Positions 1-64,000 of a stretch of 64,000 nt of DNA are shown here, piece after piece. The DNA is taken from NCBI GenBank assembly GCA_963921195.1, contig OY992537.1:76762894-76826893 (forward strand), read 5' to 3'. Every line of letters begins with the position of its first letter. The stretch's first letter is position 1. This DNA is from Pegoplata infirma. Its lineage: Eukaryota > Arthropoda > Insecta > Diptera > Anthomyiidae. The notes beneath the pieces were generated by a model. The model was not told where the DNA came from, ran no database searches, and saw only the letters and a list, made by a program, of their open reading frames with translations. Both the position numbers and the translations under genes were made by a program.

Positions 1-1010
1 GAAGGGCAATTTTGTATCTGCTGAACTAATGGTCCTAGATATTGAAGTTTGGACTGTACGATCCTCTCGCGGAAATAACATTCTGGAAGAAGTACTTTTT
101 TGGAAAAATCTGCTTCTATAGGGGGAAAAAGAGGGAAAGTAGGGAAATTTGAAATTTGAATCCTCTTGCGGAAACAACATTCTAATGGAAGTACTTTTTT
201 GAAAATTTCGCTTCTACGGGAAAAAAAAGGGGAAATTAGGGCAATTTTGTATCGGCTGAACTAAAGGTCCTAGATACTTGAAATTTGGAGTGTACGATCC
301 TCTCACGGAAAAAACATTCTGAAAGAAGTACTTTTTTAAAAATTTTGTTTTATAGGTGGAAAAGGGGGAAAAGTAGGGCAATTTTATATCTGCTGTACTA
401 ATGGTCCTAGATACTTGAATTTTGAACTGTTTTGTATCTGCTAAACTAATGGTTCTAGATACTTGAAGTTTGGACTGTACGATCCTCTAGCGGAAATAAC
501 ATTCTGGAAGAAGCACTTTATTAGTAAATTCTGCTTCTAAGGGGGAAAATGGGGAAAGTAGGGCAATTTTGTAACTTCTGAATTAATGGTCCTAAATACT
601 TGAAATTTGGACTGTACGATCCTTTCGCGGAAATAACATTCCAAAATAAGTACTTTTATGAAAATTCTGCTTCTAATGGGGAAAAATAGAGAATGTAGAG
701 ATACTTAAAATTGGTACTTTACGATCCACTCACGGAAATTACATTCTGGGAAAATAATTTTTTGAATTTTCGCTTCAATTTGGTACATATTGTTCCTTAT
801 GCACTAATGTTCCTTGAAACTTAAAGTTTGAACTATGTGATCGTTTCGCCAAAATAAAATTTTTTGCAACTTTTAATCTACTCAAAATATAATATTTTAA
901 AGATCGAAACTAACAATTTTTATGTTTAATTAAAAATTAATAAGAATTTGAAGTAATAAAGTTGTTTCTTAACAGCTAACCGGTAACGAAGTACCGGGCG
1001 AGTTAGCTAG
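1..1010 (+). mobile_element. Helitron, 3' part, cut by the window edge
   Basis: Diverged tandem units of about 130-150 bp, each with a CTCTCGCGGAAATAACATTC core, end in a terminal hairpin and CTAG followed by T. The stretch is colinear with 24256-25244, so it is a second copy of the Helitron found there, in the same orientation. No Rep/helicase coding sequence is visible. The 5' end lies outside the window. Confidence 0.75.
974..1010 (+). other. Helitron 3' terminal hairpin and CTAG end
   Basis: AGCTAAC pairs with GTTAGCT, and inside it CCGGTA pairs with TACCGG. The sequence then ends CTAG with T as the next host base. This matches the usual Helitron 3' end (hairpin, CTRR, insertion between A and T). 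An identical end occurs at 25208-25244. Confidence 0.8.
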
Positions 1011-1727
1011 TTATTGTATATAAAGAGCATTATGGCATATTTAAAAAGACAATTGTAATTAATTTCTTTTGTTAGGTTAGATATTCTATAGTATATATGT
1101 GTGTGTGTGTTTGTACGTATTTTAGTACTTAGGTAAAAGGAGGTGTGTGTAAAGGAAAGAACACAGAACGTGTAATTGCGAATGTGTTTCAGAATAGAGT
1201 TGACTTGGTGCCAGTTGAATTTAACATGACACAATGCAATTTTAAATAGTTGTATTGTCAGCAAAAGGCAAAGTGACTTTCATAAGCAAGTTTTCAATGA
1301 GTAGTCACTATAATGAAATGTTTAAATGATTCAATAGGAAACAGTGGTCCGAAGGTGTAAATTACCACAATTTGCCATGAATAATAATAAGTTATTAGAC
1401 TTGGTTGAATAAAAGAGAATAGATTTGTGAACAGTTTAAAGGTGGTAATGCATCTTGTGTTTTAATTTTTTTTCTTCGGTTAAATATACCCTGCAAGCGC
1501 GATTGAGGCAAACATTTTCAAAATATATATCAATAAAAATAAAATACCGTTCGTTGGTAACTGTATTACTCTAGAATGGCTTGACCAATATACGTAATAT
1601 TTTTAAAATGCTCGCGATAGTCTAACTAAGCTTTGTGGAATAAATTGTCCACGGAAATTTCTTTACTCATTTTTTTGGATTTGGGTAATTTTTTTTTAAT
1701 AATTGTTATAATCCTTCGCTCATTTTT
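1011..1727. other. AT-rich spacer, no gene seen
   Basis: Holds a short (GT)n run near 1097-1110 and otherwise unstructured AT-rich sequence. The open frame on the minus strand at 1007-1264 has no recognisable features. Nothing else could be supported. Confidence 0.5.
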
Positions 1728-3080
1728 TTATACCCTCCACTCTAGTGAAAGAGGGTATATATAAGTTTGTCATTCCGTTTGTAACACATCGAACTATTGG
1801 TCTAGGACCCCATAAAGTATATATATTCATGATCCTTGATCGATTTTAAGTCGATCTAGCGATGTCCGTCCGTTCGTCCGTCCGTCCGTCCGTCCGTCTG
1901 TCTGTCTGTTCGTTGAAAACACGCTAACTTTTGAAAGACTTTATGGAGGCTCCTGAAGTTTGACATATATGTTGGGTATTTACCGGGTCAGGTTGGTATT
2001 GCAATCCAGCCAAATCGGTCCAGTGGTTCAAAAGTTATGAGCAAAAGAGTAAATTTCGGCAAGGGAATTTTGCGAACTTACGAGATTAAAACCACTCTAA
2101 CTTTCGAAAGAAAATTCTGAGGGTGCTGAAACGTGTTACATATCTTTGTCGTTCCCCAAGTCTATTTGGTTTTGCAAATTTCAGCAAAATCGGTTCAGTG
2201 GTTCAAAAAATATAAGCAAGGCTCCGAATTTCAGATTTTTTTCACATTAAACTGTTGAAAACTCGTTAAACAAGTTTTAAAAGCATGGTGAAATACCAGT
2301 TTTTTTTTAAACTTGTTGTTGTTTGTTTTCCTGCCGTGGGGTGTAGTTTAGTTGTTAGACAAGTAAATATTTGTTATTGTTTTTGTAACTGTATGTAACG
2401 GTGTATAGTAAGTATTTTTGGAAAAAAATCAAATATTAGTTTGTTTTTGGTTTTTAAAGACGAGGATGGTAAAATAAAATGAGGAAAATATGTGAAATAT
2501 ATTTTTTTAACATATGCGTATACTATACGTCGTATAGGTATAAAACAACAAAAATATTTTACAAAGTAATTTTGTTACTCAAACAAATAGTACACTAAAA
2601 AAAATATTTACGCTTAAAAAAATTTCACACTCAAAAAAAAATGTTTTTTTTTTAATTTTTAATTTAATTATTTTTTATTTTTAATTTTAATTAATTTAAT
2701 TCACACTCAAAAAAATGTTGACAGTCAAAAAAATTTTACACTCACAAAAAAATTTTACTCAAAATAATATATTTCTAATAAATATTAACACTCAAAAAAA
2801 AAAAGTTTTTTTTTTTAATTTTTAATTTAATTAAATAATAAAAACAATAAAAACAACTATAATTATTTTAATTTAATTATTTTTTTTTTTAATGAAATTC
2901 ACAATCAAAAAAATGTTGACAGTCAAAAAAATTTTACACTCACAAAAAAATTTTACTCAAAATAATATATTTTTAATAAAAATTTGTAATGCAATTTTTT
3001 TAGAAAATTACTATCAGATAACATTGTGGAGGGTATTCATAGATTCGACCAAGTCGAATTTAATTTTTCTACTTGTTTTT
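1728..3080 (+). mobile_element. mini-me/DINE-like (Helentron-associated) element
   Basis: Begins TATACCCTCCACTCTAG, followed by a (TA)n block at about 1818-1830, a short conserved core, and a GTCC/GTCY microsatellite at 1864-1910. It ends with GAGGGTATTC and a small hairpin (TTCGACCAAGTCGAA) near 3042-3056. This order (TA block, core, GTCY block, terminal hairpin) is that of dipteran mini-me elements. It is non-coding. Related full or partial copies occur at 16791, 17205, 36494, 42355, 47868, 50323 and 54584. Confidence 0.7.
2700..2990 (+). repeat. Internal 90-bp direct repeat inside the mini-me-like element
   Basis: About 2700-2790 and 2892-2985 are nearly the same block (TTGACAGTCAAAAAAATTTT, then ACTCACAAAAAAATTTTACT, then ataatatattt), separated by T- and A-rich sequence. 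It is an internal duplication that uses a CACTCAAAA word also seen in arrays elsewhere in the window. Confidence 0.65.
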
Positions 3081-3305
3081 ATATATCTTAGATCGCATCA
3101 TTTGAGAACAATTGCACAGTAGGGTAGAGAAACTTTTAGAGCAAAAAATCAGAAACAAAAACGTCGGGGTTGGAAAAGTTGCCTTTTAGGGTCAACATTA
3201 ACAAAAAAAAATTGGACCTGTAGGCCAATGTCTTAGGGCCGTTGGGGTCCTACTCTAAGAGTTTTTTTTTAGTTTTGTCTCAAAATGACTTTTTTCGAAT
3301 TTTTG

Positions 3306-3530
3306 TTACAATGGTTGGCAAATTATGGTTCGTTTTGGTCTGAAAACTCTATATTTAAGTTTTTAGCAAAATCTGTCCTTTTAACCTGTGCAGCTGGGAG
3401 GTAAAATTTGACCCTCACAAAAAAATTTTTGGTTTGTACAAAAAACTTTAACCTCCCAGGAATACGGGTTAAAATTGTCCGATTTGGCTAAAAATTTAAA
3501 CATAAAGTTTTTAAAAACATAACCAACGAC
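3306..3530. repeat. Foldback repeat (inverted arms about 100 bp)
   Basis: The left arm (about 3306-3412, with GTTCGTTTTGGTCTGAAAAC and AACCTGTGCAGCTGGGAGGT) is the imperfect reverse complement of the right arm (about 3438-3530, with AACCTCCCAGGAATACGGGTT). A related unit, now split, is the target in which the BEL element sits (3840-3945 plus 13622-13690). Confidence 0.6.
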
Positions 3531-3945
3531 AATATGCCAGGCAATATACAAAAGTAATTTTTTGTCATAATACAAAAAATTTAAAAAAATGGTAAAAAAG
3601 CATTTGTTGCTGTTTTTTTATACATTTCAGAATACGATAAAGATATCATAGATAGGAATAAAATTTTTTTGTGGATATGTATCATTAAAAGCAATATCTC
3701 AGTTAAAATCTTTCCAAGTCAAAACTAAAAAAGAATTTTTAAATGGCCCTAAAATTTTTAGAAGTCAATTTTGAAGAGGAAGGATTATCCCACCAAAATG
3801 AAATTTTTAGTCGTTAATAAGCTAATTATACATATATAATAATAATTAAAAAAAAATTTTAAAATCGAAAAACAAATTTTTTGGTTTGTATGGAAAAAAA
3901 TTTTTTTTTTGGCAAAACTTTAACCTTAGAAAGGCACGGGTTAAT
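3531..3945. repeat. AT-rich sequence ending in the left half of a foldback unit
   Basis: The stretch before the BEL element ends with AACCTTAGAAAGGCACGGGTT, which continues after the element as TTTGGCTAAAAACTTTAAAC. The joined order matches the right arm of the neighbouring foldback at 3438-3530. No gene is visible. Confidence 0.5.
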
Positions 3946-3950
3946 ATTGT
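3946..3950 (+). other. Target-site duplication of the BEL element, left copy
   Basis: ATTGT immediately precedes the 5' LTR and is repeated exactly at 13617-13621 after the 3' LTR. Five base pairs is normal for BEL/Pao insertions. Confidence 0.9.
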
Positions 3951-4491
3951 TGTTTACGTGGGACAATTGTAGTTAGACGCTTCATTGTATTTGCACTTGT
4001 CCCGCGTAGACTTCCCCGGTGGGTAACACGTCTGGCATCACTGTTGGGTAGTAAGTGTGGTGGGTTGGCGATCAACACTGTTTTTGCATATTCTTATTTT
4101 TTGCTATACACACACACACACTAACTAACCAACATTCAGCAAAATAAAACGGTATCGACTATAGAAAAGAAGTTTGGTGTTAAATAAAAAAGTTCTTTTT
4201 ATATTCTTCATATTCTTGCTGCACACGCACATGGTGCATTAACAAACGTAAAAAAAATCTTATAAGAATACTTTAAGTTATAAAATAAAAATTGAATTGT
4301 CTCATCAATGTAAATATAAACAACACAAAAGGTGGTGGTTTTATTTAAACAAAAATTCAAATTGGAAAACTGTATACAAACACACTGGGCCACTGCAAGC
4401 AAAATATCCGACCACGTATACGTTGAGTGAGCCACGGAATCTCACCAGATCATCTTCGAAGGTTACATCTACTCAGCCCGTCAAGGTAACA
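3951..4491 (+). repeat. 5' LTR of the BEL element
   Basis: Starts TGTTTACGTGGGAC and ends TCAAGGTAACA, 541 bp, the same length as and apparently identical to 13076-13616. AATAAA-like signals lie at 4144-4149 and 4176-4181. TATA-like motifs lie near 4279 (TATAAAAT) and 4315 (TATAAA). The U3/R/U5 limits cannot be fixed from sequence alone, but the internal LTR fragment at 10078 suggests R starts near 4333-4345. Confidence 0.92.
4315..4320 (+). promoter_or_regulatory. Candidate LTR TATA box
   Basis: TATAAA lies about 20-30 bp upstream of the point where the recombined internal LTR fragment begins (equivalent to 4333). A second candidate, TATAAAAT, lies near 4279. The same motifs occur in the 3' LTR. 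Functional assignment is inference. Confidence 0.4.
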
Positions 4492-4493
4492 TT

Positions 4494-4511
4494 TGGTCCT
4501 TCTACCGTCAG
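4494..4511 (+). other. Candidate primer-binding site
   Basis: TGGTCCTTCTACCGTC lies 2 bp after the LTR and starts with TGG, as expected for pairing to a tRNA 3' CCA. The internal leader copy at 10242 reads TGGTCCTTCGAACC, so the two leaders differ after TGGTCCTTC. I cannot name the tRNA. Confidence 0.5.
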
Positions 4512-4626
4512 AAGAATAAGGAGTCAGTGGAACGCGAGTTTTTGGAAGAAGTCTTGTAGCTCACTAGCCGTATTTAACAGCGATTACAGAGTAAGAAAAA
4601 ACAAAACACAGTTCGGAGGAAAACAG

Positions 4627-4632
4627 GTGCGT
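4627..4632 (+). promoter_or_regulatory. Candidate 5' splice donor in the leader
   Basis: CAG|GTGCGT is a close match to a 5' splice site and lies upstream of the Gag ATG. Between the predicted RNA start (about 4333-4345) and this site I find no ATG. Joined to the acceptor at 12006, it would make the ATG at 12016 the first AUG of a subgenomic RNA. A weaker alternative donor is AAG|GTAACA at the LTR end (4486). Confidence 0.4.
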
Positions 4633-4992
4633 AATTTGAAATTAAATTATTCAAAAGTGCTGCGAAATAAAAGGAGACAATAAATAATTAAAAATAAATT
4701 TGTGTCTCAAACCCAATTTGTGTCTCGCTTAATTTTGAGGTTATATCAAGTTACGTAACGAAAGTGTGATTTTCGACAAGTGCCATTTTTTTTTTTTTTA
4801 TTCGCTTTACCGTTAACTCTGTTAATTATTGTTGTACTTTTTTTTGCGTTTCTCTTTTCTTAATTTTTTTTGGTCGCTCTTTTTTTTGTGCCTACGTGAC
4901 TTAGTGCAGGAAGAATTTTTTTTTGTTGTCTATTGGTTCTCTTAAATAAATTTGGTTTAGAAAAGTTTGCGCCTTTTTTATTTTTATTGTTT
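4633..4992 (+). other. BEL untranslated leader
   Basis: AT- and T-rich leader between the candidate donor and Gag. No ATG was found before 4993. Open frames across 4297-4683 have no family features and are ignored. Confidence 0.6.
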
Positions 4993-7900
4993 ATGCTTAA
5001 AAAAAGAAAGAGAAAAAAAATAAAGATGTCAGCCTATGAAAAATATATTAAGGCGGCCGATGAAGTAGCTGAACAGGAAAACTTACTGTCGGCTGCAGAT
5101 ATGTCCGAATATAGTGCAGAAGCTTTAGAGTTCGAAAAAACTGAATTAGATAAGGTTTGGACAAAGTATAAAACACTTTATGAAGAGTGTGGGGACACTT
5201 TAGAAAAGAAAAAAGAGGCAGTTGTAGTTCAAGCAAGACACCCGGAAGTTCGTCAGGCTTACATTAAATGTTTAAATATTTTGTCTAAGGCAACAAAAAA
5301 TTTACCGGTTGAAAAATCTGAAACTGCTAAGGCAGTGGTTCCCAATCAGGTGTCCTCGTTCCCTGTACCGCCATGTGATACAGCAGTGTTTCATGGTGAC
5401 TATAAATCGTGGCCCACATTTCGCGACATGTTTACCGCAATTTACATAAACAATACTAGGTTAAGCCCAGTGGAAAGATTATTTCACCTATTTCAGAAAA
5501 CTGATGGTGAAGCGAGGGAAATTAACCGAAACGTTGCCTTAACGGCTGAAAATTTTGAAATTGCGTGGAACAATTTAAAGGCCCAATATGAGAACGAACG
5601 TGTCTTATTGACTAGTCAATTAATAGGTCTTTTCACGATGAACCCATGCCAAAATGATACCGCTCAAGAAGTAAAGAGGCTTCAAAGAGATGTCGTAAAT
5701 TACATGTCGGTCCTAAAATTAAATAAGATCGATATTGAGACTTGGGATCCGGTGTTCGTCATACATTGTGCTTCGAGATTAAGGGGCCAATCTATGATTT
5801 TGTGGGAACAGTCGGTTAAAAATAAAACAAAAATGCCTAAGTGGGAAGAATTAAACGATTTTTTGACTGATAGGTATCATGCTATGGAAAGCATGGCGGA
5901 GCTCATGACCATTGGTAGTCAGTGGCCCAGCAGTTCCCAAGCGGTTTCTCAAGAGACCCAACAAAGTGTTTCAAAACCAAAACAATTAAAGGCTCATCAC
6001 ACTAAGGCTGATTTAAAACAGTGTAAAGTTTGTAGTGGGAGTCACCCAATTAGCTCGTGTCACAAATTCTTAAATATGGACCACAAGAAGCGCGTTGAAA
6101 ACCTTAAAAAGAATAAATGCTGTTTTAATTGCCTTAATGCTGGTCACATGTATAGTGAATGTCCGAGTCAAAACGGGTGCTCTAAATGTAAAAAGAAACA
6201 TCATACGTTGATGCATCGTGACTTTATAAAAAAGGCTACGCAAACAAACCAATCGAACCAAGCAAGTTCAACTAATCCAGTGAACAATGGGGCACAGGGT
6301 GCTATTCCGAAAAGTTCATCTAGTAATTTACAGTCCACTAGTCTTCCTGGTCCATCTGAAGTTGTCCAATCACATCATATTTCTGTAGCGAAAAAAGTGA
6401 TGTTAGCTACGGCGTGGGTCAATATTGCTTATTGTGGTTCCAGCTACAAAGTACGAGCATTAATAGATCCGTGCTCCGATGAAAGTTTTATTTCGGAGAG
6501 AATCCAAAAATTATTAAAGTTGCCCACTGTGCCCGTTTCAGCTGAAGTTACGGGTTTAGGCGGTGAAGTTGTTAGTAAAGTTAACAAAATGGCGACTTTT
6601 GTAATTGTGTCTCTACAAAATCCAAATTTTTCGATAAATGTTGAAGCTTTGGTTGTATCTCAGGTGACAGGGAATATTCCTACGCATTCCTTTACGCCCT
6701 CGAAAGGCGTTGAGTTGCCGAAACTAGATTTTGCAGATCCTGATTTTTTTAAAAGCGGTCAGGTTGACATTTTGTTAGGAGGGGATCTGTATCCACTGAT
6801 TTTACGAGGTGGGGTTCAGCATGGTGTTTTTGAATCACTTGTGGCTCAAGAAACAATTTTTGGCTGGATCGTGACGGGTCCTACGACCAGTAAAAATGCA
6901 TCTCGATCTGTACGAATGTCATTTATGACAAAGGTCTCAATTGACGAACAGTTGTCTAAATTTTGGGAATTGGAAGAAGTCTCCCATAAGCCATTATTAT
7001 CTGAGGATGATAGGAGATGTGAAGAGATTTTTTGTTCCAGCACTGTGAGGAACTCTGAGGGGAGATATATTGTAAGTCTGCCCTTCAAAAATAAATGTCC
7101 GTCACTTGGCCCAAATAGACATATTGCTTTGCGTCAGTTTTTAAGAAATGAAAGTTCATTGATGCGTAGGCCCGAGTTAAAGATTCAATATGATGAGGTC
7201 ATAAAGGAATACTTAGCTTTAGGACACATGGAGGAGACTAAAATGTCGTCAGGTGGCCCCAGTTATTATTTACCTCATCACGGGGTTTTTAAACCGGAGA
7301 GTACCACTACCAAATTAAGGGTGGTGTTCAATGCTTCGAGTGCGTCGTCCAGTGGTCACAGTCTTAACGATTTGTTATATGTAGGCCCTGTTCTTCAAAA
7401 GGACTTAGTCTCTTTAATATTAAAATGGCGATTTTTTCAATACGTTTTCAACGCAGACATTTCTAAAATGTATAGGCAAATCCTGATTACACCTGAACAT
7501 GCTACGTTTCAGAGAATCGTTTTTCGTAGTTCGCAAAATGATGAAATTCGTGATTTTAAGCTAAAGACAGTGACTTTTGGGGTAAACTGCGCACCGTACC
7601 TGGCCCTTAGGACACTTTTGCAATTAGCTAATGATGAAGGGCAACGTTTTCCGCTAGGCGCTGAAATTCTTCGTGACTCAATGTACGTTGATGATGCCCT
7701 TGTAGGAGCTCATTCGATTTCGAATGCTTTGGTGGTCCGTGATCAGTTAGTAGACATTTTAAAATCTGCAGGGTTTGAATTACGCAAATGGACTTCAAAT
7801 TCGATGGAAATTTTAAAAGATCTGGCGCCTGACCATTTGTTAGACTCGTCCTTTTTATGTCTCGATGATAAAAGTACAGCAAAGACTTTAGGAGTGCGAT

Positions 7901-9510
7901 GGAATGCTGCAGGTGACTTTTTTTACTTTGCCAGTGAGAAAATCGCGCTTAAATCATCTTATACCAAAAGGGAAGTGCTTTCGGTCATTGCTAGGCTGTT
8001 CGATCCAGCAGGATGGCTAGCTCCAGTGGTTGTTACCGCGAAAATTTTGATGCAGCAAATGTGGCTCGACAAAATTGAATGGGATGACGCAATAAAACCT
8101 GTAGCTTTAATAAAATGGCAGGCCTTTGTTTCAAAATATAATGATGTTGACATGATCACTATTCCGCGATGGGTCCAGTATTCTCCGGGGTGTAAGATAG
8201 AAATTCATGGCTTTTGTGACTCGTCGGAGCTGGCGTATGCGGCGGCGTTATATGTCAGGGTTCAGATCGAAGGGCAGGTAGTTTCAAATCTTTTGGTTGC
8301 GAAGACAAAGGTGGCTCCGGTCAAAAAATCTTCGTTGCCTCGATTGGAATTATGTGGAGCGGTTCTGTTGGCGAATTTAATAGACAGTATAATGCCTAGT
8401 CTTAATATAAAGGGCTATACTATTTATTTGTGGTCTGATTCCACCATAGTTCTCGCATGGCTGAAAAAGCCGCCCTGCAGCTGGAAAACCTTTGTGGCAA
8501 ACCGAGTGGCCACTATACTGGAAAAGGTTGGAAATAAAAATTGGTTTCACGTGGCTTCGCAATACAACCCTGCCGATCTAGCAACCCGGGGGCTGACTCC
8601 TTCGGATCTTAAAAATAACGACCTTTGGTGGCACGGCCCTGAGTGGCTCAAATTAGAGAGAGCAATGTGGCCCAAAAGTTCGAGTGAATTTGAAACTTCT
8701 GTTGAAATTAAAAGGGCCATGGCTCATGTAGCTAGATCGTCCTCAACGGAGGATATATTGGATCGTTTCTCCTGTTTTGCTAGAGCGATTCATGTAATTG
8801 CATATATGTATCGATTTATTAATCGAACTAGAAAAATTCATCATGGCGATGTTTCATACAGGTCGCTCAGAGTTTCCGCTCAGGAGTTAGTGTTTGTAAG
8901 AAAACGGCTGTTTTATGTGTCCCAAATAATTCACTTTCCAGACGAAATAGGCTGCTTGTCAAAAAACAAAAAGTTAGATTCTCGTAGCCCTTTAGTGACT
9001 CTTACACCGTATGTGGATAAAGACGGAATCATTCGTGCTAACGGTCGGCTAGGCTCTACGACAAGTTTGTCTTATAATGAACGGCACCCCATAATTTTAG
9101 CTTATAAAAGCAGGCTAGCTCGTTTATATATCGAATTTGTTCACAAGTTAGTCCAGCATGGTGGCCCTCGTTTAGTCCTTAACACTATTCGTCAAGAATG
9201 TTGGATTTTGAAAGCACAAAACCTTATTAAAACTTGCATTCACAACTGCAAAATTTGTGTTCTACATCGGAAAAAACTTCAAGGTCAAATTATGGCAGCC
9301 CTTCCCGATGAAAGAACCACCATTAGTCGTCCATTCGCGAACACAGGTGTCGATTTTGCGGACCCCTTTGAGATCAAAAGCTTCACAGGTCGTTACTGTA
9401 GGATCACGAAAGGCTACGTTTGCTTGTTTGTCTGTTTCTCAACAAAGGCAATTCATTTGGAACCTGTCAGTGACCTGTCGACCCCTGCCTTTATGGCCGC
9501 TTTGGCTTGA
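4993..9510 (+). pseudogene. gag-pol: BEL Gag-Pol polyprotein, truncated in integrase by a nonsense codon
   Basis: One frame of 1505 codons from the first ATG (4993) to TGA at 9508. A second in-frame ATG at 5026 has better context (AAAGATG) and would drop a very basic KKRKRKK stretch. Visible parts, numbered from 4993: DUF1759-like gag with FHGDYKSWPTF near residue 133; zinc knuckles from about 344 (CKVC..H..C, CFNCLNAGHMYSEC, CSKC..HH); A16-like protease at LIDPCSDESF (Asp492); RT with the first Asp in NADISKMY (822) and YVDD (898-901); RNase H with Asp1076, the LPRLEL Glu and Asp1149; integrase zinc region and first catalytic Asp in GVDF. The stop falls before the second Asp (FSDNG) and the Glu, so the integrase is dead. 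The nearby ADPF replaces AGPF of the second copy. Family assignment is firm. The remaining activity is inference. Confidence 0.92.
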
Positions 9511-10086
9511 TTCGTGGCCCGTCGTGGTTGTCCTAGTAAAATCTTTTCCGATAATGGTAGAAACTTCGTCGGTGCGGCACGCGAGATCGATTCAAACTTT
9601 AAAAAACATATCGCTGAACTCAGCGATCTTGCCGTCTGTAAATATGGTCACCAGCGATTGTCGTGGCACTTTATACCTGCTGCGGCCCCACATATGGGTG
9701 GCCTGTGGGAGGCGGGGGTTAAGAGCTTCAAAACCCATTTCCGAAAAATGTCTGGGCAGCTCAAGTATACATTCGAAGAGTTTTCAACCCTACTAGCAAC
9801 TATAGAAGCGTGTCTCAACTCTCGGCCATTGAGTCCACTTTCGGAAAATGTTGAAGATCAGTCGGCCCTTACACCGGGCCATTTTCTTATTGGTTCCACC
9901 ATTTTGTCTCCTGCGGAACCAGAGGAAACGCAACCGGCAGTTAGCATCTTAAACCGCTGGCGAAAAGTAAAGGCTACGCAGCAAGAGTTCTGTAGGCGCT
10001 GGAAGGAGGAGTATCTGAAAGAGTTGCACAAGCGTAACAAATGGCAGTCTCCTCAAATAGACCTCCAAGAAAATGATGTGGTGGTT
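8594..10086 (+). repeat. First copy of a 1493-bp duplicated pol segment
   Basis: Matches 10277-11769 at a constant offset of 1683. By eye I find three substitutions: GAC versus GGC codon near 9361, TGA versus CGA at 9508, and a silent C/T near 9519. The segment runs from TGACTCCTTCGG to GTGGTGGTT. Confidence 0.9.
9511..10077 (+). pseudogene. Rest of the first integrase copy, in frame after the stop
   Basis: The frame continues straight after the TGA with the integrase second half (FSDNGRNF, then HMGGLWEAGVKSF with the Glu) and the DUF5641-like region up to NDVVVL. It then runs into LTR sequence, which adds a nonsense tail ending at 10176. Only the stop and the broken C-terminus separate it from the intact copy at 11194-11769. 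Expression would need readthrough. Confidence 0.85.
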
Positions 10087-10237
10087 TTATTTAAACAAAA
10101 ATTCAAATTGGAAAACTGTATACAAACACACTGGGCCACTGCAAGCAAAATATCCGACCACGTATACGTTGAGTGAGCCACGGAATCTCACCAGATCATC
10201 TTCGAAGGTTACATCTACTCAGCCCGTCAAGGTAACA
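10078..10237 (+). repeat. Internal partial LTR (R-U5-like, 160 bp)
   Basis: From GTGGTGGTT to GGTAACA it equals the last 160 bp of the LTR (4332-4491). It begins at a 9-bp microhomology, GTGGTGGTT, shared by pol (11761-11769) and the LTR (4332-4340). It is followed by leader sequence with a primer-binding-site-like TGGTCCTTCGAACC at 10242. The upstream part of the LTR is absent. This suggests a junction formed at the 5' end of a genomic RNA (inference). Confidence 0.85.
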
Positions 10238-10276
10238 TTTGTGGTCCTTCGAACCGTGGTCCATAGGTCACTGGTT

Positions 10277-11934
10277 TGACTCCTTCGGATCTTAAAAATA
10301 ACGACCTTTGGTGGCACGGCCCTGAGTGGCTCAAATTAGAGAGAGCAATGTGGCCCAAAAGTTCGAGTGAATTTGAAACTTCTGTTGAAATTAAAAGGGC
10401 CATGGCTCATGTAGCTAGATCGTCCTCAACGGAGGATATATTGGATCGTTTCTCCTGTTTTGCTAGAGCGATTCATGTAATTGCATATATGTATCGATTT
10501 ATTAATCGAACTAGAAAAATTCATCATGGCGATGTTTCATACAGGTCGCTCAGAGTTTCCGCTCAGGAGTTAGTGTTTGTAAGAAAACGGCTGTTTTATG
10601 TGTCCCAAATAATTCACTTTCCAGACGAAATAGGCTGCTTGTCAAAAAACAAAAAGTTAGATTCTCGTAGCCCTTTAGTGACTCTTACACCGTATGTGGA
10701 TAAAGACGGAATCATTCGTGCTAACGGTCGGCTAGGCTCTACGACAAGTTTGTCTTATAATGAACGGCACCCCATAATTTTAGCTTATAAAAGCAGGCTA
10801 GCTCGTTTATATATCGAATTTGTTCACAAGTTAGTCCAGCATGGTGGCCCTCGTTTAGTCCTTAACACTATTCGTCAAGAATGTTGGATTTTGAAAGCAC
10901 AAAACCTTATTAAAACTTGCATTCACAACTGCAAAATTTGTGTTCTACATCGGAAAAAACTTCAAGGTCAAATTATGGCAGCCCTTCCCGATGAAAGAAC
11001 CACCATTAGTCGTCCATTCGCGAACACAGGTGTCGATTTTGCGGGCCCCTTTGAGATCAAAAGCTTCACAGGTCGTTACTGTAGGATCACGAAAGGCTAC
11101 GTTTGCTTGTTTGTCTGTTTCTCAACAAAGGCAATTCATTTGGAACCTGTCAGTGACCTGTCGACCCCTGCCTTTATGGCCGCTTTGGCTCGATTCGTGG
11201 CTCGTCGTGGTTGTCCTAGTAAAATCTTTTCCGATAATGGTAGAAACTTCGTCGGTGCGGCACGCGAGATCGATTCAAACTTTAAAAAACATATCGCTGA
11301 ACTCAGCGATCTTGCCGTCTGTAAATATGGTCACCAGCGATTGTCGTGGCACTTTATACCTGCTGCGGCCCCACATATGGGTGGCCTGTGGGAGGCGGGG
11401 GTTAAGAGCTTCAAAACCCATTTCCGAAAAATGTCTGGGCAGCTCAAGTATACATTCGAAGAGTTTTCAACCCTACTAGCAACTATAGAAGCGTGTCTCA
11501 ACTCTCGGCCATTGAGTCCACTTTCGGAAAATGTTGAAGATCAGTCGGCCCTTACACCGGGCCATTTTCTTATTGGTTCCACCATTTTGTCTCCTGCGGA
11601 ACCAGAGGAAACGCAACCGGCAGTTAGCATCTTAAACCGCTGGCGAAAAGTAAAGGCTACGCAGCAAGAGTTCTGTAGGCGCTGGAAGGAGGAGTATCTG
11701 AAAGAGTTGCACAAGCGTAACAAATGGCAGTCTCCTCAAATAGACCTCCAAGAAAATGATGTGGTGGTTCTTAAAAATGAGCCAACTTGTCCTACTGACT
11801 GGCGTTTAGGTCGCGTCGTAAAAACATATCGTGGTTCGGACGACAGAGTACGCGTCGTGGATCTTAAAACGCAAAATGGTTTGATTACTCGACCAATTCA
11901 CAAACTGGTACTTTTACCTCGTAGCCACGAATAA
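10277..11934 (+). pseudogene. Second pol fragment: intact integrase and C-terminal domain, no gag/RT
   Basis: An open frame of about 550 codons starting inside the former RNase H/integrase linker (TPSDLKNND), with no proper start codon of its own. It holds the integrase zinc region (H..H, then CIHNCKIC), the DDE core with GVDFAGPF, FSDNGRNF and GLWEAGVKSF, and the DUF5641-like C-terminus (PGHFLIG, DVVVL, RPIHKLVLL). It ends TAA at 11932. Unlike the upstream copy, all three catalytic residues are present. It is a fragment by origin. An internal ATG could in principle give a free integrase, but nothing shows this. Confidence 0.85.
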
Positions 11935-12006
11935 TTCGTATTTCATCCTTACTATCATTTATATATTTTCCTTCGCAAAATAAACTAAACTAATTTTTCA
12001 TTGCAG
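11935..12006 (+). promoter_or_regulatory. Branch point, polypyrimidine tract and 3' splice acceptor before the extra ORF
   Basis: ACTAAACTAATTTTTCATTGCAG ends at 12006, here read as CTAAC/CTAAT-type branch words, a T-rich tract and a TTGCAG acceptor. The ATG of the next ORF follows 10 bp later. The position matches the env-type splice acceptor of env-bearing insect LTR elements. The donor is proposed at 4627. Confidence 0.6.
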
Positions 12007-12015
12007 TACTTCAAC

Positions 12016-12750
12016 ATGTTTAACGGCCTCTTTAACGCCAACTATGCGTGTCCCCTGTGCAACAGACTCCACGCCATACGACAATGTACCAGATTTATGG
12101 TGATGGACCTTGAAAGCAAGTTGAAAGCAGTGGCCTTTCATTCAATATGCCCAAATTGCTTGGCACAGACTCACCTACGCCCGGCCTGTCGAAGCCTTGA
12201 CCGTTGCCGTCGTTGTATGCAGGACCACAACAGCTGGCTACATCCGCTACCTCGTAACCGAATCTGGTTTCAAATGACCGCTCAGGTACGCATCATCACA
12301 ATGCCAGGAGGTCGCAGCCAAATCACACGCGTGCTGATCGACCCTAACGCAGCCAGATCATCCATTACTGCTGATGAGGCCGAGCGGTTGAACTGCGATG
12401 TTCACCGCAACCGTACCACGGTAACTGTTTACCACCGTCGTTTAGATAAACGCCAAATTGTAGTAAATTGCGCGGTAGAACAAGAATCGTACGGGTATAG
12501 CCCGATTCAACGTATTGACCGTGAGTGGAATCGCACACAAGCCCAACTGGCTGATATTCCCGACGCCGACAAATGGTGGTCCGAAAAACGACGCTACTTC
12601 ATGGTACTGGGTGCTGATGTCACGAAACAGATTTTTATTGGTGCAGCTCATGGTCGCCCTGGCGAAATCTACTCCCAAGAAACTGTGCTGGGTACAGTAT
12701 ATTTTGGCGAAGGAAAAGTGGTCCCATATGACCCAAGACTAGAAGGATGA
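12016..12750 (+). CDS. Extra BEL ORF: Gag-nucleocapsid zinc knuckles plus A16-like protease, in the env position
   Basis: 244 codons from ATG 12016 to TGA 12748, downstream of pol and behind a splice acceptor. The N-terminal third has three cysteine/histidine clusters in the same order as Gag of this element: CPLC..H..C, CPNCLAQTHLRPAC (perfect CX2CX4HX4C) and CRRCMQDHNSWLH. Then come VLIDPNAARSSI, parallel to LIDPCSDESFI of the Gag-Pol protease, and YFMVLGAD with QETVLGTVYFGEG, parallel to the LLGGD and QETIFGWIV blocks. It therefore reads as a short diverged NC-protease paralogue, not Env: no signal peptide or membrane segment is visible. Codon use looks more GC-rich than gag-pol. Function is unknown. 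RNA binding or a dominant modifier of the particle would be guesses. Confidence 0.75.
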   Translation: MFNGLFNANYACPLCNRLHAIRQCTRFMVMDLESKLKAVAFHSICPNCLAQTHLRPACRSLDRCRRCMQDHNSWLHPLPRNRIWFQMTAQVRIITMPGGRSQITRVLIDPNAARSSITADEAERLNCDVHRNRTTVTVYHRRLDKRQIVVNCAVEQESYGYSPIQRIDREWNRTQAQLADIPDADKWWSEKRRYFMVLGADVTKQIFIGAAHGRPGEIYSQETVLGTVYFGEGKVVPYDPRLEG

Positions 12751-13075
12751 AGCTACGTGTCCCTATCTTAAAATATTTAAGTACAAACATTTTTTTTATT
12801 CGTATACCTGAATTTACATTAATTTTAAGCCTTCGCGCTTTTGCTTTGTATAACTCTTAAAGACTGAATTTTTTTCATGTATTATTTTCTTTTTTTTTGT
12901 ATGACTAAACATACGTAATTTTCAATTTGTCATCAATTTTCACTCATATCGTCTTGGATATAAGTCATTGAATTATCATTTTTTTTTTTTTCATTATATT
13001 ATATTTTTTATTTTTCTGTTTCAACTTAAAACTCCTTTTGTAGTTCGTTGCACCGTGGCTGCAAGGCCGGCGGTA
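12751..13075 (+). other. BEL 3' untranslated region
   Basis: T-rich non-coding sequence between the extra ORF and the 3' LTR. The expected polypurine tract is weak: the LTR is preceded by GGCTGCAAGGCCGGCGGTA, which is only partly purine-rich. The open frame at 12968-13249 runs into the LTR and has no features. Confidence 0.6.
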
Positions 13076-13616
13076 TGTTTACGTGGGACAATTGTAGTTA
13101 GACGCTTCATTGTATTTGCACTTGTCCCGCGTAGACTTCCCCGGTGGGTAACACGTCTGGCATCACTGTTGGGTAGTAAGTGTGGTGGGTTGGCGATCAA
13201 CACTGTTTTTGCATATTCTTATTTTTTGCTATACACACACACACACTAACTAACCAACATTCAGCAAAATAAAACGGTATCGACTATAGAAAAGAAGTTT
13301 GGTGTTAAATAAAAAAGTTCTTTTTATATTCTTCATATTCTTGCTGCACACGCACATGGTGCATTAACAAACGTAAAAAAAATCTTATAAGAATACTTTA
13401 AGTTATAAAATAAAAATTGAATTGTCTCATCAATGTAAATATAAACAACACAAAAGGTGGTGGTTTTATTTAAACAAAAATTCAAATTGGAAAACTGTAT
13501 ACAAACACACTGGGCCACTGCAAGCAAAATATCCGACCACGTATACGTTGAGTGAGCCACGGAATCTCACCAGATCATCTTCGAAGGTTACATCTACTCA
13601 GCCCGTCAAGGTAACA
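13076..13616 (+). repeat. 3' LTR of the BEL element
   Basis: 541 bp, TGTTTACGTG to GGTAACA, apparently identical to the 5' LTR at 3951-4491. It is followed by the ATTGT duplication at 13617-13621. Confidence 0.92.
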
Positions 13617-13735
13617 ATTGTTTAATTTGGCTAAAAACTTTAAACATAGTGTTTTTAGACCAATACGAACCATAATTTTCCCGGCGATCGAAGAAATTTG
13701 AAAATAATCGTTATTCGTGCCACCCTAATAATCAT
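13617..13735. repeat. Right half of the foldback target, after the BEL insertion
   Basis: Starts with the second ATTGT, then TTTGGCTAAAAACTTTAAAC and TAGACCAATACGAACCATAATT, which is the reverse complement of the 3320-3370 arm. It ends near a GTGCCACCCTAATAATC word that may be a terminal repeat. Confidence 0.55.
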
Positions 13736-13739
13736 ATAT

Positions 13740-14095
13740 GTATTCTCATTTTCTCAGAATCTGAAAAATTTTCTGCTCGAAAAATGTGTCAGAATTTGAA
13801 ACTTTTTCTATACGAAAAATGTGTCAGAATCTGAAACATTTTTTACACGAAAATTGTGACAAATTATGAATCATTTTCTATACGGAAAATGTGTCAGAAT
13901 CTGAAACATTGTCTATACGAAAAATGTGTCTGAATATGAAACTTTTTTATGCGAAAAATATCTTAGGACCTTAAACTTTTTCTATACGAGAAATGTTTCA
14001 GAACATGAAACTTTTTCGATACGAAAAATGTCAATCCTTTTCTATACGTGAAATTCCTTAGAATCTAAAACTTTTTATGTAGGAAGAATTTCTTC
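13740..14095. repeat. 40-bp minisatellite (CTATACGAAAAATGTGTCAGAATCTGAAAC type)
   Basis: Successive degenerate units of about 38-45 bp alternate TCTATACGAAAAATG and TCAGAATCTGAAAC. The same family recurs at 37600-37905, 38825-39135, 59815-60365 and 61095-61640. Confidence 0.75.
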
Positions 14096-14097
14096 TA

Positions 14098-14788
14098 TAC
14101 CCAGGAAAATTTTTTAGAACCGATTCTGATAACAGTTGTTCTAGAACAGGTTCTTCGGTAATCATACACCATTACACTTTAATTATTCAGAACAAGTTAA
14201 GTGAAAATTATTATGCAGCTAGTTCTCTGCAATCAAAGTTTCATTTTGGTTCCCGGGAATTAAAAAAAATATTTGTCAAAAAAATTAAAAAAAATAATAC
14301 CATTTTTTTTAACCTAGAAAATTACACGAAATTCTATTAAATTATCAGGATATAATCGTGAAAATTGTTGATACAAAGGTAAGTAAATTAAATTTTGATT
14401 GTCTGGGTCGGGTAAAATACTAATAAAATCATGTTTTCCATTTTTGTTTGCAGAAAATCCATGTTGTGGTATATCATTACCCAGCAAAATTTTCGGTTGC
14501 AAAGAACCAATAGTGGAAAAATTTATACTTCCTAAGAACCTGTTCTAATTGTTGTGCAACACCGATTCTTTTTACAAAGGGATTGTCCCAAAAGCAACAG
14601 GTGTTTGTAAGCAAAATTAGAACATATTTTTGTTCCTCGGAATCGGTTCTAGAAGAAATATTTGGAACAGAAATGATAATTAAAGAAATATTTTGAATTG
14701 CATTAATTTATTAAGAATTAGAACAGGTTCATGGGAAGTATAAGCTGTTCCACAATCGGTTCTTTGCAACCGAAAATAAATCTGGGTA
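14098..14788. mobile_element. Foldback/MITE with TACCCAG ends
   Basis: Starts TACCCAGG and ends CTGGGTA. Inside, about 14479-14560 (TTTTCGGTTGCAAAGAACC...AACCTGTTCT) is the reverse complement of about 14690-14788. The left end is a shortened version of the same arm. It is non-coding. The minus-strand frame at 14314-14502 looks accidental. Confidence 0.6.
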
Positions 14789-15133
14789 GTGTAAAACGGA
14801 GACATGATAATGAAAAATAAAGCCTAGTTTTTCGTGTAAGCGAATTTTTTTCGCTCATACCTGGGTTCGTGCTCCATGTGCCCTAATGGTTAAAACGGTA
14901 CTACAGATGAAAGGTTTTCATAGTTCATAAAATTTACAAATTTTAAAATTTCCGAAAAAAAAATTACAATAGTCTGCATCACAGGGTCAGTATTAGCGAA
15001 ATTTTCTAATTAAATCGCAGACACAAAAACTTTTTGCAAACTTGTTTAGGGTTTTAATGCAAAAATTTTATTAAAATGTTCGTAGGAAAATTTTTGGCAT
15101 TTTTACTATTTTATTCCCGAAAATAACAGTAAT
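14789..15133. other. AT-rich spacer, no gene seen
   Basis: No conserved coding or RNA features were recognised. Confidence 0.4.
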
Positions 15134-15148
15134 GGGGCAATTGATGTA

Positions 15149-15220
15149 GGTTAGGTTGTAAGTGGCTGCTGAAGTTTTACGTCAACATACGTAGACTCTG
15201 AGGTCCATTGTGATACCACG
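15149..15220 (-). mobile_element. 72-bp LINE 3' tail with 15-bp target duplication
   Basis: GGGGCAATTGATGTA occurs exactly at 15134-15148 and 15221-15235, flanking a 72-bp insert. Read on the minus strand the insert ends in CAACCTAACC, like the CCTAACCTAACC tail of the LINE at 58259-58741. This is a very short 5'-truncated non-LTR insertion. Confidence 0.65.
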
Positions 15221-15487
15221 GGGGCAATTGATGTATCAAGGCTCGGAAATTAATCTCGTAAATAAAAAAAATAAATATATTAAAAAATGTGCTATAAAAT
15301 GTCTCTCTTATGTTTATTAAACACCGTTTAAGTGTCAGCTTAAACTTTTATTTACTCTCTAAAAAACCCACTACTTTTCATTAATATTCCAAACTTTTAA
15401 AAGTTTTAAGCGTCCGCTTTTTCACCTTAATGTACGTTTAAATAGCTGATTTTAATCTTACACACCTACAGTGACAATCGAAGAGTG

Positions 15488-15523
15488 CTGACGATGGAAG
15501 GGTGGCTTCTTCCGAAAGCTGTC
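15488..15523 (+). ncRNA. Hammerhead-like core, degenerate
   Basis: CTGACGA, then a 5-bp stem GGAAG/CTTCC, then GAAA, followed by GTC at 15521. This is the order of a type I hammerhead core (CUGANGA, stem II, GAAA, NUH). Stem I pairs poorly and stem III is not clear, so it may be a decayed copy or chance. Confidence 0.35.
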
Positions 15524-15880
15524 GACATCTCCACTTAGCCTGTGTTGTCAATTAATTTTTTTCAGATTTTCTCATTGTACAACAAAAATAATTATTTCTC
15601 AGAAATAATTAATATGGACTCAAACCGAAATAAATAAAACTTAAGTTATAAAATATAAAGTCCAACAATAAATAAAACAGAATTAATAGTTTTATTTATT
15701 TTTATATTAAAAAAAAAATAATAATTCGTAATTTCGCTTAATTTTAAAATTTAATTTTTGAATTAAAAACACAAAAATATTTGTGAAATAAATGGAAAAG
15801 TATTTTTTTCAGTCCTAACATTTTCTTAAAATATAGCTACCCCTTATCAGCAACCTTTAAGACGGTCGCAATACATTTTT
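15524..15880. other. AT-rich spacer, no gene seen
   Basis: Long A/T runs only. No coding, RNA or terminal-repeat signal was found. Confidence 0.4.
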
Positions 15881-16340
15881 TTCATTTTTCATAAATTTCT
15901 TTTAAACACAAAAGATATCTTGTAAAAATACCAAAAAACCGTCGTAAAATAGTTTTTTGCTACCTCCAATTTTTCGAAAGTTCCTAGTAAAAAGTACAAT
16001 TTTATTAGGAAAAATCTTGTAAAATAACAAACAATTTACAAGCTTTTTACCAATAAAATTGTAAATTTACAAATTTTTTGACGCAATAAAAATTACAAGA
16101 ACTTTTCGTGATTTTAATAAATTTTGTGCTACCTTCTATTTTACGAGAATTTATAGTAAAAATTACGAGCTTCTTTGTAATTTTACAAGTTTTTAACTAA
16201 TAAAATGGTAAATTTACAACTTTTTGAATATTTGATACTTACAAGGAATTTTCGTGACTCAAATAGATATTTTTTGTAAAATTACCTTGTAAATATGTAC
16301 ATTTACGAACAAAATTTAAAATTACAAAGAAAAATTTAAA
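15881..16340. repeat. Degenerate repeats of the TTACCAATAAAATTGTAAATTTACAA type
   Basis: Repeated words such as ACCAATAAAATTGTAAATTT and CTACCTYCWATTTT, in the style of the interior of the CACTC-ended foldback at 60366-61094. This is probably a related fragment without clear ends. Confidence 0.45.
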
Positions 16341-16790
16341 TTTCAATCAAAATTTTTTTTTTTTAAGAGCAAGGAAATCTGTTAAATATTGGTAATTAGC
16401 AATTATAATTTGTGTATAGTAATTTGAAAAGTTTTTTTTTTTGTGTATTTAATGAGCTTCTACCGGTCCAATATTGAGTTCTATAACGATCAATATTGAG
16501 ATTGACACCCATTAATTTTTACCCCAAAAAATATTTTTAAAATATTTTTTTTTTGTATAGCTGTATCGCCGAATTTTCATGTCATTAATATTCCGGCGAT
16601 ACATAAAAAATATGATTATCTGGCGATTTTGTCCTATTACTGCCAAGACGAATCGCGGTATGTACTGCTATCGGGTAACAGTTTCTCCCGAAAGGTATTC
16701 CGCCGTCGATCCGATTTCGATAATTGCAGCAATAAAATTTATCTTCTCGGGAATGCACAGGCGAATCCATGTCGTAACGTTTTGAATTAT
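16341..16790. other. Unassigned sequence, open on both strands
   Basis: 16579-16845 is open on both strands (68 and 86 codons) with somewhat higher GC. The predicted peptides match no family I recognise, and overlap with a repeat end argues against a gene. Confidence 0.3.
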
Positions 16791-16850
16791 TGATACTCAC
16801 GGAATGACAAAGTGAGTATTCCCCCATACTGTGGTTGGAGGGCATACAAA
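16791..16850 (-). mobile_element. mini-me-like end fragment
   Basis: CGGAATGACAAAGTGAGTAT followed by CATACTGTGGTTGGAGGG is nearly the same as the end of the element at 50323-51000. Confidence 0.65.
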
Positions 16851-17204
16851 ATTAGATCATCTTTAATTTTTGCAACCACTGTGCATTGTTAAAATATTAA
16901 ATGATGCCAAGTAGTAAGTTGCAGAAGCAAATAGTGACAAAAAATACAAAAAACGATATGAAAACGTATATTATACTATAGGAAATTGTTAAATACCTAA
17001 AAGTAATTATTTACAGAAGAAACGATGAAAAAAGGGTGTCAGCATTTAATTATTTAAAAAGAGTTTTCCGGAAATTATGCTCATACAAATGTTTTATATA
17101 TTACAATGATATATTACATGCATAAGATAGAAATAGTGTGGTTAAAACATGAAATTTAATTTGAAAATACATAAACCAACATTAGGGATAAAACAATTTT
17201 ACAT
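16851..17204. other. AT-rich spacer, no gene seen
   Basis: Nothing supported beyond AT-rich sequence between two mini-me-like fragments. Confidence 0.4.
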
Positions 17205-17350
17205 TTTTATATACTTCAGCCACAATGTATTGGTAAAGTCACTTTGTCATTCCTAGTGTAACGTAACGAAATAAATTGGTCAAGGATCTAATAAACTATA
17301 TGCTTTTGATCTATGATCGATTTAGAAACCACGATTCAAAACTGAAATTT
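17205..17350 (+). mobile_element. mini-me-like 5' fragment, diverged
   Basis: CAGCCACAATGTATTGGTAA, TCACTTTGTCATTCCTAGTG and ATCTATGATCGATTTAGA follow the order of the full copies at 1728 and 47868. The GTCY block is lost. Confidence 0.5.
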
Positions 17351-17504
17351 CTAGCAACACAGTTTTAATCGGACGGATACAATTTCCTCCGAAATATGGT
17401 TTTATAAATTTATATAAACTAATTTTTATTATGACAAAATGTCGATAAAAACTGATCTTAGCGATCTATTTTTCGGATCAGTGCTGATCTTTCAAATCTC
17501 GTCA

Positions 17505-18020
17505 AAAATTGATGAAAAAAAAAAATATTGATGAAAAAAAAAATTGATGAAAAAAATATTGATGGAAAAAAATATTGATGAAAAAAAAAATGGTGATAAA
17601 AATATTGATGAGACAAAAAAATATTGATGAAAAAAAAATAGTGATAAAAAAAAAAATATTGATGAAAAAAATAATTTTGATGAAAAAAAAAAAATATTTA
17701 TGAAACAAAAAAATATTGATAAAAAAAATTGATGAAAAATAAATATTGATGAAAAAAAATATTGATGAAAAAAAAATATTGATACAAAAAAATATTGATG
17801 AAAAAAAAAATATTGATGAAAAAAACTATTGATGAAAAAAATAATATTGATACAAAAAAATATTGATGAAAAAAAAAATATGGATGAAAAAAAAATTATT
17901 TATGAAAAAAAATATTGATGAAAAAAATATTGATGAAAATAATATTGTGAAAAAAAATATTGATGAAAAAAAAATTTTGATTAAAAAAATATTGATGAAA
18001 AAAAAAAATTGATGCAAAAT
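17505..18020 (-). repeat. A-rich minisatellite (AAAAATATTGATGA)n
   Basis: Tandem 13-18 bp units of ATTGATGAAAAAAAA. On the minus strand it reads TTTTTCATCAATATT, as in the arrays at 35345-36420 and 38150-38650. It belongs to family X and produces spurious Phe-rich frames. Confidence 0.8.
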
Positions 18021-18205
18021 AATTTTGTTACATTTTATTCACCAGCTGGTGAATTATTTTCCAAGTTACAAACCCAAGTTACTACATTTTTCGGTTTTAA
18101 GAAAATGAAAACAGTAATTCCAATTTTCTTTTTTGTTAATCGCTTATATAGCTTATATAGTCAAACTGAGGTGGCTTCCTGCAACTTTTTTAAAATTAGA
18201 CACCA
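18021..18205 (-). repeat. Family X unique segment, interrupted
   Basis: Contains TTCACCAGCTGGTGAA and, on the minus strand, TGGTGTCTAATTTTAAAAAA, the same order as 34583-35340 and 37905-38120. It stops at TTAGACACCA where the CCCGAG element starts and resumes at 26407 (CAGACTAAAAACATTATC). Confidence 0.7.
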
Positions 18206-18959
18206 CCCGAGTAAAAATAAACATATATAACAATATATAACTTGATACAAACATAATCTATATATATAAAAGAGTGTGGTGACTGACTGATTGGCAATAA
18301 TCATCGCCCAGCCCAAACCGCTGAAGCTAGAGACTTGAAATTTGGAATGTAGGTTCGGCTCCCGACAAAACCACCCACTAAGAAGGGATTTTTGGAAATT
18401 CCGATTCTAAGGGGGGCAAAAGGGGGAAAATAGGGCCCTTTAGGGGATTTTGTATCTTTTGAACCAATAGTCCTAGAAACTTCAAATTTGAACTCTAGGA
18501 TCCTCTCGCGGAAATAAAATTTCGGAAAATTTTTTTTTGGAAAATTCCGCCTTCAAGGGGGGAAAAAGGGGGAAATAGGGAAAATTGTTACATTTTTTAT
18601 ATTCTAAACAAATGCTCCCAGAAACTTGAAATTTGAAGTCTAGGACCCTCTCGCGGAAATAACATTTTGGAAAAAGTAATATTTTGAAAATTCCGTTTCT
18701 AAGGTGGGGGGGGGGAGGGGGAAAATAGGGCAAGTTGGTACATTTTGTATCTTCTGAACTAATGGTCCTACAATCTTGAAATTTTGAATGTAGGATACTC
18801 TCACGGAAATAACATTTTGAAAAAAGTACTTTTTTGAAAATTCCGGTTTTAAGGGGGACAAAAAGGGGGAAAATAGGGCAATTTGGTGAATTTTGAACTA
18901 ATGGTCCTAGAAACTAGATATTTGAACTATAGTATCCTCTCGGGAAAAAAACATTTTTT

Positions 18960-19540
18960 TTACTAAAATTTTTTCACTCAAAATTTTTTTTCACTCAAAA
19001 TTTTTTTTTTCACTCAAAATTTTTTTTCACTCAAAATTTTTTTTCTCTCAAAATTTTTTTTCACTCAAAACTTTTTTGCTCAAAATTTTTTTTCACTCAA
19101 AATTTTTTTTTCACTCAAAATTTTTTTTTCACTCAAAATTTTTTTTTACTCAAAATTTTTTTTCACTCAAATTTTTTTTCACTCATAATTTTTTTTCACT
19201 CAAAATTTTTTTACACTCAAAATTTTTTTTCACTCAATTTTTTTTCACTCAAAATTTTTTCACTCAAAATTTTTTTTCACTCAAAATTTTTTTTCACTCA
19301 AAATTTTTTTTCACTCAAAAATTTTTTTTCACTCAATTTTTTTTACTAAAAATTTTTTTGACTCAATTTACATTACTAAAAATTTTTTTGACTCAATTGT
19401 ATTTTATTTTTCAGTTTTTTTACTCAATTTTTTTACTTAAATTTTTTACTTAGAAGGTGTTTTCACCCAAATTTTTTTTACTCAATTTTTTTTTTACTCA
19501 AAATTTTTTTCGCTTAATTTTTTGACTCAAATTTTTTACT
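18960..19540 (+). repeat. T-rich minisatellite (TTTTTTTTCACTCAAAA)n in the Helitron
   Basis: About thirty 15-18 bp units, mutating late into ACTAAAAATTTTTTTGACTC. The apparent 125-codon Phe-rich frame here is an artefact of the repeat. Confidence 0.85.
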
Positions 19541-20161
19541 AAATGGGGAAAAAGGGCAATTTGGTACATGTTCTATCTTTTGACCTAATGGTCCTAGAAA
19601 CTTAAAGTTTGGACTATAAGATCCTCTAACGGAAAAAACATTCTGAAACAAAGTTTTTTTTTAATTCTGGTTCTAGGTATAGGTACATTTGTATCTTCTG
19701 AACTAATGGTCCTAGAAACTTAAAAATTTGGACTATATGATCCTCTCACGGAATTTATGTTCTGAAGAAAGTATTTTTTGAAAATTTTTCATTCAAATTT
19801 GGGGGGTGGGGAAATAGGACGATTTTGAACATTTTCTATATTGTGAACTAATGGTCACAGAAACCTGAAATTTGGACTATAGGAACCTCTCGCGGAAATA
19901 ATATTCTGAAGAAAGTACTTTTTTAAAAAGGCACTTCTTTGGTACATATTCTTTTTTCTGACCTAATGGTTCTAGATACTTAAAGTTTGGACTATAAAAA
20001 ACATTCCGAAACAAAGTTTTTTTTTTCAATTCCGCTTCTAGGGTGGAAAAGGGGGATAATAGGACAATTTGGTACACTTTGTATGTTCTGAACTAATTTT
20101 CACAAAAACTTAAAAATTTTGACTATGGGATCCTTCGCGGAAATAACATTGTAAAGAAAAT

Positions 20162-21009
20162 TCTATTTTGAAAATTTGGCTTCTAAGGGCGAAAAAGGTG
20201 GAAAGTAGGGTAATTTTGTGTCTGCTGAACTAATGGTCGTAGATCCTTGAAATTTGGACTGTACGATCCGCGGAAATAACTTTCTGAAAGAAGTACTTTT
20301 TTGAAAATTCCGGTTTGTATCTGCTGAACAAATAGGACTGCTCGATCCTCTCGCGTGGACTGCACGATCCTCTCGCAGAAATAACATTCTGAAAAAAGTA
20401 ATTTTTTGAAAATTCCGCTTTAAAGGGTGAAAAAGGGGAAGGTAGGGCAATTTTGTATCTGCTGAAAATATGGTCCTAGATACTTGAAATTTGGAGTGAA
20501 CGATCCTCTCGCGGAAATAAGATTCTAAAGGAAGTACTTTTTCAAAATTCTGGGGGAAAATGGGTTAAAGTAGGACAATTTTGAATCTATTTTGAAAATT
20601 TGGCTTCTAAGGGCGAAAAAGGTGGAAAGTAGGGTAATTTTGTGTCTGCTGAACTAATGGTCGTAGATCCTTGAAATTTGGACTGTACGATCCGCGGAAA
20701 TAACTTTCTGAAAGAAGTACTTTTTTGAAAATTCCGGTTTGTATCTGCTGAACAAATAGGACTGCTCGATCCTCTCGCGTGGACTGCACGATCCTCTCGC
20801 GGAAATAACATTCTGAAAAAAGTAATTTTTTGAAAATTCCGCTTTAAAGGGTGAAAAAGGGGAAGGTAGGGCAATTTTGTATCTGCTGAAAATATGGTCC
20901 TAGATACTTGAAATTTGGAGTGAACGATCCTCTCGCGGAAATAAGATTCTAAAGGAAGTACTTTTTCAAAATTCTGGGGGAAAATGGGTTAAAGTAGGAC
21001 AATTTTGAA
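20162..21009 (+). repeat. Recent tandem duplication of 424 bp in the Helitron array
   Basis: 20162-20585 and 20586-21009 are almost identical at an offset of 424 (one visible difference, CTCGCAGAAAT versus CTCGCGGAAAT). The duplicated block covers about three basic units, a higher-order repeat. Confidence 0.85.
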
Positions 21010-21975
21010 TCTGCTGAACTAATGGTCCTTAATACTTGAAATTTTAACTGTACGATCCTTTCGCGAAAATAACAGTCTTAAAGAAGACCTTTTTCAAAAA
21101 TTCCGCTCCAACAAGGAAAAAGGGGGAAGTAGGGCAATTTTGTATCTGCTGAACTAATGGTCCTAGATACTTGAAATTTGAACAGTACAATCCTCCGCGG
21201 AAATAATATTCTTAAGAAAGTACTTTTTGAAAATTCCGTGGAAAAAGGGGGTGAGTGGGGTAATTTTGAATCTGCTGAACTCATGGTCCTAGATACTTGA
21301 AATTTCAACTGAACGATCCTCTCGCGGAAATAACATTCTTAAAGAAAAACTTTTTTAAAAATTCCGCTTCTACGGCAAAAAAGGGGAAAAGCAGGGCAAT
21401 TTTGTATCTGCTGAACTAATGGTTGAACTGTACAATCCTATCCCGAAAATAACACTCTAAAAGAAGTACTTTTTTGAAAAATTCGTTTTTAAAGGGGGAA
21501 AGAAGGGCAGTTTCGTATCTGCTAAACGAATGGTCCCAGAAACTTGAAATTTTAACTCTATGATCCTCTCGCGGAAAAAACAGTTTGTAAAAAGTAATAT
21601 TTTTAAAAATCCTTTTATAAACTTGAAATTTTGAATCTGGATGCTCTTGCGGAAATTATTTTTTGAAAAATATACTTTTTTGAGAATTTTGGTTTTAAGG
21701 AAGCCCAAAAGGGGGAAAATAGGGCAATTTGCTAAACTTTAAACTAATGGTCTTAGAAACATGACATTTGGAATATGGGATCATATCGCGGCAATAACAT
21801 TCTAAAAGAAGTACTTTTTTGAAAATTTCGCTTTTAAGGGGTAGAAAGGGGGAAAGTAGTGCAATTTTGTATATGCTAAAGTAATGGTCCTAGATACTTG
21901 AAAATTGGACTCTACGATCCTTCCGTGGAAATAACATTCGGAAAGGAATACTTTTTTAAAAATTCCTCTTTTAAG

Positions 21976-22259
21976 CAAAGTACTCTGTTCGAGTTCACAG
22001 GAAAAAATCTGTCAAACTCCATATAAAAAAAATAAATTTTGGCAGCGCGAGGAATTATAGGGAAATTGTTAAAAAAAGTTTTCACCCAATTTTATTATAC
22101 AAGACAATTTAAATTGCCGTGAAAAAGTGACATTTCAGTTTTGTTATGATCGTTTCTTTCTTATAATTGTAAAAATTTGTTGATTTTTAAATGTCTTATT
22201 ACGATTTAAGGCGTTGAAAGTTTAAGTGAAATTTTCACCGTAAAAAACAGAGTACTAAG
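21976..22259. mobile_element. Small MITE inside a satellite unit (AGTACTCTGTT ends)
   Basis: CAAAGTACTCTGTT at the left and AACAGAGTACTAAG at the right are near-perfect inverted ends, and the satellite unit resumes on each side. CTTTTAAG before and CTTTAAGG after could be an 8-bp duplication with a slip, which would fit hAT. Non-coding, about 284 bp. Confidence 0.6.
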
Positions 22260-25207
22260 CTTTAAGGGGAAAAAGAGGGGAAAATAGAGCAATTTTGAAT
22301 CTGCTGAACTAATGGTCCTAGATACTTGAAAATTGGACTGTACGATCCTCCCGCGGAAATAACATTCGGAAAGAAATACTTTTTTAAAAATTCTTCTTTT
22401 AAAGGGGAAAAAGGGGAAGTAGGCCAATTTTGTATCTGCTGAACAAATAGTCCTAGATACTTGAAAATTGGACTGCACGATCCTCTCGCGGAAATAAAAT
22501 TCGAATGGGGGACTTTTTGGAAAATTCCGCCTCTAAGAGGGAAAAGGGGGAAAGTAGAACTAATGGTCCGGGAAACTTTAAATTTGGACTGAACGATCTT
22601 TTCGCGAGAATAACATTCTGAAAGAAGTACTTTTTTAAATATTCCGATTTTGAGTGGGAAAAGGGGAAAAGTAGGGCAATTTTGTATCTGCTGAAATAAT
22701 GGTCCTATATACTTGAAATTTGGACTGTACGATCCTCTCGCGGAAATAACATTCTCAAGGGAGTACTTTTTTGAAAACTCTACTTTTAAGGGGGGGGGGG
22801 GGGTTATATAACATTCTAAAAGAAGTACTTTTTTTTAAATTCTGATTCTACGGGGGGAAAAGGGAGAAAGTAGGGCAATTTTGAATCTGCTGAACTAATA
22901 GTCCTACATACTTGAAGTTTGGACTTTACGATCCTCTCGCGGAAAGAACATTCTAGAAGAAGTACTTTTTTGAAAGTTCTCCTTCTAAAGGGGGAAAAGG
23001 TGGAAAGTAGGGCAATTCTGTATCTGCTGAACTAATGATCCTAGATACTTGAAATTTTAACTGTATGATCCTCTTGCGGAAATAACATTTTAAAATAAGT
23101 CCTTTTTGTAGAAAGTTCCGCTTCTAAGGGGGAAAAGGCGAAAAGTAGGGCAATTTTGTATCTGCTCAACTTATGGTCCTAGATACTTGAAACTTAGACT
23201 GCACGATCCTCTCTCTTGGAATTAACATTCTGAAAGAAAGAAGTACTTTTTTTGCTGAACTAATGGTTCTAGATACTTGAAATTTGGCTGAACGATCCTC
23301 TCGCGGAAATAACATTCTTAACATTCAAAATTCTGTGGGAAAAAGGGGGAAAGAAGGGCAATTTTGAATCTGCTGAACTAATGGTCCTAGATTCTTGAAA
23401 TTTGAACTGAACGATCCTTTCGCGAAAATAACATACTTAAAGAACTTCCACTTCTATGGGAAAAAAGGGGAAAGTTGGGCACTTTGGGGGATTTTGTATC
23501 TTTTGAACTAATAGTTTTAGAAACTTGAAATTTGGACTCTATGATCCTCTCGCGAAAAAAAAAGTAAAAAAATATTTTTTTGAAAATTCCGCCTCCAAGT
23601 TTGGGAAAATAGAGCAAATTGGTACATTTTTTATCTTCTGGACAAATGGTCCCAGAAACTTAAAATTTGAACTCTAGGATCCTCTCGCGGAATTAACATG
23701 CGGAAAACAAAATTTTTTGAAAATTCCGCCTCCAAGGGTGGGAAAATAGGGAAAATCGGTAAATTTTTTATCTTCTGAACAAATGGTCCCAGAAACGTGA
23801 AGTTTGGTCTTTAGGATCCTCTCGCGGAAACAGCATTCAGAAAAAATATTGTTTGAAAAATTCCTCCTCCACGGTGGGAAAGGGGGGGAAATAAGGAAAA
23901 TCGGTACATTATTTATCTTTTAAACAAATGGCTCCAGAAACTTGAAATTTGAACTCTAGGATCATCTCGCAAAAAAAAAAACATCTTGAAAAAAGTAGAA
24001 GGGGGAAACTAGGGCAATTTTGTATCTTCTGAACTAAAACTTTAAGTTTTGATCCTCTCGCGGAAATAATTTTTTGAAAAATACACTTTTTGAAAATTTT
24101 GGTTTTAAGGAGGGCCAAGAGGGGGAAAATAGGGCAATTTGGTAAATTTTAAACTAATGGCCTTAAGAACATGACATTTGCAATATAGGATCATCTCGCG
24201 GAAATAACATATTGAAAGAAGTACTTTTTTGAAAATTACTTTTTAAAGGGGGAAAGAAGGGCAATTTTTTATCTGCTGAACTAATGGTCCTAGATATTGA
24301 AGTTTGGACTGTACGATCCTCTCGCGGAAATAACATTATGGAAGAAGTACTTTTTTGGAAAAATCTACTTCTATGGGGGAAAAAGAGGGAAAGTAGGGCA
24401 AATTTGAAATTTGAATCATCTTGCGGAAACAACATTCTAATGGAGGTTCTTTTTTGAAATTTCGCTTCTACGGGAAAAAAGGGGGAAATTAGGGCAATTT
24501 TGTATCTGCTGAACTAACGGTCCTAGATACTTGAAATATGGAGTGTACAATCCTCGCGCGGAAAAAACATTCTGAAAGAAGTACTTTTTTGAAAATTTTG
24601 TTTTATAGGTGGAAAAGGGGGAAAGTAGGGCAATTTTGTATCTGCTGAACTAATAGTCCTAGATACTTGAATTTTGAACTGTTTTGTATCTGCTGAAATA
24701 ATGGTCGTAGATACTTAAAGTTTGGAGTGTACTATCCTATCGCGGAAATAACATTCTGGAAGAAGCACTTTTTTAGAAAATTCTGCTTCTAAGGGGGAAA
24801 TTGGGGAAAGTATGGCAATTTTGTATCTACTGAATTAATGGTCCTAGATACTTGAAATTTGGACTGTACGATCCTTTCGCGGAAATAACATTCTAAAATA
24901 AGTACTTTTATGAAAATTCTGCTTCTAATGGGGAAAAAGGGAGAAAGTAGAAATACTTAAAATTGGTACTTTACGATCCACTTGCGGAAATTACATTCTG
25001 GGAAAATGATTTTTTGAATTTTCGCTTCAATTTGGTACATATTGTTCCTTATGCACTAATGTTCCTTTAAACTTAAAGTTTGAACTATGGGATCGTTTCG
25101 CCAAAATAAAATTTTTTGCAACTTTAAAGGTCGAAACTAACAATTTTTATGTTTAATTAAAAAATAGTAAGAATTTGAAGTAATAAAGTTTTTTTTTTTT
25201 TTTGTAC

Positions 25208-25244
25208 AGCTAACCGGTAACGAAGTACCGGGCGAGTTAGCTAG
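25208..25244 (+). other. Helitron 3' terminal hairpin and CTAG end (second copy)
   Basis: Same hairpin as at 974-1010, ending CTAG with T following. Confidence 0.8.
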
Positions 25245-25498
25245 TAAATCATATATGATTATACATCGCGTGAGATCTTTTTTAAATTTTTTAAATGCAG
25301 TCATATGTAGTTATATATAATTTAATCATGATTCGGATTAAAAGGTGTACGGTTGATATAATTATATAAAATTATATGAGGGTCAATACAAAATTTGTTT
25401 TTCTGTATAATTTAACATAAAATTATATATAGCTTATGCTGTTCCATATAAAACTATATTAATCAAAAATATAATTTTTAGAAATTTTTAGAAAAAAT

Positions 25499-25999
25499 AT
25501 AATTTTTAGAAATTCAATTTTTCTTCTGCATTTTTTTAACTTGAACCCTTATAACAAATATAATTAGAGCCCGTGCTCGATCTGTACTTACAGAAAAAAT
25601 CAAATAAAATTAATGACAAAATATGTCGCCATTAGGCACGTCTCCGAAATTGAAAATGCAAATTTCTTCATTTGTGTCTGCAGTTCCAGATCATGTTGGT
25701 AACCCTTGCGAAATAATGTAAGAGACAAAAAAGTTGAAAGAAAGTATGAAGTGAGGTTGAGATTGCTAGAAATAGAATTGTAGTGTTGGAAACTGTCAAA
25801 ATTTATTCTGTAGAAACTATAAATATTCACATATATAAAAAACAGTTTTCATTAACAAGACAAACCGACATTTAAAATCCTACTGATGATGACACTAAGT
25901 GGGGTGTTGAAACCGGTATGGGAAATACCAGAAATGTCTATAATTTTTAGAAATTCAATTTTTCTTCTGCATTTTTTCAACTTGAACCCTTATAACAAA
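25499..25999. repeat. 60-bp direct repeats flanking a 381-bp insert
   Basis: 25499-25558 and 25940-25999 are nearly identical (AATTTTTAGAAATTCAATTT, then ACTTGAACCCTTATAACAAA). The insert between them ends with the hammerhead motif. This could be a long target duplication or direct repeats of a Penelope-like remnant. Confidence 0.6.
25878..25923 (+). ncRNA. Type I hammerhead ribozyme with minimal stem III (Penelope-like)
   Basis: Stem I TCCTA (25878-25882) pairs with TGGGA (25919-25923). The core CTGATGA is at 25883-25889. One U at 25890 is left unpaired. Stem II GACAC pairs with GTGTT around an 8-nt loop. GAAA is at 25909-25912. A self-complementary CCGG stem III is followed by UA, giving a GUA cleavage site after 25918. 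Very short palindromic stem III is known from hammerheads of Penelope-like elements, which act as dimers. An outer GACATTT/AAATGTC pair encloses the motif. Cleavage is not proven. Confidence 0.6.
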
Positions 26000-26408
26000 A
26001 ATGTTCTAAGTTTTTTAGGCAAAGTATAAGAAACTTTTTAAAATGTTTCTAAACATTTCTTGTTAGGGTTATGTATATCACCTATCTGGTTCGAAGCGTA
26101 CCCAAACATTTTTTTTGTTTTAGAAAATTAAATGTTTGGTGAATGATCGTTGACCTGTGGTGTATCTCAACCCAAACCAAAAAACACCAGGATTTTATAT
26201 GTTTTTATGCAATTAGATCTAATTAGATCCACCAATATATGGCAATGTCTGGTCAAAACTCGGATGAAATCAAATCATATTTTATACAAGTTGATCTTTT
26301 TTAATGCAAACACATCCACCATTATTCGGATCAAATTGCGTATAAATATATATATATTGTGTTACGTATCATTATATATTGCATCATATCAAAATTTTTA
26401 CTCGGGCA

Positions 26409-26854
26409 GACTAAAAACATTATCACGATAAAATGTAAATTTCGATCGAAATTTTTTTAAATATTGCCAAGACTAACAATAAGTATGTGATAATTAGTAG
26501 AGAAAGTGTAAACCATTAGTAGAGAAAGTGTAAAAACAAGTGTTTTTTAATTTTAAATATCTTGGGTGTTGGCTCAATGACAGCTAGGACTATGACATTG
26601 TTGCTAACTACGTTCGGCATCTAGCGATGGATTTGTCTTGCAATTTTCGACGAACTATGAACTCACTTGACTGTTAAATGCGACGGATTGTACAAATAGT
26701 CGCATTAACGCAACTTTTTTTGAAAATTTTGAACGTCGTCAGCGTAGAATTTGGGCGAATTCTTGAAATTTTTGTCGATCTCGTTCATTTATTGCCATTT
26801 TAGTTCGCCCATTTATATTTTTTATAATTCTGAATATAATTAAGATAATTGCAT
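26409..26854. other. Family X remnant, then spacer
   Basis: Begins with the resumed family X sequence (to about 26430). The rest is unassigned, with a short direct repeat TTAGTAGAGAAAGTGTAA near 26500-26530. Confidence 0.4.
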
Positions 26855-26862
26855 ACAACAGT

Positions 26863-28095
26863 CATGGACGTATACAGGGGGTGGGAACAGGGGGCACGTG
26901 CCCCTCCCCTTTTCGATTTGAAAATTTTGAAATTTTTATAAAAAAAAAAAAAAATCACAAGTTTCTAAATATTTTGATTTTAAAAGAAGAGATTTTATTT
27001 TTTTTATAAAAACTTTAAAGTTTGAAAAAATTTCTTTTCTAAAAAGTCATTTATACCGCAAAATCAGTAAAATATGATAAAAAAACACATAATATTACTT
27101 TTATCTAATAAAAATTATGCATCAGGATCATGAAAATTCAATTCTAGAAAACAATTTTCAAACAAAGGATAAGAGAAGTATCTCAACCCTTATGAACTGA
27201 TTTCCCTGAATTTAAAAGACGATTTGAAATTTACACTTTTTCATAAATAAAAATATTTAACGAAGCCAAATTTTTACAAGGTTGTGCCCCCGTTGGATAG
27301 GCATTAAAAAAAATTTATTCTCATATGGAAACATCATATAGTTTCTTAGAAAGAAATGGTTGAAAAATCCACAATTCGCCATTTTTTAACCCCAAATTCC
27401 CCGATGTGGCCAATGAGCCGAGACCCCACAACCTTAGAATTGTTTCTTTAATATGAGGTTTTCTTCGTTAACTCTTTAAACACATGTTTTTGTGGTCGTT
27501 TAAGAAGAATCTGAAGTTGGAATTTTAAAATTCCATATGTCGGATCTAGCATGGCGACAAATATTTTTAAAAACTAAACCGATTTACTTGAAACTTTTTA
27601 TGTCCGAGTTTTTGGCAGATTCTAATTTAACAACCCAACAAAACGGTGCGTAAAGAGTTTTGCGTGAATCTGTTATTTAAAAAAAAAAAATATCACCATG
27701 TTAGATCCGACATTTTGAATTTTAAAAATCCAACTGCAATTTTTTCTTAAGCGACTCCAATAGCAAATCTGTAATTTTTTTTATAAAATTGGGCGCCATA
27801 TTGGATCCGCCATATTGAAATTCAAAACCGCCACTCGGCATTCAAAACCAAATATTTCAAAGTAATTTCCAAAATTTTTTAAAAAATGTTTAAACCTATA
27901 CCAATTTTGGAAAGAAGGGTGGCCCGATTGACGAAGAAACCCTCATAAAAATGTTAACTTTCCAAGATGAAAATCAAGGTGGGGGGGGGGGGGAGAGTTG
28001 GTTATGGTTTAGTTAAAAACAAATATTAATAGGCGATGACCAAAAAATTGTTTGGAATTGTGCCCCCCGTTTTCAAATTCCTGGATGCGTCGCTG
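26863..28095. mobile_element. Non-autonomous hAT element with perfect 8-bp duplication
   Basis: ACAACAGT occurs at 26855-26862 and 28096-28103. The ends, CATGGACGTATACAGG and (reverse complement) CAGCGACGCATCCAGG, match at 12 of 16 and are followed by G-rich GGGGGCAC blocks in both. The 1.2-kb interior is non-coding, with a poly-G run near 27980. Confidence 0.75.
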
Positions 28096-28339
28096 ACAAC
28101 AGTTATTCCCCTCTCTATTATTTCCACGGTTTCAGCAGGCTTAACCACTTTGGACTCTGAAGTCAGTACTTTTTCCTATTCAGAAGAGCTAAGCGCTTTA
28201 AAATTCGAAACAAAACTGCTTTGTTTTCATTGTTCGAAGGACTGGTATTCATTACAAATTGGATTCAGGTCCTACTTGGTCTGTATTCCAAAATTCCTTA
28301 TTTAAGTGATTCATAAAAACCTGATATTTTTAATTTATA

Positions 28340-28755
28340 CCCGAGTAAAAAAGTTTATATATAATTATATATAATTTGATAAAATTATATATAATTATAT
28401 CATATTTTTTTTATATATAAAATTTTATAAAATTATACCTAGTTATATATAATTTGATAAAATTTTATAAAATTAGATAAAATTATATATAATTAGATAA
28501 AATTATATAAATTATATCAAATTATATATAATTTGACAAAAATTTTATAAAATTATATAAAATTATATAAGATTTGATAAAATTTTATATAAAAAAAATT
28601 CGGATATAATTTCATATAATTTTATCAAATTATATATAACTTTATCAAATTTTTTGAAAACAAAAACTTCTTTATATAATTTTATGTAATTATATATAAT
28701 TTTATCAAATTTTATATAATTATATAAAATTATATAAAAAACTTTTTTACTCGGG
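28340..28755. mobile_element. CCCGAG-ended MITE, AT palindromic interior
   Basis: CCCGAGTAAAAAAGTT and AACTTTTTTACTCGGG are exact inverted ends with TA on both sides (28338-28339 and 28756-28757). The interior is ATATAATT/TTTGATAAAATT repeats able to fold on themselves. Same family as 18206-26406. Confidence 0.75.
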
Positions 28756-28869
28756 TAACCACTTTTTATGATTGGGCCAAATTAGGATACTTTTTTAATT
28801 AAATTTACAAGGTTTTAAAAAAATGTATTACTTTTTTCTGTACAGTTGTAATCTCAACTTTACTTCGTA

Positions 28870-28960
28870 CAATATTAAATTTTTTTTGTCTCTCACATAT
28901 TTTTGCAAGGGTTACCAACGTTTTTTTTCGCTTCTCGACTTGAATTCCCTATGTTCGGTA
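28870..28960 (-). repeat. Fragment shared with the hammerhead-bearing insert
   Basis: The minus strand has GTTGGTAACCCTTGCAAAAA and GAGAGACAAAAA, matching 25690-25730 (GTTGGTAACCCTTGCGAAAT, AGAGACAAAAAAG). Confidence 0.55.
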
Positions 28961-30129
28961 TATCCCCTTAAAGGAAAGTGCATGTAACAGTTAATTATTA
29001 TCGGTTGCAAATTTTATTATGCAACCATGGTTTAAAAATCTTATAACAGTGATTATGAAACCTAACAATAAAACCTAAAAACGCAGCTTTTATTAACCCA
29101 TTTCGCTCTCAGATTAAATTTTAATTTTATTTATTTTTTTTTTTTCTTAAAAAATATAATTTTTAGTATTTAAAAAATATAATTTTTAATTTTTAAAAAT
29201 TTTTCAATTTTCTGTTTATCGAAAGAAAGCTTTTAAAAACTCCCATTAGCATTTTAAAAAATATTAAAAATTTGGTTATACCCCTAACAATCATATTTGT
29301 TAAAAATTGATTTCAACAACTTTTTCATATTTATATTAAATTATAATTATACGAGAATATAAAATTACAAGAATTTATTTATACAATTTATTTTTCTTTT
29401 TTCGAACAATTTGCGTAGTTATATAAATATACCATTTAAATTTAAATCAATTTTGTCATATTTTATATTTACAGACAATTAATTTAATGATAAAATAAAA
29501 CAAATTAATTTTATTATACATACGAAGAAAGATACATAATTATTTTTATCAATTTACCATAAAAACAATATAAATGTGTAGGAGTGAAGTATTTCAACCA
29601 AGTATGTTGAATTTTATATAGAAAAAAAGCTCAGTATTTAAACTAATTTGCATACTTAAACAATTACGCAATCATTCTTACATACGAACAAATTTTCCAA
29701 CACAAGCAATCATTTATTTTCTTTTTATCTATTTTTCTGGGAACTTTATTTATATGAACAATTATTGAAAGTTTAAATTGTATGAGCGAATACAAATTAT
29801 AAAGTGGTAAGTAAATTTTTAGAATTTAATTTATGCAATTTTATATTGGACCTAAAAGTTTTCTATTCCTAACTTTCAAAAAGATGGCATGTAACAAAAC
29901 TGATCAAATAAATATTTGAAAATTTATAATATTTAAACAATAATTCTGATTAATTACAGAAAAGAATTTTAAAAACAAAAATAAACCAAATCTACTTCAA
30001 TAATTATGCAAATTAAATGAAACACAGTTAAGTCCTTAAAATAAGTCTTCCGAAAATTTTTTATTTTTTAATCGATAGCGCATACAAAAATCTATAAAAA
30101 ACTTTTATTTTTAAGACTTTACTGTGTTA
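28961..30129. other. AT-rich spacer, no gene seen
   Basis: Very AT-rich. No terminal repeats, RNA genes or coding frames were supported. Confidence 0.4.
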
Positions 30130-30570
30130 GAGTCCCCGCACAACAATGTCGGTGACGTTTTTTTCATACAAATTTGGCATGAAAAAACGCTCGACCGAAA
30201 GCCGCTAGAATAAAATCAATTTTATTTTGTGTCGGTTTCTCTCTCTCTCTTAATTTTTGATATGAAAATGTTGCCAATTTTTTAAAAATTTTTCGATTAT
30301 TTTCGATAAAGTAAACAAAAAAATATGATCTCTAAAAACAAAAAATATTAAAATTAAAAAAAAAAAAAAACAGGAAAAAACGAATCAATATGAAAAAATC
30401 ATATTGATAATTAAAAATACAATTAATTTAAATAAAAAAGTGACGAAAAAGTGAAAAAATAGTGTGAAAATCAGCATATGACAGAATTTTCCGCTACCGT
30501 CTTTGTTTTGCGCCTATATTCTCTCATAACCGAAAACGTCAACCGCTCCGACATTGTTGTGCGGGGACTC
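30130..30570. mobile_element. MITE with 23-bp ends (GAGTCCCCGCACAACAATGT)
   Basis: GAGTCCCCGCACAACAATGT at the left and its exact reverse complement at 30548-30570, both followed inward by a gacGTTTT-type word. The 441-bp interior is non-coding. I could not decide on a target duplication, so the superfamily is open. Confidence 0.7.
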
Positions 30571-31217
30571 AATAGCAAAAAAACAATGCTCTTTCAAGAG
30601 CTGATAATGGGAAAAATACTCCAAAAAAATTAGAGTCTGTCCTTGCCTCCCTACAACCGGCTGAATTTCGCAATGTGTTTTTAGTATTTTGTCAAAAAAA
30701 AATATTTTTTGTTTTGGCTGCAATTGGTGTCAAAATTTTAAGAATGTGGGAAAAATATTTGCATGGTGAAGTTTAATTCAATTATTCAATTTTTGTTTAA
30801 AAACCAGTGAAATAATTATTTGTTTTCGAATTTTTTTTAATTTTTTTTTTAAGTGGCTTAAAATGGTACTAAAAGAACATGGACGATTTAAAGTACCTTT
30901 TTGAGCTTGATAGAGTACATCCGCGTTAACATAAAAATTTAAAGTTTAATTTTGCCAAAAATTTAGATTTTTTTTATATTAAAATGCTCTGGTGGACCAA
31001 AATTATTGCATGAAATCTTTTTAAATATTTTTCCATTAATGTACTAAACATTCCGCGAATAGTGGACAAAACAAAAAAAAAAATTTTTGACAAAATACAC
31101 TACGATTGCGAAATTTAACCGATTGTAGGGAGGCAAAGAAATACTCCAAATTTGTTTGCATTATTTTTCCTATTATCAGCTCTCTCATACGAGTAATTTT
31201 TTTGCTATTCTACTGTC
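30571..31217. repeat. Foldback palindrome, arms about 200-250 bp
   Basis: AATAGCAAAAAAA...AGAGCTGATAATGGGAAAAA and CTTGCCTCCCTACAACCGGC in the left arm are mirrored by CTATTATCAGCTCT and CCGATTGTAGGGAGGCAAAG in the right arm. It abuts the MITE directly. Confidence 0.7.
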
Positions 31218-32399
31218 CAACAATTAAAATTTTTTAAAAAATTGATTTAGAAAACTTTTGTGGTGCTTATGAAGCAAAATATTGGATTTTTTTTAACATG
31301 GCAATGTTTTTAGGCTGGTGTCTACCCAGGCAGAAAAATACAGACGAGAAAGTGCTGGCAAAGAACCTTATTTGGTAGTATAAGTGCTGGGAAAGCAATG
31401 CAGTAAAGTACTCTATCAGCGCCCTAATGATAACCATGGTAAACGGTCTGCCGTATAGGATTTTTTAACTCTGTAACAGAGCTGTTTTAGAGTACTTTAA
31501 AAGCAACATAACAAAGTACTTCAAGAGCAACATCACAAAGTTATATTAAAACATATATTTTTTTTTAAATTAGTATCGATGTAGATCGGATCGTTAGTTT
31601 TAGAATTTTAAAATAATGATACCGAAACGAATCTCAAAGAAGATAATCTCAAAGAAAGATAAATAAAAATTTAACGAAAAATTAAATAAAATGAAAATTA
31701 AAAAATAATAAAATTAAAAATTAAGTAAAAAATATTAACTTAACGGGAACTACGATCACCATTTCAGTCTTTGGCGTCATTTCTGTCTTTCTAATAGGTT
31801 TATATTTTGGGAACTTCAAGCCTCACTCTCCGAAAGAATTTTTTAATGAATTAATTTTAGAAACAAATGCATTAACCAATTAAGATATGAATTTTTTTAA
31901 TATAAAACCATAATTTTAGTACTCTTTTTTTTAAAAAAAGGTAATTAAAAATAGAATGTTAAAGGCATTATTTTAAATATTACGAGAATTTTCAAGAACG
32001 AAGAACGTACTTTAAAGTCCATCCGACAAAAAATTAATAATGCTCATCACATAAGAAATAAAATAGTTTATTACTAGATATAATTAATTTTGATCTATGT
32101 AGTTAAATTCGTAAAACTTTATCTTGGAATTGGAAAATTTTTGTTTGAAAAGTTAATTTTAAGAAATGCAGTGGCACTGCATTTATTTCACATGAAAATG
32201 TTACTACGAGTATTTTAAAAAACAACATTTTTCATATATCTAAAGATATAACAGAAGAATTTCAGAGAAAATCTTTTAATTTATTTCATATACGCAATTG
32301 GAAATGAATATGCACAACTTTATTCATATAGCAGAAGACGTTGTTAATATGGGAGTGTCATTATCACAATTTTCTGCTTTCGATTTCAAAAATAGTTTG
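31218..32399. other. Spacer with a segment shared with 36680-36890
   Basis: 31218-31330 (GATTTAGAAAACTTTTGTGG) is repeated inverted at 36770-36850. Otherwise AT-rich with no coding feature. Paired AAAGTACTCT/AGAGTACTTT words near 31403-31492 may be a small decayed MITE. Confidence 0.4.
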
Positions 32400-33197
32400 G
32401 ATTACACAGTGCAACAGCACATTTAGGGCCTCAACCAAACCAAGACAGTTTGAAAGTACTTATGTGTAGTAGTAAAAACCCCAAAGGGTTTAGGTCTGTA
32501 ACGTCTCAAATTTTTTTTATAGCCCATTGAATTTTTCAGTTTTTTTTCAAGGGCTTTGGAAAAAAGTCGAAAAAACTAATGTTAATGTCCTTTTGAACTT
32601 AAAATAGTGTTGGGATGTCTTCAATAGAATTTTATAGGGAACATTTTTTTAGAGTACGCTAAACCTCTATCCCCCGTTTTAATGGGTCTTTTACGTAATT
32701 TTTTTTAAGAAATGGCTCTGAAACCTACTAAGACGTGCTTTTAAAGGGTTAAAATGTTCTGCTATTATTTTCAGTATCAAATTTCACTGGGCGTTACTGA
32801 AGGCAGAAAGTTCGACCGGTATACGAAAAATGCATAATAAAGGTAATTTGTAAAGTATCATTAACTTTTTATATTTTTTCCTATATTTGTCGTTAAGACA
32901 TCTCAAAGACTTCCTTATGACAATGTCAGTGTACCTGCTGACTGAAAAATCTCTGACCATACAAAAAACCTCATGACACCTCCTGACTTTTTCAAGTATT
33001 TTGTCAAAATTCCTCGCCGACAAGTATGCAGGTAGTCAATAGTGCTGACTACATTATGACATGTACATAGTACGTCTGAGATCGTCCAAAAATTTAAAAT
33101 TTATTAATCACGTCTTTTAATTTACACTACTTACTATTTTTGTCTGTCTATTTCTTAAATTTAATTTTTTAAAACTTACTATTTTGATCTGCCTCAC

Positions 33198-33258
33198 TTG
33201 GTCCGCGAACTCAGAACCTTCTGTTCGCTGGTCTAGCACCTTACCCCTTTAGCCAAAC
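33198..33258 (-). tRNA. tRNA-like sequence, decayed
   Basis: On the minus strand it reads TGGCTAAAGGGGTAAGGTGC (box A-like), then AGACCAGCGAACAGAAGG and GAGTTCGCGGACC (box B-like). The acceptor stem does not close well, so it is a tRNA pseudogene or SINE head. Confidence 0.45.
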
Positions 33259-33629
33259 TTTGATAATAAATGTGTTATTTAAAAACAAATATAAATTAAT
33301 TTATTATTTGAATTGTCCTGTTATATATATTTCGTCACCTGAATTGAAAAATGCTACAATATGAATTTTTCTTCCTCAAATACAACATTTTTTTAAATAT
33401 TAATTGGAATTTGGTTTCCTCCTATTTAACAAGATATTGTTAAAGTTATTCAGGCGTATCTTAGTTGTTTTTAATGTTATTTATACAAAACAAAAAAAAA
33501 TATTTACAAAAAAAATATTGCAGGAGCCCTTTACAATTAAGGTGACGATATATTGAATTTATTTTGTTTTTGACAAATTTGAAAATATTATGATTTCAAA
33601 ATATATTTTATTACAAACAATTTTAAGTT

Positions 33630-33709
33630 GTGGTTGGCCTAGTTGTCTAGCAGGTTCGACTGCTTACGTATTGTAGATTTTTGGCCTCGGTTCAATCCCC
33701 GGTCGCGGA
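33630..33709 (+). tRNA. tRNA-like sequence with strong box B
   Basis: TGGCCTAGTTGTCTAGCAGG (box A-like), an anticodon-like region and CGGTTCAATCCCCGG (box B-like), then a T run. The acceptor stem is not paired, so a functional tRNA is unlikely. Confidence 0.5.
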
Positions 33710-34712
33710 TTTTTTTTTTTTATTTTTTTTTTATTGTTTTTAGACCAATTCAATTTTATTTTTTTAATTACAAAGAAAATTTAAAGAGTTTTAAAGGATT
33801 AAACAAAATTACATCGATTTTACATCGGAAAAAAAAAATGTTAGTGATTGGTCGGATTTGCTATATAATTGTCAGCATTAAAGACATGATTTTTCTAAAT
33901 TGATAAGACAACTTATGTGACAAGTCAGTACATTTAAAGAACTTGGGGAGCTCCGACAAAAATTATGACATGTCCTTAAGTTGTCTTTAGTAAAATGTAT
34001 TGTCTTGCTGACTTCTACCTGATGAATCATTACTGACATTGTCTTAAAGACAAAATTTCTAATTGGGATACAATTGTATACAATTTCTGGCAAAAATATA
34101 AAAAAATGAATGACACTTAACAATTTATATTTTTTCAGCATTTTCCTTAAACCAGTCGAACTTTCTGCCTTCAGTAACCCCTAGTGGAATTTGATGCAAA
34201 ACATATTTATAGAACATTTTAACCCTCTAAACGCAAGTTTTAGTAGACTTTTGAGCCATTTCTTAAGAAATGTACTTAAATGACCAATAAATACGGCAGA
34301 TAGAGGGTTAATATATTCTAGAAAAAAAATCCCCATCAAATTCTATTGAAGACATCCAAACACAATTTTAAGCTCAAAAGAACAGTTACATTATTTTTTT
34401 CTACTTTTTTCAAACGCCTTTAAAAAAAAAAACTGAAAAATTCAGTGGGCTATAAAAAAATTTGAGACGTTATAGAGCAAAACCCATTGGGGATTTTTCT
34501 ACTACATACAAGTACTTTCAAACTGTATTGGTTTGGTTGAGGCCCTAAAAAATAACCCTTCAATTGTGTCACAGTGTTATTTTTTAACATGGTAATGTTT
34601 AAAGACTGGTGTCTAATTTTAAAAAAGTTGGAGGACTCCAACTCAGTTTGACTATATAAGCTAACAATTAACGAAAAAGAAAACAAGAATTATTATTTTC
34701 ATTTTCTTAAAA

Positions 34713-35235
34713 CTAGGGCCCCCTATTTCCCGGTTCTCGGTATTCCCGGGAATACCGGTATTCCAGGTTCTGGTACCGGTTTCCCGGTTCTATATATATT
34801 CCCGGGAATACCGGTATTCCCGGTTCTGATTCTGGTACCGGTTCTCAAAAAACAAAAAAATACTAAACCATAAAATATTTAAATTACACCATTTAATCGG
34901 TATTTCAGAAATATTTAGTTGTGTTTTTAAAATTATATAAAAATCATACATTTTTTTTGTCTTAAATTCATAAAAAATATTTGAAAGGTGTTTTTCACAT
35001 GTTTTGTATTTTTTTGGTAAAAGCGAAGAAAAAATTTTAATTGTATACAATTTTACACAATATACATACCGGTAGTCCCGGGAATACCGGTAATACCGTC
35101 AGAACCGGAACCGGGAATACCGGTATTCCCAGGAATAATTAAAGAACCGGGAAACCGGTACCATTTCCCGGTAATACCGAAAACCGGGAATACCGGTATT
35201 CCCGGTACTACGGTACTGGCCGTAGGCACTACTTA
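34713..35235. repeat. Foldback with GGTATTCCCGGGAATACC palindromes
   Basis: Both ends are rich in CCCGGGAATACCGGTATTCC and GGTACCGGTTTCCCGG words, each nearly self-complementary and inverted between the two ends. The middle is an unrelated 230-bp AT-rich stretch. GC-rich and unlike its surroundings. Confidence 0.7.
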
Positions 35236-35344
35236 AAACCAAAAATTTTAATAACTTGGGTTTGTAATTTTGATAATAATTCACCTCGTGGTGAATATTT
35301 TCACAAGCTGGTGAATAAAAAGTAACAGAATTATTTTTCAACAA

Positions 35345-36420
35345 AAAAAAATTTTTTTTTCTTTAAATTTTTTTTTTCATAAATTTTTTTTTCCATCAAA
35401 TTTTTTTTTTTATAAATTTTTTTTTTTTCATCAAACTTTTTTTTTCATCATTTTTTTATCAATGTTTTTTTTATTAAATTTTTTTCATCAAATTTTTTTT
35501 TTCAAAAATTTTTTTTTTCATCAAAATTTTTTTTTTCATCAATTTTTTTTTTTTCATAATTTTTTTTTTTTTTCATCAAACTTTTTTTTCATAATTTTTT
35601 TTATCAATTGCTGTGTTTTTCAAAAAGTGGATTTATTTTCAGATTTATCTTATTTTGTTTAAAAAAATATTTTAACATACCAAAACAATTTTGAAATATT
35701 TTTTTCCGTATTCTGCTATAAATAAGCAATTATAATCCGAAAAAATAATAAAAAAATTTAGAAAATGAAAAAAGTTATAAATAATTCAAAATTAATCCAA
35801 AGTGGACTTACTAGATCCAAAAATTTAATTGGATTAATTTAGATTTATTTATAACTTTTTTAATTTTCCAAATTTTTTTTATTATTTTTTCGGATTGTAA
35901 TAGCTTATTTATCATGGATTACGGAAAAAAATATTCCAAATTTGTTTCGGCATGTTAAAATATTTATTTTAAACTTAATAAGATTAATCCGAAAATAAAT
36001 CCACTGATTGAAAAACACAGCAATTTTTTTTTTTTTCATCAATTTTTTTTTTTTTCATCAAAATTTTTTTGTTTTTTCATCAAATTTTTTTTTTTTTTAT
36101 CAAAAAAATTTTTTTTTTCATCAAAATTTTTTTTTCATCAATTTTTTTGTTTTTTCATAATTTTTTTTCATTATTTTTTTCCTAATCTTTTTTTATCATA
36201 TTATTTTCATCAATTTTTTATATCAAATTTTTTATAAAATTTTTTATTATCAATTTATTTCTCACCAATTTTTTTTTTCATATTTTTTTTCATCAATTTG
36301 TTATATCAAAAAATGTTTTTTTTTTCATTAAAAACTTTTTTTCACCAAAAATTTTGGGTTCATTAATTTTTTTTTAACATAATTTTGTTTTTCGTGAAAA
36401 AAAAATATTTTTTTTTACCA
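35345..36420 (+). repeat. T-rich minisatellite (TTTTTTTTTCATCAAA)n
   Basis: Runs of T with CATCA or CATAA every 13-20 bp, split by the foldback at 35606-36025. Complementary in type to 17505-18020 and parallel to 38150-38650. Confidence 0.8.
35606..36025. mobile_element. Full-length palindromic MITE, arms about 195 bp
   Basis: AATTGCTGTGTTTTTCAA...GTGGATTTATTTTC at the left and its reverse complement at the right. The pairing continues through AATCCGAAAAAATAATAAAA almost to the centre. It lies inside the T-rich array, so it inserted after the array formed. Confidence 0.8.
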
Positions 36421-36493
36421 AAACTACTTTGTCACCAAGTCTAAGCTTTTCGCATAAAAATTTTCCATTTGTTTATCAAATGTACATAAAACA

Positions 36494-36545
36494 AGTGAGA
36501 GTGCTATATTCTTTCGTGCCTAATCTTTAATACTCCCCACAATGT
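36494..36545 (-). mobile_element. mini-me-like 3' end, decayed
   Basis: ACAAGTGAGAGTGCTATATT and CGTGCCTAATCTTTAATACTC parallel the start of the minus-strand element at 50323 (AGAGTGTTAAATTCGG, GTGCCGAATCTTTTATACCC). Confidence 0.45.
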
Positions 36546-37599
36546 AAAAACACTTTTTTGCACTCACTTACGAAATGTACAGCTCTTTTGGTTTTCTAAT
36601 GGAGTCCTCGACTGATATTTCAATTCGTTTTGCATTGAGTAGCAAAGTAATATAACATTATTTTTTTTAAAAAAAACTTTGCTTTGGCAAGTACACCCAA
36701 ATCTTTTGCAAAACATTATCATGATTTAATGTTTTGGGCAAGAGTAGAAAATTCGCAGGCTTATTTTTTCATGCTTTTTGAAAACATTTTGCCTCATAAG
36801 CACCACAAAAGTTTTCTAAATCAATTTAAAAAAAAAAAATTAATTGTTGGACAGGTCTCTAGCAATAATTTAGCTTCTACAGATTGAAAAATATCAATTA
36901 GTCGACGAGTAATAGCCAAAAAAACCATATAACCACCCTGCTGACTACAAAATACCCTGCATTTGACTACAAAGTTCGAAGGTCGATTAAAAAAAAATTC
37001 GAACTAACATAAACAAACGCCTCTATTTTCACCCCTCACTCTCAGAATCGATCTTACTTTTGCTAACCTGAATTTGTTCCACAGTGTTATTGTATAAAAT
37101 TAAAGTAGTGCAATCTTTAAATTTTGATTTCTCGAAAACAAGGCAAAACACATCTCTGAAAATTTCAGAACAGATAGAAAAGCGTTTTTTTTTTTTTAAT
37201 TTAAAAAAAATATAAAACATGCCGCTAGTTTTTTGATAAATAAAGTTTAAGTTTAAATTTGAAAAATTCAGAACTTCTTCTGAAAATTTTCTAATTTTTA
37301 TTTTTTTATTTTAAAGACTTTACTGTGTTTCATTAAATTTACATAAATATTGAAATAAAGATACACAGGCAAAAAATGCTGATATTTTCAATATTTGGCC
37401 ATGCCTACAAAGCCCACTTTTTGAAAAAATTCAAATTTAATTTGAAATTCAAATTGAAAAATTCAAATACTCTGCAATTGATTTCATATTGACACGACAT
37501 AACTTTTTTTGCTGAATATTTGGTGTGGAATGCCTCATGTATTTTTTGAAAGAAGTACTCTTTTGCTACATTGCCAGGGGCTGGCAACAAGACTTTGAA
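36546..37599. other. Spacer with shared repeat fragments, no gene
   Basis: 36680-36890 is an inverted copy of 31200-31330. 37515-37545 carries the word TTTGGTGTGGAATGCCTC also found at 56850. No coding sequence supported. Confidence 0.4.
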
Positions 37600-37905
37600 T
37601 ACCTCTTATACGAAAAATTTATCAGAATCTGTGTATTTTTCTATACCAATTTGAGACATTTTTCTTAGAAGAAATTTTTCTGTACGAAATATGTCTTAAA
37701 ATCTGAGAATTCTTCTATGCAAAAATGCTTCAGGATCATAGAACTTTACTATACAAATCTGAGATTTTTCGTATAAAAAAATTCACTGAATGTCACAGAA
37801 TCTGAGAATTTTCAATACGAAAAATGTTTCCGAATCTTAGAATTTTTCAATAGGAAAAATGTCTCAAAGAATATCAGACTTTTTCAATACGAGTCTGAAA
37901 TTTTT
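37600..37905. repeat. 40-bp minisatellite (tacgaaaaatg / cagaatctgaga)
   Basis: Same family as 13740-14095, with units such as AATACGAAAAATGTTTCCGA. It abuts the start of family X at 37905. Confidence 0.7.
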
Positions 37906-38810
37906 AACATGATAATGTTTTAAGGCTGGTGTCTAATTTTAAAAAATTTGCAGGACGCCACCTCAGTTTGACTTTTTAAGCTAACAATTAACGAAAAAGA
38001 AAACAAGAATTACCATTTTCATTTTCTTAAAACCAAAAATTTTAATAAATTGGGTGTTGAACTTGGATAATAATTCACCTCGTGGTGAATAAAACCGTTT
38101 TTCACCAACTGGTGAATAGTAACTAACATAATTTTTTCAACAAAAAAAAAATTTTTTTTCATCAATTTTTTTCCCCTCAAATTTTTTTTCCATCAATTTT
38201 TTTTTTCATCAATTTTTTTTTTCATCAAACTTTTTTTTTCATACATTTTTTGTTATCAAACTTTTTTTTTATCATTTTTTTTCATTATTTTCTTTTTTTA
38301 TCAAATTTTTTTTTTTCATAAATTTTTTTTTTTTCAACAAATTTTTTTTTTTTTTTGTCATCAATTTTTTTTTTTTTTTTTCATCAAAAATCTTTTTTTT
38401 ATCAAAATTTTTTTTTTCGTCAATTTTTTTTCAATAATTTTTTTTTCATCAAATTTTTTTTTTTCATATTTTTTTATCATATTTTTTTCATAAATTTTTT
38501 TTCATCAAATTTTTTTATCAAATTATTTATTATCAATTTTATTCTCACCAAAAACAAAAAAAAAAATATATTTTTTTTTCATCAATTTTTTTACATCAAA
38601 AAAATTTTCTTTTCATCAAATTTTTTTTTTCATAAAAATTTTTTTTTCACCAAAACTTTTGGGTTCATCAAATTTATTTTAACATAATTTTGTTTTTCGT
38701 GAAAAAAAATAATTTTTTTTTTTACCAAAACTACTTTTTCACCAAGTCTAAGCTTTTCGCATAAAAATTTTTCATTTGTTTATCAAATGTACATAAAACA
38801 AGTGAGAGTG
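37905..38810 (+). repeat. Family X, compact copy
   Basis: AACATGATAATGTTTTAAGGC, GGTGTCTAATTTTAAAAAAT, two TTCACC..GGTGAA palindromes, a T-rich CATCA array (38150-38650), CACCAAGTCTAAGCTTTTCG and ACAAGTGAGAGTG. Colinear with 34583-36512 but without the nested foldbacks. Confidence 0.75.
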
Positions 38811-38824
38811 TTTCCGTGACAATT

Positions 38825-39135
38825 TCCTCGTAGAAAAATTCTCAGAATCTAAGATATTTTTCGTATAGAAATTCTCAGATTTTGAGATATTTTTCGTTTA
38901 GAAAAATTTAAAGATTTAAGATTTTGAGACATATTTTTTACAGAAAAAAATAAATTCAGAGACATGTTTCGTATAGAAAAATTCTCGAATACTGAGATAT
39001 TTTTCGTAAAGAAAGCATCTCAGATTCTGAGATATTTTTCGTATAGAAAAATTTTAAGATTCTCGAATAAAAAAATTTTCAGATTATATTCCAGCAATTT
39101 CAGGGGTCTTTCGTTCAAAAAATGTCTCAAAATCG
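38825..39135. repeat. 40-bp minisatellite, opposite phase
   Basis: Units such as TTTTTCGTATAGAAAAATTCTCAGA, the reverse-complement phase of the same family. It follows family X directly, so X is flanked on both sides by this minisatellite. Confidence 0.7.
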
Positions 39136-39370
39136 TTGATTTTATTACGATAATATGTATTTAAGAATCGGAGAGTTTTCTATAACAAAAATGCTCTTAG
39201 AAGTTTTCTGCATAAATATGATTTATACTCCAAAAACAAAAAAAATATATGAACAATTTAAAAATGTGTCCCACAGTTTTGAGTTTTTACGCGTAAAGTG
39301 TATTTTTTTTTTTTGCTTTGAGCCAACACTCAGGGGATGCCCCCTACTAATGCAATGCATTGTGTTGGTA

Positions 39371-39705
39371 TTAGGAAAATATGTTATTAGGAGAAGGAAA
39401 GAGGGAGTAGTGTTTGTGGACATTTAATTTGAATTTTTCTAAATTATAGCCTACTGGAAAGATTTCTGCGGGGAGTTTATTATTCCATATACGGCTTGTT
39501 CGACCGAGAAACGATTTTTTTTTGTAATGCGTTGTGCGATTAATTGGACAGTCGACAACAAACGGATGTGAGTTGCTGGAAAGGCGAGTACTACGAGTAT
39601 GCACCCGCGTCTCAGGGATGAGTTCTCCCATCTCAAATTTTTTTCTGATTTTTTGAAGGATATCGTGGATCCGCGCCTGCCCTCTTTCACTAAAATGGGA
39701 GTATA
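39371..39705 (-). pseudogene. LINE reverse-transcriptase C-terminus, relic
   Basis: On the minus strand an open frame reads through the end of a non-LTR RT: TRSTRLSSNSHPF, then SFLGRTSRIWNNKLPAEIFP and NLEKFKLNVHKHY, then stop. The block S-F-x-x-R-T-x-x-x-W-N-x-LP followed by NLxxFK is typical of the C-terminal end of Jockey/CR1-type ORF2. The frame is open upstream to about 39705. All upstream catalytic parts are missing. The clade cannot be fixed from this tail. Confidence 0.7.
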
Positions 39706-39739
39706 ATTAAAAAAACTGGGTTGGCGTATGATTTTCATG

Positions 39740-41335
39740 GAACCACGTTGAAAGTCCTCTTAAATAAATGGTTGTAAATTTAACAATTTTTTTTAGTACT
39801 TTGTTTTTGTGTATCAAAGAAGAAATAAATTTAAAGAAACAATTTTTTCTTTTAGTGTAGCACTATTTCCGCGTAAAATAAATTTGAATACTGCACTGTT
39901 TACGTTTGATATGTTAAATAAAATATTATAGACGTTTTAAATTGAACGTGCTTGTATTTTGTGGTGCATGTTGCATAACTTTATGGGGAATATCAAACGC
40001 AGTAGAAGTTTCATACATAAGTCTCTCGATTGACAGGCGTATTGTTTATTTTGCCGTTAATTGATGGTCTCTTTTTGAAGTGTTTTATCAAAATTTGGGC
40101 CTACAAATTATAAAAGTAAAATTATTATAAATTCTTGTAAATTTTTGTTTGAAAAATTTCATCAGTTCATACTACGTTATTCGAGGGTCAATTTTTTTTT
40201 AATTTATGATCTATAGAATTTATCACATTCATACAGTAAATGTATGTAAGTATGTGAAAGCATAATAAACGCATGTATGTATGTTTAGTATGGAAAAATT
40301 TATACATGTTTTTGTTAAATTTTCAAGTATTTTGACATTATTTGCAACAAACTCTGTTGTTTTAATTCTACACATAAAGTTTAAGAGTAGAAAGGCATGT
40401 TAAACAAAATGGTGTGAAATTGTAAGAGTAAACAATGTTTAAAGTTTCAATACCAAACGCAAAGATGCATTATATGGATATGCATATGAGACAATATATT
40501 CTAGGTGTCCGGCTACAGAAAATTATGTGTGGTAGCAATGTTGAAACTATTGAGAAAATAATTCCTCAGGACATTAATAAAAGTAAATTGTTATTTTTTT
40601 CAGTTGTGTCCCCCAGAAAGTTAAAAAATATTTTGGAAGACCGCCGCATAGTGAGAGAAATTTTACATTTAATAGCAAAAAATACTGCTCTAATTTCTTA
40701 TATCTTACTCGTTGTCTGTTGGAAAATTGTTTCACATTTTTGGAATTTTTTTACTATCAGAAAAATGTTTAAAAATCCTGAGCCTCAGAGTCCGACAATT
40801 GATGCATTTCAAAAATTCCTTAAAATTTAGGAGCTTTCGAGTCCAAGACTTATTATAATTTTTTTAGAATCTAAACAAAAATACACGGAATATGTTCAGA
40901 ATTTGAGAATTCGTCCAAAAGAATGAAGGTTTTATTCATAATATTATACTTTATTTTGAGAATATAAGAGTTTGTCGGCTTAAACATTTTTTAGAGTGCA
41001 ATTTTAGATGTCAATACGTTCACAAGATATTTTGAAGTTTTTGTGTGTATAAAAATTCACTAACTCCCTTGATGATTATTCTTAAAGTGGATCAACATAT
41101 TTGAATAGAATAAATGAATATTTATTTACCAGAAAAAACTGGCCTCGAGCTCGAAGAATTTTTATTTATTTAAAATTGGAAAGGTCGAATAATAACATTT
41201 TTAATTTTTTTTTTTTTAAGTCTTAAACTTCTGAAAATTTTGTATGATTTTTTCTACTTAAGTTCTATATGTCTATGGGAACATCTTTTTAAAACAATAA
41301 AATACTGCAGTTTTACAGCAGTTCATTGAGGCAAT
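39740..41335. other. Spacer with an unassigned 131-codon frame (40435-40830)
   Basis: The open frame from ATG 40435 has a hydrophobic stretch near residues 85-108 and no family I recognise. Its codon use looks like the AT-rich surroundings, so I do not call it a gene. The rest is AT-rich. Confidence 0.3.
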
Positions 41336-41343
41336 ATTACAGC

Positions 41344-41962
41344 CAGAGCCTCGAACGAATTAATTCTATTGAGAATTAATTCCCAAAAAGTTCAATTCTG
41401 TTTTAAAAAGTTTTGAATTATCATTCCTTACTAGCATTCAACACGAATTAATTCAAAGGCTTAATTCTCAAAGCTTAAATCAAATTGAATTAATTCCCAA
41501 GAGAATTAATTCCTTGCAAGCTAATCATTCAATTGAATGACCAAAATTGTTCATCATTCAAATCTATTACTAATTGAATGATGATTTATTTTATTTCATT
41601 CCCTTTATATTTTCAAAAATCTGTTGCTTGTGTGCACACGAAGATGCGTGTGTAAACGATCGGCTGTTGTTTTGTCGACGTCTCGTCTGCTGCTTCCCAC
41701 ACAAGCATAAATGTGGGTGTATGTGTGTTGCGCTTCACTGTTTTAAATTGAATGATAAGAAAATTTCATCATTCAATTTGTAGTAGATCGATTTGGATAA
41801 AAAAATAATGATTCAAGTTGAATGATCATTCTTAAGGAATGAATTCTTGAATGAATTAATTCAGTGATTTTGAAAGTTGAATGATTTAAGGGAATGCCAA
41901 ATTCTATTTTTTTAATTCGAATTAGAAAATTGAATTAAAGAATTAATTCTTTCGAACCTTTG
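41344..41962. mobile_element. Non-autonomous hAT element with perfect 8-bp duplication
   Basis: ATTACAGC occurs at 41336-41343 and 41963-41970. The ends CAGAGCCTCGAACGAATTAATTC and, inverted, CAAAGGTTCGAAAGAATTAATTC match over most of 23 bp. The interior is dense in GAATTAATTC/GAATGAT words. No transposase. Confidence 0.8.
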
Positions 41963-42354
41963 ATTACAGCAGTGCTTCATTTAGAAACCATTATAACTTA
42001 GGCAGTGTGCAGCGAAGCGAACTGTCACTCTTACCGCTTTAATGGGTTTTGGACTTTACAATTAAGAAACATTATACAAAAAATACATTCGAATGATATA
42101 TCTGTAACTAGAGGCAGATATTTTTTTTCAGAAAGGATATTAATGTGGGAAGAATTGTTATCATTTATCTTATCCTTTGGTAATCGCATGTGCAGTGAAT
42201 CCCACTATGCGTTACAGAGAAAAAAAGTTCATTGAGCCCCATTTCAAAAGAATTAAACTGTAATAAACATTAAAATTTTCCAACGGGAATTCATTGAAAA
42301 ATATGCAAAAATATAATGCTAAAAAAAATAATTTAAGTTATTTTAAATTAGTGA

Positions 42355-42700
42355 TAGTGTTGAATTCGGTTGTGCCGAATCTTGGCCTTTTTTAAGTTGG
42401 AACAAAGTCCGCAGGCGTCTTTTGGGTCGTCTGTTGTCTCGTGGTTAATGTTGACAAAACCATTTATTATGATTTTTTTTACTAAGCAACACAACTTTAT
42501 AACTATTTTCATTAGTTTTTATATCCACGACCACATAATTTTCTAATCGTGAGGGTCGAATTGTAAGACACTGAACATCTTTTGACATAAAATTGTATTA
42601 AGATTTTCAGAGGTTGGTTTAGTTCATCAAGGGGAAAGATTTTTCCAGCCTTTTTGCGGATATTGCTTGCTGAGGACTATAGGAAATATTCGGGCCGAAC
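42355..42700 (-). mobile_element. mini-me-like element, decayed
   Basis: TTGAATTCGGTTGTGCCGAA (terminal hairpin) and, farther in, AGAGGTTGGTTTAGTTCATC, which on the other strand matches 48145-48175 of the full copy. Confidence 0.5.
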
Positions 42701-42902
42701 TAGCTCCTCTTTTTTGGACTGTGTCGTTACAGAACGTCTTTCATTGATCCGCACAAACTAATTTGGTACAATTACCATTTTTTATGTGCTTTTTAACGAT
42801 TTGTCGATAAAAAATAGTAAAAAAAATAATGCGTACCTAAGTAATTTATTTAAACAGTGCCTCAAGACGTATGAGCAATATTAATCTACTCAAATATTCA
42901 AT

Positions 42903-43160
42903 ATTACTCATACGCAGTATTTAGAAGAATCCATTACTTGTTATCAAAATCAATCAACTAACAGAGGAGGTCTTTTATATGGGAATCTAGCTGCTCAACC
43001 TCGGATTTAAAAAGGGAGTAATAAAATGATGCTATTCCATTATTAAATATTACTCATACGCAGTGTTTAATATAATTCAGCACGTCTTATCAAAATCAAT
43101 CAACTAACAGAGGAGGTTTTTTATACGGGAATCTAGCTGCCCAACCTCAAATTTAAAAAA
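42903..43160 (+). repeat. Tandem duplication of about 110 bp, offset about 146
   Basis: ATTACTCATACGCAGT, ATCAATCAACTAACAGAGGAGG and GGGAATCTAGCTGC occur twice in the same order, with small differences. No coding content. Confidence 0.7.
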
Positions 43161-43407
43161 GTTTTGCCACCTTATGAAAAAATGTGGTCTTTCGGGAAAA
43201 TCCAAATAAAAATACACATGCAAAAATACGGGTCACATTAATTTTAATAGAGATTATTATTTATGCTTTTGGAGGATTTTTGTATACGCAAAGTTTTTAC
43301 ATTTTTGAAAATAAATACTTAACGAAGTCGAGTTTTGAGACAGTCGGGAAAAATATACTTTTTTGTCCAATTTTACTTACAGGTCACACCTTTTAAACGA
43401 TTTTAGT

Positions 43408-43985
43408 TTATTAAGGGTTTGTGATTGAAGAAGAAAACATTGTATTTCTAAAGGTTATTTTTAACGTGGATTTATTCCAGACCATGGTTTCTGTAGCCAC
43501 CTCTACGTCTTCAGTGGAGAAAATTACATTGGATTTAAATCGTTTGATTTTTGTAAGACTGTGTTTTCTATATGTTTTTTCATCAACAGACTTAACTCTG
43601 ATTGGAATCGAACCCACGTTTATGAAATTTTCCATCAGTTTGCAAAGCTAGCACTTTACCATCTAGGCTATCGCTCTGCTTGACAAACTAACAGCAGAAG
43701 TTGGTTCGTATTTCATTACATATGTTATGTGTGTGACGTCAACAGAAGATTTTTATTTTACACAAACAATATTACGATCCTTAGAAACAACAACATTCCT
43801 TAATCTCTCTTTGTCTCGTTTTTGCACATTACAATTTTAGCGCTGAGTTATTTGTTCATACACGTTAAAGATAAGTGCATATATTTGAGACTACTTGCCC
43901 TACGGGCAAGTAATCTTATCGGCGTATGCAATTTCTGTTTGTTATTAAGGGTTTGCGATTGAAGAACAAAACGATGTATTGTGAA
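43408..43985 (+). repeat. 40-bp direct repeats 533 bp apart
   Basis: TTATTAAGGGTTTGTGATTG...AACATTGTATT at 43408 and TTATTAAGGGTTTGCGATTG...AACGATGTATT at 43941. A tRNA-like sequence lies between. This may be an old tandem duplication or flanks of an insertion. Confidence 0.45.
43596..43678 (-). tRNA. tRNA-like sequence, decayed
   Basis: On the minus strand: GATAGCCTAGATGGTAAAGTGC (box A-like) and GTGGGTTCGATTCCAATC (box B-like), with a long variable region. Arms pair imperfectly. Likely a tRNA pseudogene or SINE head. Confidence 0.5.
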
Positions 43986-44611
43986 TATTACTAATAATTG
44001 CGTATTTAGTGGTTTTAAAAACGGAGATTTGGCAATTTTTTTTGGAAATAATTCAGCCATTCAGTAAGTACAGGACCGATAGCCAGAAAATTTGGAATGG
44101 TCATAGCTAACGTATTTAAGAGCTTAATTTGGAAGTTGGAGCTCAGCGGCTGACCGGGGAAGGGAGCGGAGCCCCCCAAAATTAGGGTACCTTTTGCATA
44201 CGAACCCTTTAAACGCTTGCCAATTTGATTTTTGTTATTAGATTTCTTAAAAATGATGTGTGGACAATGTGCTAGTAGAGACCTAAAAAACGTGCTTAAC
44301 TGCGTGATTATCTCTTATAGAGCCATTTTATAAAGGGAAATTTCAAATTTCGACAGATCAGGGTCCAGTTTTTTTGCTAAAAGCGCGACCGCATTTAGTC
44401 CGATTTATTTAATTTTTTTTTTTGCAATCGCATTTCTAATCACACACCTAAAAACAAAACTTTTGTTGCCCAATGAAAATTTGAACTTAAAAATGCAACT
44501 TTTGTATGGAAGCTATCTTAGGAAGTGGAGATACGGGATTGGATTGTTCTAGAAAGATGTTGGGGGAATATATCATAGAGATCGGTCTAACATGTTACCC
44601 CTCTATAAGGC
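43986..44611. other. Unassigned spacer
   Basis: One GC-richer stretch around 44140-44190 (AGCTCAGCGGCTGACCGGGG). No gene, RNA or repeat end was recognised. Confidence 0.35.
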
Positions 44612-44615
44612 TTAA

Positions 44616-44865
44616 CCCTAGGATGTCTGACTGCCTGGGCAGTGGTAAGTGACTCTACTGGGCCTGGCGAGGCCCTTACAATTTTTCCCCCTTTAAGCTT
44701 TTAATTGATTGCTGGGAGTGTGTAGTGTGTAGAAGTCTTGTACCACACTAATTGTTAATGCGTGGCTCAGATTTGGGCGTGTTCGTGGGGTGGTGGTGGG
44801 TGTTAATGATGGCGACTACTCAAAATCAAAATGGGCCTCGAAAAGCCCAGTTGAACATCCTAGGG
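44616..44865. mobile_element. piggyBac-type MITE, 250 bp, bounded by TTAA
   Basis: TTAA at 44612-44615 and 44866-44869. The ends are CCCTAGGATGT and, inverted, CCCTAGGATGT (11 bp exact), with imperfect pairing further in. CCCT ends next to TTAA are the piggyBac hallmark. Non-coding. Confidence 0.8.
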
Positions 44866-44869
44866 TTAA

Positions 44870-46959
44870 TGGAAGCGTTAGGAGCTTATTTAATAAAACA
44901 AGTTTATAAAAAATAAAAAAATAAAATTATGGGGACCGCCTTAAGGATTAAAGATAGAGGGTAGATATGTTTTGAGAAAATGTTAGGGTTAAGAATTTTT
45001 TTTATTAAATAAGTCAACTTGAGTAAGCGATTAAAAAAAATGTACTCTCCGATTTTCAAGATTTTTTGAAATGTTGTTATTAGGATTTAAATTTTTTAAA
45101 AACGTCGTGCCAAATTTTACGCTGATTTTTCTTAATACCAAAAATGAGTATTTTAAGAATGATCCGAAATATCATCTATCCCTTTATATTATTCGTATAG
45201 CAGTATTTTTGAACTTCATAATATATTATTGACATGGAAAGACCACTATTACATAGCTGGACTGTTAGAAAACATTCCTTCATATGTGTGTATTTTATTC
45301 AATATTGGTTACCGAAACGAATAACGGTAAGTTATCTTATTTTTATTGATTTCAGTAACGGTAAGAGTTTTCCAATCACATCGGCAACTGTTTATACCGT
45401 CTCATTTATGTTATGGTTTTTGCAAGTTATAAATTTTAAATAAAGAAAATAACACTATCCAAGGAGAAATTGCCAACCGCACAGTGGGGAAATTTTTTTC
45501 AAAAGAAAAAAGTCTCGGCAAAGCTTTTTTGGTGTATAAAGTAGTATGAGTTCGAAATATTATTAGCCAATGTTTTTATTTAAATCCATTTAAAATATGA
45601 ATTTGTAATTAAAATTTATTAATGTTCATAACAATCTAAATACTTTTCATAACCCTGTATGATAAGTGACCGGTTCTTGATAGGTCACTTGCAGTGTTGC
45701 CATATACTGAGATTTCCTTTTTTTTTTTCAATTTTTTTGAGGTGCCAAACAGTTTTCAAGATTTTTTCTAAAAAACAAGTTTTTTGGAAATTTATGCAAT
45801 TTTTTAAGTTTCTCTTAATTAAATTTAATTTTATTTGTAAATAGCCCCCATACAAACGTCCCTTTCAAATTATAAACGTATTATGTATGTAAGGATTTCG
45901 AAATTAAACTTCCAAAAAAGGATTTTTAAATATATTTTGTACTCATAAATCATCATTCCTAATTTTAATGGCATTATTTTTAATTCTTGTTACCTTACAA
46001 AGCATCCTTCCGATTATCACTTGAATCTATGAAAATACATAAAAATAAGAGATATTCGATTAAAATTTTATTTTAAGTTCGGAACACCCAGAGAAGAGAT
46101 ATGACTGTGGCGACCATAATTAAAGAGCGTCATATTAAGATTGATAATTTTATCATAACTTGTTTGTAGCAACCATAACACTTTTGCAGCAATCATGTTA
46201 TAATTCGAAATATTCTGAAAATTATAATTTTGGAATTGAAAACACATAAATTTGTATTAATTTTTTTTATTTCAATACTTTTGTAAAAAAAGTTTTTTTT
46301 TTCAGAAATATAAAAAAAAAATATATGGCAGCACAAAACCTACCACAAAATTGACACTTTTTATATTAAAACACCTGTCACTTTTGTAAAGAAATGTCTT
46401 AACCCCGGATACATCACATGTGAAATGTCACTGGGTAGTTGGCTCCTTGGAACACAACTTGTTACGGTTGAGCACAAACATCACATTTTTTGGGAGTTTT
46501 CCGAAACTTTCCGCAAAAGCATTTTTAATAATTTTTTTTATTCCAAAACGCAAAGAAAGTTGCAAAAAAAATGTTTGTATCCGGGGTTTAAAACTAAGAC
46601 AATTTTTATTTTTTTTTTATAAAAGCATTTTTAAAGATTTCCCTCTCTAAAAACGAAAAAAAACTGACAAAAAATGTTTGTGTCCGGGAAAATTTTCAAA
46701 CAGTTTTTCAAAACTTACAAGGAAAGTATTTTAACCCTTATGAAACGATTTGCCGGAAACCATAAATTATATAAAAAAGACAATTCGTATAAACAAAAAA
46801 AAAAAATAAATAAAATTAACGTTTCTTCCCTCATCATTTTCAAGCAGTAACTACGAATTTGAGCCGCTACAACAAAAAAAAATAAGTGTACTTTTATTTT
46901 TCCTTCTCTACAATATTAAAACTGTAATCTAAGGAACAGTTTGGAAAATAATGTTTTTA
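44870..46959. other. Spacer, no gene seen
   Basis: AT-rich. A short inverted pair CCCCGGATAC/GTATCCGGGG spans 46403-46585. Open frames at 45234, 45659 and 46420 have no family features. Confidence 0.35.
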
Positions 46960-47806
46960 CACTCAAAAAAAAAAAAAATATAATGATAAAAAGCTTGTAA
47001 ACCTACAAGAAAATTTGCTGATTTTGAACCCACAATTTTTTTTGCTAAAGTTAGCAAAAATGTTTTGCCAATAATTAGTTAACAAATTTTTTTTTTTTGA
47101 ACTTAGTTCATACACATCTGAGGACCCCTTTGGGCTCGGACACGATAGGTCCAGACCCCGATGGGCCTAGACCTAGTTGGGTTCCTTAAAAATCGTCATA
47201 GTTTTTGATCCAAAATTGGTGTCAATTGTATCATCATGCTTAGTTTAGTTTTTGAGATACGTGATTATAGGGGACCACTGGGGGTCTTGAGAATTAAAAA
47301 ACTCGATAACTTCAAAAATATTACTCGGAGAGCTTTTGACTTTTGGACTTTTTGTTGTGTCGGCAATATTTACCGCGTTATGAGCATTTTAAAATTTTCG
47401 GGAATGCTAACTTTTTTGGATCCAAAGTTAGGGCCCATTAGGGTCCACACATGTGAAGAGGACCAGCGATACTATGGAGAGCCCGAGAACCAAAAATGGC
47501 CTCCATTTTGCTCTATCTGGCTTAGTTTCCGAGATCGCGCCATTTTAATTTTTCTGAAAATAAAAAAAAAATTACCATTTATTTTGCTAATATTAGCAAA
47601 AAAGCTTGTAAAAATTTGGTCAACTCAATTTTAAATCTAGCAAAAAAAAATAGTTCAAATTTTGTTTAAAATTGCTAATGCGATAAATGAAGTTTACAAG
47701 ATATTTTTGCTAACATGCTAATCTCAACTAAAAATTTGCTAAAAGTTAGCTAACCAGCATTAGCAAAAAAAAAATTAGTAAATCTACTAATGTATTATTT
47801 TGAGTG
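46960..47806. mobile_element. Foldback-like element with CACTCAAAA ends
   Basis: CACTCAAAAAAAAA at the left, ATTTTGAGTG at the right. The interior is full of TTAGCAAAA/TTTGCTAA words in both orientations. The 132-codon frame at 47236-47634 has no recognised family. Related element at 60366-61094. Confidence 0.55.
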
Positions 47807-47867
47807 TGCATTATACGTGAAAATTTTTTTTTCGCGGGCAAACATTTTTTTATTTTGTGAGCTAGTG

Positions 47868-48535
47868 TAATTATTTTTACACCCTCCAACCACAGTAAAG
47901 CGGTATACTCACTTTGTCATTTTGTGTGTAACGCATCAAAATATCGGTCTAGTACCCCATAAAGTATATATATATTGTTGATTTGTGATCGATTCTTAGA
48001 CATTCCAGCGATATCCGTCTGTCGGTCAGTGTAGGACACGATACAGTCCAAAATAAAAAATCCAAACTCCTAAAGTTTGGAACGAATATGTCTTATGTCC
48101 ATTAGGTTTGGAAATAGGCAAATTCGCATCAGGGGGAAAAAGTTCCCTTTTGAAGAACTAAACCAACCTCTAGAAAATGACACTTTTTTACAGAGCAATT
48201 TTTTTACAGCAATAGCAACATTTTATGTCAGAAGAAGTTCAATGTTTTGAATTTGGACCCAGGGGGTATAAAAATGTTGTTTTTTTTTGCCCGCCCTCAT
48301 TATTATTTTAATGATGATACAATTGAATTACTTTAGCTCAAAAAGTATAATAAATGATTTTGTAAGCATTTACTGTGATAAAAAAAGTATCCGCCAATTA
48401 CCTCTAATGACCCACTCCAAAAAAAAAAAAATGCTCCTGCGAATTTTTCTTTTTCTTTTCTTTTAATGTTTTTTTACACGATGAGGGTATAAAAGTTATG
48501 GCAAAACCGAATTTAACACTCTCACTTGTTTTTAA
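47868..48535 (+). mobile_element. mini-me-like element, near full
   Basis: ACACCCTCCAACCACAGTAA, TCACTTTGTCATTTTGTGTG, ACCCCATAAAGTATATATAT, ATCCGTCTGTCGGTCAG and, at the end, AACCGAATTTAACACTCTCAC. Opposite orientation to 50323-51000, with which it could pair. Confidence 0.7.
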
Positions 48536-48607
48536 ATATGTATGTAAATGTTTATGTTTTCTTATATCTATAAAAATTTATAAAAGAAAGTAAAATTTTA
48601 AATACCT

Positions 48608-48750
48608 GTACTATACCGGTAACTTCTAATACGAAAAACGGTATCGGCAAAGTCATTTCAGAAATATGTTAAGCGTTAACGTTAACGGAATACTATTTGG
48701 AGGGATTTTGAATCGGTAACCGTATTTTAGAAGTAACGGTAACCAACCAT
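48608..48750. repeat. Short foldback (CCGGTAACTTCTAATACG)
   Basis: Left CCGGTAACTTCTAATACG...ACGGTATCGG mirrors right CGGTAACCGTATTTTAGAAG...TAACGGTAACC. Hairpin of about 140 bp. Confidence 0.6.
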
Positions 48751-50322
48751 GATTTAAATGTAGTTGTAAAAGTGCATGATACAATAACAACAAAAATTAT
48801 ATCTGTTAACAGATGTTGTTTAAAGGGTTTAGATTCGTGATCAGGTCCTTATGAATGATTTCGTTTTTAATGGGATTGTAAGAAAAAAATTTTAGTTAAT
48901 AAAACTTACAATACCTTTAAGAACTTATGTATATTCTTTGAAAATATTACCTTCTATTAAATATTTAATTGATTTAATTAACTGTTTAATTAAATTTTTA
49001 ATATTAATTAATAAATATGTTTTTATTTAATGGCGAAATCTCTTGCACTGCCATACAAAATAAAACAGATAAATAGAAACTCTTTCATTTTCGTACAAAA
49101 TAATTTGTCGATGAGATGCTTGGCCCGGATACTTAACACATTTCCTTAATTCTCTTGCATACGATCCTGCTTAAAAGAGTGAGTGTGTGAGTAAGTACGA
49201 GTTTGTATTTGTTAATATAAAAAAACCTGTTAGTTGGTTGGATTGTTTCATTTTCCCAAATTGTTTTTTCAGCAAAATGCTACCACAATTTTTTAACAAT
49301 TTAAATTGTTTAGTTGTTTCATGCTTGCATGTACTATGTTGTTTGCTATGAAGTGTCTGTTTGTGCTTTAGTGCGTAACAGCCTTTTTAATGTTGCGTAA
49401 AGTAAGTGAGTGTAGTTCATTACTAAAACAATAAGTGACTGTATATGAAAGAACATGGCCACAATTTATGTGAAAATTTATTTAAAAAAAAAAATCACAT
49501 GTGTGTAGGATGTTTGAAAACAGAATTATAGGGGTTTGAAATTATGAAAAAAACACAGTTTTTAAACAAAAAGTTTAAGTACATAGACATAAGATTTACT
49601 ATCAAAATTTTCCATTGGCTATCAGGTGTTAATAATTGCAAAAGTAAAAACATAATTCTTTAAACTTTTTAATACAATGCATAACTTATTAAAATGCAGA
49701 GAATTTGGGGAGAACACACAAATTAATATTTTATTTTATATCCTCCACTCTAGTGGTAGAGCCAAACAAAAACGAGTTGGCAAAAAATATCACCGCTTAC
49801 AAACTGCTGACTTGTAATTTGGGGCATGTGAAAAAATTGTATGAAGATGTCAGCAAAAAAAAAAAACAGTTATAGTTCCAATTTCGGTTGTGCCTAATCT
49901 TTTACACCCTCCAAATGGGAAAACGAAAAAGATAGGAAAATAGGGGGACACTTTTTGTTTCGCAATTAATGATTATAAATTCATTTAATAATACTTTTTG
50001 ACCTTAAGAAAAACAATATTGTTTCTGAGAAAATGTTTGTATTAAAAAAATACTGTGGGTCGATTATTTAAAAAATCCCTTCAAAGGCACTCGTTTGGTT
50101 TAGAGCGGTTACAACAAATTTTAAGAAATGTCAGTTTTTATGGCAGCCCCCTTAGGAATTAGATATAGAGTGAAGTGTAAGTTCATTCGAAAAAAATGTT
50201 AGAGGGTAAAAATTAATGGGGGTCGGTCTTCGTATTGACCCCACTGGGACGCACCATTGGTGCAATGGATCTGTTATAAAAATTTAAAAACTACAATAAA
50301 ATTTTTAAGAAAAATAGAAAAA
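48751..50322. other. Spacer with decayed mini-me pieces
   Basis: TATATCCTCCACTCTAGTGG near 49739 and TTCGGTTGTGCCTAATCTTT near 49893 are mini-me end words in a decayed copy. No gene supported. Confidence 0.4.
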
Positions 50323-51000
50323 ACAAATAAGAGTGTTAAATTCGGCTGTGCCGAATCTTTTATACCCTCCAACACGTTTAAAATTAAAAAAAAAAAAAAA
50401 ATCGAAGGGGCGTCTTTTTTTTTGGTAAGGGGGGGGGTCGGTGCAGTTGGTGGGGACACCTGTACCCCCGCTTTATATGTTTACAAATTATTTGTTTATG
50501 ATATTTACGCTTAAATAATAAATTTGTATCGTTATTTTTAATTAATTTCTATAACCACGTCCCCAAAGGCCTGAAAAAAATCGAATTTCCTAACCCCCTT
50601 GGTCCAAGCGCAGGTCTATGAACATAATATTGCATACAAATGTTACATAACTTGAGCAAAAATGAAAAAAAACTCGTAAAAATATCATATTTTTTAGGGG
50701 TCGTTTTAGTTCTTTAAGGGGGAACTTTTTTCCCCCGGGTCCGATTTTGCCCATCTTCGAACTTAAACTTACCAGTAACATAGGAGATATTCTTGCCCAA
50801 TTTCAGTGGTCTAGCTCTTTTGGTTTCGACTGCATCGTTATTTCTACAGACGGACGGACGGACGGACATCGGATGTCTTAGATTCTATCATGGTTCAATA
50901 TTATATATACTTTGTGGGGTCCACGACCGATATTTCAATATGTTACACACGGAATGACAAAGTGAGTATACCCCCATACTGTGGTTGGAGGGTATAAAAA
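50323..51000 (-). mobile_element. mini-me-like element, near full, minus strand
   Basis: Starts AAGAGTGTTAAATTCGGCTG with hairpin TTCGGCTGTGCCGAA, has the (GGAC)n block at 50849-50868 (GTCC on the minus strand), ATATATACTTTGTGGGGTCC, and ends GTGGTTGGAGGGTATAAAA. The frame at 50257-50514 is accidental. Confidence 0.75.
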
Positions 51001-51049
51001 TATTAATAATCATAAACCCACGATCTTACTGGGCAAGAAATTTGTAGGA

Positions 51050-51710
51050 TTGATCGCACCCCTCTTCAAGCAAGTTAAGGTTATGTTACAGAAGTGACAA
51101 AAGCGGGTAAAGGCACTTCACTCCTCTTTATTTAGATCCTTAAAAATCGTTAACACGAAAACCCTAGCTGATTATGTTTTTGAGTTATTGCTAAATAATA
51201 AATAATTACATTTTTCGACAACAAATATCTAGCTGACTTTTATATATTTAGCAACCCTGATTCCAAAACTGTCATCCAATTTTTTCTACCACATACCGTT
51301 TTTGAGATATTCGCTGTTAAAAAGTCAAAAAAATAAAAGGTAATTTGCCACTTTTGGTGGTCCAATGTTTCAAATTCTTCCAAAAATTGGAGTTAATTTC
51401 ATTTAAAACGGATCTTCTAAATTCCAAATTGCTATCCAAAATTTCTAGCATGTTCAGTTTTCAAGATATTCGCGTTTGAAAATTTTTTCACTCGAAAATC
51501 TCGTACGCAAATATCTCCAAAACGGACCGAACTAGAAAAATTTGGTAATATTAATGGGAGTTTTTCTTATCAAACAGTTGAATTTTTTAACAATAACTCA
51601 AAAACAGGATCATCTTGTACATTCGTGTTAACGATTTTTAAAGAACTGCCATTAGCCGATTTTTCACCATTTTAACAAAATATAAACTTGCTTGAAGAGA
51701 GGTATGTGAT
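51050..51710. repeat. Long palindrome, arms about 300 bp
   Basis: CCTCTTCAAGCAAGTT...TAAAAATCGTTAACACGA...TTTTTGAGTTATTGC in the left arm, mirrored by CAATAACTCAAAAACA...TCGTGTTAACGATTTTTAAA...AACTTGCTTGAAGAGAGG. Centre near 51385. Confidence 0.75.
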
Positions 51711-52494
51711 AGAAGTTTTCTACAAAAAAATTTCAAAAAAATCAAAGAGTGCAAAAGTTTTCAAATGAGATTCAAATTTTAAATAATAATTGAATATTTT
51801 TGTAAATTTTTTAGTTTTATTTTCTAAAAAGTACGTAAAATAATTTTTTTTTTTTAACTTGGACAATTTTGGAGAAATTATCGTCACCTAAAATGCAAAA
51901 CGCCCTAACTAACAAAAAATTCGAAATCAGTATTTTAATTGATTCTGGTGTATTTTACTAACCTACACGCCCCTACAAAAAATTAGAGTCACAAAATAAA
52001 AACTAACAATTTTATAGCCAAAAATTAAAAACATGTTAATTGCAAAATCGCCAATGAACGCAACTAAAAATAAGCATTATTTTAATCAATTTGTGATTAA
52101 TTTTGATACATATTCCCAAAACGTACGTCCTCACAAAATTTTAGCCCAATTCAATCAAAACCAACAAAGTTACTAACAAATTAAAAATTTTACTCTATAC
52201 TGTTTTTTGCTTCTCCTGTAAAATTAATAAAATGTTAGTTAGGGCCTTTTGCATTTTAGTTGAATTTATGAGTAAAATAAGTTTGAGTAAACGAACTATA
52301 CTCAACGAGTCATTAAAAATTGAAAATTAACCAGGAAGAAGTTTTCAAAAGGTACTTAAAACTGTTAAAAAAATGCGAAAATCTAAAAAAAAAAATGTCT
52401 GCGAAGTTTGTACTCTTGCCCAAACCATTGAATCAAGATAATGTTTTGCTGTATAACCCTGCTGTTAGGTTAGAAAAAACTTACGTATGTTTGG
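51711..52494. other. Spacer with pieces of the 59005-59794 palindrome family
   Basis: 51720-51780 and 52265-52400 match parts of 59284-59370 and 59600-59760 (AGTTTGAGTAAACGAAC, AAAATCTAAAAAAAAAAATG). The frame at 52320-52562 is not a recognised protein. Confidence 0.45.
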
Positions 52495-52614
52495 TTAATG
52501 GACCATTTGGTCCATACTTAAATATTCACACAAAACAACAATTTAATCTTATATTTGTATAAATTTTAGGATCACTTCTCCCTAAATATTAATTATTTAA
52601 GCTTTACTCAACTC

Positions 52615-53124
52615 TAGAGATGATCGCGTGAGTGAGTTTTGGCTCACGCTCACTCACGCAAAAAATATTATAACCACTAATGAATCACTAACTCGATTTT
52701 TTTCTTTACTCAAGCACACCGATTACTCACGTTAGTAAAATTAAAATAAGTCACGCGTGACTCACGTGATTCATAATAACGCTCACGCAATTTTCACTTA
52801 CAAATACACAATTCTTACGAAAATTAAAAATAAAAGGTTTTTCATTTATTAGCAGACCGGTAATTTGAAACTAAACTGATTGCAAAACGAAAAATAAGAC
52901 TAAGAACTCTAAATAAAACTGTAAACAATACAAAAAAAAGTTGAATCACGCAAGGAAAATGGCACTCACGCAAAAAAATGGACTCACTCACAAATCTCTT
53001 ACGCATAAATTATTTGGAATCACGTACACTCGCGAATCACGTGATAAACTAAACTTTTGCTCACGCATGAGTCACGCGTGATTGAAGTGAACCACGCAAA
53101 TCACGTGACTATCGCCCATCTCTA
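52615..53124. mobile_element. hAT-type MITE inside the piggyBac element
   Basis: TAGAGATG at the left and CATCTCTA at the right, with CTCAACTC before and CTCAACAC after (7 of 8). TAGAG-type ends and 8-bp duplications are hAT-like. The interior is rich in TCACGTGA, ACTCACGC and GTGAGTGAG words in both orientations. Non-coding. Confidence 0.75.
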
Positions 53125-53197
53125 CTCAACACAGCTAATGTATAAATTTTCCCCTTTTTGCATTTTTTTTTCTCAGCATAGCTAATGTAAAACACAA

Positions 53198-54187
53198 TTG
53201 CGAGATTTCCCTTTTTTGTATATATACAGCTATTTTTCATTATTGGTGGACTCTAAGTCAGGCTACGTATGGAAAATACAACCGTACATTGGTAAGCCTA
53301 GAAATGCACAGCCTGAAAAGAAGCAAGGGCAAGGCGTTGTATTGAACCTGACAGAAGGCTTAAAAGTGCAAAATATAACAGGCGACAATTTTTTTCCGCT
53401 TTTGAGTTGGTAAAAAAAACTTCAGGAGAGGAAACTAACATATGTGGAAACAGTACGAAAAAATAAAACATTTATTCTTCCGAAAATGCTGACTGTCAAA
53501 AAACTCCCTTTGTACCATTCTACATTTGCTTGCGATGGCATTACGACCAGCAATGCTATCTTCAGCCACAAGCACAGATCCATAATATTTATAAGTTCAA
53601 TGCACAACAGCTGCTGTTGATGAGACTGGATTGAAGAAAAAACCGGAGATTGTTTCGTATTACAATTCAACGAAAGGTGTGTTCGTTTTATGTTCTCTTT
53701 AATTTCTAATGTCTCGCCGCTTTTAGGTGGCGTAGATACTGCTGATCAAATGGTCGGTTGCTACAGCACTAAACGCTAAACAAATCGCTGGCCAAACATT
53801 GTATTTGCAAACAAACTTGATACATCCGCTTTGAAAGCGTACATACTTTTTTCTGAAATCGACGTTTGATGGGCTCCAGCTGATCCGAATCTCAAGAGAC
53901 CCGAGTTTTTGCGGCAACTACCACTTTCTCTGGCTAAGGCGTATATGATGAAACGGACTAGATTACCTCAACAAGAGTGCTCAGCACAGCTATTGACTGA
54001 AATACGATCACCATGCATAGTTCCAGCGTCCTTTTCAAAAAATACTACTTCTAGTTCTGGGGCTCGAAAGCGTGGAACTTGCAGTTGCTGCATTTATAAG
54101 TCTAACATAAAATGCACCATTTGCAGCAATTTTATTTCGAAAAACAGTTTGCCCTCAACCAATGACAATTATTATAAAACAAACTAA
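53198..54187 (+). pseudogene. piggyBac-type transposase, C-terminal two thirds, with stops
   Basis: Reading through interruptions, the plus strand shows piggyBac (DDE_Tnp_1_7) blocks in order: DSKSGYVWKIQPYIGKP near 53252, a GDNFF block with its Asp near 53383, RKLTYVETVRKNK near 53430, GGVDTADQMVGCYSTKR near 53729, NRWPNIVF near 53782, then LAKAYMMKR and a Cys-rich tail with CSCC and CTIC pairs ending at 54186. At least a stop after FPLLSW (53411), two near 53620, one at 53777 and one at 53864 break it. The first catalytic region is not found upstream, where the hAT MITE sits. Clearly dead. Confidence 0.8.
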
Positions 54188-54583
54188 TAAATACTTATTG
54201 TTTTTTTTTTTTTAATGTAAAAAAACAAAGAAAATATACTATGGACCAAATGGTCCCTTAACCTAAGAAACGTAACTTTTTATTTTTCTCAGTCCTGGTT
54301 TAAGTCAGAACCTAGTTTTTTTGTAAAAAACATTGTTTTATAAAAAGACCCCAAGAGCTAAAAACCTAAGCCAGTATATATCACCGTTCAAAAGTTACAA
54401 AGGAAACAATCCAAAAATGGGACCAAATGGGCTTAACCTAACAGCAGGGATAAATTGGTGTTCTTTCCAAAGCAAAATTTTTCAAGAAAAAATAAAGCCT
54501 TTGGACCAGCCAAATTATCCTCCTATCGATTAATTTTTTAGAGGAGTACGAAGTAATTCCAAATCATCAAAAATAAAACGCTA

Positions 54584-54660
54584 CATTAATTTGTCATTCC
54601 ATGTAAAACGCATTGAAATTCCTGTCGAGGACCCCATTATGTTTATATATTACACTGTGC
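54584..54660 (+). mobile_element. mini-me-like fragment
   Basis: TTTGTCATTCCATGTAAAACG and GAGGACCCCATTATGTTTAT are the conserved left-end words of the family. The rest is missing. Confidence 0.5.
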
Positions 54661-54699
54661 TACAAAAAACACAAAATCGAATATCCTTTTGAAATGAGG

Positions 54700-55902
54700 T
54701 AGTTAAGGTTGTAGGTCTCGTCGAAAAGATCACAAAAATGTCCATCAAACTTGCCAGACACCCTCAAATTTTAAAGTTATGGTAAAAAAACTTTTTTTTG
54801 GGACTATTCTCACTAAACCACATGTAACTTAAAAAGTTTTCAACTGATTTTCAATTTTTTAACTGTTTTGTATAGAAGAAGGATAGGGCTTTTTATGTGT
54901 GTGAAATGGTCTATACATATAAGAAAGATATGTATTGATTTTTTCAACAATATCTAATTTTTTTGTTATTTTTTTGAAAATTTATAGAGTTTATCGATTT
55001 TTTTCTGCTATAGTTTGTTCAACAATATTTATAAACGTATTCTTAAAGACAATTTAATTGTGAATACAACGAGCTTTATGCCGAAAAAATCGGATAACAA
55101 TTGACAGAGCTGTGATAATTTTTCTAAAAAAGAAAATTAAGATTTTGCATGAAATTGTCGTTCGGACAACCCAGGCAAAAAAAAATAAATAAATAAATAA
55201 ACGAACATACTGAGATGTCGCGTATGATTATTTTAAAGGTTTTTGACCCCCTGAATTCGAATTTGACCTTGAAATTGCGCTATCTTATTAAGTTCTTGAT
55301 ATATCAATATATGTTAAATATCTCAAAAACCTGATGCTATAGAGCAATTTAAAGGCCAGATTCGGATTCAGCGCACCAAAAACCTTTATAAATATTGCAC
55401 ATGAGCTCTTATGATAAATTTACTTTTTTTTGCCTGGGTTATCTGGACGGTGATTTCCTGCAAAATCTTAATTTTCCTTTTTAGAAAAATTATCACAACT
55501 CTGTCAATTGATATCCGATTTTTCCAGGATAAAGTTCATCGTATTCAGAATTAAATTTTGTTTAAACCTACGTTCATAAATATAAAGGTTGTTTAACGAA
55601 CTATAGCAAAAAAAATCGATAAACTCGAAAAATTTTCAAAAAATAACAAAAATATTAGATATTATAGAAAAAATCAATAGATCTTTTTATAAGATAAGGA
55701 ATGGAAAGTCCTATCCTTCTTCTATCCAAAACAGTTAAAAAACTTAAAATCGGTTGAAAATTTTCTGAATTACACAAGGTTTAGTGAGAAAAGTCCCAAA
55801 AAAACCTTTTTTTGACAATAACTCTAAAATTTGAGGGTCTCTGGCAAGTTTAATGGGCATTTTTGTGATCTACTCGAAAAAACAAACAACCTATAAACTT
55901 CT
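54700..55902. repeat. Giant palindrome, arms about 600 bp, almost no spacer
   Basis: GATCACAAAAATGTCCATCA, CTTGCCAGACACCCTCAAAT, GAAGAAGGATAGGGCTTT, GACAACCCAGGCAAAAAAA and AAAGGTTTTTGACCCCCTGA in the left arm are all mirrored in reverse order on the right, to a centre near 55305. Non-coding. Confidence 0.85.
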
Positions 55903-55904
55903 GA

Positions 55905-56840
55905 ATAGGTTGTATGTATAGCCCTATATGGAACTTAGAAAATTACGTTTTTGGTTTTTCAATTTTTCAAAAACTGGGCTTATGAGGCGTGGTCAAATAT
56001 TGGAAAATGCTCAAATTTGGGCCAGTTGCCTTGATTAAATATTTATCACATTAAAACGGAATGCACAACAATCTAAAAATTCACATTCTTATATAGTTTT
56101 GTATGGGCTATCGATTAAATTTTTTTTTTGTTGAAAAATTGTCAGAACGCGTTCTGAAATTTTCCTTTTTTTAAAAAAGTCAATTTATCAAAAATCGGGC
56201 CGCTTTTTTTATTTTTTTTTTTTTAAGTTTAGATGTTTGTCTATCCACACAAAAAAATTCAGACATGCGTTTTTGGTTTTTTTTTGGGAAAATCACATTT
56301 GAATTTCAATAATAATATTTATGCAATTAATAATACTCATTCGAAACGTTAAAACAAGAAAATACAAGCAAATTACAAAATTGTTATGATATTTAAAATT
56401 CAAATGCGATTTTCTCGAAAAAAAAAACGCAAAAAACGTGTCTGAATTTTTTTGTGTGGATGGACAAACATCTAAACTTAAAAAAAAAAAAACTAAAAAT
56501 TTTTTTGATAAATTGACTTTGATAAATTGACTTTTTTAAAAAATGGAAAATTTCAGAACGGGTTCTGAAAATTTTCCAAAACAAAAAATTTTAATCGATA
56601 GCCCATACAAAACTATATACGAATGTAATATTTTAAGATTGTGGTGCATTCCGTTTTAATGTGATAAATATTTAATCAAGGCAACTCGCCACAAATTTGA
56701 CCATTTTTCCAATATTTGACCACGCCTCCTAAGGCCAGTTTTTAAAAAATTAGAAAAACCAAAAACGCAATTTTCTTAGTTCCATATAGGGCTATCCAAA
56801 CAACCTATTCAGAAATTTACGTGACACATGTTTTCCTGTA
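55905..56840. repeat. Second giant palindrome, arms about 460 bp
   Basis: CTGAATAGGTTGTATGTATAG, CCCTATATGGAACTTAGAAA, GTGGTCAAATATTGGAAAA and CACACAAAAAAATTCAGACA in the left arm are mirrored on the right, with a centre near 56345. It starts a few bases after the first palindrome ends. Confidence 0.85.
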
Positions 56841-58247
56841 GGGGAACATTTGGTGTGGAATGCCTCCTATGTAGGATCAGAGATTAGTATGGAGTCAAAT
56901 AAATAATGGAAAAATAGGGTATTTGTTTTATTTATTTAAAGCTATAAGAAATATAAGCGCTAGAAATAGTTGAATTTGTCTGTTCGTGACCGTGGAATGC
57001 TCCTCATACTGTGGCGAAATGGGGGTTTAGCTGATATAATGATATTAAAAAAAAAATCTTGGAAAATTTTCTTTAAGAAAGTTTTAATAAACAGTTTCTG
57101 TAAAATTACAAAATAATCTATAAAATGACAGAAAAATATAAAAAGTGAATGACAGAGATATTAGTTATATGTTTTTTAGCAGAAAAATCTGCTAAAAGTT
57201 TGGTAATACCAACTGAAAGTTGTTCTACAGATTTCGATAGAATTTTTCTTCTTAGTATAACACAAATTCTAAAATATTCGCGATTTTAATTTGAACATTA
57301 TTCTTAAAAGTTGTGTATCGTTTTTTTTTTGCTTATCTTTAACATCCTGTCAGAATTAACAAATTGTAATCATAAAATATAATATACAAAAAAAAAAAAA
57401 CTTTGATTGTATACTCATTAATGACTGGCTGCAAATATAAAAAAACACATTGCTTTTCGAATCTTATAAATTTTATCATTAATTTTACTTTATTTCCTTT
57501 TTTACAAACAAACCTCATCAAGCTCAACCAAAAACCAGCGCTATCCAATGAGAGCTCCCTATAATCATTACCTCCATTTATCCAAATAACAAACCAGCAG
57601 CAGCAGCAGGAGCCAACACCACCTTATAAAGCATTTCCTTATTTATTACGCATTCAACTTCATTATCAATGAATTCATTTACATTAAACAAGTACATGTT
57701 GTATTCTGTGTTGTTCTGTTGTTACTATTGGTCTCGACTTGATACTCAGGTTAATTTTGACAAATGAGTTCGATTTCTCTGATGTATTGAAGTAATTTAG
57801 CAAAATTAATGCTTTAATTAATCACGTGCTTTTTTTGTGTCTGAAATACATTTATTTATATTTTTTTGTTTTTTTGTTTTTTTTTTTCATTTTCCGTTGT
57901 TTTCTGTTGCTAGAAAATAAACGGAAGTTCTTTAACCTGCCTCGTAATAAAATCATGAATACCAAAGCAATTTTTTGTTGTTGATTTTTCTCGCTTTTAT
58001 TATCTTTTTAATGAAATGGGAAAATATATTTATTCAAAATCATCAATAAAATGTGCGCTGTTGCAAAAAAAAAGTCAACAATTTGACCGTTGTTCATCGA
58101 TAAGATTGTTATTTTTTTATAGGTTTCATTGTAACAATTTTTTGTAGTAGTATATGTTTGATTTAAATAAATTATGTATCCCACGTGCTTAATTATGGTA
58201 ATTTGAGATTTTAACAATTTTTTATCCGAACAAAATTATTACTATGT
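56841..58247. other. Spacer; least repetitive part of the window
   Basis: A CAG/CAGCAGCAGG run at 57594-57610 and mixed sequence at 57540-57760. No exon, promoter or RNA gene could be supported. Confidence 0.4.
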
Positions 58248-58258
58248 TACAGTCAGAT

Positions 58259-58741
58259 CGAGAAGTGATTGTCAGTGTATTTCCATGGCGGACAGGAAAT
58301 GGCAAGAGTTAAGTACAAGCAGAATTACTAGATTAATCTGGCCGCGTTACGACCTCAAAAGAACTCGCTACCTACTTTCTCTTAACAGAAGAGAATGTCG
58401 GTTACTCACGGGAGTGGTCACGGGACACTGCCTAATTGCTTTCCACGCAAGAACAATTGGACTCATCTCTGATTCCAGTTGTAGAAGATGTGATGAACCG
58501 AAAACGGATGAAACAGTTGAACATATCCTGTGCAAATGCCCCGCATTGGCCAGGCATCGCAAACAAATTTTAGGCAAAGCAGAACTCGAGAATCTGGAAG
58601 AAATCGCAGTTATGGACCTTGTTTGCAACATAGACTACCGCGTTTTATCCTCGTCGCTGAAGGAACATGTGGTATTGCTATGGACTAGCCGGTCTATGCG
58701 AGGAGTTCAAAATTTTGAGCTCCGCCACCCCTAACCTAACC
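58259..58741 (+). mobile_element. 5'-truncated LINE with 11-bp target duplication
   Basis: TACAGTCAGAT at 58248-58258 and 58742-58752. The 483-bp insert is the 3' end of a non-LTR element ending in CCCTAACCTAACC. The frame is open from the very first base of the insert. Confidence 0.8.
58261..58734 (+). CDS. LINE ORF2 C-terminus (partial, no start)
   Basis: 157 codons to TAA, open from the truncation point. A start at ATG 58285 would be internal. Blocks: RECRLLTGVVTGHC, then CRRCDEPKTDETVEHILCKCPAL, that is C-x2-C...H-x3-C-x-C, the zinc-knuckle tail that follows RNase H in I/R1/Jockey-related elements. The RT, endonuclease and RNase H core are absent. No stops or frameshifts are seen, so the insertion may be fairly recent. 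It has no promoter of its own. Confidence 0.75.
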   Translation, partial: RSDCQCISMADRKWQELSTSRITRLIWPRYDLKRTRYLLSLNRRECRLLTGVVTGHCLIAFHARTIGLISDSSCRRCDEPKTDETVEHILCKCPALARHRKQILGKAELENLEEIAVMDLVCNIDYRVLSSSLKEHVVLLWTSRSMRGVQNFELRHP

Positions 58742-59004
58742 TACAGTCAGATAACGAAATGCACGATTAAGATGTTGAGCAAATCCATGGGAAATTTAAC
58801 TGACGGATCACAGATTTTGTTTATTTTTGGTTATTTGATTAGACACAAAAAATTATTGGCTAAAAATTATCAATTAAATATATTGATCAAAAAAATTTAA
58901 ATGAGTCAATCAATGTTTTGATTGAAATTTTTGTTATTTTATTTAACTGTCACATTACTATTGGAAAATATCTTAAAATCTTAAAAATTTTGATAGTCCA
59001 ACGT
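58742..59004. other. Spacer, no gene seen
   Basis: Second copy of the LINE target duplication (58742-58752), then AT-rich sequence. Confidence 0.4.
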
Positions 59005-59794
59005 ACATATGGGGCATTCCATGTCAAATCGGACACTTTGAATAATTTTTTTTTAGATTTTCCTAATTTGTTGCAGTTTTTATTACCCTTTGAAGACTCT
59101 TTTGTGGTAAATTTTCAGATTTTTTTGATGACCCGTTCAGAAGATATCAAATTTTTAAAAATTGGTAGTTTGTTCCCTTACACAAACTGCTTCAATAATG
59201 GTCCAAATTGTATTTTTTTTTTTTTTAATTTTTGGTTTTTTACTTACTTAAAAAAAATCAAAAAAAAATTCTTAAAAGTGATTTAGTAAAATTTAAATCT
59301 CATTTTTGAAAATGAATGTACTCTTTGATTTTTTTTAAATTTTTTTGTGTAAAACTTCTATCGATTCTACAAATTTTTTGCCCATTAGGATCATGGTATA
59401 AAGATTATTACTATTTTTTTAAATTTTTTGAAAAAGTTTTATTGTAATATTCCAATCTTAAAATCATTTCTACTGCTCCAATGGTGCGTCATAGAGGGGT
59501 CATTTCCAAGACCGACCCCCATTAATTTTTACGTTTAAATATTTCTTCGGAACAAACTAATATCCTGTCTCCAATTTGCAATGGATCATTATTGAAGAAG
59601 TTATGAGTAAAAGAAGTTTGAGTAAGGGAACAAACTACCAATTTTTAAAAATATCTTTTGAACGGGTCATCAAAAAAACCTAAAAATGTACCGCGAAGGA
59701 GTTTTCGAAGGGTACTAAAAACTGTCAACAAATTGGGAAAATCTAAAAAAAAAATATTCAAAGTGTCCGATTTGACATGAGATGCCCCATATGT
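59005..59794. repeat. Palindromic element, arms about 195 bp
   Basis: ACATATGGGGCATTCCATG, TCAAATCGGACACTTTGAAT, GATGACCCGTTCAGAAGATA and GGTAGTTTGTTCCCTTAC are mirrored at 59600-59794. The spacer of about 400 bp holds sequence also found at 51720-51780. The frame at 58918-59286 is accidental. Confidence 0.8.
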
Positions 59795-59814
59795 AAAACT
59801 ATTTGAAAAATATT

Positions 59815-60365
59815 TTTTCTAAAGAATAAACTTTTTCTAAAGAAAAAATTTTCAGAATCTGAGATTTTTTTTATGTGAAAAAGCTCTTAAAATGTCGCAG
59901 AAGAATTTTTCTATAGGAAAAAGGTCTCAGAATTTCTGAATTTTAGACTTATTTTAACGAACAAGCTCTCAAAGTTGAAAAATAGCCTCATCTGAGACTT
60001 TTTCTATGGAAAAAAAGGTCTTAGAATCTAATACTTTTTTTGATAGGAATAAGGTCTCAGAATCTCAGAAAAATGTCTCAAAATATTAGACTTTTTCTAT
60101 AGGAAACAGGACACAGAATCTATGACTTTTTCTATAGGAAAAAGATCTTAAAATCTGAGACGTTTTCTATAGGAAAAATATTTCCGAATCTGGGACTTTT
60201 TCTTTAGGAAAGAGTCACAGAATTTCCAACTGGGTCTTAGGATAGGTCTTAGGATAGGAAAAGATTTCAGAATCTGATACTTTTTCTGAATGAAAAAGGT
60301 CTTTGACTTTAATCTGTGACTTTTTTCAAAGGAAAAATTTCTTAGAATCTGAGACTTTTTCTATA
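59815..60365. repeat. 40-bp minisatellite (ctgagactttttctataggaaaaaggt)
   Basis: More than ten units of about 38-42 bp with GAATCTGAGACTTTTTCTAT and AGGAAAAAGGTCTCA. The array continues after the inserted foldback at 61095. Confidence 0.8.
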
Positions 60366-61094
60366 CACTCAAAAAAATAAACTGGTAAAACGCCTGGTAA
60401 AATGCCTTGTAATCCCGTTTTACCAATATTTAACAATTTTCCTTGTTTTTTAACAAAAAATCTTGTACTTTGCTCAAACGAGAACTACAGTTTTATTGGT
60501 AATTTTACAAGTTTATTTTCGAAATTGTATTCTACCATTTTGAAAGGTTATTTTACAAAAAAAAACTGTAATTTTACAACAAAGTTTTTATTACGAGGAT
60601 TCTAGTTGAATTACAAAAAAAAACTGTTATTTTACAAAACTTTTGTTATACGAGGATTTATATTGTTGTATTTTTTTTTTTTATTAAAAAATATTAAAAA
60701 AAAAAGTTGACAATATTTTGAAAAATTTATTACGAGGATTCTAGTTAATTTACAAAAATAAACAGTTATTTTACAAAAATGATTTTATTTCGAGGATTTA
60801 TGTTGTTTAACAATTTTTTTTTGTAAACTTACCATTTTGGTTTGTAAATTTACCATTTTTTTAAACATAATTACCATTTTTGCTTGTAAGTTTACCATTT
60901 TTTTTTATTTTTCCAGTTTTAAACCAATATTTTTACCAATAAAATTGGTTATTTTACCAAATTTTGGCGCATTCAAAATTACGAGGAAATCCTCGTAATT
61001 TTACGAGAATTTTACCTACGTCATATTTTACGAGAATAGCCTTGTAAAATCACGAGATTTTTTGGTAACTTTACAAGGTTTTTTTTTTTGAGTG
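60366..61094. mobile_element. CACTCAAAA foldback inserted in the minisatellite
   Basis: CACTCAAAAAAATAAAC and TTTTTTTTTGAGTG are the ends. The interior is built of TTTACCATTTT, GTAATTTTACAA and ACGAGGATT words. It splits one minisatellite array into two parts. Same end type as 46960-47806. Confidence 0.7.
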
Positions 61095-61640
61095 TGGGAA
61101 AGAGATCTCAGAATCTGTCACTTCTTCTTTAGGAAAAAAATGCCAGAATTTGAGACTTTTCTATATACGAAAAAGCTCACAGAATCTTAGACTTTTTTTT
61201 TAGGAAAAATGTCTGAGAGTCTGAGACTTTTTCTTTAAGAATAAGATCCCATAATCTAAAACTTTTTCTTTAGGAAAAAGGTCTTAGAAGCTGAGACTTT
61301 TTCTATTGGAAAAAGGTCTAAGAATCTAAGAGTTTTTCTATAGAAAAAAGGTCTCAGAATCTAAAATTTTTTCAGTACGAAACAAATCTAATACCTCTCT
61401 ATAGTAAAAATATCCCAATAATGCTTTAAAATATGAGACTTTTTAGATAGTAAAAGGTCTCCGAATCTGAGACTTTTTCTGGGGAAAAAAATCGTAGAAT
61501 CTGAAAATTTTTCTATACGAAAAAAGTCTCAGATTCTGAGACATTTTTCGTAAAGAAGAAATCTTATATTCAGAGATATTTTCCCTATAAAAAATATATT
61601 TTTCACGAACAATGTCACACATCTAATATTTTCTATGTAG
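61095..61640. repeat. 40-bp minisatellite, right part
   Basis: Continuation of the array at 59815-60365 with the same unit and orientation, becoming degenerate after about 61550. Confidence 0.75.
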
Positions 61641-62397
61641 AAAGAATTTCTTCTATTAAAAAATTTTTAGATTTAGACTCTTCTTATGTATACGAAAAAT
61701 AAACAATTTTCTTTTAAAACAAATTAAAAGAAATGATCCTTCGACAAAAACTAATAAATTTGATAATTTTTTAGCGCTCCCATCACTTTTTTTTGCAAAA
61801 AAAATGTATCCCTTTTTTTCGCTCGTCAACAAAGGTGAATTTACGATTTTATTTTCGAAGTAAAAAAAAAAAAAATCCATACCCAAAAGCTGTACCCGCC
61901 ACTGATATTGGAAAGCAAAAAAGATGAATTTTTTTTTAATTTTGTCATAAGCTTACAATTCATTTGTTAAATCAATCAATATTTTAATTGACTATAAATA
62001 AAAAATGTATCAAATTTTAGATTTTAAATCGAAAAAATGTTTGATTGAGAAAATGTTCAATCAATCACCTACAATTTGATGATTGGTATAACAAATTTCT
62101 TAATTGAAGGAATTTTAATCAAAAATTGATTGAATCCGCGTTTTTGTTGATTGAAATTCGTTTAAAATTTTTTCTGTGTTCGTAAATGATTTAAAACCTT
62201 ATTTTTTTTATCAATACTTTGGAAGATATGGGCGTTTAAAAAAGCACTTTTTTTGACAATATTGACTTTTAGACAGTTCTTTAACACTTTTTGTGCGCGG
62301 AAAAAATATTGTAGATAAAATTATGAAGGTTGAAGGTTTTTTTTTTTTAATTTTTTTTTCAAAAATTTTGAAAACAATTTTTTAATATCCTTTTTTC
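61641..62397. other. AT-rich spacer, no gene seen
   Basis: No coding, RNA or repeat ends were recognised. Confidence 0.4.
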
Positions 62398-62510
62398 CTG
62401 GGAAGGGCACCATTTTTAAGTTTAGAATGCTCTTTTAACGCTGTTAAAATTTCAGAGATGTGTTTTTTCGTATTGTTGAGCAATATTTTTCAAAGTTTGA
62501 TAGACAACCA
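62398..62510 (+). repeat. Direct repeat, partner at 63915-64000
   Basis: AAGTTTAGAATGCTCTTTTAACG, GCTGTTAAAATTTCAGAGATG and GAGCAATATTTTTCAAAG match the last 85 bp of the window in order and orientation. Confidence 0.65.
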
Positions 62511-63042
62511 ATATTTGACTTTTTTTCAAAATTTTGGCAAAAAATCAAATAGTTGGCTCTAGACATTTTTTTTTGTGTTTTTTTACTCGGAAACCGTTTG
62601 TTGTACGAAAAAACTTTCTGTGACAATATTGTTGATGAAATTATCGAGATTTTAAATTTAGAAACATGACAAAAATTTAAAAAAAAAAAATTTACAAAAA
62701 TTTGTTAAAACAATATTGACACTAAAGTACTGCACAATTCAACATTTTCTGTAAAAATGTCTTTTTCAAAAAATCCATGTCGTGCCATGTCATGTTAATT
62801 CAAACAAGGTGTTGTGCCATGTTATGCTTACTCAAACACACTGTCTAAGCATGTCATTAAAACTTATCGAAGCTGTTGTACCCTGTTGAGTTCAGTATTA
62901 TGTCTTCTAATGTTCTTTTGCATCATATTTCTAATACTGTTTGGCCTACCTTACATAAAAATATAAATTCTTCATTGTTTTTTTAATAAAAATCCTAAAT
63001 CAAATTAATAATTGATTAAAAATAAATTAAATTTGCTATAGG
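62511..63042. other. Spacer with GTGCCATGT words
   Basis: CGTGCCATGTCATGTTAATTC and TGTGCCATGTTATGCTTACT form a short diverged repeat at 62780-62840. No gene seen. Confidence 0.35.
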
Positions 63043-63170
63043 TGGATTTTTTTGCTAACGTGTATAAATTATACCATACAAATTTGACATAAATTTGCCG
63101 TATATAAGTACATAGTTAAAAAACGTCAAATTTGTATGGGATAATTTATACGCGTTAGCAAAAAAATCCA
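63043..63170. mobile_element. Tiny palindromic MITE, 128 bp
   Basis: TGGATTTTTTTGCTAACG...ATAAATTATACCATACAAAT at the left is the near reverse complement of the right end. Arms are about 48 bp and the loop about 30 bp. Confidence 0.7.
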
Positions 63171-63914
63171 GCTTATGTTAATTGAAATAACGGCAATAAA
63201 ACAATTCCCCTAGTTTTTTTTTACAAAAACAAAGCATTAAAATACAATAAGATTATTTATTAATAGACAAGATATAAATGCTCCGTTATTTGATTACCGT
63301 TATCCTTCGCATACTAAAATGTTAAAAAAAATGTAATGAACAGAAGTGTGGAATAAAACTAAACGCTAGTTTATAATAATTATATTATATTTTATATGAA
63401 ATAATTAAGATTTATATATGTTCTAAAATCAATAAAAGACAATTTTTATTGTCTTATAACAAATTAATACAAAAAAAAATTATATTAAATGTATAAATAA
63501 TTTCTCTTTTCCACTTAAGAACTTATATTTAAATATTTTGTTCATTAAAGCTTCAAAGGAATATCCTTGAAAGTAGTAAATATCATAATTAAATATTTTT
63601 TGCAGTTTAATTGCATATAATGAGCCATAAAAATGGTAAAAAAGCATCAATTGTGTCAAATGCTGCACATGTCGCATGTGTCGCATGTGTTGACATGGTC
63701 AATTTCTATGTTCATGCATGCAATTACACTTTTAAGACTATGCATAGATTTGTTTTGAATTTATTCGACAAGCCTTCACATGTTATTGTTAAACATGTAT
63801 TAGCGACATGGCATGAATTGACACTTGCATCATGTGACACTATGTTGTATGTTATATAGTTCAACATTTGCAGGCCTTTAATTGACACCATAGATTTCCA
63901 AAACCAAAATTTTT
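63171..63914. other. AT-rich spacer, no gene seen
   Basis: Contains CATGTCGCATGTGTCGCATGTG, a short tandem at 63668-63692. The 82-codon frame over it is not a recognised protein. Confidence 0.35.
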
Positions 63915-64000
63915 TAATAAAGTTTAGAATGTCCTTTTAATGCTGTTAAAATTTCAGGGATGTGTTTTTTTGTGTTGTCGAGCAATAAATTTTTAAAGTT
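63915..64000 (+). repeat. Direct repeat, cut by the window edge
   Basis: Second copy of 62398-62510, ending at the window edge. Confidence 0.65.

Follow-up and report, generated by a model that had tools for sequence, protein, structure and literature searches.

What is a second nucleocapsid-protease (NC-PR) frame doing in a BEL/Pao retrotransposon, after integrase and before the 3' LTR, where some related elements have an envelope gene? The question is raised by one ORF of Pegoplata infirma (the NC-PR ORF, or simply the ORF), found in the window, that is, in the whole stretch of 64,000 nucleotides analysed; related loci are designated L001 and so on.

The host element

The element carrying the ORF (3951-13616) has 541-bp LTRs that are 99.8% identical over 545 matched bp, a 5-bp target-site duplication (ATTGT), and a Gag-Pol frame that starts at 4993 (Table 1). 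It has the LTR pair and short target-site duplication typical of BEL/Pao elements, and the Pao-type domain order DUF1759, Peptidase_A17, RT, integrase, which is the same in the sister elements. As for the Pfam matches, DUF1759 and Peptidase_A17 are above cut-off and RVT_1 just below it; Integrase_H2C2 is just below cut-off in the first pol copy and just above it in the repeat, while DUF5641 is above cut-off. LTRs, one-frame Gag-Pol, domain order and 5-bp target duplication are common to the element and to Semotivirus of the Belpaoviridae (BEL/Pao); in the BEL/Pao elements with env, however, the third gene is env, and here it is a second NC-PR.

This copy is rearranged between 8594 and 11934: gag-pol stops early, an LTR fragment follows, and the 3' portion of pol is then repeated, its end being 81 nt away from the ORF. 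The rearrangement was considered as the source of the ORF and discarded, because the sister stretches carry the ORF without a second integrase (0 of 20 long stretches have one). Regarding base composition, the ORF (12016-12747) has a G+C content of 50% and a GC3 of 49%; the values for gag-pol are 41% and 38%.

Table 1. Features of the BEL/Pao element and of its NC-PR ORF (window coordinates)
Feature	Position	Strand	Basis or remark
5' target-site duplication copy, ATTGT	3946..3950	.	read from sequence
5' LTR, TGTT...AACA, 541 bp	3951..4491	+	
Putative primer-binding site, starts TGGTCC	4494..4511	+	read from sequence
Predicted splice donor, aaaacag followed by GTGCGTAA	4627..4628	+	heptamer GTRCGTA
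gag-pol ORF, premature end within integrase, window copy	4993..9510	+	ORF list, Pfam
Gag-Pol NC-PR region, paralogue of the NC-PR ORF	6013..6885	+	alignments
Inner LTR fragment, 99.4% to 3' LTR, rearranged copy	10078..10242	+	
Repeated 3' pol portion, complete integrase end (DUF5641)	10277..11934 (start about)	+	
Predicted splice acceptor AG, ctaatttttcattgcag	12005..12006	+	
NC-PR ORF, 244 aa	12016..12750	+	ORF list, alignments, tree, profiles
Three zinc-knuckle-like clusters, residues 12-76 of the NC-PR ORF	12049..12243	+	
Protease-like part, VLIDPNA through QETVLGTVYFG block, residues 107-231	12334..12708	+	
3' untranslated stretch, NC-PR ORF to LTR	12751..13075	+	
3' LTR	13076..13616	+	
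3' target-site duplication copy, ATTGT	13617..13621	.	read from sequence

Domains of the ORF and their relation to Gag-Pol

The window ORF encodes three Cys/His clusters, CX2CX3HX4C (residues 12-24), CX2CX4HX4C (45-58) and CX2CX3HX4H (64-76), and after them LIDPN and QETVLG, in the order of Gag-Pol, just as a preliminary description had read this stretch. The zinc-ligand spacing of the first two clusters is kept in 26/26 ORF rows and 16/16 Gag rows. As for the third, given for Pao-like elements as C-X2-4-C-X3-4-HH-X3-4-H in the available part of PMC4580426, both cysteines and the first and last histidines are present in all 26 ORF rows; at the second H of the HH pair, the window ORF and several more have N, and others have H. 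These 26 rows were found by similarity and excised by the Cys/His pattern, which no row failed, so that ORFs with lost knuckles would be under-sampled.

The NC part of the ORF aligns without gaps to the Gag NC of its own element, with 29% identity and an E-value of 2e-10; its local score is 116, against a maximum of 59 in 1000 shuffles. Likewise, a DNA pattern taken from the second and third knuckles occurs at two places in the window, the Gag NC and the ORF, and at none in 100 shuffles. The protease part is weak in pairwise comparison: one shuffle in 1000 reached its score of 47 when the comparison was with the Gag PR region, and 18 in 1000 did so with the whole Gag-Pol. Profile comparison had been set beforehand as the test of a gag or protease relation, and it found one: PR-only profiles compared with Gag PR gave a probability of 94% (E 1.2e-7) for the window ORF clade, 96.6% (E 5.8e-10) for the L023 clade, and 99.9% (E 3.6e-31) for the older ORF clades; three reversed controls gave 0.1-0.9%. 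At profile level, the sequences make it clear that the ORF tail shares ancestry with the BEL/retroviral aspartic protease domain. The second NC-PR module proposed for the env position is thus borne out for both parts, and so is its strong divergence from the Gag-Pol of the element.

The Pfam scan of the window ORF product returned no family. Among eight other ORFs, three matched retroviral proteases weakly, under the cut-offs (the best being RVP_2, E 0.0012, in L042), L036 had RVP_2 at 0.059, and the remaining four had no retroviral-protease match. Searching PDB sequences with the window ORF gave chance-level matches only, and with a 12-ORF profile two weak zinc-knuckle matches (E 0.48 and 0.6); the AlphaFold2 model, built from three rows, was uninformative (pLDDT 34).

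Distribution in the genome

The window's own genome (1.38 Gb) was searched with the window ORF protein, and at least 150 matches were scored, of 1876 candidates. Forty-nine of these 150, the window's included, cover 193 residues or more, and 47 of the 49 have no internal stop; the same holds for 147 of the 150, where the weaker matches include Gag NC inside gag-pol frames. Sister copies with the same ORF do exist, and the long ones of this genome are mostly open, rather than always broken. The genome contigs designated C1-C7 comprise five of 229-332 Mb, followed by others of 17 and 4 Mb, a set that may resemble a calyptrate fly karyotype.

Thirty-two loci were hand-picked from the 150 scored matches to span the range of the list: in 30 of them, the integrase end lies upstream and a homologous ORF comes right after it, the two exceptions being L026, where the ORF is present but no pol was recognised, and L033, which is Gag itself. 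Of the long sister stretches, 20 in number, 14 have an LTR pair. As the sample was chosen by ORF similarity, it shows the position of the ORF and not its frequency. A counter-sample consisted of the 0.8 kb after DUF5641 at 20 places spread over the best 150 DUF5641 matches; on its forward strand there was no credible NC match (0/20, best E 0.28), and at five places a 266-codon open frame ran through the stretch, matching Baculo_F above cut-off in all five. These five places (L044, L046, L049, L053, L061) belong to other BEL families of this genome, in which a Baculo_F-like envelope frame comes after integrase. The post-integrase contents thus differ by BEL family: they are envelope-like in some, nothing is recognised in others, and NC-PR is present in one clade.

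These envelopes occupy the same place as the ORF but have no sequence relation to it. The ORF has zinc knuckles and, from NC to its end, it is positively charged in 26/26 rows and has no strongly hydrophobic segment, the highest 19-residue hydropathy being 0.95 for the window ORF and 1.46 over the 26 rows. That the ORF is an envelope gene was therefore rejected, as it has no Pfam match, no membrane-like hydropathy and no relation to the envelope family. An assembly artefact was discarded as well, since homologous ORFs exist in many families and on many contigs; the RT of the families that bear them goes down to 52% identity with that of the window.

Beyond this genome, the window ORF protein found no relative in viral contigs, phage records or prokaryote contigs; the Gag NC-PR and RT queries had no match in viral contigs, nor had the RT query in phage records. 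The DNA pattern of the second and third knuckles had no match in viral contigs and two in prokaryote contigs, L001 and L002. In L001, a contig filed as a bacterial MAG, positions 598-6219 (minus strand) hold a BEL-like Gag-Pol frame of 1873 aa, which is probably animal contamination and was used as outgroup; L002, a Cys-rich bacterial protein, was set aside as a chance match.

Origin by an old duplication

The NC+PR tree was built from 16 Gag and 21 ORF rows, leaving out the five NC-only ORFs and near-duplicate loci. All 21 ORFs fall on one side of a branch and the 16 Gags on the other, with support 99/95, which excludes a recent duplication of the element's own Gag. Since the ORFs of the sampled families group apart from the Gags, the duplication would be older than those families; the trees have long branches, so that this depth is less sure than the grouping. 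The preliminary description had supposed that the element captured or duplicated its own NC-PR region: the origin from a duplicated NC-PR holds, its making by this element from its own Gag does not. In the NC-only tree (65 columns, 26 ORF and 16 Gag rows), the ORF grouping appears in 57% of the bootstrap trees, and the AU test on the same data did not reject one ORF clade (p 0.31); on NC alone, a single origin is left unresolved.

The integrase tree (24 loci) has the same main groups as the NC+PR tree. Within the window's clade the branching differs: L018 goes with L021 in the integrase tree, whereas L021 is outermost in the ORF tree. ORF-NC and integrase distances are correlated (r 0.70, 0 of 5000 permutations as high, 23 loci), L013 having been left out as recombinant. 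The simplest history that fits would be one duplication in the common ancestor of the families, followed by co-descent plus some exchange.

Predicted splicing

A site made of a pyrimidine tract and an AG is located no more than 13 nt upstream of the ORF ATG at 27 of the 28 loci; among other ATGs, 164 out of 2271 have one. Counted by distinct family, this acceptor-like site is present in 20/21, the miss being L039. In L016, L019 and L042 the second in-frame ATG was scored, because the first precedes the AG; L028, L036, L038 and L041 were left out, as they have no in-frame ATG before NC. In L028, L038 and L041 the start codon would need to come from the first exon, and L036 has a frameshift near the ORF start. 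With a stricter cut the counts are 21/28 and 84/2271, and the window's own site drops out together with those of its five nearest relatives; an acceptor score of 0.85 is reached by 17/28 ORF ATGs and by 0/19 Gag ATGs, which served as control.

As for the donor, the heptamer GTRCGTA marks a donor-like site 65-229 nt past the LTR in 15/15 loci with a known LTR end, although in L023 the heptamer is only the second-best site and is preceded by CG, not AG; by distinct family the count is 10/10, with 0.22 expected. The leaders of L028, L029 and L030 had no donor above threshold, and L016 and L025 were outside the donor search. From these conserved donor-like and acceptor-like sites, the ORF is very probably made from a spliced subgenomic mRNA, predicted to have its donor in the 5' leader, its acceptor before the ORF ATG, and gag-pol as the intron.

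Selection and protease decay

Of 15 ORF pairs chosen for dN/dS, six were computable, with values of 0.05-0.20, and the other nine were saturated. In the least saturated pair, L034-L035 (dS 0.45), dN/dS was 0.175 (interval 0.114-0.257) over the ORF and 0.170 (0.093-0.268) when restricted to the protease-like half; between L013 and the window ORF, the corresponding values were 0.057 (0.026-0.096) and 0.078 (0.036-0.131). The copies nearest to the window ORF show one nonsynonymous change (L011) and two (L012), with no synonymous change in either, too few to judge. Neutral evolution across copies, the outcome that would have spoken against the proposed module, is not what these six pairs display.

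The ORF is almost certainly an ancient duplicated gene under constraint. A functionless passenger, decayed remnant or assembly artefact, to which the rearranged window copy and its broken gag-pol lend some colour, is hardly credible in view of the homologous ORFs in many families and contigs, the conserved splice-like sites and the low dN/dS.

The catalytic motif of Gag (D, P/S, C/G, S) is kept in 16/16 Gags, none of which lacks the catalytic Asp; this residue is missing in 3 of 21 ORFs (L017, L022 and L031, with NPNA or NPSS). The ORF motifs form a series, DSGS (L029, L042), DSAS, DPCC, DLCC, DVC and DPNA, the last being that of the window ORF, which departs from the aspartic protease motif (D, S/T/P, G/C, S). 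Conservation is better in the second protease motif and in the C-terminal block than in the catalytic motif, and 5/26 ORF rows consist of NC and a basic tail, without protease-like part. In the NC-only ORFs L028, L038, L039 and L041, the C-terminus combines the basic tail with a helix-like segment rich in leucine, exemplified by ILRGALRALERLAKAL in L041.

Judged by its residues, the protease half of the ORF is mostly degenerate, so that of the nucleocapsid-protease module first described the NC part stands as such, and the protease half only in this reduced sense. A second working protease, cutting element or host proteins in trans, is very unlikely: it would agree with the DSGS kept in L029 and L042, the latter with its weak RVP_2 match, but it conflicts with the DPNA of the window, with the loss of the Asp in three ORFs, and with the rows devoid of the protease-like part. 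The families from DSGS to NPNA provide a natural series showing how a protease becomes a non-catalytic domain.

Exchange of the ORF, 3'UTR and LTR

The window element and L013-L015 have Gag-Pols that are 95.9-100% identical per domain, with dS mostly below 0.1 (0.10-0.12 at the integrase C-terminus of L013 and L015); for their ORFs, dS is 1.8-2.0. The DNA of L011 agrees with that of L014 at 98-100% identity from the leader through the pol end, and beyond it the ORF has 72-79% identity, the 3'UTR and LTR differing too. L018 and L019 make a less sharp contrast, having a dS of 0.06 in the Gag NC-PR and a saturated ORF, and pol too diverges from ~4.9 kb on. The ORF, 3'UTR and LTR are exchanged over a nearly unchanged gag-pol. 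In L014, window-type sequence reaches as far as the polypyrimidine tract ahead of the ORF, and the ORF itself belongs to the other type. The switch of type thus coincides with the predicted 3' splice site; it might reflect template switching between genomic and spliced RNA. The L014 stretch at ~6415-6489 holds this changeover.

The exchange suits an ORF that would act on the RNA ends moving along with it, but it does not prove a functional link, because the ORF adjoins the LTR and one crossover moves both. Divergent ORFs with near-identical Gag-Pols argue against a role that needs a close fit to the element's own Gag or protease. This bears on self-restriction, according to which the ORF product would be a trans-dominant, Gag-derived inhibitor of copy number, with an effect like that of Ty1 p22, its dead protease pairing with the Gag-Pol protease or the product competing for RNA. 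Derivation from Gag is what the NC+PR tree gives, the catalytic residues have decayed while the rest is kept, and the ORF diverges and swaps relative to gag-pol, as expected if changes of specificity permit escape; very different ORFs nonetheless share nearly the same Gag-Pol and the ORF is without a capsid part, which makes self-restriction improbable.

Proposed function

The reading preferred here, and on balance a probable one, is that of an accessory gene of one BEL/Pao clade that handles the element's own RNA. As the trees and alignments show, an ancient duplication put the NC-PR part of gag-pol at the env position, where much of the protease character was then lost. By analogy with their family, the zinc knuckles are likely to bind RNA; the retained protease-like half may act as a protein-contact or dimerisation domain, and the ORF protein could work in trans on the RNA of its element, in the export, stability or packaging of the unspliced genome.

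If the whole gag-pol is an intron, the element must export its unspliced genome from the nucleus. Export of the genomic RNA of Cer1 depends on a protein that is translated from a spliced mRNA and has its first exons in common with gag, as reported in the available part of PMC10309623. Nuclear export of genomic RNA as the particular role of the ORF is a tentative suggestion. Equally speculative is a broader scheme, in which the ORF would be a clade-wide, gag-derived regulator, a zinc-knuckle pseudoprotease made from spliced mRNA in place of env, able to recognise the RNA ends of its own element and to govern export or packaging of the unspliced genome, forming with the LTR and 3'UTR an identity cassette exchanged on one gag-pol chassis.

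The same knuckles could instead make the ORF product an auxiliary nucleocapsid, a particle protein adding RNA-chaperone activity for packaging or reverse transcription, and needed because a single Gag-Pol frame fixes the NC:Pol ratio. The Gag-NC zinc-ligand spacing of all 26 ORF rows agrees with it, as do the five rows made of NC and basic tail; it would, however, leave the constraint on the protease-like half unexplained, and no capsid-binding part is known in the ORF, the CA matches being in gag only. It is an unlikely alternative to a regulator of the element's RNA, if slightly less so than self-restriction.

Comparison with known systems

Among known proteins, CERV of Cer1 (C. elegans) is similar in being, according to the available part of PMC10309623, an accessory protein from a spliced mRNA, partly of gag sequence, cysteine-rich and with a decayed enzyme-like domain, splicing being only predicted for the ORF. 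In the same source, CERV differs by its first exons, common to gag, by its other domains and by belonging to another retrotransposon; moreover, export is shown for CERV and only inferred for the ORF. The p22/p18 of Ty1 are, in the available parts of PMC4599808 and PMC8458377, also a separate Gag-derived protein from a subgenomic transcript, which for the ORF is a prediction. Ty1 p22 comes from the gag frame itself, as its C-terminal half, whereas the ORF is a diverged paralogue in a gene of its own, with no capsid part such as that of p22. Extra ORFs beside gag-pol are likewise present in the MDG1 group (sORF2) and in rotifer elements (ORF3). Unlike the NC-PR ORF, sORF2 lies upstream of gag and codes for a short membrane protein (available part of PMC11952523), and the rotifer ORF3s are env-like, esterase or exonuclease (available part of PMC5408684).

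The papers cited describe accessory ORFs of LTR elements that resemble env or enzymes or have an obscure origin; here the ORF was apparently built from the NC and protease of the element, and it can be regarded as a novel type of accessory gene carried by an already known type of element. Among the titles and abstract openings listed from an open-licence library, none describes a second NC-PR gene in a BEL element. Some fly proteins in databases presumably have similar knuckles and might be the NC-PR ORF without a described function. The ORF was apparently kept across families as far apart as their RTs indicate, while its enzyme half turned into a pseudoenzyme. The conserved predicted intron makes the question of unspliced-RNA export directly testable, with the ORF as the first suspect.

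Other features of the window

Regarding its surroundings, the element is flanked by dense repeats with units of ~17 nt and ~140-185 nt (window 1-900 and 17500-19950), a satellite-like setting. A frame open for 175 aa at 58207-58734 of the window includes the stretch CX2C...HILCKCPALARHR, which presumably resembles the C-terminal end of non-LTR reverse transcriptases.
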